Assembly: GCA_947166925.1 (NCBI GenBank)
Contig: CAMVGD010000015.1
Span: 1 to 34,116 of the forward strand
Length of the DNA stretch: 34,116 bases
DNA from: an uncultured Clostridia bacterium
Lineage (GTDB): Bacteria; Bacillota; Clostridia; Christensenellales; CAG-138
Direction: 5' to 3'
The translations under genes and the position numbers were made by a program. The notes beneath the pieces are model-generated. The model was not told where the DNA came from. It saw only the letters and a program-made list of their open reading frames with translations, and made no database searches. Below, piece by piece: positions 1-34,116 of the stretch; positions within the stretch are counted from its first letter, which is position 1; each line of letters starts with the position of its first letter.

Positions 1-3
1 AGG

Positions 4-204
4 CTACTCCGTGGGCGGCGCAGTCGGCGGCGTTGTTGGAGGTGCCGTCGGTCCTTCACTCGGCGGTGCAGGCGGATCTTCGCTCGGCGAAGAAGAGGGT
101 TCCGTCAAAGCGGTTGGCTCCGGTTCGTCTCCTTCCGCGATCGCCAGCACCGGCGTCAATGCCAGTATCAGTGCCAGAATCCATGCAAATACTCTCTGTT
201 TCAT
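4..204 (-). CDS. Small secreted Pro/Thr/Ser-rich peptide (66 aa)
   Basis: Sixty-six residues: a signal peptide (basic start MKQR, hydrophobic core about residues 7-21, likely cleavage after AIA) followed by a low-complexity tail of Pro, Thr, Ser and Glu with APPT-like repeats. A GAGG ribosome-binding site lies about 9 bases before the ATG, and the gene begins 22 bases after the ABC ATPase stop, so it is probably the last cistron seen of that operon. The in-frame TAG falls at 4-6, right at the window edge. No LPXTG motif or membrane anchor is visible. Such tails often serve as wall-spanning linkers, so this could be the 5' remnant of a longer surface protein broken by a stop. I do not recognise a family. 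Confidence 0.55.
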   Translation of the reverse strand: MKQRVFAWILALILALTPVLAIAEGDEPEPTALTEPSSSPSEDPPAPPSEGPTAPPTTPPTAPPTE

Positions 205-226
205 ACCGTTATCCTCAATTTCTGTG

Positions 227-865
227 TTATAGCATCGTCATCACGCCTGCGTCCATCTCGCAGACCGTGTCGCAAAGGACCTCGATGTCCGCAATGTTGT
301 GGCTCGCAAGGAGGATCGTCCGACCGTCGGTCGCAAGCGATTTGAACAGCTCGCGCATTTCGGCGACGCCGTTCTTATCAAGGCCGTTCATCGGCTCGTC
401 AAGGATCATCAAGGACGGATCCTCCATGATCGCCTGCGCAATGCCGAGCCGCTGCCGCATGCCGAGACTGTACTTTCCGACGGGTTTAGAGCTCATCGGG
501 TCGAGCCCCACGCGGCGGATCGTGTCGGCTATCTGCTTTAGATTGATCTTGCGCTTCAGCGAAGCAAGGATCTCGAGGTTTTTCAGTCCCGAGAGCTGCG
601 GCAGAAAACCCGGCGTTTCGATGATCAGCCCGATGTCCTCGGGAAAATCGACGTCCTTTCCGATCTGCTTGCCGTTCACAAGAACCTTGCCGCTTGTCGG
701 CTGCAAGAATCCGCAGATGCACTTAAACATGACGGTCTTGCCGCTGCCGTTGTTGCCGACGACGCCATGGATCTTTCCCGCCTCAAAGTTGCGGTTGATC
801 CCCTTCAAGACCGTGTCCTGTCCGAACACTTTGATAAGATCGTGTACTTCAATTGCGTTTGCCAT
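227..865 (-). CDS. ABC transporter ATPase, BcrA/LanF-like
   Basis: Cytoplasmic ATPase of an ABC exporter, 212 residues. Visible motifs are Walker A GNNGSGKT (37-44), signature YSLGMRQR (132-139), Walker B LMILDEP (152-158) and the switch histidine H189. Where most ABC proteins have a Q-loop glutamine, this one reads IIETPGFLP with E83. That glutamate 'E-loop' is known from the bacitracin (BcrA) and lantibiotic self-protection (LanF) group. I start at the ATG at 865 because AAGGAG sits 7 bases upstream; the longer upstream reading frame has no ribosome-binding site and does not resemble an ABC protein. The preceding permease stops 11 bases upstream, so the two genes form one transporter. The substrate is unknown; export of an antimicrobial peptide or envelope-active compound is an inference from the subfamily. 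Confidence 0.9.
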   Translation of the reverse strand: MANAIEVHDLIKVFGQDTVLKGINRNFEAGKIHGVVGNNGSGKTVMFKCICGFLQPTSGKVLVNGKQIGKDVDFPEDIGLIIETPGFLPQLSGLKNLEILASLKRKINLKQIADTIRRVGLDPMSSKPVGKYSLGMRQRLGIAQAIMEDPSLMILDEPMNGLDKNGVAEMRELFKSLATDGRTILLASHNIADIEVLCDTVCEMDAGVMTML

Positions 866-876
866 AGCGTTTCTCC

Positions 877-2625
877 TTAAGTGTTTTCCGTGCCGAGGAA
901 CATAAAGTTGTATCGTCGAATCGCACGAAGAATCATAAACATTAATCCGGCAATGATAAGAGCAAAGATTGCAAATGTTTGCCACAGGCGAGGCAAAAGG
1001 TCATAGCCGAAATTGTGCATATGGTAGGTAGCGTGGTTCAATGGCGAAAGCCATCCTGTTAATACGTTCGCCTTATACATCAGTTCGTCCGGTAGATGAA
1101 GGATCTGCTTGAAAAGCTCCGGATTCAATAAGAATCCATAAAGCGAGAACCCGAAAGCCGCGGCGATACCTGCGCCTTTACCGAACTTGAGCTTGAAATA
1201 CAGCATCAGCAGCACAAGCGTCAACGTATATGCAAGCATCAAAAGAAAGATAATAAATGCACATTGATACGGACGTGACATTTCAAGCGTTTTCACAAGG
1301 GCAGGCAGGGCAACGGCTTTGCCTGCGCCGGAATAGCCGAGGATCGCCGCCGTCTCCGACCACATATTACCGATATAACTATTCTGTGCACAGATTACGG
1401 AGGTAGCCACGAAAATAAACAACATGTAGATTGTCGTTGCTGCCATAATGTAGAGAAGTTGCCCCCAAGCCCATGTACTTCGTTTCATTCGTACAAGGAA
1501 GTAGGGGACGCCCGCTCCCAGAAACGGAATATCTGCAAACAACAGAACCAATAAGAGCGAGATTAGCAGTACAGAGTTTGCATCGCCGAATGTCCATACA
1601 AACGGCTCGAATGCCTGCATTGCCGTTCCCATTTCATAGGCGAACGATGCCGCTTTATCCGAAAGCAAAAAACATAGGATAAACGCCAAAGCAAACGTGA
1701 GAATGATTCGCATATTGCCGCGCCACATCCGGAAGTTGTATCCTGTAACAGAAAGAACCTTATGCAGCGGAAGCGCTTTTCTCCGGACAGGTTTGCTGCG
1801 ACTGATCCGCTTTTCAATCGGGCGAGGTTTGAACAACTGCCGAAACCGGTGTTCGGACTCTCCGCCGCGTAGTTTGCGCTCTGCAATGATATAAAATGCA
1901 AGCAACAGGATCATTAGAATAACAGCAGTTAGGAATACTGCCGATTTTCCACCGAGCGGCCAGGCACCATTCAACGTCAGATAGTTTTTCGGATTCAGCA
2001 TGAATGCCTTACGGAAGTAGCGCTCTTGAAGAATAATCAAGACATAGTAAAGGATAAACGGTGCGGCATATGCAAGATAGATGTTCTCGGTAATGGAGGA
2101 TAACAACATCCCGACAAGCGCCCAGCATGCACCTTGTAAGAAGAACAGCAATGCTCGGAATGCGATCTCGCCAGATTTCGGTTCCACATAGTAATCAACA
2201 AGCGTTTCATGCGGCAATAGCAGTAGCGCGAATAATCCGTATGCAGCGAAGATTCCAATAACCAGAGATAATCCTCCGGAGAGTGCACAGCCAAGCTCTT
2301 TTCCAACGACATATCGCGTTACCGTTGTTCGTGGCAGATATGCTTTAATATAACCGGTTTTCACATCGTCCACGAACGATGAGGTATAAGGAATTGCAGC
2401 GAAAATAGGCGTCACCAACAAAATGATATCGCTTGACAATGCTTTGAGCAGCAATTCCTCATGAAACCCCATGGGACGGTACTGCGTTTCTGAGAAGAAC
2501 ACATCATACAGGTCTGAAAACGAAGCAAACAGCAGACACAGCAAGACCCCTCCTGTTGCAAACAGGAAGGTCTTGCTGAAGACTGCACGTTTACTATCAT
2601 CGGTTAGTGTATTGAATAAACGCAT
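877..2625 (-). CDS. Double-length ABC-2-like permease (582 aa)
   Basis: Polytopic membrane protein, the partner of the ATPase just downstream. It reads as two permease halves of about 250-280 residues joined by a strongly basic cytoplasmic linker (about residues 255-300, rich in Arg and Lys). Each half has roughly six hydrophobic segments, including about 22-40, 68-85, 110-137 and 160-200 in the first half, and 305-325, 355-375, 390-415, 450-480 and 545-570 in the second. BcrAB/LanFEG systems usually use separate E and G subunits, so the length suggests both are fused here. The ATG at 2625 has no good ribosome-binding site and lies 17 bases after the lipoprotein stop, which suggests translation by coupling. 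I am confident it is a membrane permease, less so of the exact family. Confidence 0.8.
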   Translation of the reverse strand: MRLFNTLTDDSKRAVFSKTFLFATGGVLLCLLFASFSDLYDVFFSETQYRPMGFHEELLLKALSSDIILLVTPIFAAIPYTSSFVDDVKTGYIKAYLPRTTVTRYVVGKELGCALSGGLSLVIGIFAAYGLFALLLLPHETLVDYYVEPKSGEIAFRALLFFLQGACWALVGMLLSSITENIYLAYAAPFILYYVLIILQERYFRKAFMLNPKNYLTLNGAWPLGGKSAVFLTAVILMILLLAFYIIAERKLRGGESEHRFRQLFKPRPIEKRISRSKPVRRKALPLHKVLSVTGYNFRMWRGNMRIILTFALAFILCFLLSDKAASFAYEMGTAMQAFEPFVWTFGDANSVLLISLLLVLLFADIPFLGAGVPYFLVRMKRSTWAWGQLLYIMAATTIYMLFIFVATSVICAQNSYIGNMWSETAAILGYSGAGKAVALPALVKTLEMSRPYQCAFIIFLLMLAYTLTLVLLMLYFKLKFGKGAGIAAAFGFSLYGFLLNPELFKQILHLPDELMYKANVLTGWLSPLNHATYHMHNFGYDLLPRLWQTFAIFALIIAGLMFMILRAIRRYNFMFLGTENT

Positions 2626-2642
2626 GAAACAATTATATATAA

Positions 2643-3992
2643 CTAGCGATCACGCTTTTTCGTTTTTAGGGAAATTGGAGAGCCATCCACAGCGTTAAAA
2701 CAAGTATAGTCCGTATAATTATATATGCCTGCTGGTCCATACCAATCTGTCACAACCACCCATGTGGGCATTAAATACGCTGCATCGAATTCATTCTTTA
2801 CAGGAATTATCGTCTGGGTTAAAACAAGTTTTCTTACTACACCGGTTTCTCCGTAAGGAACACGAAGGTCGGACAACCAGGACAATCCCACGCTAAGCAT
2901 GTTTTTAATCCGGACCTTAATGACGTCAAGAGGAAGTATTTCTACGTCGCTATTGATTATTTCAACAACTTCGACTGGATCATACCATCCAAAGGAAGCA
3001 ACACCAGATTCATCAACATATGCATACATAGATTCATTATGCCAAGGAGCGTTATAAATATCGTTGCTGTCATAACGAAAAGTAGTTCCAAGACCATTTT
3101 TCTGCAGATCGATAGGAATATATTCGTTTGTATGAACTAAGGCAAAATACCATCCTTGACTATACTCTGTTCTATTAATAATTCCGTAATAGCTTGCTTC
3201 TTCAGCATCACAAACAATATAACCATCAAGCCCGATTTTATCAAGAAAAGCAACCAGCATACTTTGAGCAGATTCTCTTGTAATAGGTGGAGATAGAGAA
3301 ATAGGACCTTGCCCTTCAAAATGCCCATCAGTGGCTAAAAGTTCAGCCGTATGCACAACCGCATGACGTCTTGTATCGATTATTAGTCGATTATCCTGAT
3401 AATTAATAGTTGCATACTTATCTGTTCTATATAAGTATGTTTGGCTGCGATGATTTGAACCGATTATAACACTATTAATTGGAGTAAACTCTTCATCAGG
3501 AATCGATTCTGTAGACATTATGTCAAAAACCTCTTTCGCTGTTTCAACATATCCTTGGCTACTTAATGAAGCGAGTGCTTCCTCATATTCTTGTCGACTA
3601 ATATCCGTACTGTTCCAATATGCATTTACATCCGGTATCATGGCTTCAGCAACAGCAACTACCTCTTCTGCTACAAAGGAGTGACGTATAGCTTTTCGAA
3701 TGGGACAGGGATGACCGTTTGTAATTATTTCTGCATGAATCGGTATAACTAGATTTGCAGATTCTACATAATCATCCCATGTTAATGCAGTTTCTTCAAT
3801 TAAAGAATCTGCATTATCACTGTTTGTTGAGGGATGCTCTTGCGGCACGTTAGGGTTGGCTGTAACCAGGATAAGATCTTCGAAAGAACCATCCCCCTTG
3901 TTTACAACTATTTCCTCAGTTGGTGTCGGTTGACATGCAGTATTCATAATTACAAATATGAATAGGCATATTATTAATGTGTGTTTTTTCAT
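2643..3992 (-). CDS. Lipoprotein, DUF6034-like (449 aa)
   Basis: Probable surface lipoprotein. It begins with a type II signal sequence whose lipobox-like end, MNTAC, places the lipidated cysteine at residue 20; Asn at -3 is not ideal. A linker with PTPTEE and a VVNKGDGS segment follows, then a roughly 400-residue extracellular region without repeats or recognisable catalytic motifs. The start and overall pattern resemble DUF6034 lipoproteins of Clostridia as I remember them; a profile search would settle this. AGGAGAG lies 6 bases before the ATG. It sits between two small secreted proteins and the ABC transporter, so a role in binding or sequestering a substrate at the membrane is plausible, as for LanI-type immunity lipoproteins, but nothing in the sequence proves it. 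Confidence 0.75.
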   Translation of the reverse strand: MKKHTLIICLFIFVIMNTACQPTPTEEIVVNKGDGSFEDLILVTANPNVPQEHPSTNSDNADSLIEETALTWDDYVESANLVIPIHAEIITNGHPCPIRKAIRHSFVAEEVVAVAEAMIPDVNAYWNSTDISRQEYEEALASLSSQGYVETAKEVFDIMSTESIPDEEFTPINSVIIGSNHRSQTYLYRTDKYATINYQDNRLIIDTRRHAVVHTAELLATDGHFEGQGPISLSPPITRESAQSMLVAFLDKIGLDGYIVCDAEEASYYGIINRTEYSQGWYFALVHTNEYIPIDLQKNGLGTTFRYDSNDIYNAPWHNESMYAYVDESGVASFGWYDPVEVVEIINSDVEILPLDVIKVRIKNMLSVGLSWLSDLRVPYGETGVVRKLVLTQTIIPVKNEFDAAYLMPTWVVVTDWYGPAGIYNYTDYTCFNAVDGSPISLKTKKRDR

Positions 3993-4014
3993 TGCTTTCT
4001 CTCCTAATTATTGT

Positions 4015-4054
4015 TTATTCTATTGGCTCTCATTGAAGAGAGCCAATAGAATAA
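4015..4054 (-). promoter_or_regulatory. Intercistronic 17-bp perfect hairpin
   Basis: Arms 4015-4031 and 4038-4054 are exact reverse complements with a 6-base loop. The hairpin lies 13 bases after the 152-residue secreted protein stop and just before the lipoprotein ribosome-binding site. On the minus strand no T-run follows, so it is not a standard intrinsic terminator. An mRNA 3'-end stabiliser or attenuator separating an abundant secreted product from the downstream genes fits better. Confidence 0.6.
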
Positions 4055-4067
4055 TCGTTAAGTAAGT

Positions 4068-4526
4068 TTAAGCGTAGTAGGCACTTCCGTGACCGGTTGT
4101 TTTCATGCCATAGGTTGAAGAGGAATAAGAATTAATCTTATAAATACGCAGCTTAATTGACGTATAATTCTGGGCAATACTAACCGCTGCAGAGGGGAGT
4201 TCACCTTCATCATCAAAACCAACAGTTACAAAAGAATTTCCTAACAGTGTGCCATGAACGTTTGCCAAGCATGTTTTATGTGAGTCTGCTGTTTTAATTC
4301 CGGTAGTTTTAACAACATAATATGTTTCTTCATTGTAATCAAAGATACTATCCCATTGATCCGTTGAGTTCCGCTTGAGCGTTTCATAAGTGACAAAATT
4401 ACTATTCACAAGCGTCGTATATCCTGCATCATAATCAATGTCAGGATTCTGTTCTGCAAAGGCAGAGGGAAGGATGGATACTGTCAGAACCAAAGTCAAA
4501 ATAATAGAAATAATTTTCTTTTTCAT
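4068..4526 (-). CDS. Small secreted protein of unknown function (152 aa)
   Basis: The protein has a clear Sec signal peptide (MKKK start, hydrophobic core to about residue 20, cleavage likely after SAFA at about 24) and a mature chain of about 128 residues rich in Tyr, Ser and Thr, with a Gly/Tyr-rich C-terminus. A single Cys remains in the mature part. I chose the ATG at 4526 because AAGGAG lies 8 bases upstream; the 13-residue upstream extension has no ribosome-binding site and would bury the signal peptide. It is the second of two small secreted proteins between the anti-sigma factor and the lipoprotein. I do not recognise a family. A secreted effector, toxin or envelope-stress protein are all possible. 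Confidence 0.8.
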   Translation of the reverse strand: MKKKIISIILTLVLTVSILPSAFAEQNPDIDYDAGYTTLVNSNFVTYETLKRNSTDQWDSIFDYNEETYYVVKTTGIKTADSHKTCLANVHGTLLGNSFVTVGFDDEGELPSAAVSIAQNYTSIKLRIYKINSYSSSTYGMKTTGHGSAYYA

Positions 4527-4584
4527 AATTAACTCCTTATAATATTTGATTGTATTTTTGTTCAAAAAATGCTATTATATAAAC

Positions 4585-4678
4585 AAGCCTTTACATGACA
4601 GCATCACGACAGTAGATGCGAGTTCCCCAACTCACGCGTGTGAAGGCTTTCTACGTGCCCATATGTTTTATCCTCCTT
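4585..4678 (-). promoter_or_regulatory. Structured leader with orphan SD and three-codon ORF
   Basis: Between the two secreted genes a strong Shine-Dalgarno (4672-4678, AAGGAGG on the minus strand) precedes ATG GGC ACG TAG (4662-4651), a three-codon reading frame with no gene behind it. It is followed by a structured stretch: outer arms about 4585-4594 and 4638-4647, with inner hairpins 4601-4605/4615-4619 and 4620-4624/4629-4633. This could be a leader-peptide attenuator or the relic of a deleted third small gene. Confidence 0.4.
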
Positions 4679-4686
4679 GTGATGGA

Positions 4687-5112
4687 TTAGCATGAAGATG
4701 ATCTTGAACAGACAGTTGCGGATTCTATAAACTGTCCATTCGAGTCATACACACTCACATATACTTTGCATCGATAGGTGCCTGATGTCAGACCGTTTTT
4801 GGTTTTTGTTAAGCTTACTCCCAAATTACCGGATCCGCTCGCAGACCATGAAGTAATGCTATTCCAATTGGAACCGCTTAGCTTTTGCAGATAAACGGTC
4901 ATGCTGTAGGAATATGATGATCTACCATCTACAACACCGTAGCAAGTTGCGGATGATACGGAAATGCTGATATCCGCTGTAATGTAGCGAATGCCCTGAT
5001 ACTCTTCAATGATTGGATCCTCAACAGGAGTTTCAAGGTCTTCAGCATATGCCGGTGCGATGACAGAAAAGATAAGAACAACTGAGAATAGAATAGAAAC
5101 AAGTTTTTTCAC
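4687..5112 (-). CDS. Small secreted beta-rich protein (141 aa)
   Basis: A Sec signal peptide (cleavage likely after AYA at about residue 23) precedes a roughly 118-residue mature domain with alternating Ser, Tyr, Thr and Val strands, the pattern of a small beta-sandwich. Three cysteines are present, one at the extreme C-terminus. The alternating-strand pattern recalls small DUF6147-type secreted proteins of Clostridia, but this is a loose resemblance. The start is GTG, with GGGAGG about 8 bases upstream; that ribosome-binding site is buried in one arm of a perfect 17-bp inverted repeat (5117-5161). It is the first gene after the sigma/anti-sigma pair, so its translation may be restrained unless the hairpin is opened or processed. 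Function unknown. Confidence 0.75.
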   Translation of the reverse strand: MKKLVSILFSVVLIFSVIAPAYAEDLETPVEDPIIEEYQGIRYITADISISVSSATCYGVVDGRSSYSYSMTVYLQKLSGSNWNSITSWSASGSGNLGVSLTKTKNGLTSGTYRCKVYVSVYDSNGQFIESATVCSRSSSC

Positions 5113-5116
5113 AAGA

Positions 5117-5161
5117 ATACCTCCCGAATCGTTTCAATACATATAACGATTCGGGAGGTAT
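5117..5161 (-). promoter_or_regulatory. 17-bp perfect hairpin masking a ribosome-binding site
   Basis: Arms 5117-5133 and 5145-5161 are exact reverse complements around an 11-base loop. The 3' arm on the minus strand contains the GGGAGG of the GTG-start secreted gene, so folding would hide its ribosome-binding site. The hairpin begins 19 bases after the anti-sigma stop. No T-run follows it, which argues against a simple terminator. RNA processing here would separate the regulator genes from the structural genes. Confidence 0.65.
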
Positions 5162-5180
5162 ATGTGCGGCATGAAAAGGG

Positions 5181-5903
5181 TTACTTCTTTTTCACGTTTT
5201 CTGCAATTGTAATGATTTCTTCTTCGCTTATCGTTCCTCCGAGAACAAAGACAGTACTCTCGTTCGACCAAGTCAATGTGATCCAATCTTTCTCTATCAC
5301 CATTAACCCGGTTTCATCTTTAATAGCAACATACTTTATCTCTACAGCATTTTCTGTGTCAATTTGTGAAACAGATGTGCTTGAGGTTACATGAAGAACC
5401 AGTATTTGATCTTCATTCTTTTGATATCTGATTGTTTGCCCAACAGTTAACTCTTCGGAGAGTAAGATGAAACCGTCCGGAACATACCCCAGCTCATATA
5501 AAACAGGCTTTTGAGGATCAAGTTCCTCATAGTTTTCCAATCCGATCTCAGCGTATTGAGGCGTGATCGAAACCAGAAAAGCGGTTATTCGCGCTCTGAC
5601 TGCTTCGGACGACATCATGGTAGTAAACATAATAACGATGAATGCGGCAACTGCAACAATCACTTTTTGAACGACACGAGATACACCTCTATACTGATGA
5701 TGCATTTTTTGCTTTGTTTCTTTGGAGTGTTGCGCTTCGTCGCCAAGTTCGCGTTCCAGCATCTTCTCTAGACGTCTGTAAGAAAGCTCGGGAACCGAAT
5801 CTTTCGGGTTTTCCGGCCGCTGTTCGATCAGTATTTTGCTCTGATCCTCTGCATAACGCAAGACTACATCGCGGAACAACTTATCAATTCGCTTTTTCAA
5901 CAT
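5181..5903 (-). CDS. Anti-sigma factor-like membrane protein, DUF4367-type (240 aa)
   Basis: Single-pass membrane protein: a cytoplasmic, highly charged N-terminal part of about 75 residues (MLKKRIDKLF start), one transmembrane helix at about 79-98, and an extracellular C-terminal domain (about 135-238) with the YVPDGFILLS and ADVI/ENVKK-type ends seen in DUF4367 proteins. It overlaps the upstream sigma factor gene by 20 bases (5884-5903), the usual sigma/anti-sigma pairing. I start at the ATG at 5903, preceded by GAGG, rather than the GTG at 5918. By analogy it would hold the sigma factor inactive at the membrane until an extracellular signal is sensed. No zinc-binding HxxxCxxC motif is visible, so it is not a classical ZAS anti-sigma factor. 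Confidence 0.75.
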   Translation of the reverse strand: MLKKRIDKLFRDVVLRYAEDQSKILIEQRPENPKDSVPELSYRRLEKMLERELGDEAQHSKETKQKMHHQYRGVSRVVQKVIVAVAAFIVIMFTTMMSSEAVRARITAFLVSITPQYAEIGLENYEELDPQKPVLYELGYVPDGFILLSEELTVGQTIRYQKNEDQILVLHVTSSTSVSQIDTENAVEIKYVAIKDETGLMVIEKDWITLTWSNESTVFVLGGTISEEEIITIAENVKKK

Positions 5904-6471
5904 AGCCTTTTTCCTCACAAATCTGATAGACTGCCCGTCTGGCTCTTGTCAAGTTCTTGCGAACACTGCTTTCCTTGATACCAAGTAATTCCGCGATTTC
6001 TTTATCAGACATTTCAAGCAAATACTTATATTGCAGGATGTCTCTCAAACTGTCCGGAAGCGAAGAAAACGCTTCCTTTATCAATTCGACATCAATATGG
6101 AGCAAAGCACGATCTTCCGTCGATACACTGCTGTCTGGATATTCAAAATGATAATCGGCATCGTCAATGCTTCCGGCGATATGATTGCTTTTTGTCTTTT
6201 GTTTCTTCATGTAGTCTATGCACTTCCTCTTAATACACATAACGACGAAGAAGGGCAAGACGCGGCATGGAACCCTGTAAACTTTATCAAGGTTTCTGGC
6301 AAAGTAAACGAAAGTATCCTGTATTGCATCTTCAACTGCGGCATCATCATGAAGCATGGACTTTGCTTTTTGACGCATCGCCTCATAGTTTTCGATGTAC
6401 AGGTTACTTAAAAACTTGCGATCCGATTCATTCTCTATCATCGCGAGAATCAGCGGAATAATACAAATCAC
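5884..6471 (-). CDS. ECF-type sigma-70 family RNA polymerase sigma factor
   Basis: About 190 residues. Region 2 (about 18-90) carries the DAIQDTFVYFARNL helix and a C-terminal basic stretch. Region 4 (about 130-185) carries SLPDSLRDILQYKYLLEMS and the helix-turn-helix MSDKEIAELLGIKESSVRK, followed by LTRARR. It would direct polymerase to its own operon and perhaps to other envelope genes, controlled by the overlapping anti-sigma gene. The start is unclear. The GTG at 6471 lies directly on the AAGGAAGGTG ribosome-binding motif; an in-frame ATT four or five codons later has ideal spacing, and an ATG at codon 11 is also possible. A near-consensus promoter ends only about 15 bases upstream, which leaves almost no leader. 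Confidence 0.85.
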   Translation of the reverse strand: MICIIPLILAMIENESDRKFLSNLYIENYEAMRQKAKSMLHDDAAVEDAIQDTFVYFARNLDKVYRVPCRVLPFFVVMCIKRKCIDYMKKQKTKSNHIAGSIDDADYHFEYPDSSVSTEDRALLHIDVELIKEAFSSLPDSLRDILQYKYLLEMSDKEIAELLGIKESSVRKNLTRARRAVYQICEEKGYVEKAN

Positions 6472-6486
6472 CTTCCTTATGAGTAT

Positions 6487-6514
6487 ATTTTACTATGACT
6501 TTTAAGTTTGTCAA
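6487..6514 (-). promoter_or_regulatory. Sigma-A-like promoter for the sigma-factor operon
   Basis: On the minus strand TTGACA (6514-6509) is followed by a 16-base spacer and TAAAAT (6492-6487). Transcription would start near 6480, immediately before the AAGGAAGG ribosome-binding site, and the genes from the sigma factor to the left edge lie downstream in the same direction. Confidence 0.6.
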
Positions 6515-6668
6515 TGAGGATAATTTGTGTACATCAACGGCATCTAATCATTTGATAATCCCTGCAGAAGATACATCAGCATTTATCCGCTTTTTTTTCA
6601 ATTTCACAGTTAGCTTTGAAAATGTACTCTGTGAATTCGGCACATTAACTCTCCAGTGTTCTACTGAT

Positions 6669-7640
6669 CTATGCTTCAATGACATCTTTTGCAGATGCCT
6701 CATAGTATTGTTTCGTTAATTCTGACACAAGGAATTCGTCGTTCAGCAATTTAAGAAAAGCAATTTTAGATTTCTTTGTATCTAAACGTATCGTTTGACT
6801 ATCATCGCTATACTTGAATTTGTCATGTAGTGCTATATTGTTCTTTGAAAAATCAATGATAGTATTCCTTGGAATTCCCAGTTTGAAAACCGGAGAGCTC
6901 TTTGTAACTTTTGAGAGCTTTCTACAAAAAGATACATCATCCAATAAATCATATAACACTTCTGTGTCCTCAATTAGTCCTTTTTTCTCTATCTCTTTAA
7001 TTGATTCTGCTGCAGCTCCTGCTATTAACTGCGTAAAACCAAAACTGCGTTCTAAAGCTTTAAGATCAACAATAAATATATCGTTGCCAAGCCGTATCAT
7101 TTGAAAATCTGCATTTACTCGCAGAATATCCCCGCCATCAATCTTTACAAATCGTTCGGCATCTTTCTTTATACCCAGCAGGAAACTATCCCTCTTAATC
7201 AATGCCACAGGGTAATGCTTTTTATACAATAATACGCCTTTGTCCATTGACCCGATGTACACCAAGAAACCAAAAAGATTTGTTAAGCTATCTGTTTTGA
7301 AGTTAAACTTTTCAATTGAATTGATTTGGTTAATATCAAATTGCGCAAACAATTCCATTTCATCCGGTAGCTCTTTATAATCATATAAGTATAACGTATT
7401 GACCTGTTCATCTGCAGTAGAAAGAGGACGAATTTCAAGATAATCGTTAGTTACAATTGTTTGAATAAGGGCTTTTTCGTATAAGTCCTCCAATTCAGAA
7501 GCAGTCAATTGACTGTCTAAATCTGCGAGTTTCAGATAGTATTGTCCCTCCTCTTTCATAACAAGCAGAAGTTCAAGAACAGGATTATCTGAAATTATTG
7601 CTAATAATTCCTCTTTGATTGTTTCAATATCTTTATTCAT
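6669..7640 (-). CDS. kwaB: Kiwa anti-phage protein KwaB (DUF4868 family)
   Basis: A 323-residue soluble protein with no signal peptide or membrane helix, the usual length of KwaB. It shows the DUF4868 pattern: an alpha/beta N-terminal half with DYKELPDE, then a central region FGFLVYIGSMDKGVLLYKKH and IKRDSFLLGI leading to a FVKIDGGDILRVNADFQMI stretch. The C-terminal half is helical and ends with KSKIAFLKLLNDEFLVSELT. Kiwa is a known two-gene phage-defence system in which KwaB works with membrane-bound KwaA. The match rests on this pattern together with the gene pair. The ATG follows GGAG, and the gene overlaps the end of kwaA by 8 bases, implying coupled translation. Some DUF4868 proteins occur outside Kiwa, so a homology search would be useful. 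Confidence 0.78.
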   Translation of the reverse strand: MNKDIETIKEELLAIISDNPVLELLLVMKEEGQYYLKLADLDSQLTASELEDLYEKALIQTIVTNDYLEIRPLSTADEQVNTLYLYDYKELPDEMELFAQFDINQINSIEKFNFKTDSLTNLFGFLVYIGSMDKGVLLYKKHYPVALIKRDSFLLGIKKDAERFVKIDGGDILRVNADFQMIRLGNDIFIVDLKALERSFGFTQLIAGAAAESIKEIEKKGLIEDTEVLYDLLDDVSFCRKLSKVTKSSPVFKLGIPRNTIIDFSKNNIALHDKFKYSDDSQTIRLDTKKSKIAFLKLLNDEFLVSELTKQYYEASAKDVIEA

Positions 7641-8244
7641 GTGTTTGCTCCTTTCCTGCTTTTTTTGCTATCCAAACATGTTGATCAAGAAAACGCCATG
7701 CAATCGAATCCCCCGCATATAATCTGTCCCTTGTTATCAGGATGATCTCTCTTAACTCAGGGTGGTTTGAAATAGTCACTCTATATAATCGATATCCCAT
7801 TAGAGCCAGAGTGGGATTCCCATAATACAAATCCATTTTTACAAATATGCAGCCAATAACAATCAACAGAATAGCTAAAACAATAACAAAGCGTACTTCT
7901 GATAAACTAAAGCTAATCAATGGAATAATGTAAGTAGTTAGAAAGGTTAGATATTCGTAGTTTTGGTTTTCTACGCTTTCAATTTTATAGGAGGCATGAA
8001 CTGCTCCTCTCCATTCGTAATCTAGTCTTTTACACATCAATAATCCAATAACTGATAGCAAAAGAGAGACAACAGCCAACCAATTTCTTTTGATAAGCTC
8101 TTTGAATCCGATGAATGTTGCTTCTTTACTAAAAGAAATAGGAATATCAATAGTTATAAAGAAAATCAAAAGGAATAATAGCCATAAGGAAATAAAATAA
8201 AACCGTAGTTTATACATTGTATTCCCTTTTCTTGAGTGCCCCAT
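7633..8244 (-). CDS. kwaA: Kiwa anti-phage membrane protein KwaA
   Basis: A 203-residue protein with four predicted transmembrane helices (about 15-34, 54-71, 98-115 and 118-137) and a C-terminal cytoplasmic tail that begins with YGNPTLALMGYRLYRV, a conserved-looking KwaA feature. In known Kiwa systems KwaA forms the membrane part of a complex with KwaB that responds to phage attack at the envelope. I kept the ATG at 8244 because AAGGAGG lies 5 bases upstream; the internal ATG at residue 10 has a weaker site. It is the first gene of the pair, transcribed away from the NACHT gene, with a 395-base AT-rich gap between them. Identification rests on topology, the NP..GY motif and the adjacent DUF4868 gene. 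Confidence 0.75.
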   Translation of the reverse strand: MGHSRKGNTMYKLRFYFISLWLLFLLIFFITIDIPISFSKEATFIGFKELIKRNWLAVVSLLLSVIGLLMCKRLDYEWRGAVHASYKIESVENQNYEYLTFLTTYIIPLISFSLSEVRFVIVLAILLIVIGCIFVKMDLYYGNPTLALMGYRLYRVTISNHPELREIILITRDRLYAGDSIAWRFLDQHVWIAKKAGKEQTHE

Positions 8245-8639
8245 AAAAACCTCCTTGTTGTCGATTAGTTACATATAATATAAACACTATATAGCTGAGG
8301 ATTATCCTTTGAGAAAATAATATATTATTATAATAAAGATTTACAATGGATATAAAGTGTCTTTGAAGTGTTAATAACAATGAAAAGCAATGGGGAATTG
8401 TTTTATGAACAATAAACACAACAAGTTAATTGATTATGGCTTTTAAATGGAGGTGGGATTTTGAACAATACTGGATAATTATCAAATATGCTTTATATGC
8501 TGAGAAGTTTCTCGAGAGTAATGGATGGTCCATTACTTATCTGCAAGGAGCCTTTGACCATTTCGTTTTTTGCAGAGGATTCTTTGTTTTCGTTTTTTCT
8601 ATTCTGATGATTTTTAAGGTGTATTGTTGGAGGTGTAGT
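8245..8639 (+). other. Divergent AT-rich intergenic region
   Basis: This 395-base gap separates the kwaA start from the NACHT gene start. It holds no gene I can support. The frame upstream of the NACHT start stays open from 8430, and a GGAGGTGGG site at 8449-8456 precedes only a five-codon frame. An AT-rich palindromic tract (8316-8337) carries candidate promoter hexamers. The spacing leaves a leader of about 300 bases on the NACHT transcript. Confidence 0.6.
8316..8334. promoter_or_regulatory. Possible divergent -10 elements in an AT palindrome
   Basis: An exact 14-base palindrome (8316-8329) is followed by overlapping TATAAT hexamers on the plus strand (8329-8334) and the minus strand (8332-8327). 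The -35 hexamers are weak on both sides. It is the best candidate for divergent promoters of kwaAB and the NACHT gene, or for a shared operator. Confidence 0.3.
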
Positions 8640-11600
8640 ATGTTTAAAGAAGAAACATTTGTAAAAGATTTTATATGGGGCATGAGCGTTCTTTCTGCAT
8701 ATTTTTCCTATAATAATAAGGAAAATCTTCAGGACGTTAATATATTCGCCGAGTCTTTTGTTCGTGATTTGATGAACATTCTATTCGATAAAAAACTATG
8801 CCGTGCAGTTGATCCTCGCAACGCAGGATATGATTTGATTGATATTGAATCAAAAATTGTTGTTCAAGTAACAAGTAATTGTAGACCTGAAAAAATCAAC
8901 GAGACGTTAGGCAGTCTCGACAGATCCGTTGACAAACGAGCTCGGCTTCTTGATGAAAAACTGAAAAAAATAAATGAAGTTAATAAAGAACTGAAAGAAC
9001 TAGAAGATAAACAGAAAAACATTCGTATGGAGGGGGAAGTCTGGAAGGATTCAGTTGACAGATTACAAAATGAGGCGAATGCCAAGAGGGGAACCATTGT
9101 AAGAATACAAGAAGAGATCGAGAATTTAGCTCCAGATATTAGTGGCTTCACAGTTCTTTTTCTCTTTTTAAAAAAAGATGCAGATCCTGTAAAAAATGAT
9201 AAGGATCACGGTTATAAAAAATCGCGTAATATTCATTTTTCGCAGTCAAATAGTATCTATTGTATTGATGATTTGGTTAGACTTGTCAACAATCTGTCCT
9301 TAAATGAGGATAGTACGAAGATTGATTCATTAATAAAATTTATGAATAAGCAAGAGACTATCTTTTGCCATCATAATAGATTATTCGAAGATAAAGTGGG
9401 CACAGTTATACGAGAATATGCAAATCATTTCGCTGCGCCACTGTTTCTACATCAGTATGAAAAGAACACGGAAGTGACATTACAAAACACCTATATTGAG
9501 CCTAAGTTTAATATTGTTAAAGGATCTAAACCGGATTCTGACTCTATCGTTTCGCTGTTGGATAACTTTGTTTATGACAATAGAAAAGTAAGATTGCTCT
9601 TTATCGACGGAGATGCAGCTATAGGAAAAACATCATTAATGTCTTGGCTCTGTTATCACTATCAACAAGAAGATGCTGCTGGTAAATCTGTCTTTTTAAA
9701 CAGAAGATTGGTAATCATCAGATTACGGGATATAACAATTAAAGGAGTAGACTCATTAGAAAACTGTAAATGCATTTTTGATTATCTTAATATTGAACCG
9801 GAGGAGTTTGAAGCTCGATATTCTTCCAGTATTATTGTGTTAGAAGGTGCTGATGAGTTGAGTTCATTTGGTTTTGATGATGGAATAACCATAGAACAAT
9901 TCATTTCTGCTGCAGAAAAAGTTTTTTCAAATCACAAACTTGTTATAACCAGCAGACCGCATTTCATAAATACCGAGCGCTTCTGTTCTGCTTCTTCTCC
10001 GTTCGAATTTGAGCATGTTTGCATCAGTCATTTTTCATCTAAAGATCGTGAGGAGTGGATAAGAAGGTATAAGCGTCATGGAGGTGCAATAACACAAAGC
10101 ACTGAAGAATACATAAAGAGCATTACTGATAATGATGCTGATGGAGTTGCAGATACGCCATTGGCATTGTATTTGTTATCTGCTTGTAAAGTAAGTGAAA
10201 AATTAAAAGACAACAAATGGTCCTTATACTACGAAATCTTTCATAACGCAATCAAAAATACTACATATAATAATACGTTCCAGGGGGGTGAACATACTGC
10301 TTTTAGAAACCAAGATGTTGCCGAAAAAGTCTACGAGACTGTTGGCGCTATAGCTTTTTCTATGTATAAGCACTCGTATAAAGAGCAATACTTTGTAGAT
10401 TCAAAGGAACTTAACTCTATTGCAAATGAAATCAGCACAGAGAAGATCAGTGCTGAGATTTTAAAAAAGACCTGTGTGTTGTATGCATATTGGAAGGAAA
10501 GTGAATCTAGGGGCATTCTTGAGTTTTACCACAACAATATTAGAGACTATTTTTTGTGTGAGTACATTTACAAGGTTTTTTCAGCAATAGATTTTTCTGA
10601 TGATAAAGATAACATTGCTGAACAACTTATTACAACCGGATGTAAGGTGTTTCAACACGAGGTGTTTGCCAAAAAAACGTGGGCACAGACTTTTATGTTT
10701 TTTTATTATCGGATAAAAGCAGAAAAAGAAAACCCTCATAGTGGAAGTTTAGCCGAAATAAAAGTTGCAGATTATTTTCCGCACATCATTTTTAAACTAT
10801 TCCAAGGGAATCAATTGTGGCGGTATGAGTATTCTACTACTTCCTATAATACAATAAAGGCAACTGCACTTAATTTTGCTTTATTTATTAAGGTATGGGC
10901 GATTGCCCTTTCATCGGATGACAAGGTGATATCTTTTACTGATTCTGACCACGGCTCTTTTTGGCGCGAGAAGGGCGTATTCACCGACTGGGTTGATTTG
11001 TATACAGATTCGATAGAGATAGCGAACAATATTCACGTTTCATTCGGAAGCAATACAAGTTATAGCAACATGCTATTTAACAATCTATCTATGGATACAG
11101 CATGCTTCGAAAGAGTTAACATGGATAATTCCGCCTTTTTTAATGTGGATTTGAGTCACGCATCTTTTGGGTATTCTAAATTGAAAAAAGTTGATTTTTC
11201 ACAGTCCTCGCTATGTGGTAGTCGCGATAATCCAAAATCTGCGCATTTTTGTCATGCAGAGTTAGTCGACGTATCATTTATAAAGGCAAAACTGAGCGGT
11301 GTTGACTTTTCAGAAGCTACTCTGGAGAATGTCGATTTTTCAGGAGCAGACATCAAAAATACATCTTTTATTCATGCGTCAATAAGTAATGTGACTTGGC
11401 CGAATAGTAAAAATGCGCTTAGTTCAACAGAGTTTAAACATACAAAGGTGTCTAAAACAAAAATAAAAAAGATGGATTTAACTCAAACACAGTTAAACGA
11501 AGCAGAGTTTACTAATTGCATTTTTGAGGATGTTCTTTTTCCAGATTTAGTATGTGTCACGTTTGAAAATTGCAATTTGAAAAATTGTAGTTTCAAAGAC

Positions 11601-11867
11601 ACAACTAATTGTTGCTTCAAGGGCTCAACACTAACGGGTGATTTGAATTGGAGTTCCCACACATTAAAAAATGTAGAGTTCACAAATTCAAGTATTGAAA
11701 GTATTGTATTTAAGTTTTCTCGCTTGGAACAGGTCGTTTTTAATAGATGTTCAGTAAACGAAATACAACTCTATAATGCAAACCTATGCGCTAATTCATT
11801 CATGAGTATTAGAGCAACAAGAGCAAAACTCATGCAACCAAATACGGTACACATAAGTGAAGTGTGA
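8640..11867 (+). CDS. SMEK-like / NACHT NTPase / pentapeptide-repeat protein (1,075 aa)
   Basis: Probable phage-defence NTPase. Residues 1-85 resemble the N-terminal part of a SMEK domain (DVNIFAESFVRDLMNILF, YDLIDIESKIVVQVTSN). Residues about 88-165 form a long charged coiled coil, and about 166-230 (GFTVLFLFLKK... IYCIDDLVRLV) look like the rest of the SMEK domain. The NACHT-type NTPase follows: Walker A GDAAIGKT (324-331), Walker B VLEGADEL (400-407), sensor VITSRP (435-440), then helical and winged-helix-like regions to about 800. Residues 814-1,060 are pentapeptide-like repeats, A(D/N)LXX style, a likely right-handed beta-helix. The ATG at 8640 follows GGAGGTG; the open frame back to 8430 has no ribosome-binding site. 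Bacterial NACHT proteins guard against phage, but the domain order and output activity here are not ones I can match. Confidence 0.85.
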   Translation: MFKEETFVKDFIWGMSVLSAYFSYNNKENLQDVNIFAESFVRDLMNILFDKKLCRAVDPRNAGYDLIDIESKIVVQVTSNCRPEKINETLGSLDRSVDKRARLLDEKLKKINEVNKELKELEDKQKNIRMEGEVWKDSVDRLQNEANAKRGTIVRIQEEIENLAPDISGFTVLFLFLKKDADPVKNDKDHGYKKSRNIHFSQSNSIYCIDDLVRLVNNLSLNEDSTKIDSLIKFMNKQETIFCHHNRLFEDKVGTVIREYANHFAAPLFLHQYEKNTEVTLQNTYIEPKFNIVKGSKPDSDSIVSLLDNFVYDNRKVRLLFIDGDAAIGKTSLMSWLCYHYQQEDAAGKSVFLNRRLVIIRLRDITIKGVDSLENCKCIFDYLNIEPEEFEARYSSSIIVLEGADELSSFGFDDGITIEQFISAAEKVFSNHKLVITSRPHFINTERFCSASSPFEFEHVCISHFSSKDREEWIRRYKRHGGAITQSTEEYIKSITDNDADGVADTPLALYLLSACKVSEKLKDNKWSLYYEIFHNAIKNTTYNNTFQGGEHTAFRNQDVAEKVYETVGAIAFSMYKHSYKEQYFVDSKELNSIANEISTEKISAEILKKTCVLYAYWKESESRGILEFYHNNIRDYFLCEYIYKVFSAIDFSDDKDNIAEQLITTGCKVFQHEVFAKKTWAQTFMFFYYRIKAEKENPHSGSLAEIKVADYFPHIIFKLFQGNQLWRYEYSTTSYNTIKATALNFALFIKVWAIALSSDDKVISFTDSDHGSFWREKGVFTDWVDLYTDSIEIANNIHVSFGSNTSYSNMLFNNLSMDTACFERVNMDNSAFFNVDLSHASFGYSKLKKVDFSQSSLCGSRDNPKSAHFCHAELVDVSFIKAKLSGVDFSEATLENVDFSGADIKNTSFIHASISNVTWPNSKNALSSTEFKHTKVSKTKIKKMDLTQTQLNEAEFTNCIFEDVLFPDLVCVTFENCNLKNCSFKDTTNCCFKGSTLTGDLNWSSHTLKNVEFTNSSIESIVFKFSRLEQVVFNRCSVNEIQLYNANLCANSFMSIRATRAKLMQPNTVHISEV
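11079..11832 (+). repeat. Pentapeptide-repeat array (protein-level)
   Basis: About 50 degenerate five-residue units (for example NVDFS, GADIK, NTSFI, NVEFT) with Phe, Leu, Ile or Val at the central position. The DNA copies are diverged and not identical, so this is an old array. A few units are interrupted by short loops, notably near 11,221 and 11,400. Confidence 0.75.
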
Positions 11868-12074
11868 TATTGGGTAAAGGCAATGTAATTATGATAATAA
11901 TGTTGATAAAAACAATTTGTCAAATCAATAATAGCGAATAGGAACTTTCAGTGCATTGATGGTTAAAGGGTTTATGATCCTTTAGATGACCTGAAAACAG
12001 ATTTGGTCAATGGCAGATATGGGCTTCATTCGTAAAACTAATACATAAATGGGCAGAAATAAAGCAATCTAGCG

Positions 12075-12108
12075 TAAAAAATCACCCCCAAGCGATATGC
12101 TTGAGGGT
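12075..12108 (-). terminator. Intrinsic terminator after the sortase gene
   Basis: Arms 12084-12093 and 12099-12108 pair at 9 of 10 positions around a 5-base loop. On the minus strand they are followed by a run of six T (12081-12076). The stem starts 6 bases after the sortase stop. It may also halt plus-strand transcription from the NACHT gene. The 200 bases between 11868 and 12074 hold nothing else I can support. Confidence 0.75.
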
Positions 12109-12113
12109 AATAT

Positions 12114-12830
12114 TTAATTTGATGATTTTAGAACACAGGTGACAACGACCTTCTTTGGCGCGTGTCCGGTGTAGTAGAAGGGATAGCAGGTTGTAAGCAT
12201 CAGATGCTTTCCTTCAATGGTAGGGATTCGGAGATCCTCGTTGCTTTCAAGAATCTCTGTTGATTCGATCACATAGGTGTAAATCGTTCCGTTTGGCATA
12301 GTCACCTTGATGGTTTCACCATAGGTCACATCTTTCAGAATCTGTAAATGATTTCGGTTGCGGTGACCATAGACAACACACACACCTTCTTCACCGGGTG
12401 AAGCAGAAGTATTCAGCCAGCCGGGTGTTTTTTCGAGCGTTGCTTCATCAACGGATGGTGCGATCGTGATGTCCTTTCCGTGAAGCGTCAGAACAAATGC
12501 AGCTCCGTGCGGAACAGATACCTGCGGTGCAGCGGTTGGTTCGGAGGGCGGGCGTGATGTGGGGGATACGATAACGGGTTCATCAATCACAGGAAATTCG
12601 GGCCAATCCCTGGATTCGAGAGTTGCAGATGGTTCAGGCGCAACTGTACTGCTCGACGTCGGGATTACGATCTCAATGATCTCGGCTTCAAGCGTCGGTT
12701 CCAGTGTCGCGGTCGGCACCGTGGTTTCGATTGCCTGTTCTGCAAGCAGCGAGATCTTGTCACCGAGCAGGAACGGCAATATGAGAATTGCGATTGCAAG
12801 AATAGCAAGGATAATGATGTGTTTCTTCAT
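12114..12830 (-). CDS. Sortase, class D-like, with Lys at the catalytic Arg position
   Basis: Membrane-anchored transpeptidase, 238 residues. It has an N-terminal transmembrane anchor (about 4-23), a long Pro/Thr/Ser-rich spacer (about 35-105) and the sortase beta-barrel (about 107-238). Catalytic His is H156 in VVYGHRNRN and catalytic Cys is C215 in LTTCYPF. Sortases normally complete the triad with Arg about 10-12 residues later (the APERY or APKRF type); here the segment reads TGHAPKKVVV, so Lys226/Lys227 replaces it. AAAGGA lies before the ATG. It closes the transfer operon, 15 bases after the NlpC/P60 gene. In ICEs such sortases anchor adhesins on the donor surface; no clear LPXTG substrate is seen in this window. 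Confidence 0.85.
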   Translation of the reverse strand: MKKHIIILAILAIAILILPFLLGDKISLLAEQAIETTVPTATLEPTLEAEIIEIVIPTSSSTVAPEPSATLESRDWPEFPVIDEPVIVSPTSRPPSEPTAAPQVSVPHGAAFVLTLHGKDITIAPSVDEATLEKTPGWLNTSASPGEEGVCVVYGHRNRNHLQILKDVTYGETIKVTMPNGTIYTYVIESTEILESNEDLRIPTIEGKHLMLTTCYPFYYTGHAPKKVVVTCVLKSSN

Positions 12831-12845
12831 GTGATTTCCTTTCGC

Positions 12846-15065
12846 TTATTGGTACGGTCTTCCGAACATAATGATCGGATAATTCTTTGTCTGCCATAGA
12901 TCACGCACGACGACGCAGCCCTTGCTGCTGGATGCTTCAACCACCTTTCCATCGCCGACATAGATGCCGACGTGGTGGATCTCCTTCCAACGGTGGCAGC
13001 CCTCACATTTTTTGTTGACCCAAAAGACAAGGTCGCCGGGTTCAAGCTCCGACCATGCGACAAGCAATCCTCGGTCATGGCAGTATTTCGCCTGTCCTGC
13101 GGCGTTGGTGTACATGTGATCGCCAAGCTCCGGATCGACCTCACGGATTGCCCAATACGCAAGACCGGAACAGTCGAACTTCGAACTGCCTTTCGCACCC
13201 CATACATAGGGACAGCCGAGCTTTGTCAGCGCAGCACGAACAACGTCGGCTCCTTTGCTGTTAGAAGGCAGGTGGCTGATAATCTCGGTATAGTCCGCAC
13301 CGCCGAGCAGATCGACGCCGATCAGCGCGGCATAGTATTTGGTATATGCCGGGGACATCATCTCCGCCAAAAGCTGCATCTGTGATTCATCGAAACGATA
13401 GTATTCCGCAGCTTCCCGATACGTCATTGATCGCTGATGCACATTGACGATCAACTGCGTGACCGTTTCCGGCTCCGGCATGTTGCCGTCTTCGTCGGGC
13501 GTTGGGGTTGGAGCATTCTCCGGGACTACCTCGTGAAGTTCATAGGTGAAGCCAACCGTGTTCATGACAGAGAACACTTCTCGCAATCGCTGTTCGCATT
13601 CATCGTCCGGGACAAGGATGATGATCGGATTCTCACCTGTGGTGGACAGGACGGAGTAGACAGCGAGTACATCGATCCAGTTGTTGACCGTAGCGGAATC
13701 GCCGTCATTGTTGTCACCTCTATAGACCACCTCGAACTCGTCGTGATCGATTTCTTTTTCGAACTTCTTGATCCGTTTATCAATCGCATCCTTGTAAGAT
13801 TGGTCGATCCTTGTAATGATCTCGGTCATGGTCGGTCCCTCCGGTGATGCGTCGTTCGACCAGAATAGTCCGAAGCATACGCAGATGATCGCGGCTACAA
13901 GGGCAATGACAAGAATAATGACGACCGCAACCCAACCGCCAGCGGCGATTGCAGCGACAAGGGCTTTGATCGCGGCAATGATCGCTTTTACGGCAGCTTG
14001 GATCGCTTTTGCGGTCATCTCCGCCGCCTTTTGCGCAGCTTTAGCCGCTTTGACGGCAACTTCCTTCGCAACCTTCGCCGCTTTTTCAGCCGCCTTTGCT
14101 GCCTTCTCGCCGACTTTTTCTGCTGTTTTTACGGATTTCTCTGCGGTTTTGACGGATCGCTCGGCGGTCTTGACCGACTTTTCGGTTGTTTTTACCGTTT
14201 TCTCGGTTGTTTTAACGGTTCCTTTCGCGCCTTGTTTGACCGATGAAACAGATTTCTGACCTGTAGCATTCGTCTTCTGTACCGGGCGCTGATCGGAACG
14301 GAACAGTCGTTGATTGTTCTCGACAGAGTGCGATTGCTGCTCCGTCTGTTGAAGCGCATGGTGATCTCCTCCTTTTTGCGTGGTGTATTCATGCTGCGGC
14401 TTTACCGCAGGACTGGATTCCGTAGGTGTAGAACTATCCGGCTGATACTCTTGCGTCGTTTCCTTTGGTTCGGTTCGCTGCTTCTGCAAGATCTCTGCTT
14501 TCTGCTGCGGAGTAATCTCATGCGGCGCAGGGCGAGAAGATCGAAAGGATAGCTCATCCGATTGCTTTGGTTCAAGCTGATTAAACCGCTGCTGAAACAC
14601 ATCGACTTTTTCTTTCGGTGTGATCTCGTGACCGGAGGTATCGTATCGCGGTTCGGATTGAACCGAAGGATTGCTTGACAGTTGGTATGTTTCAGCTGTT
14701 TGCGGCTGATCGGGTGTCCGGGGCTCCGTTCTCGGGTGATCCTGTTCCAACCTTCTCGCTTCCTTCTGTTCGCGTCGATTCTCCAGATCTTCCACCTTGT
14801 CACGGATCTTGTCTTCAACCTTTTCTTTGACTTTGTTTACGGCTTTCTTTGTGCCGGAATATGCAACGGAAGCATCCTCATAGGTGTACTGCTCAGATTT
14901 CTGCGCAGCGTAATCGGACTCGGATTCGTAGCGTTCGTCTGCGGAAACGGTCTGCTCATCCACCTTGCAATAGCCGGTTTTCATGTGCCGGGGAAGCTTT
15001 CGAGAAGCGTCTGCCGCCTTTGGAGCTTTCATATGTTGGCGTTCTTTGACTTTTTTCTTTTCCAT
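12846..15065 (-). CDS. CD1108-like transfer protein with NlpC/P60 wall hydrolase domain
   Basis: Conjugation protein (739 residues) that would open peptidoglycan locally for the mating channel. The N-terminal 280 residues are polar, charged and probably disordered. They lead to a Lys/Thr/Ala repeat (about 285-320) and a long Ala/Lys helix, then a transmembrane helix at about 377-400 (GGWVAVVIILVIALVAAIIC). The extracellular part contains a roughly 200-residue linker domain and, from about 605, an NlpC/P60 domain with catalytic Cys in KFDCSG (about 631) and catalytic His in HHVGIYVG (about 697). The ATG at 15065 has GGAGG 6 bases upstream, so I prefer it to the ATG at 15077. It follows virB4 by 45 bases, as in related Clostridia ICEs. 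Confidence 0.85.
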   Translation of the reverse strand: MEKKKVKERQHMKAPKAADASRKLPRHMKTGYCKVDEQTVSADERYESESDYAAQKSEQYTYEDASVAYSGTKKAVNKVKEKVEDKIRDKVEDLENRREQKEARRLEQDHPRTEPRTPDQPQTAETYQLSSNPSVQSEPRYDTSGHEITPKEKVDVFQQRFNQLEPKQSDELSFRSSRPAPHEITPQQKAEILQKQRTEPKETTQEYQPDSSTPTESSPAVKPQHEYTTQKGGDHHALQQTEQQSHSVENNQRLFRSDQRPVQKTNATGQKSVSSVKQGAKGTVKTTEKTVKTTEKSVKTAERSVKTAEKSVKTAEKVGEKAAKAAEKAAKVAKEVAVKAAKAAQKAAEMTAKAIQAAVKAIIAAIKALVAAIAAGGWVAVVIILVIALVAAIICVCFGLFWSNDASPEGPTMTEIITRIDQSYKDAIDKRIKKFEKEIDHDEFEVVYRGDNNDGDSATVNNWIDVLAVYSVLSTTGENPIIILVPDDECEQRLREVFSVMNTVGFTYELHEVVPENAPTPTPDEDGNMPEPETVTQLIVNVHQRSMTYREAAEYYRFDESQMQLLAEMMSPAYTKYYAALIGVDLLGGADYTEIISHLPSNSKGADVVRAALTKLGCPYVWGAKGSSKFDCSGLAYWAIREVDPELGDHMYTNAAGQAKYCHDRGLLVAWSELEPGDLVFWVNKKCEGCHRWKEIHHVGIYVGDGKVVEASSSKGCVVVRDLWQTKNYPIIMFGRPYQ
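14109..14213 (-). repeat. Five 21-base repeats encoding KT(T/A)E(K/R)(S/T)V
   Basis: Five tandem heptapeptide units inside the NlpC/P60 transfer protein, continuing into a degenerate Ala/Lys-rich helix toward the membrane segment. Heptad spacing suggests an extended helix or coiled coil on the cytoplasmic side. Copy number may vary between strains. Confidence 0.7.
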
Positions 15066-15110
15066 GGGTTCCTCCAAAAGAAGGGGAGCGGGAATACCGC
15101 CCCCTTGTTC

Positions 15111-17444
15111 TTATTCCTCGATCGTTTCCTTCGGCTTGGTTGTCATGACCTTATAGAGCTTGGTATCCTTCGGGAAGTGATTTTCGAACGGTACGATATT
15201 CCCCGCGCATTTCAAAAGCCCCTTACCGGCATCGGCATTGGTCACATACGAAAGCTGTGTTTCCGAGATGCCGAGAAGCTTTGCAAGCTCGATCCGATCG
15301 GTTGCCGCCTGATTCAAAAGCGTGATAAACTCGCTGTTGGCAAGCATCGTCCGCGCGGTGTGCGACTGCAGCAGATCCTCGATGTTCTGCGAAATGCCGG
15401 TATAGCAGGCGTTGTGCTTCCGTGCGCGTTTCCACTGCTCGAACAGGAAATTGGAACTGTATTCGTTGGCAAACAGCAGATAGATCTCGTCGATGAACAC
15501 ATAGGTCGGACGCCCTTTCTTCTTGTTTCGCACGATCCGGTTGTAGATGGAATCGAGAACAACGAGCATACCGACCGTTTTCAATGCTTTGCCGAGATCG
15601 CGGATGTCGTAGCAGATTAGGCTGCTTTCGGTATTGACATTGGTGGGCTTTGCGAAGGTGTCGAGAGAACCGTCCGTAAAGAGCTCAATCGCAAGCGCAA
15701 CGTCCTTTGCTTCCGGTTCGGGCTGTTTCAGAAGCTCCTTGTGGAAATCCTTGAGCGTCGGAACCTTGCCGGTGCAGCCGCGCTTGATAAACGGGCGATA
15801 CACGATCTGCGTACAGCGGTCGATCAGCGACTTTTCCTTTGCAGAAAGCTTTCCGGAACCGACAAGCTGTTCGCAGAGCGAGAGGATAAACTCGCTCTTC
15901 AAAAGCACCGGGTTCTCTGAATCTGCATATTCAGATTCCATATCCATTGCGTTGATGTGGTTCTTGGAATCGGCAGCGATATTGATGACCTCGCCGCCGA
16001 GTGCACGGACAAGTCGATCGTATTCGCGTTCCGGGTCGATGATAATGACATCACCTTGATTTCGGAGAACAAGCTGGATGATCTCGTCCTTTGCGAAGAA
16101 CGACTTACCGGAGCCGGATACGCCGAGAACAAAGCCGTTGCCGTTCAAAAGTGAACTTCGGTTGACAAACAGCAGGTTCTTGCTGATTGCGTTCTGGCCA
16201 CAGTAGATGCCTTCCGGGTGATTGATCTCCTGTGCCTGAAACGGCATGAAGACCGCAGCGGATTCCGTGGTCAGCGTTCGCAGAGCATTGATTTTTCGTA
16301 GCCCATATGGGAGCGTGGTATTCAGCCCGTCAAGCTGCTGATATTTCAGCGTTTGAAACTGACAGATATGCTTTCGCGCAACGGAGAGCAGCGCTTCCGT
16401 GTCCGTGTCCAACTGCTTCTTGCTGTCCGCCACATGTACGAGCGTGACTGTCACGAACATCATGCGCTGATCACGGGATGTGAGATCGTCCAAGAACTCT
16501 TTTGATTCCTTGCGCTGCTGTTCGAGATCATACGGAACGACCGCGGAAAAATTGTTGTTTTTGTTCTGCTTGCGCTGCCAGTTCGTGATCTCCGTTTCCG
16601 TACCGAGCAGCTTGCGTTCGACTTCCTTGACCGCTTCATCCGTAGGGATCGGAATAATGTCGATCGAAAGCATAAGGTTTCGGTTGATGTCGCAAAGTTC
16701 AGACACCATGGAATCCTTGAGAAACGACGGGAACTCCTGCAGATACAGGACGCGCGCATACTTCTTGCCGATCCTGATATGGTCGCTTTTGACCGTCATG
16801 CTGTCGGGACAGATGGCATCTGCGAACGAGTGACCGCGCTTCATGAGATCCTTCAAATCGAAGTGATAGCTTTCCTCCTGTCCGATGCGGAAGAAGTCGT
16901 GGAACACCCGCATCCGTTCCGTGACGTCGGTTTCATACAGCTTGGAGGACAGACTTGCGAAGCGGGAGGCAAGCTCCGTGTAGACGCGGGAGAAAAAGGT
17001 TTTTGCTTCCTCGTAGGATTTCTTAATGACCGATACCGTGATGTACTTTTCCTGCAAGATTCCATTGCCGCGGATTGCCGCGTCCATAATCATGCTGTTG
17101 TATTCGTCCCGGTATTCGTCAAGACCGTCATCCGCGTGTTTGATCAGGTTCCGCGCAAAACTGCTTTTTGTCATGCGGCGGTTATTGATCGTGATCTTGG
17201 TGGTTGCACCGATCTCAAGAGCGTTCAACAGTTCGCAGTATTGCAGAAACATTGCAAGCTGATCGTCCCGTGCCGCAACGGAGTAATTGACGTCCGTGAA
17301 TCGGAACGTGCGTGAGAACTTGTTGCCGACCTGAAAGGTTCCGTCCTTCCAGATCTTCTTGATCGGGATAGTATCCTGTACAGAAGAAGGAACCTTGAAC
17401 GGTTCCTTCTCAGACTTCAGTATTTGATTGAGTGTTTTAATCAA
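15111..17444 (-). CDS. virB4: VirB4-family conjugation ATPase
   Basis: ATPase powering the type IV secretion channel, 777 residues, full length for Firmicutes VirB4/TraE proteins. Residues 1-400 form the N-terminal VirB4 domain. The motor domain has Walker A GVSGSGKS (441-448), DVIIIDPEREYDRL shortly after, and Walker B RPTYVFIDEIYLLF (about 650-665) with the following helices. It probably sits on the cytoplasmic face of the channel with PrgI and VirB6. The start is TTG at 17444, with AAGGAGGTG 7 bases upstream. The first 8 bases overlap the end of prgI (TTGATTAA), implying translational coupling. Confidence 0.95.
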   Translation of the reverse strand: MIKTLNQILKSEKEPFKVPSSVQDTIPIKKIWKDGTFQVGNKFSRTFRFTDVNYSVAARDDQLAMFLQYCELLNALEIGATTKITINNRRMTKSSFARNLIKHADDGLDEYRDEYNSMIMDAAIRGNGILQEKYITVSVIKKSYEEAKTFFSRVYTELASRFASLSSKLYETDVTERMRVFHDFFRIGQEESYHFDLKDLMKRGHSFADAICPDSMTVKSDHIRIGKKYARVLYLQEFPSFLKDSMVSELCDINRNLMLSIDIIPIPTDEAVKEVERKLLGTETEITNWQRKQNKNNNFSAVVPYDLEQQRKESKEFLDDLTSRDQRMMFVTVTLVHVADSKKQLDTDTEALLSVARKHICQFQTLKYQQLDGLNTTLPYGLRKINALRTLTTESAAVFMPFQAQEINHPEGIYCGQNAISKNLLFVNRSSLLNGNGFVLGVSGSGKSFFAKDEIIQLVLRNQGDVIIIDPEREYDRLVRALGGEVINIAADSKNHINAMDMESEYADSENPVLLKSEFILSLCEQLVGSGKLSAKEKSLIDRCTQIVYRPFIKRGCTGKVPTLKDFHKELLKQPEPEAKDVALAIELFTDGSLDTFAKPTNVNTESSLICYDIRDLGKALKTVGMLVVLDSIYNRIVRNKKKGRPTYVFIDEIYLLFANEYSSNFLFEQWKRARKHNACYTGISQNIEDLLQSHTARTMLANSEFITLLNQAATDRIELAKLLGISETQLSYVTNADAGKGLLKCAGNIVPFENHFPKDTKLYKVMTTKPKETIEE

Positions 17445-17790
17445 CGCGCAGCACCTCCTTCAGTTTTCCGCTTGACAGGATCGAAGCGTACAGATTCGTG
17501 GGCTTCGAGGCCAGTTGCTTCGGTATGAGAAACTCGGACTGAATGTATGCCCGGATGAACTGTTCGGCGGTCATGCCGTGATATTTCACAAAGCCGAGGA
17601 TCGCAAACGGGAACGCAGCAACGACGCACAGCCAACTGACGGTTTCCGTGCCGAGTACATTCCGAAGTCCGAAGTACACGCCGAGGGCAACGCCGACCGC
17701 GAGTACCGCGAAGATGAACTGACGCAAAGACAAACCCATGAAGATCGACTCCTGATAGTCGCGGATCTCTTTGTTGATTTTGATTTCCAA
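17437..17790 (-). CDS. prgI: PrgI-family transfer protein
   Basis: A 117-residue membrane protein with two hydrophobic helices (about 23-42 and 51-69) and a conserved N-terminal pattern, EIKINKEIRDYQESIFMGLS, typical of PrgI. PrgI is the VirB3-like inner-membrane part of Gram-positive conjugation channels and is nearly always next to VirB4, as here. The start is TTG at 17790 with AAAGGAG upstream. The neighbour on the 5' side is a fic gene instead of virB6, so the usual order is interrupted. Confidence 0.92.
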   Translation of the reverse strand: MEIKINKEIRDYQESIFMGLSLRQFIFAVLAVGVALGVYFGLRNVLGTETVSWLCVVAAFPFAILGFVKYHGMTAEQFIRAYIQSEFLIPKQLASKPTNLYASILSSGKLKEVLRVD

Positions 17791-17828
17791 AAGGGAACTC
17801 CTTTCTGTTTTAGATTTACTTGGAACAT

Positions 17829-17858
17829 AAAAGCGGCAAGGATGAACCTTGCCGCTTT
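17829..17858 (-). terminator. Hairpin terminator after fic
   Basis: Exact 12-bp arms 17830-17841 and 17847-17858 around a 5-base loop, starting 20 bases after the fic stop. On the minus strand the stem ends in TTTT followed by ATGTT, a short T-tract. It would cut read-through from fic into prgI, though the transfer operon must cross it, so it may be partial. Confidence 0.6.
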
Positions 17859-17877
17859 CAGCATTATTGTTTTGATA

Positions 17878-19017
17878 TTAAGTTCCTTCTCGCAAGATAT
17901 CGAGATAAGCTTGATAAGCAAACACACGATTTCTTGCAGCATTGGTTGTTTCGCGAAGGATGCCGAGATTGATCAGCTTTCGCACAGCGGAAGCAGTCGT
18001 ATTATAACTGATACCCAATGCCTGAGAGGTCTTTTTGATGTCAATGATCGGATACTGTTCCACATAGTCAAATAAACTACGGACATGATCCTGAGTTCGT
18101 TTTGATTGCGGAAGGATCATCAGATTCCGATCATGGAGTTCAGACAGCGCGCGGATGGATTCCATGGCGTCCTTTGCGGCGGCGTAGACCGCTTCCAAGA
18201 AGAAACGGACCCATTGCTCATAGTTCCCGGAACGACGCACTTCGCTGATTCGATCATAGTATTCCACCTGATTCTTTTTCAGGAAATAAGACACATAGAG
18301 AACCGGTTTATCCAGCAACCCCTGCTCCATCAGATACAGTAAGATCAACAGCCGACCGATACGGCCGTTGCCGTCCAAAAACGGATGGATCGTTTCAAAC
18401 TGATAATGAATCAGAGCAGCGCGAACAAGGGAATCCAAATTGCTCTCCGCATGGAGGTACTTCTCCAGGTCGGACAACGCTTCGGTCATATCGGTTACAT
18501 TCGGCGGGACAAACCGTGCATCCTTCAATGCGCAACCGCGAGGGCCGATCCAGTTCTGCGATCTTCTGAATTCGCCGGGGTCCTTATCCTCGCCACGAAC
18601 ACCTTGCAACAGTCTTTCATGCGTTTCTCTCAAGAGACGATTGCAAAGGGGAAGTTCGTTGAGCCGTTCAATGGCGTATTGTGCAGCAGTGATATAGTTC
18701 ACCACATCTCCGACATCCAGGTTTATATTTCCGTCGGCATTTGGATCGAGAATGTCGTCAAGCGTGCACTGCGTGCCCTCTATTTGAGAGGTCATCAGCG
18801 CTTCTTTGCGAACGTACATCGAGACAAACAGGTTTGTGCTCGGAATCAGGTTTGCCGCAATATTGAGCTTTGCCAATTCTTTGTTGGCATCGATCAAAAG
18901 CTGTAAGCAGTCGCTATCCAGCGCCAACGGAGGATTTGGAGGGAGAGGAGAAGGACGAAAGGATTGATAAGCTGCTTCTCCGGTCATATTTGTAACGTAT
19001 GCTCCGGCACGATTCAT
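17878..19017 (-). CDS. fic: Fic-domain AMP-transferase-like protein with winged helix
   Basis: A 379-residue Fic protein of the Fic_N/class II type. An N-terminal inhibitory motif T76-SQI-E80-G81 matches (S/T)xxxE(G/N), which blocks the active site in cis. The catalytic motif HPFLDGNGRIGR (211-222) is intact, so nucleotide transfer to a protein hydroxyl, usually AMP, is expected. A C-terminal winged helix (about 315-370, VEQYPIIDIKKTSQALGIS) suggests DNA binding, perhaps autoregulation. The ATG follows AAGGAG. The gene sits between virB6 and prgI and has its own promoter and a terminator, so it behaves as an inserted accessory unit. The target protein is unknown. No separate antitoxin gene is needed because the inhibitory helix is built in. 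Confidence 0.9.
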   Translation of the reverse strand: MNRAGAYVTNMTGEAAYQSFRPSPLPPNPPLALDSDCLQLLIDANKELAKLNIAANLIPSTNLFVSMYVRKEALMTSQIEGTQCTLDDILDPNADGNINLDVGDVVNYITAAQYAIERLNELPLCNRLLRETHERLLQGVRGEDKDPGEFRRSQNWIGPRGCALKDARFVPPNVTDMTEALSDLEKYLHAESNLDSLVRAALIHYQFETIHPFLDGNGRIGRLLILLYLMEQGLLDKPVLYVSYFLKKNQVEYYDRISEVRRSGNYEQWVRFFLEAVYAAAKDAMESIRALSELHDRNLMILPQSKRTQDHVRSLFDYVEQYPIIDIKKTSQALGISYNTTASAVRKLINLGILRETTNAARNRVFAYQAYLDILREGT

Positions 19018-19051
19018 GGTTTTGCTCCTTACAAACTGAAATTACAGATAC

Positions 19052-19080
19052 AGTATACCCACTTTATTTCAATTTGTAAA
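19052..19080 (-). promoter_or_regulatory. Promoter of fic
   Basis: On the minus strand TTTACA (19080-19075) is followed by a 17-base spacer and TATACT (19057-19052). Transcription would start about 27 bases before the fic ATG. This gives fic a promoter independent of the transfer operon. Confidence 0.65.
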
Positions 19081-19096
19081 CAAGTTTCTGAAATAA
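19064..19096. promoter_or_regulatory. Operator-like inverted repeat over the fic -35 box
   Basis: TTATTTCA (19064-19071) and TGAAATAA (19089-19096) form an 8-bp inverted repeat that brackets the -35 element. Further ATTTCA/TGAAAT half-sites occur at 19037-19042 and 19118-19123. A binding site for the Fic winged helix is possible but unproven. Confidence 0.35.
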
Positions 19097-19131
19097 CGAA
19101 AGAGGTTTCCGGAGAGTATTTCATTTTTATG

Positions 19132-19971
19132 TTAGAATCCGATCATTTCTTTCACGACCCGATCGCTCATCTTGACTGCGCCGACGAGAACAAGGAAGTT
19201 GAAGATCAGTTGGAACAGGAACGCCCATACAACCGTCGTCGCATCTCCGCTTGCGCTCACCGTCGGGGTCTCCGTCAGCACCGAATAGACGATACAGGCA
19301 AGAATAATAACGACACCCTGCAGGCACACCCCGGCATACGACTTCAGGAATTGACGTCCGACCTGGGATGTTCCTTCGCCTGCAAACGACGCAAGCGGGA
19401 TCGGGGCGACAGCGGTGTACATAAAGATCTTAAAAACGCGTGAGTAAACGGTGAGAATCATTACAAACGACAGCACCGTTACGAGAAGCGCACCGATCAG
19501 CGCTACGATCCACAGCGGAATGCTGTCGAGGAAGGAGCATTGATTGATCTTCTGCGCGATCGCATCCGGCAGCGCGATTCCGGTCGTCAGAACGCCTCCG
19601 GCATGAGCGGAGATGTTGTTGAGAATTCCGTGCCCGATCTTAAAGATGCCGGTCAGAATATCCATGCTGTAGCCGACAACCGCTTTTGCGATTGCAAATC
19701 GGATAAACAGCTTCAAAGCGACCTCTGGACGCTTGATCTCCGAAAAGTTGGTGGTCGTTTTCACCACACCGACGATAAAGAACAGAACGAGCAGCGCATA
19801 CGCGATGGCTTTCAGCCCGCCTTGAATGTTGGCGATTGAACTCCATACAGCACCGCCGCGGATGTTCTGCGGAGAGGTGGTCAGAAGCGTCCAGATGGTT
19901 TGCATGGCTTCCGACCAAAAGTTGAGTGTGTAGTTCAGAATGTCTATGATCCAGTTACCGGATGACTGCAA
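19132..19971 (-). CDS. VirB6/TrbL-like conjugation membrane protein
   Basis: About 279 residues with six or so hydrophobic segments, including LKAIAYALLVLFFIVGVV and WIVALIGALLVTVLSFVMIL, and the RVFKIFMYTAVAPIPLASFA stretch typical of the TrbL/VirB6 channel protein in Clostridia ICEs. It would form the membrane pore with PrgI and VirB4. I place the start at the TTG at 19971, which has AAGGAGG with 8-base spacing. The GTG three codons earlier lies inside the ribosome-binding site. It follows maff2 after a perfect hairpin. Confidence 0.85.
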   Translation of the reverse strand: MQSSGNWIIDILNYTLNFWSEAMQTIWTLLTTSPQNIRGGAVWSSIANIQGGLKAIAYALLVLFFIVGVVKTTTNFSEIKRPEVALKLFIRFAIAKAVVGYSMDILTGIFKIGHGILNNISAHAGGVLTTGIALPDAIAQKINQCSFLDSIPLWIVALIGALLVTVLSFVMILTVYSRVFKIFMYTAVAPIPLASFAGEGTSQVGRQFLKSYAGVCLQGVVIILACIVYSVLTETPTVSASGDATTVVWAFLFQLIFNFLVLVGAVKMSDRVVKEMIGF

Positions 19972-19988
19972 AAGTGTCACCTCCTTTT

Positions 19989-20019
19989 CGACAGGGCAGA
20001 CAAAATGTCTGCCCTGTCG
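19989..20019 (-). promoter_or_regulatory. 14-bp perfect hairpin between maff2 and virB6
   Basis: Arms 19989-20002 and 20006-20019 are exact reverse complements with a 3-base loop. The stem begins on the base after the maff2 stop and ends just before the virB6 ribosome-binding site. No T-run follows. It looks like an mRNA stabiliser or processing site setting maff2 expression above virB6, rather than a terminator. Confidence 0.65.
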
Positions 20020-20319
20020 TTATGAAATCAAGGACAGGATCTCTTTAGTAAAGGTAATGACGATGCCGCCGGCAATCGTCAGCATACCGTTTGCTCTCTG
20101 CGAGGGATCGTGCGACTTCAAGCTGAGACCAAGTTGCAGAATGCCGAAGCCGAGCAGGATGATACCGATCGCCCGGATAAAGCCGAAGATGAAGTCGCTG
20201 AGGTTGTTGACGACAGCGATCGGATCATCGTCCGCAAATGCTGTCGTCGCAAAGGAAAGAGTGAGTACGATCGCGCAGAAGATGCAGAAGATCATACGGG
20301 TTCGTTTGGTCATTTTCAT
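20020..20319 (-). CDS. maff2: Maff2-family mobile element protein (VirB2/TrbC-like)
   Basis: A 99-residue protein with an N-terminal signal-like helix ending in AFA at about 29, followed by two hydrophobic helices (about 42-66 and 74-95) separated by a short basic loop. This is the layout of Maff2 and pilin-like VirB2/TrbC proteins. The ATG overlaps the virD4 stop as ATGA, with GGAGG 10 bases upstream. A strong hairpin begins at its stop codon, consistent with high, separate expression of a small structural component. Confidence 0.88.
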   Translation of the reverse strand: MKMTKRTRMIFCIFCAIVLTLSFATTAFADDDPIAVVNNLSDFIFGFIRAIGIILLGFGILQLGLSLKSHDPSQRANGMLTIAGGIVITFTKEILSLIS

Positions 20320-22076
20320 ATAGTGGTTTCCTCCGTTTCATTTTCATCGAGTAGAATGTATTGTTCAGCGTTGTCGAAGTTAAAAGCTTCGTTAAACGGG
20401 ATATAGGAATAGGACTGCCCTTTGTGAATGTACGGCGGATAGCCGCCGTTGACCGTCATGTGAATGTTTGAGTGATGATTCAGGTCGTACTTGTCATCCA
20501 TCACCGCAGGAAATCCGCGAATAAAGAGAAGCGCTTTGCTGTTGTCCAGCAAACGCACTTCGTCCGGGGTTAAGAGCTCTCGCCCCGTGGTCTGCATATT
20601 GGTCGAGTAACTGCCGCTCTTGCCTTTGGTTTGTCCGTGCGTTCGGGTGTCGATTGTCTCCTTGCCGAGAAGCTTTGAGATATACTCATGCGTGCTTTGC
20701 TCATTGCCACCGAGATACAGAAGCGTATCGCAGTTACCGGTGATTGTCTCCCAACCGTGCTCCTTATACAGTCCTTTCAACTGTGCGAGGTTCTGTACAA
20801 TGATCGTTGCGCTGATCTCACGGGATCGCATGGTAGCGAGGGACTTATCGAACTCCTCCGGCAGAGAGACATTGGCAAACTCGTCGAGGATCATCCGCAC
20901 ATGAATCGGAAGCCGTCCGTGATACACATGGTCGGCTTGGTAGTAGAGCTCTTGAATGATCTGCGTGTAGAGCATACCGACAAGATAGGACAGGGAGGTA
21001 TCGTTATCGGGAATGACGGCAAAGATCGCCGTTTTCTGTTTCCCCAGTTCGCTGATGCCCATATCGTCACGGTCGGTGATCGAGCAGATCTGATCCATAT
21101 TGAACGCAGCCAATCGCACCGCTAGAGAGATATTGATGCTCTTTGCGGTTTTGCCCGCCGCCTGCTTATAGATTCGATACTGCTTCACAGCGATATGCAT
21201 GGGCTGATTGTCTCCGAGCTGCTTGAACAGCAGATCGAGCGCAGACACATACGTTTCCTTGTCTTCGCGCACATCAGCGTAGGAGAGCATCTTCATGATC
21301 ATACTGAAGTTCTGTTCTTCCTCCGGCGCTTCATATAGGAGATAGAACATGAGAGATTCGAGCAGTGCCGTTTCCGCTTTCTCCCAAAACGGATCGCTGC
21401 CGCCGCTGCCTTTAGGAGTGGTGTTGCGAATCAAGTTTGTGATTAAGCGCAGCACGTCCTTATCGTCTCTTACATACTTGAACGGGTTGTATCCGTCCGA
21501 TTGTGAGAAATCGACAAGGTTGAATGCTTTGACCGTATAGCCCTTCTCTTTGAGCAGATGCCCAACGGCGGCAAGGATTTCTCCTTTCGGATCAGTCACG
21601 ACAAAGCTTGCGTTGCACTCCATGATCCCCGGCAAAGCAAGGGAGCGGGTTTTACCCGCGCCGCTGCCGCCGAGGGTAAGGATGTTCAGATTTCGTCTGT
21701 GCTTATGGGTATCCATGCCGAGCCGGACGTGCTTGGTCAGCGGAAAGCTCTGCTTCTGTTCGATCTGTGCATTGACCTGCTTTGGCGATCCCCACTTTGC
21801 AGAGCCGTGTTCTTCACCCTGCCGGAGGTTCGGTCGCGTTCCGAAGTACACGATCCCGCCGAACGCATATATGGCAAGGCACAGCAGGAGCGACCGCGGG
21901 GTACTCTGACACCATTCAATTGAAAAAGGTGTCTGCATGTGTTCCGTCAGTCGGTTAAACACATCGAGCAAGCTTCCGCCGAGACATGGCGCGAGCAGAA
22001 GTGCAAACCATACAGTAGGCAAAAGGAGAATCCCGTAGAGCAGGAGATCCTCCTTCTTGGTATTGCGGTTTTTCAT
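20316..22076 (-). CDS. virD4: VirD4/TraG-family type IV coupling protein
   Basis: A 586-residue coupling ATPase that brings the relaxase-DNA complex to the channel. Two N-terminal transmembrane helices (about 12-34 and 61-79) precede the TraG/TraD motor with Walker A GGSGAGKT (136-143), the TDPKGEIL segment, Walker B IHVRMILDEFANV (about 390-402) and the later EISATIIVQNLAQL and GNCDTLLYLGG motifs. I start at the ATG at 22076, one base after the stop of the 56-residue ORF. A 33-residue upstream extension would overlap that ORF and lacks membrane-protein character. The ribosome-binding site is weak (AGGG), so coupling to the small ORF is likely. Confidence 0.95.
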   Translation of the reverse strand: MKNRNTKKEDLLLYGILLLPTVWFALLLAPCLGGSLLDVFNRLTEHMQTPFSIEWCQSTPRSLLLCLAIYAFGGIVYFGTRPNLRQGEEHGSAKWGSPKQVNAQIEQKQSFPLTKHVRLGMDTHKHRRNLNILTLGGSGAGKTRSLALPGIMECNASFVVTDPKGEILAAVGHLLKEKGYTVKAFNLVDFSQSDGYNPFKYVRDDKDVLRLITNLIRNTTPKGSGGSDPFWEKAETALLESLMFYLLYEAPEEEQNFSMIMKMLSYADVREDKETYVSALDLLFKQLGDNQPMHIAVKQYRIYKQAAGKTAKSINISLAVRLAAFNMDQICSITDRDDMGISELGKQKTAIFAVIPDNDTSLSYLVGMLYTQIIQELYYQADHVYHGRLPIHVRMILDEFANVSLPEEFDKSLATMRSREISATIIVQNLAQLKGLYKEHGWETITGNCDTLLYLGGNEQSTHEYISKLLGKETIDTRTHGQTKGKSGSYSTNMQTTGRELLTPDEVRLLDNSKALLFIRGFPAVMDDKYDLNHHSNIHMTVNGGYPPYIHKGQSYSYIPFNEAFNFDNAEQYILLDENETEETTI

Positions 22077-22077
22077 G

Positions 22078-22248
22078 TCAGAACCCTGCACGTACCTTGT
22101 AGGGCCGCAGCTTCTGAAAATGGTACAGCACGGCTGCGACCTTGCCGCGATAGGTGGCGTCCTCCGGCAGAACACATTTCATACGGGAAAGAGCATCGAT
22201 CACGATGTAAAGCTGCTCCTTGGTCAGTTCGCAATGGTAATACTTCAT
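22078..22248 (-). CDS. Short ORF between pcfB and virD4 (56 aa)
   Basis: A 56-residue reading frame starting MKYYHCELTKEQLYIVIDAL with GGAGGTG 5-8 bases upstream, and stopping one base before the virD4 ATG. The protein is small, soluble and mildly basic, with an amphipathic helix in the first half. Its tight packing between pcfB and virD4 and its strong ribosome-binding site make it a real gene. I do not recognise a family. It may be a small accessory of the coupling protein. Confidence 0.75.
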   Translation of the reverse strand: MKYYHCELTKEQLYIVIDALSRMKCVLPEDATYRGKVAAVLYHFQKLRPYKVRAGF

Positions 22249-22260
22249 GCAGACACCTCC

Positions 22261-22869
22261 TTACCGTTCCTTCGTGTCCTTGGTTTTCTTTCTTCTGCGG
22301 GTGCGTTCGGGTTCCTCGCGCTCCTTCTTTTCGATCAGCTTGCGATTCGCTTCAAGCTGCGCGAGTACGGACGGTTTACGCTCGCCGTTCGGGTTCTCCT
22401 TCGGTCGATCTCGGTCGGAGCGCTTGGCTTCGGACTGTTCCTTGGAGTCGTTTGAGTTTCGCTTCGACCGAGTATCTTTTTTTGACGGTTCTTCGGGTTC
22501 GTCCTTCACCTGGCTGTAGCCGATGCGTTCGAGAATGTGGTTGACCAGCGGTATGCTCTTTGCGGCGATCACCACATCCACCTTTTCGTTTTCGGACTTC
22601 GTATCCACAAACGGCGCAAACAGCACCTGTTTTCTCGACGATGCTTTGAACTCCTTGTACTGTTCCTTGGTCAGACTTAAGACCTGAAGCTCCTCGCCGG
22701 AACGAAGGAGCTTCATCATGGAAGTCCTGCCATAGACCTTTTTGTGATTCTTCGACCACGCAACGAGGATCGCTGCGAGGTTCTTTGCCGCGGAACCGGT
22801 CAGCCGGATGGCGACCTCGGTTCCGTTCAATGCCATGCGGACTACTTCGTCCGCCGCTTCACCGTTCAA
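22261..22869 (-). CDS. pcfB: PcfB-family protein (DUF3801)
   Basis: A 202-residue protein that in enterococcal pheromone plasmids helps dock the relaxase to the coupling protein. The conserved core occupies about 1-130 (GEAADEVVRMALNGTEVAIR, LLRSGEELQVLSLTKEQYKEF). A highly charged tail rich in Lys, Arg, Glu and Ser runs from about 135 to the end. The start is TTG at 22869 with CAGGAGG 7 bases upstream. The ATG 21 codons earlier lies in the upstream terminator region and adds non-conserved residues. It is followed by the 56-residue ORF and virD4. Confidence 0.88.
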   Translation of the reverse strand: MNGEAADEVVRMALNGTEVAIRLTGSAAKNLAAILVAWSKNHKKVYGRTSMMKLLRSGEELQVLSLTKEQYKEFKASSRKQVLFAPFVDTKSENEKVDVVIAAKSIPLVNHILERIGYSQVKDEPEEPSKKDTRSKRNSNDSKEQSEAKRSDRDRPKENPNGERKPSVLAQLEANRKLIEKKEREEPERTRRRKKTKDTKER

Positions 22870-22903
22870 TTGTTTTCCTCCTGTTCTTTCTTTTTTGGGC
22901 AAG

Positions 22904-22929
22904 CAAAAAGGAGACGTTGCCGTCTCCTT
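22904..22929 (-). terminator. Intrinsic terminator between the Rossmann-like gene and pcfB
   Basis: Arms 22908-22916 and 22921-22929 are exact 9-bp reverse complements with a 4-base loop, followed on the minus strand by TTTTTGC. It begins 15 bases after the upstream stop and would end that gene's transcript. Confidence 0.78.
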
Positions 22930-22943
22930 CACACAATGATCCG

Positions 22944-23774
22944 TTACTGCTCAATGAGCATGAGATCCATCAGATACGATTTCTTTGGTGATGAGTTAAA
23001 GTTCCACACCAATGACGCTTTTGCACTTACCCTGCAGTTTCTTCTGTTCAGATCTTCCAATGCTTGCCATGCGCCTTCAATTCTGCCTGGTTCTTCCAAC
23101 CGCGCGCGTTCCAATCCGATGATGACCCCCTTCCCTGCCCAGCGGAAAAGTGTATCCGTTAGATCGCGATTCACTTCCCATGTTTTCTGTTGAACACAGT
23201 CGAACGCCGCCTGTTCAGAGATCGGGACATATCGCTGATAGACCTTTGCCATTTGAGGAAACATGGTCATAAGCTGAGAATGAACACCGCAACAGATCGC
23301 ATAATCCGCAACACCGGTTACTTTCGTTTGCACATCCGGCTGTCGCTCTGAAAACGCGGTATCAATACCATTCAGAAAGATTGACTCTATCCGAGATGGC
23401 GTGAGCTGTCCACAGGTTACTTCGCTCCGTATGATTGAAAGCATCTGATTTGCCAAAGCACGATATTGCTCGTCGGTAATGCCCAACAAGTCAATATGCT
23501 CAATCTGATTGTCTCGCATGCAAATGCTTTGCTTTGCAATACCTTTTCGAATCGCGTCAGTGTTTCGATCGATGAGTCTTAACTCGCTAAAGTGTCTGCT
23601 AAGCCTTCGAAGATTATAATCATTGCAAGCGCCCGCTCCAACGATACATGCGGTTGTACGGGAGTCGGTATGATCGATTATGAAGTCCGTAAGTTGCTCG
23701 CGGTAGCCTGCCCATTCTTCATATGCGTTTGGTATCACCTGCAAAGCAAGCAGGTCGTCATACAAGTTTCCCAT
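22944..23774 (-). CDS. Unrecognised protein with a SAM/Rossmann-like nucleotide-binding motif
   Basis: A 276-residue soluble protein. Residues 42-53 read ACIVGAGACNDY, a Gly-rich loop after a beta-strand, followed by an acidic residue at the end of the next strand (LRLIDR, D69). This is the layout of class I SAM-dependent methyltransferases. No catalytic methyltransferase motif (such as NPPY) is evident, so binding without catalysis is possible. Several Cys are scattered through the chain. The ATG at 23774 follows AGAGG; the ATG at 23801 lies in the -10 region and lacks a site. A promoter (23804-23832) and a terminator (22904-22929) bracket it, so it is an independent unit inside the transfer region. 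Function unknown. Confidence 0.65.
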   Translation of the reverse strand: MGNLYDDLLALQVIPNAYEEWAGYREQLTDFIIDHTDSRTTACIVGAGACNDYNLRRLSRHFSELRLIDRNTDAIRKGIAKQSICMRDNQIEHIDLLGITDEQYRALANQMLSIIRSEVTCGQLTPSRIESIFLNGIDTAFSERQPDVQTKVTGVADYAICCGVHSQLMTMFPQMAKVYQRYVPISEQAAFDCVQQKTWEVNRDLTDTLFRWAGKGVIIGLERARLEEPGRIEGAWQALEDLNRRNCRVSAKASLVWNFNSSPKKSYLMDLMLIEQ

Positions 23775-23803
23775 CTGAACCTCTGTCAAAAGAATCGGCA
23801 TCT

Positions 23804-23832
23804 ATACTACCATATCGATTCTCAAGAAGCAA
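23804..23832 (-). promoter_or_regulatory. Extended -10 promoter of the Rossmann-like gene
   Basis: On the minus strand TTGCTT (23832-23827), a 17-base spacer, then TGG-TAGTAT with the -10 at 23809-23804. It sits at and just beyond the end of the relaxase gene and would start transcription about 20-25 bases before the ATG. Confidence 0.5.
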
Positions 23833-23836
23833 GGCG

Positions 23837-25216
23837 TCAACGTGTTTCTTCCCATTCATTGCGTTCATCCAACTCAATCTCATCTCGCATCTGCTGTTCG
23901 ATCTTCGGTGAATCCGTCTGGATCTTTTCACACAGGCGCAGATCTTTCTGACATGCGCGGATCTCGGCATTGATTGAGGCGACCTTTTCATATACCTCGT
24001 TTCGTTCCGCCTTCAATGCTTCAAGATCTGTTCCGTCCAGTTTCTGCTCCGCTTCCAGATACCGTTTGTAGTCCTCCTCGATTCCTACAACACCCTGCGT
24101 ATACAGATCGGGGACGTCCGCTAAATGTTCAATTGTGGATAGTGCAGAATACAGTTCCCGACGACGTTTCTTTTTGCTGTTCCAGATGATCCGGCTCTTG
24201 TTGAGCGTTTCTACCGTTTCGTTTAGCTCTATAATCTTCGCTTGCAGTTGTTCCCTTGTGTCGATGTTGTTCCGATCAAGAAAAGCGGCTTGGGCTTTGT
24301 ACTGCTCAAACCGCTTTAGTTCCTTGTAATTCACCTTTGGGTATTGTGTTCGTTTGCCGTGCCCTATGATGCCGAGAACGTACATCCACGAAACGTACAG
24401 TGCGCGGAATCCGCGCTGCTTGCCGTATGGGACAAATGCTTTCTGCACTTTTGGCATAATGACCTCAAAGGTCGGATCGGACATGGCTCGGTCGATGAAA
24501 CTTTCGATTTCATTCTCCGTCCATGACTTACCATTTCGTTTGATGCGATAGGGGTGAGTGTAGCCGTCTGGTACGAATGACGGATAGGAACCGTGATGCC
24601 TGACCGTGTAGCCGTGATCCTCCATGAGGGCATAGAATCCGCCGAGATTCATGGCTTGCGACAGGCATTCTTCTACATCTTGATCGAACAGTTCGCGCAG
24701 GGTCAACAGCCCTGCTTCGTGCAGCTTCCATTCGGCGTAGGTAATACCTTTGCCGGAGGTTTCCATAACGACGGAAAGACTGTATTCCTTGCACAATCTA
24801 TCTGAGATCTTGCGTATCTGCTGATAGTACGATTGCGCCGTGCTATGGTATTTTCTACCGGTTTTGAAGCTGACCGAGTTCAGCGTTATGTGGTTATGGA
24901 TGTGTTCTTTATCCACATGAGTTCCGAGCACAACCTCATAGTCGGACAGATGCTCTTTGATAAAACGAATGCCGAGTTCGTGGGCAAGTTCCGGCGTGAT
25001 TTCACCCGGCGAAAAGCTCTGGATGATATGAAACGCTTGGATGCCGTCCGTTTTGTCGTACCGTTCTTTTGTTGCCTGCATCTGTTTTGCAGCATCTCTC
25101 GGATCGCAGTACTGACAATAAGTGAACACGGCATCGTCGGTTTTATCCGGGTTTTGAACATAGCGGATCAGCTTATCAAGCCGCATTCGCTTGGACAGAA
25201 TCTTCGTTATCGCCAT
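23837..25216 (-). CDS. MobP-like relaxase
   Basis: A 459-residue relaxase that nicks oriT and pilots the DNA strand. The N-terminal domain has the motif I segment KLIRYVQNPDKT (about 15-26), H63 in AFHIIQSF and the HUH motif EHIHNHITLNSV (H105, H107, H109). A downstream segment HSTAQSYYQQIRKISDRLC supports the VirD2/MobA type. The C-terminal third (about 310-455) is a long charged coiled coil. The ATG at 25216 has GGGAG 7 bases upstream; the ATG at 25228 has none. The start overlaps mobC by 10 bases. Confidence 0.9.
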   Translation of the reverse strand: MAITKILSKRMRLDKLIRYVQNPDKTDDAVFTYCQYCDPRDAAKQMQATKERYDKTDGIQAFHIIQSFSPGEITPELAHELGIRFIKEHLSDYEVVLGTHVDKEHIHNHITLNSVSFKTGRKYHSTAQSYYQQIRKISDRLCKEYSLSVVMETSGKGITYAEWKLHEAGLLTLRELFDQDVEECLSQAMNLGGFYALMEDHGYTVRHHGSYPSFVPDGYTHPYRIKRNGKSWTENEIESFIDRAMSDPTFEVIMPKVQKAFVPYGKQRGFRALYVSWMYVLGIIGHGKRTQYPKVNYKELKRFEQYKAQAAFLDRNNIDTREQLQAKIIELNETVETLNKSRIIWNSKKKRRRELYSALSTIEHLADVPDLYTQGVVGIEEDYKRYLEAEQKLDGTDLEALKAERNEVYEKVASINAEIRACQKDLRLCEKIQTDSPKIEQQMRDEIELDERNEWEETR

Positions 25217-25527
25217 GTTTTCTCCCATTCGCGCATGAGCCGCAACACTTGCTGATAAGTTCGCCTTGCTTCTTTGAGATCGCTGTTCGAGACGTTCCCA
25301 GTAGTGTTCGCCTTTCTGACAAGCTGATTAAAGTTGACGCCGATCCGGTCGATTGCATCTGTCAGCGATAGAAAGTCCGCGTTGGGACGTTCTTGAATCG
25401 GACAGTTCAAGACCATTTTTCGGATCAGTCCGGCACGGGACAAACCGGCTCGTTTGCATAGGTCATCGAACCTTTGACCTTCCTCTTGGTTCAGCATTAT
25501 ATGAATATCTACATTTCTTTTCCGCAA
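25207..25527 (-). CDS. mobC: MobC-family relaxosome protein
   Basis: A 106-residue small accessory of the relaxase. The N-terminal part (RKRNVDIHIMLNQEEGQRFDDLCKRAG) looks like a ribbon-helix-helix DNA-binding fold. The C-terminal part (LSLTDAIDRIGVNFNQLVRKANTTG) carries the GVNFNQ signature of MobC. The start is TTG at 25527 with CGGAGGTGA 7 bases upstream; the earlier ATG adds a non-conserved extension. It is the first gene after the candidate oriT and would bind there to help melt DNA. Confidence 0.88.
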   Translation of the reverse strand: MRKRNVDIHIMLNQEEGQRFDDLCKRAGLSRAGLIRKMVLNCPIQERPNADFLSLTDAIDRIGVNFNQLVRKANTTGNVSNSDLKEARRTYQQVLRLMREWEKTWR

Positions 25528-25757
25528 TCGTTCACCTCCGATCTGATTCGTTTTGTTATGAAAAGTCATAAGCACCGCCGTAGGCAAACTCCCGCTTTGC
25601 GGCATATGGGTATTAGGGCAGAGCCCTAACAAGCGGCGTTTGTGGATACAAAGGCGATGCTTGCAAGGACAGCGGCAGAGCCGTTCTGTCCTTTGTTTCG
25701 TAGTTCCAGCCCAGATCCGCAGATGCGAGGCTGAATCAATGAGATATGATATCGTAG
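25528..25757. other. Candidate origin of transfer (oriT)
   Basis: The non-coding stretch upstream of mobC holds several inverted repeats: 25613-25619/25623-25629 (7 bp, 3-base loop), 25592-25595/25599-25602, and a longer hairpin 25665-25675/25681-25693 with a 2-base bulge. Position next to mobC and relaxase and the dense repeats are typical of an oriT. The nick site cannot be placed from sequence alone. Confidence 0.5.
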
Positions 25758-25786
25758 TTGCATTTTCCGATTTCACCGGTTATACT
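25758..25786 (+). promoter_or_regulatory. Plus-strand promoter beside oriT
   Basis: TTGCAT (25758-25763), a 17-base spacer and TATACT (25781-25786). It lies 20 bases before the ATG of the small plus-strand gene, with an AAAGGAG ribosome-binding site in between. Confidence 0.6.
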
Positions 25787-25805
25787 GGAAAGCTGAAAGG
25801 AGTGG

Positions 25806-26009
25806 ATGAAAATGAAACAATTTGTCCCGCGAGACAAGATGAGCAAACGTCGGCGCAAGATGTTGGACGCAGAAAAACGAACGCTTTGGCAAGTCAATCC
25901 GACCACGAAAGTCATTCAAAGCAAGAAGGTTTACGACCGTAAGAAACAGCCTCGGAACTACGAACCGTATGATTTCCGAGGCTGTTTTTATTTGCCTCAA
26001 GCCATGTAA
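25806..26009 (+). CDS. Small basic plus-strand protein beside oriT (67 aa)
   Basis: Sixty-seven residues, strongly basic in the first two thirds: MKMKQFVPRDKMSKRRRKML, then KRTLWQVNPTTKVIQSKKVY and RKKQPRNYEPYD. The FVPRDKMSKR... LDAEKR..W..NP...... K.YDRKK pattern resembles a small unnamed protein that I remember from other Clostridia ICEs. It is the only plus-strand gene in the transfer region, with its own promoter and AAAGGAG site; the ATG at 25812 is an alternative start. An intrinsic terminator (25947-25993) lies inside its last third, so much of the mRNA may be cut short. Nucleic-acid binding is plausible from charge alone. Confidence 0.7.
   Translation: MKMKQFVPRDKMSKRRRKMLDAEKRTLWQVNPTTKVIQSKKVYDRKKQPRNYEPYDFRGCFYLPQAM
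25947..25993 (+). terminator. Intrinsic terminator inside the small plus-strand ORF
   Basis: Exact 10-bp arms 25947-25956 and 25975-25984 with an 18-base loop, followed by TTTTTATTT (25985-25993). The stop codon at 26007 lies beyond the T-run, so termination here would remove the last codons from the message. Confidence 0.7.
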
Positions 26010-26020
26010 AGAAACGTCGT

Positions 26021-26998
26021 TTACCGCTCCGATTCCGGATCGTTCTTCTCCTTATGGCTCTCTTTGTACTGCTCCTGCCGGTGCATGAGATCCTCGTTGA
26101 AGTCCTTTCCGAAGGTCGGGGTGTGATCGTACACCTTGTAGGAATCCTTCAACAGATCCTTGATGTTCTCCGCCGCATTGCGTCCCTGCTCGTCGTTGTC
26201 CAAGCCGAGATTGATATACTCAATCTCCGGATGGTCGATGAGGTATCGCTGCAGTGCAACGGGGGAGCACCCACCGAGCGAAACGCGGTGCGCCGGATAC
26301 TGCTTCTTGCTGTAGCTGCACAGCGTCATGTGCGAAAGCAGGTCAATCGCGCTCTCGAATACCCAAACCGATTTGCAATTCTCGCCTGCGGGGATCGAAA
26401 ACGCATATGCCTTGTTGCTGCCCGGCGCGTCGTGCTTGCCTTCATTGAAGCAGGCGCGGGTACAGGCATACTTCGGTTCGCCGTCCCTGTCCTTGCCGAC
26501 GAACACCACCTGTGCCGGACATTTCTTCTCTGCGCGTTCGCCGTTTTCATCCGTGTAGGCAAAGGAATTGGTCTGGTAGATCAGACCTTCCTTCATGTAC
26601 TGAGAAATGATCTTTGGCGAGATCCCGCGCTGGCAAAGGTAGGCATACGCCGCCTTGCTGTTCTCGCTCGGCGTTGGGAGTTCAAACGGTTCCGGTTCCT
26701 TTGCGGAAATTTCGGACGCCTTTGGCAGAGGCCGTTCATTGATATCCTTTTCACCGAGCAGCGTCTGCATGGCTTCGACAAAGCCACAGCCCTCGTACTG
26801 CATGAGAAAAGAGATGGTTTTGCCGCCGAGCTGGTGGCTGAACCAGTACCAGTGGTTGTCCTTGAGGTACAGGCTGTCATGCTCTTTCATTCTGTATTGA
26901 TTGCCTTCGCGCTCCAGTTCGTAGCCGCGGGACTGCGCGTAAGCAACGAGGTCGATGCTGTCAGCAGCGTCGATCTGCTCCTGTGTGTATCGCTTCAT
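26021..26998 (-). CDS. DUF3991/TOPRIM-domain protein (primase-like)
   Basis: A 325-residue protein of the kind found in most Clostridia ICEs. The N-terminal part (IDLVAYAQSRGYELEREGNQYRMKEHDSL, then WYWFSHQLGGKTISFLM) resembles a CHC2-like zinc-finger primase module without the cysteines. DUF3991 follows (about 115-190), then a TOPRIM fold (about 205-300) with VWVFESAIDLLSHM and INLGLDNDEQGRNAAENI, carrying acidic Glu and DxD-like residues that bind metal. It may prime or process DNA after transfer. The ATG at 26998 has AAGGAG upstream. It follows the helicase protein by 10 bases. Confidence 0.88.
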   Translation of the reverse strand: MKRYTQEQIDAADSIDLVAYAQSRGYELEREGNQYRMKEHDSLYLKDNHWYWFSHQLGGKTISFLMQYEGCGFVEAMQTLLGEKDINERPLPKASEISAKEPEPFELPTPSENSKAAYAYLCQRGISPKIISQYMKEGLIYQTNSFAYTDENGERAEKKCPAQVVFVGKDRDGEPKYACTRACFNEGKHDAPGSNKAYAFSIPAGENCKSVWVFESAIDLLSHMTLCSYSKKQYPAHRVSLGGCSPVALQRYLIDHPEIEYINLGLDNDEQGRNAAENIKDLLKDSYKVYDHTPTFGKDFNEDLMHRQEQYKESHKEKNDPESER

Positions 26999-27008
26999 AT
27001 AGTTCTCC

Positions 27009-30000
27009 TTATCTTTCATATTCGTCGTTTGACCGATCCGGAGAATCCTCCTCACGGTCTTCGTCTTCCTCGCCGATCGTATCGCTTTCGTGCTTGTCGA
27101 GATTCAGCAGCGCGTCCAACTCGGTCAACCGATCGGTCTTCTCGCGGAGCTCATCTTCCTGCGGGAACGGCTTTTCCAGTTCTTCTTTGAGATTCCGTTC
27201 CTGATCGTGCAGCTCGGACAGCGTTCGCTCATATCCCTGCTTTCGGGCAGGAATCGAAGCAAGCGCATTGTCCATTCGGGTGATATTGCCGTACACGTCT
27301 TCGCCGAGGTCGATCCGGTAGGAGAGCGTTCCCTCCATTCGCATCTTAAAGGTCTTGGAAAAGGAATCGTAGGAGAGGAAAAGATCGAAGCCCATATAGG
27401 TTCCGATCTTGGATTCCGTTGCGGAGGTCTTTGCCATGCATGCGGCAAGGATCGCAACACCGGCGTCCTTCTTCTCGTCTGCTCCGTAGGTCGTACCGGA
27501 CACGGTCATGCCTGCGAAGCCGTCTACCTTGTGCTGCGTGTACAGTTCCATATCCGCTTCGCACCCGGCTATGTTTTCCTCGGTTAACCGAATATCGTGC
27601 GGCACTTTTTTCAGGAGCCGATCCTCCAACGAGTAGCGCATGGAAAGATAGTTGGATTTTAAAAGCTTCAGTTTGGATACCTGCACCTCTAAATCCATCT
27701 TCTCTTTGATATGCGGATTGCCTGTAGCAAGGGCTTTGACCTCGGCATACGTCAATGCCGTCTCGTCAACATCCTCGCAGGCGCGGGCAGGGGTTTTGCT
27801 CGTCATGATCTGCCCGATAAACTTCTGCTTTGCCTCGATCGTTTGCCACATATAGCTGTCAAACGTGTTCTCGGTGACATAGCGGAAGATCTCTACCTTC
27901 GGATTGTCATTGCCTTGCCGCAGGATGCGTCCTTCACGCTGGGCTATATCTGCCGGTCGCCACGGAATATCCAGATGGTGCAGAGCGATCAAGCGTTTCT
28001 GCACATTGGTTCCAGCGCCCATTTTAGCGGTACTGCCGAGCAGGATTCTGACCTTGCCCGCGCGGACATTGCCGAACAGTTCGGCTTTCTTCGTTTCGGT
28101 GTTCGCTTCATGGATGAATGCGATCTCTTCCTCCGGAACACCGTGTTCGATCAGCTTCATGCGTAGATCGTCATACACGTTGAATTTACCGTCGTTGTGC
28201 GGGGTGGAGAGATCGCAGAACACCAACTGCGCGGATCGCTGCTCGGAGGATTCAAGCCATATCCGGTAGATATTGTCCAGACAGGCGTTGACCTTACTGG
28301 TATCTTCATCCGGGAGCATGGGGTTATTGAGTCGCTGATCCAATGCGAGCTTTCGTCCATCGTTGGTGATCTTCAGCATATTGTCCTCATACGGTTTGAC
28401 AATGCCTTTTCGCACGTTCTCGGCACGTTCGGCAAAGGATGCCACCATCTCGCGCTGAAAGTCGCTCGGTTTGATTACCTCGTTGTGGTACTCCGCTTCC
28501 GGTACGGGAAGCTGCAGCATATCTGCCGTCTGCACATCTGCAATATCCTTGAACATGGAAACGAGCTCCGGAAGATTGAAGAACCGTGCAAACCGCGTCT
28601 TCGCCCGGTAGCCTGTTCCTTCCGGGGCAAGTTCGATCGCCGTAACCGTTTCGCCGAACGTGGATGCCCACGCATCAAAGTGCTGCAAATGTGCATCCTT
28701 CAAACGGTTGTACTGGAGATACCGCTGCATGGTGTACATCTCGGTCATGCTGTTACTGATCGGCGTACCCGTGGCGAAAACGACGCCGTGACTGTCGGTG
28801 ATCTCGTCAAGATAGCGGCATTTCATGTAGAGGTCGCTTGATTTCTGTGCTTCGGTCTGAGAGATGCCCGCGACGTTACGCATCTTGGTGTACAGATACA
28901 GGTTCTTGTAGTAGTGCGCTTCGTCGATAAACAGCCGATCGACACCGAGCTCCTCAAAGGTTACAACATCGTCCTTGCGTTCCCGATCATTCAGCCGCTG
29001 CAGCTTTGTTTCCAGACCGCGCTTGGTCTTCTCCAACTGCTTGATCGACAGATAGTTCCCGTTCTCGGCTTCAAGGGCTTCGATCCCAAACGTGATCTCC
29101 TCGATCTGTTCCTCAATCATCCGCTTCTGCCGTTCCAGTGACAGTGGGATCTTCTCGAACTGTGAGTGCCCTATAATGACGGCATCATAATCGCCGGTCG
29201 CAATCCGGCTGCAGAAGCGTCTGCGGTTCTGCTTCTCAAAGTCCTTCTTTGTCGCAACGAGAATGTTTGCGGAAGGGTATAGCTGCAGAAACTCGCTTGC
29301 CCACTGCTCCGTCAGATGGTTCGGAACGACGAACAGGGACTTGTGGCAAAGTCCAAGCCGTTTCAGTTCCATTGCCGCAGCGGTCATTTCGAAGGTCTTG
29401 CCCGCGCCGACAACATGCGCAAGCAGGGTGTTCCCGCCGTACAGGACACGCGCGATCGCGTTCACTTGGTGCGGCCGCAGCGTGATTTCCGGGTTCATGC
29501 CGGGGAACACAAGATGATTGCCGTCGTACTCCCGCGGACGGGTACTGTTGAATCGTTCGTTGTACATGGTCACAAGACGATCCCGGCGCTGCGGATCTTT
29601 CCAGAGCCAATCGCGGAACGCTTCCTGCAGCAGTGTTTGCTTCTGCTGTGCAAGGATCGTCTGCTTCATGTTCAGCACACGCTTTTCACGCCCGTCATCA
29701 TCTGTGACGGTATCGTAGATGCGGACGTCTTTGAGATTCAAGCTATCCTCAATGATCTCGTATGCATTGATTCGATTTGTACCGTAGGTGACGTTTGCAG
29801 TGACATTACCGTAGTCGAGATTCTTTCCTTCGATTCGCCATTCACCGGTGATATCGAAGTAATGCACCTGTACATACCGCTGCGCGCGCCAACCGGGCTG
29901 CAGCGTTTCAAAGATGAACGCCTTGACGTCCTCCTCCGGAATCCATGTCGCACCGAGACGTACATTGATCTCGGATGCGTCCAGATCCTTCGGCTGCACC

Positions 30001-33000
30001 TTTTCCAATGCAGCAATTGATACGGAAAGCGCACCAGCTTCTTCCGCCTTGCCTGCAGTTCGCAGTTTCTCTTGTACCGTGCGAAACGTGTTCAGCTTGC
30101 TTCGCACATTGCCGGATAAAAAAGCATCCGCTGTCACCAGCGGAAACGCTTTCAGATCGAAAGTATCAGGATTGTAGAAGCCCTCGTAGTAAGTCCCGAT
30201 GTCCCGAAAGACCAGTCCCGTGAGTTCGGCTTCGAGTGCATCTTCGCTCTTTCCGGTCAACCCTGCCATATACGGAAGATCGACCTTTGCCTTTTCGGAG
30301 AGAGAAACGGTCAGCGCTTCGGCAGCGGTGTCCACATGGGTGATTTCAGTGTACTGGCGAACGGTGCGCTTATAGAACATATCCGCTTTCCGTTCCAGCT
30401 TTCCATTCTCATCGAGCACCTCAAGTGAGCAGAGCAACGGGTACGAGGAATCGTCCGAGAACGCCATGCTGTTTCCGCGGCTGTTGAGCAAACCGTACTT
30501 TGCGGTATAGGCGTCGTAGAGGGTGCTCAGTTCTGCCTGTGTTTCTGCAATCGCGACGTCCGAATAGTCGTTCAACTGCCGGTCGATCAGTTTGTGCGCA
30601 CAATCGCGGATAGCAATCATGCCCTTGATCCGGTTCTGTGCGGTCAGCGAAACCTCGATCTTGGACATGATCGAGTTCTCACGGAAATAGATCTCACCGT
30701 CCACGAGCGTAAAGGAAAAGTTCCGCACATCGGGATTGGCGGGAAGCGTTGCTTTCGCTGTTCCTTCCAGATCTTCCTCTTGTTCGATTGCGACGATTTC
30801 GCCGTGAATATTGGCGATCGCATCCCGGAGCTGTTCGTTTAGATCGGCGCCTTCGATCGGCTTCACGGTCTGTCCCATGCCGAAGCGCGTGCTTTCCTCG
30901 GTCAGTTCGCCGAGGATCATGTCCGGGTTCTTCAGAAAATACTCGTTGATCGGATAGCCCAGCTCGGACTTGCCGATGTGCAGCCAGTCCTCATCGATCT
31001 CGATCGGATGATCGCGCTTCTGCAGAAAGAGGATGTCTGCAACGACGTCCGTTCCCGCATTGGCGCGAAACGCATTGTTCGGAAGCCGAATCGCGCCGAG
31101 CAGTTCAGCCCGCTGCGCGATATATTTCCGTACCGAAGGATTCGCTTTATCCATCGTACCGCTGGAGGTAATGAACGCGACAACGCCGCCTGGACGAACC
31201 TTGTCCAAGGCTTTAGCGAAGAAGTAGTCATGGACTAGGAAATGGTTCTTGTCATACCGCTTGTCGGCAAGGCTGTAGTCGCCGAAGGGGACGTTGCCGA
31301 TCGCGACATCAAAAAAGCTGTCCGGGAACGGAGTCGATTCAAAGCCGTCGATCCGGATATCCGCGTTCTGGTAGAGTTGTCGCGCAATACGACCGGTCAG
31401 ATCGTCCAGTTCAACGCCATAGAGCTTGCTGTTTCTCATGTGCTCCGGCAGCATACCGAAGAAATTGCCGATTCCGCATGACGGCTCCAGAATATTGCCC
31501 GTTTGAAAGCCCATATTGCCGATCGCTTCATACATGGCACGGATGACAACCGGAGAGGTATAGTGCGCGTTCAATGTGGAAGCCCGCGCCGATTCGTATT
31601 CCCGATCCGTCAGCAGTTCTTTGAGCTCTGCATATTCGCTTTGCCACTGCTCTTTGGAATCGTCGAACGCATCCGGCAGTCCGCCCCAGCCGACATATTG
31701 CGACAGAACGGCTTGTTCCTCCGACGTCGCAAGACGGTTCTCGGCTTCGATCGCTTTCAGCGTTCGGATCGCCGCGACGTTTCTCTGAAACTTTGTCTTT
31801 GCGCCGCCTTCTCCCAAATGATCGTCCGTAATTCGAAAGTCGATTCGCTTGTTCACAACTGGCGCTTCTTGCGTCGGCTGTGGCTCCGGCTCTTGGAACT
31901 CGCGCTCCCATGACGGGCGCAGATCAATGACAATGCTGTGCAGCTTGACCGGTTCTTCCTGTGGCGCGGCTACTTCAGATTGTTCCACCGTGGCAGGCGG
32001 AAACTCCGTCATTTGGGGTTCCTCTTGCGCCGGTTCTTGGGACTGCTGTTCCGGAGGAATAAACATTGCGTTTCGCTGATCTTCATTCAACAGCCGTTCA
32101 AAATTCTCTTTGTTTTCAGTACGGAAGATCGGATAGCGGATCGTCGGATCGATCAGTTCGACGTGCATGGATGTCACATTTGTGATCCGGAACTCCGTGC
32201 CATCGAGATAGACGGTATCGTCCACGGCATACGGGCGATAGAGGACGGAAGAAGGTCCTTCCAAATCATCCGGCAGCAGTTCATCTTCCGGAATTATGTC
32301 TTCCGCAGGGGAAGGGATGGGCTCCCGCTTCTCTCTAAACAGAGAGAACTCGCCCTTGCGATATGCAGTCAGATTCTCTACGGCATGGTGTCGATCCTCA
32401 TACCCGCGATCGGTAGAAAGCGTATTTGCTTCCAACGAAACGAGTGTTTCAAGGATCGCTTGTACACGGGTTGGATCCGTCAACTGATTCTGAACAGTCT
32501 CGACGCTTTCCCAGTAATCCGAAATCGCGTTCTGACGGAATGGGCGCTCATATTCCTGCGGGGCATCCGTAAAGGCATTGACAATGGATCGTGCAATCTG
32601 CTTCTGCTCATATGCAGACATCTGTGACCGATCCGCATCTGAAAGATATCGGTTCTGTTCGATCAGCGTTTCTATCCGTTTTCGTACCTTTGTCCAGTTC
32701 CATTCAATCTTGGCATACGGTGCGGATATGCTGCCGTGGCTGAACACCATGCCGCCGCTGTCATATGAGAGATTATCGTTTCCGCCATGTGAACCGGAAG
32801 TTCCATGCATTTCTTTGAGAAAGGATTCGCGTTCCTTGCTGTCCGGGTGCGCAAGAAAGAACGAATAGACGGAAAGGCGCTGCTCGCTGCCGCTGTCCGA
32901 TTCATAGCCGCGCAGAACGCGGTCGATCTCGTCCATGGAGATAAACCGTGACAACTGCGGGTTATATTCCTCTGCCACGGTGAAATGCAACGGCTCACGC

Positions 33001-33959
33001 TGCAAGTCCTCTAACTGCCGGAGCAGACGCATGGGGCGGTAGAAGCGAAACCGCAATAAACCGGGATTCTCCGCATGTGCTTCGGCAAAGAAACGCCATT
33101 CGTCGATCAACGCATGCAGTGATTCCGGGTGCTCCATTTTTGTCATGAGCTGATCGCGCTGATCGTCAAATGCACCGGTCAGCGCTTCGAAAGTCGGTAA
33201 GAAACCTTGTGCTTTGCCTTCTTCGCTGAGGTCGCGCGCGGCGTACAATAACCGTTCGGCAAGCGTTGAACGTTCGTATACATTGACGCGCAGGAGTTCC
33301 TCCTGCAGCATATACCGTCCGAGATCCAAAAGCTCCCGGATTCGTTTTGCGGCGTCCTCCCATGAAAGCATCATGGTCATGCCGCCTTGGACGGTATCTC
33401 CGGCAGAAATGCGAAAACCGTCCGCGTCATACCATACGGCGTATTGCCGGTCGTTCAAATAGAACCCTGCGCCGTTGGTGCCGTAGTGTTCTTTGAGAAA
33501 CGCGGCGTTTTCTTCCGGTTTGTGATCCTTTTGAAAGTACGCACAGATGATCAGCCGACTGTTTTTGTCGTTCGCACCGATTGTCAGCGCCTCGTCGATC
33601 ACCTGCTGTGAATAGCGTAAGGAGAGCGTTCCTGTGCTTGCCATCTCCGGCGTGATCTCCTGTAAATCAAAAAGGGACATCTGCGGCGTCGCTGGTTTCG
33701 TCCGCTTGACATCCCTCTTGAATTGCTGCTCTTGTTCCGGACTATCAAACAAAGAAGCGGGGAATGCTTCTTCCACCGCTTCTTCGTCCGCGTCTTCGAT
33801 TAGCTGTAGATCAACTCCGCTGTCACGATCTCCTCGGCGCGGCTGCGGATACTGTTCATCCGCTGTACCCATGCCATTTGATCGGTCGCTTTGAGCTGTT
33901 CCGTCACGCCCTCCGTCTGTGCCATCTTCCCGGTCAGTGCTTCGATCTGCTCCTTGCAC
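27009..33959 (-). CDS. Giant N6-methylase-like / SNF2 helicase ICE protein
   Basis: About 2,316 residues. The first 600 hold two ICE-specific repeats of a region of the QQVIDEALTIGANDKNSRLI type, plus other low-identity segments. A methylase-like domain follows (about 715-970): motif I EPSCGIGNFFG (about 825) and a degenerate motif IV NVPFG (about 887) where active N6-adenine enzymes have (D/N)PP(Y/F). The SNF2 helicase has Walker A VVGAGKTFEM (about 1515), DEAH-type FIDEAHYYKN (about 1677), ATGTPISNS, and motifs V-VI near 1980-2010 (GAGTNVQKR, IAQREGRILRQ). The last 250 residues are coiled coil and acidic. The frame opens with a GTG inside tnpV (160-base overlap) without a ribosome-binding site, so the true start is unresolved. 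The role in ICE DNA processing or anti-restriction is inferred. Confidence 0.88.
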   Translation of the reverse strand: MQGADRSTDREDGTDGGRDGTAQSDRSNGMGTADEQYPQPRRGDRDSGVDLQLIEDADEEAVEEAFPASLFDSPEQEQQFKRDVKRTKPATPQMSLFDLQEITPEMASTGTLSLRYSQQVIDEALTIGANDKNSRLIICAYFQKDHKPEENAAFLKEHYGTNGAGFYLNDRQYAVWYDADGFRISAGDTVQGGMTMMLSWEDAAKRIRELLDLGRYMLQEELLRVNVYERSTLAERLLYAARDLSEEGKAQGFLPTFEALTGAFDDQRDQLMTKMEHPESLHALIDEWRFFAEAHAENPGLLRFRFYRPMRLLRQLEDLQREPLHFTVAEEYNPQLSRFISMDEIDRVLRGYESDSGSEQRLSVYSFFLAHPDSKERESFLKEMHGTSGSHGGNDNLSYDSGGMVFSHGSISAPYAKIEWNWTKVRKRIETLIEQNRYLSDADRSQMSAYEQKQIARSIVNAFTDAPQEYERPFRQNAISDYWESVETVQNQLTDPTRVQAILETLVSLEANTLSTDRGYEDRHHAVENLTAYRKGEFSLFREKREPIPSPAEDIIPEDELLPDDLEGPSSVLYRPYAVDDTVYLDGTEFRITNVTSMHVELIDPTIRYPIFRTENKENFERLLNEDQRNAMFIPPEQQSQEPAQEEPQMTEFPPATVEQSEVAAPQEEPVKLHSIVIDLRPSWEREFQEPEPQPTQEAPVVNKRIDFRITDDHLGEGGAKTKFQRNVAAIRTLKAIEAENRLATSEEQAVLSQYVGWGGLPDAFDDSKEQWQSEYAELKELLTDREYESARASTLNAHYTSPVVIRAMYEAIGNMGFQTGNILEPSCGIGNFFGMLPEHMRNSKLYGVELDDLTGRIARQLYQNADIRIDGFESTPFPDSFFDVAIGNVPFGDYSLADKRYDKNHFLVHDYFFAKALDKVRPGGVVAFITSSGTMDKANPSVRKYIAQRAELLGAIRLPNNAFRANAGTDVVADILFLQKRDHPIEIDEDWLHIGKSELGYPINEYFLKNPDMILGELTEESTRFGMGQTVKPIEGADLNEQLRDAIANIHGEIVAIEQEEDLEGTAKATLPANPDVRNFSFTLVDGEIYFRENSIMSKIEVSLTAQNRIKGMIAIRDCAHKLIDRQLNDYSDVAIAETQAELSTLYDAYTAKYGLLNSRGNSMAFSDDSSYPLLCSLEVLDENGKLERKADMFYKRTVRQYTEITHVDTAAEALTVSLSEKAKVDLPYMAGLTGKSEDALEAELTGLVFRDIGTYYEGFYNPDTFDLKAFPLVTADAFLSGNVRSKLNTFRTVQEKLRTAGKAEEAGALSVSIAALEKVQPKDLDASEINVRLGATWIPEEDVKAFIFETLQPGWRAQRYVQVHYFDITGEWRIEGKNLDYGNVTANVTYGTNRINAYEIIEDSLNLKDVRIYDTVTDDDGREKRVLNMKQTILAQQKQTLLQEAFRDWLWKDPQRRDRLVTMYNERFNSTRPREYDGNHLVFPGMNPEITLRPHQVNAIARVLYGGNTLLAHVVGAGKTFEMTAAAMELKRLGLCHKSLFVVPNHLTEQWASEFLQLYPSANILVATKKDFEKQNRRRFCSRIATGDYDAVIIGHSQFEKIPLSLERQKRMIEEQIEEITFGIEALEAENGNYLSIKQLEKTKRGLETKLQRLNDRERKDDVVTFEELGVDRLFIDEAHYYKNLYLYTKMRNVAGISQTEAQKSSDLYMKCRYLDEITDSHGVVFATGTPISNSMTEMYTMQRYLQYNRLKDAHLQHFDAWASTFGETVTAIELAPEGTGYRAKTRFARFFNLPELVSMFKDIADVQTADMLQLPVPEAEYHNEVIKPSDFQREMVASFAERAENVRKGIVKPYEDNMLKITNDGRKLALDQRLNNPMLPDEDTSKVNACLDNIYRIWLESSEQRSAQLVFCDLSTPHNDGKFNVYDDLRMKLIEHGVPEEEIAFIHEANTETKKAELFGNVRAGKVRILLGSTAKMGAGTNVQKRLIALHHLDIPWRPADIAQREGRILRQGNDNPKVEIFRYVTENTFDSYMWQTIEAKQKFIGQIMTSKTPARACEDVDETALTYAEVKALATGNPHIKEKMDLEVQVSKLKLLKSNYLSMRYSLEDRLLKKVPHDIRLTEENIAGCEADMELYTQHKVDGFAGMTVSGTTYGADEKKDAGVAILAACMAKTSATESKIGTYMGFDLFLSYDSFSKTFKMRMEGTLSYRIDLGEDVYGNITRMDNALASIPARKQGYERTLSELHDQERNLKEELEKPFPQEDELREKTDRLTELDALLNLDKHESDTIGEEDEDREEDSPDRSNDEYER

Positions 33960-34116
33960 AGATCGTTGATCTCCAGAAGGTGCTGCGTGAGTTTGCCCGA
34001 CAGTATGAGTGCCGTCAGCGACCCGTCCTTCTTTTCCTCCAGATACCGCTTCCGCATCCGTCCGTACTTGCCGATCGATCCCGTCGGTTCGGGATCGAGA
34101 ACCAGGTTCGGGATCT
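33800..34116 (-). CDS. tnpV: TnpV-like protein, 5' end beyond the window
   Basis: The last 105 residues of a TnpV-type protein, running off the right edge. The visible frame begins with LVLDPEPTGSIGKYGRMRKR and continues to HLLEINDLCKEQIEALTGKM, QLKATDQMAWVQRMNSI and the C-terminal AEEIVTAELIYS, close to the pattern of TnpV. TnpV proteins are found in Tn4451-like and other Clostridia mobile elements; their role is poorly defined, with an excisionase-like function suggested. The gene overlaps the beginning of the long helicase frame, so the two may be translationally coupled. Confidence 0.8.
   Translation of the reverse strand, partial: IPNLVLDPEPTGSIGKYGRMRKRYLEEKKDGSLTALILSGKLTQHLLEINDLCKEQIEALTGKMAQTEGVTEQLKATDQMAWVQRMNSIRSRAEEIVTAELIYS

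Follow-up and report, generated by a model that had tools for sequence, protein, structure and literature searches.

A SMEK-NACHT-pentapeptide protein carried beside Kiwa on a conjugative element of a Clostridia bacterium: a predicted STAND defence switch

The locus and its cargo cassette

The window, the whole 34,116-nucleotide stretch of DNA that was analysed, contains an open reading frame of 1075 aa on the forward strand (P0001; 8640..11867), which runs from an ATG at 8640 to its stop codon with no internal stops. A GGAGG motif lies immediately 5′ of the ATG, and an in-frame TTG is also present upstream, at 8430. A search of genome contigs with P0001 returned one relative (L004); relative to it the sequence upstream of the ATG carries an indel of one base, and the frame is thus not kept there. 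The pN/pS ratio of the whole gene against L004 is 0.26, and the gene is therefore kept as a protein. The N-terminal SMEK part changes faster than the remainder (0.54 vs 0.13), which fits relaxed and adaptive change alike.

A sequence-only reading of this DNA had proposed a SMEK-like N-terminus, a NACHT-type NTPase and about 50 C-terminal pentapeptide units, encoded next to a Kiwa-like pair in an integrative conjugative element. Profile matches and tiling confirmed the three-part architecture, and the proposed setting was also borne out. PADLOC returned a single weak match on P0001, to DndD (residues 85-198, E 0.0018), and its Avs2 model left the protein unmatched at E values up to 1.

The neighbouring reverse-strand genes encode KwaB (6669..7640; NF041623, E 1.7e-92) and KwaA (7633..8244; NF041622, E 5.6e-62), both above curated cut-offs. 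The pair is divergent from the SMEK-NACHT gene across a gap of 395 bases, and the latter is itself no Kiwa component, the Kiwa models being matched by the two neighbours. The surrounding element is conjugative, with matches to VirB4 of the CD1110 family (E 6e-302) and VirD4 of the CD1115 family (E 4e-153). Its host is a gut Clostridia bacterium.

The G+C content is 0.32-0.37 between 6 and 12 kb vs 0.48-0.55 from 12 kb on, and is low at 3-6 kb too (0.37-0.42). The Kiwa and SMEK-NACHT genes make up a cargo cassette (6600..12000, boundaries approximate), of which positions 6669-11867 are 98% identical to genome G007. Between these two species the cassette is approximately 98% identical and the flanks 67-97% (200-base bins); in a third species (G006), different cargo genes occupy that place. 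This sharp identity step is consistent with cassette exchange. Because the searches made found only one near-identical whole-protein relative, the neighbourhood evidence amounts to two copies of one cassette.

Domains of the protein and their relatives

The first part of the SMEK domain, of restriction-endonuclease (REase) type, spans residues 1-96 (8640..8927, forward strand) and holds E38, D65, Q76 and K85. Residues 15-96 match Pfam SMEK_N (PF21941; E 3.4e-17, 63.1 bits vs a cut-off of 27), the NCBIfam SMEK_N model (NF033859) matches at E 2.6e-18 (65.7 vs 30 bits), and a SMEK profile built without P0001 and L004 matched residues 2-96 at 63.7 bits. Only positions 6-89 of the 140 in the Pfam model are covered; what remains is separated by an insert of approximately 75 residues (97-171; 8928..9152, forward strand) that was placed by alignment A7, where the other SMEK rows, L004 excepted, are without it. 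By its composition (33 of 75 residues are charged), the insert that interrupts the nuclease domain is perhaps a coiled coil. The last part of the domain (residues 172-218; 9153..9293, forward strand) was placed by the same alignment and by a weak co-linear match to profile positions 107-150, which on its own, at 4.2 bits, does not exceed the top score among 200 shuffles (4.3).

Residues 1-310 of P0001 alone matched the ‘Mrr domain’ of a Kordia Mrr-APAZ pAgo (PDB 26bh) at E 2e-4, and a profile of 19 SMEK proteins, P0001 included, matched it at E 3e-45 over 166 of 225 positions, the REase fold of this chain being taken from its deposited name. All 19 SMEK rows (18 without the near-duplicate L004) share E38, D65, Q76 and K85, with a D-Q spacing of 11 in all 19 and a Q-K spacing of 9 in 18, and the same four residues appear in the printed Kordia alignment. 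In four relatives (L012, L021, L027 and L032) PADLOC calls SMEK an Ago-associated REase, and the accessible part of the published literature lists SMEK as a nuclease effector. By sequence comparison, SMEK and a nuclease domain of Mrr type, restriction-endonuclease-like, are homologous. The sequence-only reading had recognised no nuclease and so expected a new output, a view at odds with the match to a solved Mrr domain, the invariant residues and the PADLOC calls; its placing of SMEK as an output or partner-binding module stands for the N-terminal output domain, and gives way, in view of the Mrr homology, for a module of unknown or partner-binding type.

The NACHT NTPase (residues 318-480; 9591..10079, forward strand) passes the Pfam NACHT cut-off narrowly (E 3e-6, 27.6 vs 26.7 bits). 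The Walker A motif, GDAAIGKT at residue 324, is intact, as had been proposed. The Walker B consensus is hhhhDG.(D/N)E. The Walker B-like motif of P0001 (IIVLEGADEL, with LEGADE at 401), earlier described as intact, nearly matches it, except that its first acid is E; at that place L011, L021 and L022 carry D.

Pentapeptide repeats form the C-terminal tail (approximately residues 817-1051; 11088..11792, forward strand). Pfam Pentapeptide_4 matched in five stretches (E 6.9e-27) and Pfam Pentapeptide at E 4.9e-18, the best stretches lying at 873-922. Tiling of residues 742-1051 gave 49 matched five-residue units (score 29; best of 500 protein shuffles, 9), with a loose start; residues 817-1051 would hold at most 47 units.

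Of the protein's own genome and 60 relatives, 61 in all, three gave a match, in one case in the repeats only. Parts of P0001 were matched by 51 plasmid records, none over 80% of its length, and the NACHT part was unmatched among plasmids at E 0.01. Phage records left P0001 unmatched at E 1e-5 and L012 at E 0.01; viral contigs scanned with P0001, A4, L012 and L005 yielded no relatives, and a scan with L034 yielded one locus, 100% identical. On the IncX1 plasmids read, SMEK is found as a lone gene next to conjugation genes, and plasmids also carry SMEK genes paired with an ABC-3C-type partner.

SMEK also heads other STAND-like proteins. L027 (Staphylococcus equorum) matches Avs2 at E 5e-250 and Aga_REase at E 3e-21, L032 matches Aga_REase at E 2.5e-49 and Avs2 at E 1.5e-21, and L021 matches Aga_REase at E 6e-17 and has WD40 repeats, with a NACHT match (E 1.7e-4) below cut-off. 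Among these other SMEK-STAND proteins, L027 alone passes a Pfam P-loop cut-off (NPHP3_N). L021, L022 and L032 do not reach the NACHT cut-off, and the STAND label is weaker for these three; L022 also lacks both a PADLOC match and a Walker A that fits the standard pattern. The SMEK part of P0001 is closest to those of other SMEK-STAND proteins, and its closest NACHT and pentapeptide parts after L004, in a set of eight, are those of a NACHT-pentapeptide protein, L011 of genome G644 (phmmer E 1e-12 and 2e-9). The pattern suggests shuffling, in which an effector and a NACHT-sensor half may have been recombined.

Two further candidates were set aside: L040, a match below cut-off where the long open reading frames begin, by reading, like sensor and transporter proteins; and L020/L024, not counted among intact fusions, where a partial SMEK match (27.8 vs 27 bits, positions 64-138 of 140) lies between a transposase-like open reading frame, upstream, and a STAND-like one of 1472 aa, just downstream. 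A search of 299 genomes with A4 gave 18 with a match; as the matches listed besides the window's own are confined to the repeat end (positions 552-785 of 845), they are uninformative on NACHT-pentapeptide fusions.

A predicted defence switch

We favour, as the probable reading, a nuclease-armed single-protein STAND defence switch with an unusual pentapeptide sensor, travelling with Kiwa as cargo of a conjugative element; the defence role is a prediction. The tail, presumed to fold as a beta-helix, may act as an invader sensor that detects an invader-derived or guarded host factor. As in the STAND family, the NACHT NTPase would then exchange nucleotide and oligomerise, bringing the N-terminal Mrr-type SMEK domains together, with the coiled-coil-like insert conceivably aiding assembly. 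By analogy with SMEK-APAZ/short Ago and with nuclease-armed Avs and bNACHT proteins, SMEK would cut DNA non-specifically, and cell death or dormancy would halt phage spread. The model predicts that D65, Q76, K85 and Walker A are needed and that DNA is degraded once the switch is triggered. More speculatively, the protein could be a STAND immune receptor in which the beta-helix is a true ligand sensor and the coiled-coil insert nucleates assembly of the SMEK nuclease; we hold this full version to be tentative and somewhat doubtful, and if it is true, both the class of sensor and the way of gating a collateral nuclease inside one polypeptide would be new. If the tail is a sensor, its trigger would be of general interest.

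Alternatively, SMEK might have the REase-type fold but no catalysis, binding DNA or a partner instead, with another output; this is close to the partner-binding role offered by the sequence-only reading. At Q76+2, the site of the classical (D/E/Q)xK lysine, P0001 has T, and the 19 SMEK rows have T (16) or S (3), never K; the invariant K85 stands nine residues after Q76. The active site is a putative one. The higher pN/pS of the SMEK part also favours a dead fold. Such a fold, however, is not expected to keep four polar residues, a lysine among them, invariant in 19 of 19 rows, and the Kordia SMEK-APAZ/Ago pair is reported, in the accessible part of the source, to show weak collateral DNA cleavage (PMC12205087). 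We consider a dead fold unlikely.

The switch might also serve competition between elements, attacking incoming plasmids or elements or stabilising its own, rather than being directed at phage. Its location on a conjugative element would suit such a role, as would the plasmid-borne SMEK genes, whether lone near conjugation genes or with an ABC-3C-type partner. Against this, two SMEK-STAND relatives match Avs2 models, and Avs1-4 are said, in the part of the account available, to recognise phage packaging proteins (PMC12931631), and we judge the proposal improbable.

It is very unlikely that the protein serves the adjacent Kiwa, as an accessory or a regulator, in one three-gene system. The divergent genes are neighbours, 395 bases apart, and occur together in G000 and G007, but no Kiwa gene was seen in the annotations or open reading frame lists of the four other SMEK-STAND loci read, L021 (where the contig end cuts the locus), L022, L027 and L032, and shared function is unnecessary for co-transfer in one cassette. 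Kiwa and the SMEK-NACHT gene, divergently transcribed, would co-travel as a cargo cassette with no joint action required.

Qnr and MfpA offer a precedent for DNA mimicry with gyrase as target, and DNA mimics are strongly acidic. A tail acting as a DNA mimic, to titrate or guard gyrase or another DNA-binding protein, is suggested by weak NCBIfam Qnr and MfpA matches (Qnr family E 9e-9, 35 bits vs a cut-off of 240) and by QnrB1 chains at E ~1e-4, but is disfavoured by a nearly neutral charge (27 acidic and 23 basic of 235 residues, pI 5.9) and seems highly improbable.

Comparison with known systems

A nuclease-armed STAND switch would share its logic with Avs2 (AVAST type 2, with a SMEK/REase N-terminus in L027): an N-terminal SMEK-type REase, a central STAND NTPase and a variable C-terminal region. 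Unlike Avs2, the window protein escapes the Avs2 model, ends in pentapeptide repeats and carries an insert in its SMEK. As far as the available text goes, altruistic cell death is attributed to the nuclease effectors of Avs1-4 (PMC12931631). In bNACHT25 and bNACHT32, as described in the portion available, a NACHT protein also carries its effector, a PD-(D/E)XK one whose residue D48 is required, at the N-terminus (PMC12169576); their C-terminus is a helical NCH1, whereas that of P0001 is pentapeptide.

The Kordia jejudonensis SMEK-APAZ/short Ago (PDB 26bh) has a homologous SMEK (Mrr) domain with the same four residues, but its activation, according to the accessible text, goes through Ago, with guide RNA and target DNA, and involves no NACHT switch. 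Priestia L012 also has an N-terminal SMEK, joined to the Pfam CTD10 of ABC-3C systems, but belongs to a three-gene ABC-ATPase system. L011 shares the NACHT and pentapeptide parts and has another N-terminus in place of SMEK.

The literature searched, which was covered in part, yielded no description of a SMEK-NACHT-pentapeptide protein, and no tests of a receptor with a pentapeptide-type sensor were found there. In the conflict systems predicted by the Aravind group, multi-domain proteins draw on interchangeable parts, among which REase effectors, STAND NTPases and pentapeptide repeats are named (PMC8195603, PMC7159879, PMC10853773), the same kinds of parts as are seen here, although SMEK and this domain order are unnamed in the portions available. 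The predicted switch would tie together the SMEK nuclease known from short-Argonaute and ABC-3C systems, the receptors of the Avs/bNACHT kind and the pentapeptide repeats of conflict proteins.

The SMEK domain and its relation to nucleases

The SMEK-NACHT-pentapeptide gene runs from an ATG at 8640 to 11867 (+) and encodes 1075 aa. A longer ORF from TTG 8430 is not conserved, because L004, a near-identical relative from MAG-R050 whose protein is 98 % identical, carries a one-base indel 5′ of the ATG relative to the window. Pfam and NCBIfam both detect an N-terminal SMEK domain and C-terminal pentapeptide repeats, and Pfam places NACHT between them. The best five-residue tiling covers residues 742–1051 (49 matched units, score 29) with a loose start, the repeats proper spanning about 817–1051. 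These domain matches, and a tiling score above all 500 shuffles (peak 9), bear out the architecture proposed by the sequence-only reading. The tail carries almost no net charge, an argument against simple DNA mimicry.

That reading had recognized no nuclease in the protein, a view that does not survive the homology to a solved domain, invariant residues, PADLOC calls in relatives and published nuclease listing described here. With residues 1–310 as phmmer query, the sole PDB chain below E 0.01 was 26bh (E 2e-4), which its PDB entry names the Mrr domain of the Mrr-APAZ short Argonaute from Kordia jejudonensis; the second-best chain (E 0.03) aligned across the coiled-coil-like stretch described below. 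A 19-protein SMEK profile, which takes in the window protein itself, matched 26bh at E 3e-45 over 166 of 225 positions, and no other PDB chain up to E 10. Residues E38, D65, Q76 and K85 are identical in all 19 SMEK rows, and the same four are present in the Kordia chain. PADLOC called the SMEK part an Ago-associated REase in the relatives L012, L021, L027 and L032, and made no such call in the relative L022 or the window protein. Passages of PMC10810196 and PMC12205087 count SMEK as one of the nuclease domains found in short-Argonaute systems, the latter reporting weak collateral DNA activity for the Kordia SMEK-APAZ/Ago pair, and a passage of PMC10318531 mentions a restriction endonuclease that had been wrongly annotated as SMEK. 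The N-terminus of the window protein is thus related, by sequence, to a nuclease domain, with a putative activity.

The match is uneven along the domain. Against a 17-sequence profile that omits the window protein and its near-duplicate L004, residues 2–96 scored 63.7 bits; residues 172–218 matched the profile end, in order, at 4.2 bits, no better than shuffles (best of 200, 4.3), so the second half of SMEK rests on order and on A7, our alignment of SMEK proteins. The approximately 75 residues between the two parts are absent from the seven more distant A7 rows, rich in charged residues and, by composition only, coiled-coil-like.

Distribution of SMEK genes and an apparently shuffled protein

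SMEK is a modular domain. Pfam matches over the cut-off occurred in 2/398 genomes of the phylum, 5/395 of the order and 3/341 of the class, eight matching genomes overall; all three sets include the window's genome, and further overlap is possible. A fourth, weaker match in the class set was rejected. The genome of L004 lies outside these eight and came from a protein search. SMEK and a STAND-like part share one chain in three of the eight: the window's genome, G1075 and G941. The G1075 protein (L021) has SMEK, Walker motifs, NACHT (E 1.7e-4, below the cut-off) and, after these, WD40 repeats, the contig stopping before the protein's end; the G941 protein (L022) has NACHT at E 0.0015, also below the cut-off, and no standard Walker A by pattern. 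G1173 holds a SMEK remnant ahead of a STAND-like ORF. At this locus (L024, 6456–7882) a transposase/integrase-like ORF lies directly upstream of a truncated SMEK tail running into the STAND-like ORF, which is 1472 aa long; an insertion may have disrupted a SMEK-STAND gene here. SMEK adjoins an ATPase-like ORF, judged by reading the translation, in G1158 and G643, and other or lone SMEK proteins occur in G352 and G611.

Among 18 plasmid regions picked for diversity from the search matches, two (L027, L032) encode SMEK-STAND proteins; L027 matches Avs2 (PADLOC, E 5e-250), with NPHP3_N above the cut-off and NACHT just below. In six, SMEK has a partner of the ABC-3C, DUF2326 or AAA family (L012, L013, L015, L029, L033, L035), and four are copies on IncX1-replicon plasmids (L007, L008, L009, L016), the L008 copy having been shortened by an insertion sequence. 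The remaining six are of other kinds, L036 among them lacking annotation. On the IncX1 plasmids of Escherichia, Klebsiella and Salmonella (L007, L009, L016), a lone 307-aa SMEK protein is encoded between a topoisomerase gene and conjugation genes.

We compared the window protein part by part within one small set of eight proteins that included it. L004 aside, L027 and L021 were closest in the SMEK part; in the NACHT and pentapeptide parts it was L011, a NACHT-pentapeptide protein whose N-terminus is different. None of the remaining SMEK-STAND proteins in the set significantly matched the window protein's NACHT part, which was found in 2/391 genomes of the class, those of the window and of L011. 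The window protein therefore looks like a shuffle, in a set of too few proteins to show in what order events took place.

A probably mobile cassette and the neighbours of other SMEK genes

The Kiwa and SMEK-NACHT genes (6.6–12.0 kb) are 93.5–100 % identical to L004 in 200-base bins, with bins 9600–10799 identical, against 67.5–97 % in the left flank and 78.5–95.5 % in the right, excluding a final six-base bin. Synonymous differences per site were 0.037 in the SMEK-NACHT gene, 0.059 in KwaB and 0.083 in KwaA, against 0.41 in VirB4. Amino-acid changes relative to L004 are concentrated in SMEK and the stretch inserted into it, where pN/pS is 0.54 (8640–9330), against 0.13 elsewhere in the gene. 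G006, from a related species, has the same element, matching the window at 83–2592 and 12150–17805; its slot (L058, 7825–10236) is instead occupied by a TIGR04141-family gene (E 1e-144) and by a second gene whose TPR match is weak, neither matched by PADLOC. Within the genus, 2/23 genomes carry the full-length cassette, two more matching over just 29 bases, and 3/23 carry the VirB4 gene. The identity step, synonymous differences, G006 slot contents and genus distribution together support reading the cassette as mobile cargo, Kiwa being a known defence unit in it. Amid the conjugation genes, 17878–19017 (−) encodes a Fic-type protein adenylyltransferase (PADLOC SoFic, E 7e-117; NCBIfam SoFic below the cut-off).

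Near other SMEK genes lie Qat (L030), DpnII restriction-modification (L015), a DUF4365 gene with a methyltransferase (L014), a split type IIG-like restriction-modification pair (L022) and, downstream of the SMEK-NACHT-like gene of an Agrobacterium plasmid, a viperin-like radical SAM gene (L032, 7314–8348; PADLOC E 1e-13). Taken as individual examples, not as a statistic, these neighbours suggest a defence role. No such neighbour accompanies L027, which adjoins sulfur-metabolism genes and a recombinase, or the IncX1 copies, which lie next to topoisomerase and conjugation genes.

Proposed mechanism and comparison with known systems

Under the STAND scheme described in parts of PMC12931631 and PMC12169576, the tail would sense, NACHT would oligomerise and SMEK would cut DNA. 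The support for each step is homology only, and for the tail as sensor only its position. Against the mechanism stand the T at the usual lysine position after Q76 and the E in place of D in the Walker B-like motif. The proposal that the output would be new falls, as SMEK is related to a known nuclease domain (26bh). Our literature search, of partial coverage, found no description of the SMEK-NACHT-pentapeptide combination. The parts and their logic are not new, because passages of papers from the Aravind group (PMC8195603, PMC7159879, PMC10853773) describe multi-domain conflict proteins built from parts that include REase effectors, STAND NTPases and pentapeptide repeats. The window protein has a real, well-described architecture and appears to be a new variant among nuclease-armed STAND receptors.
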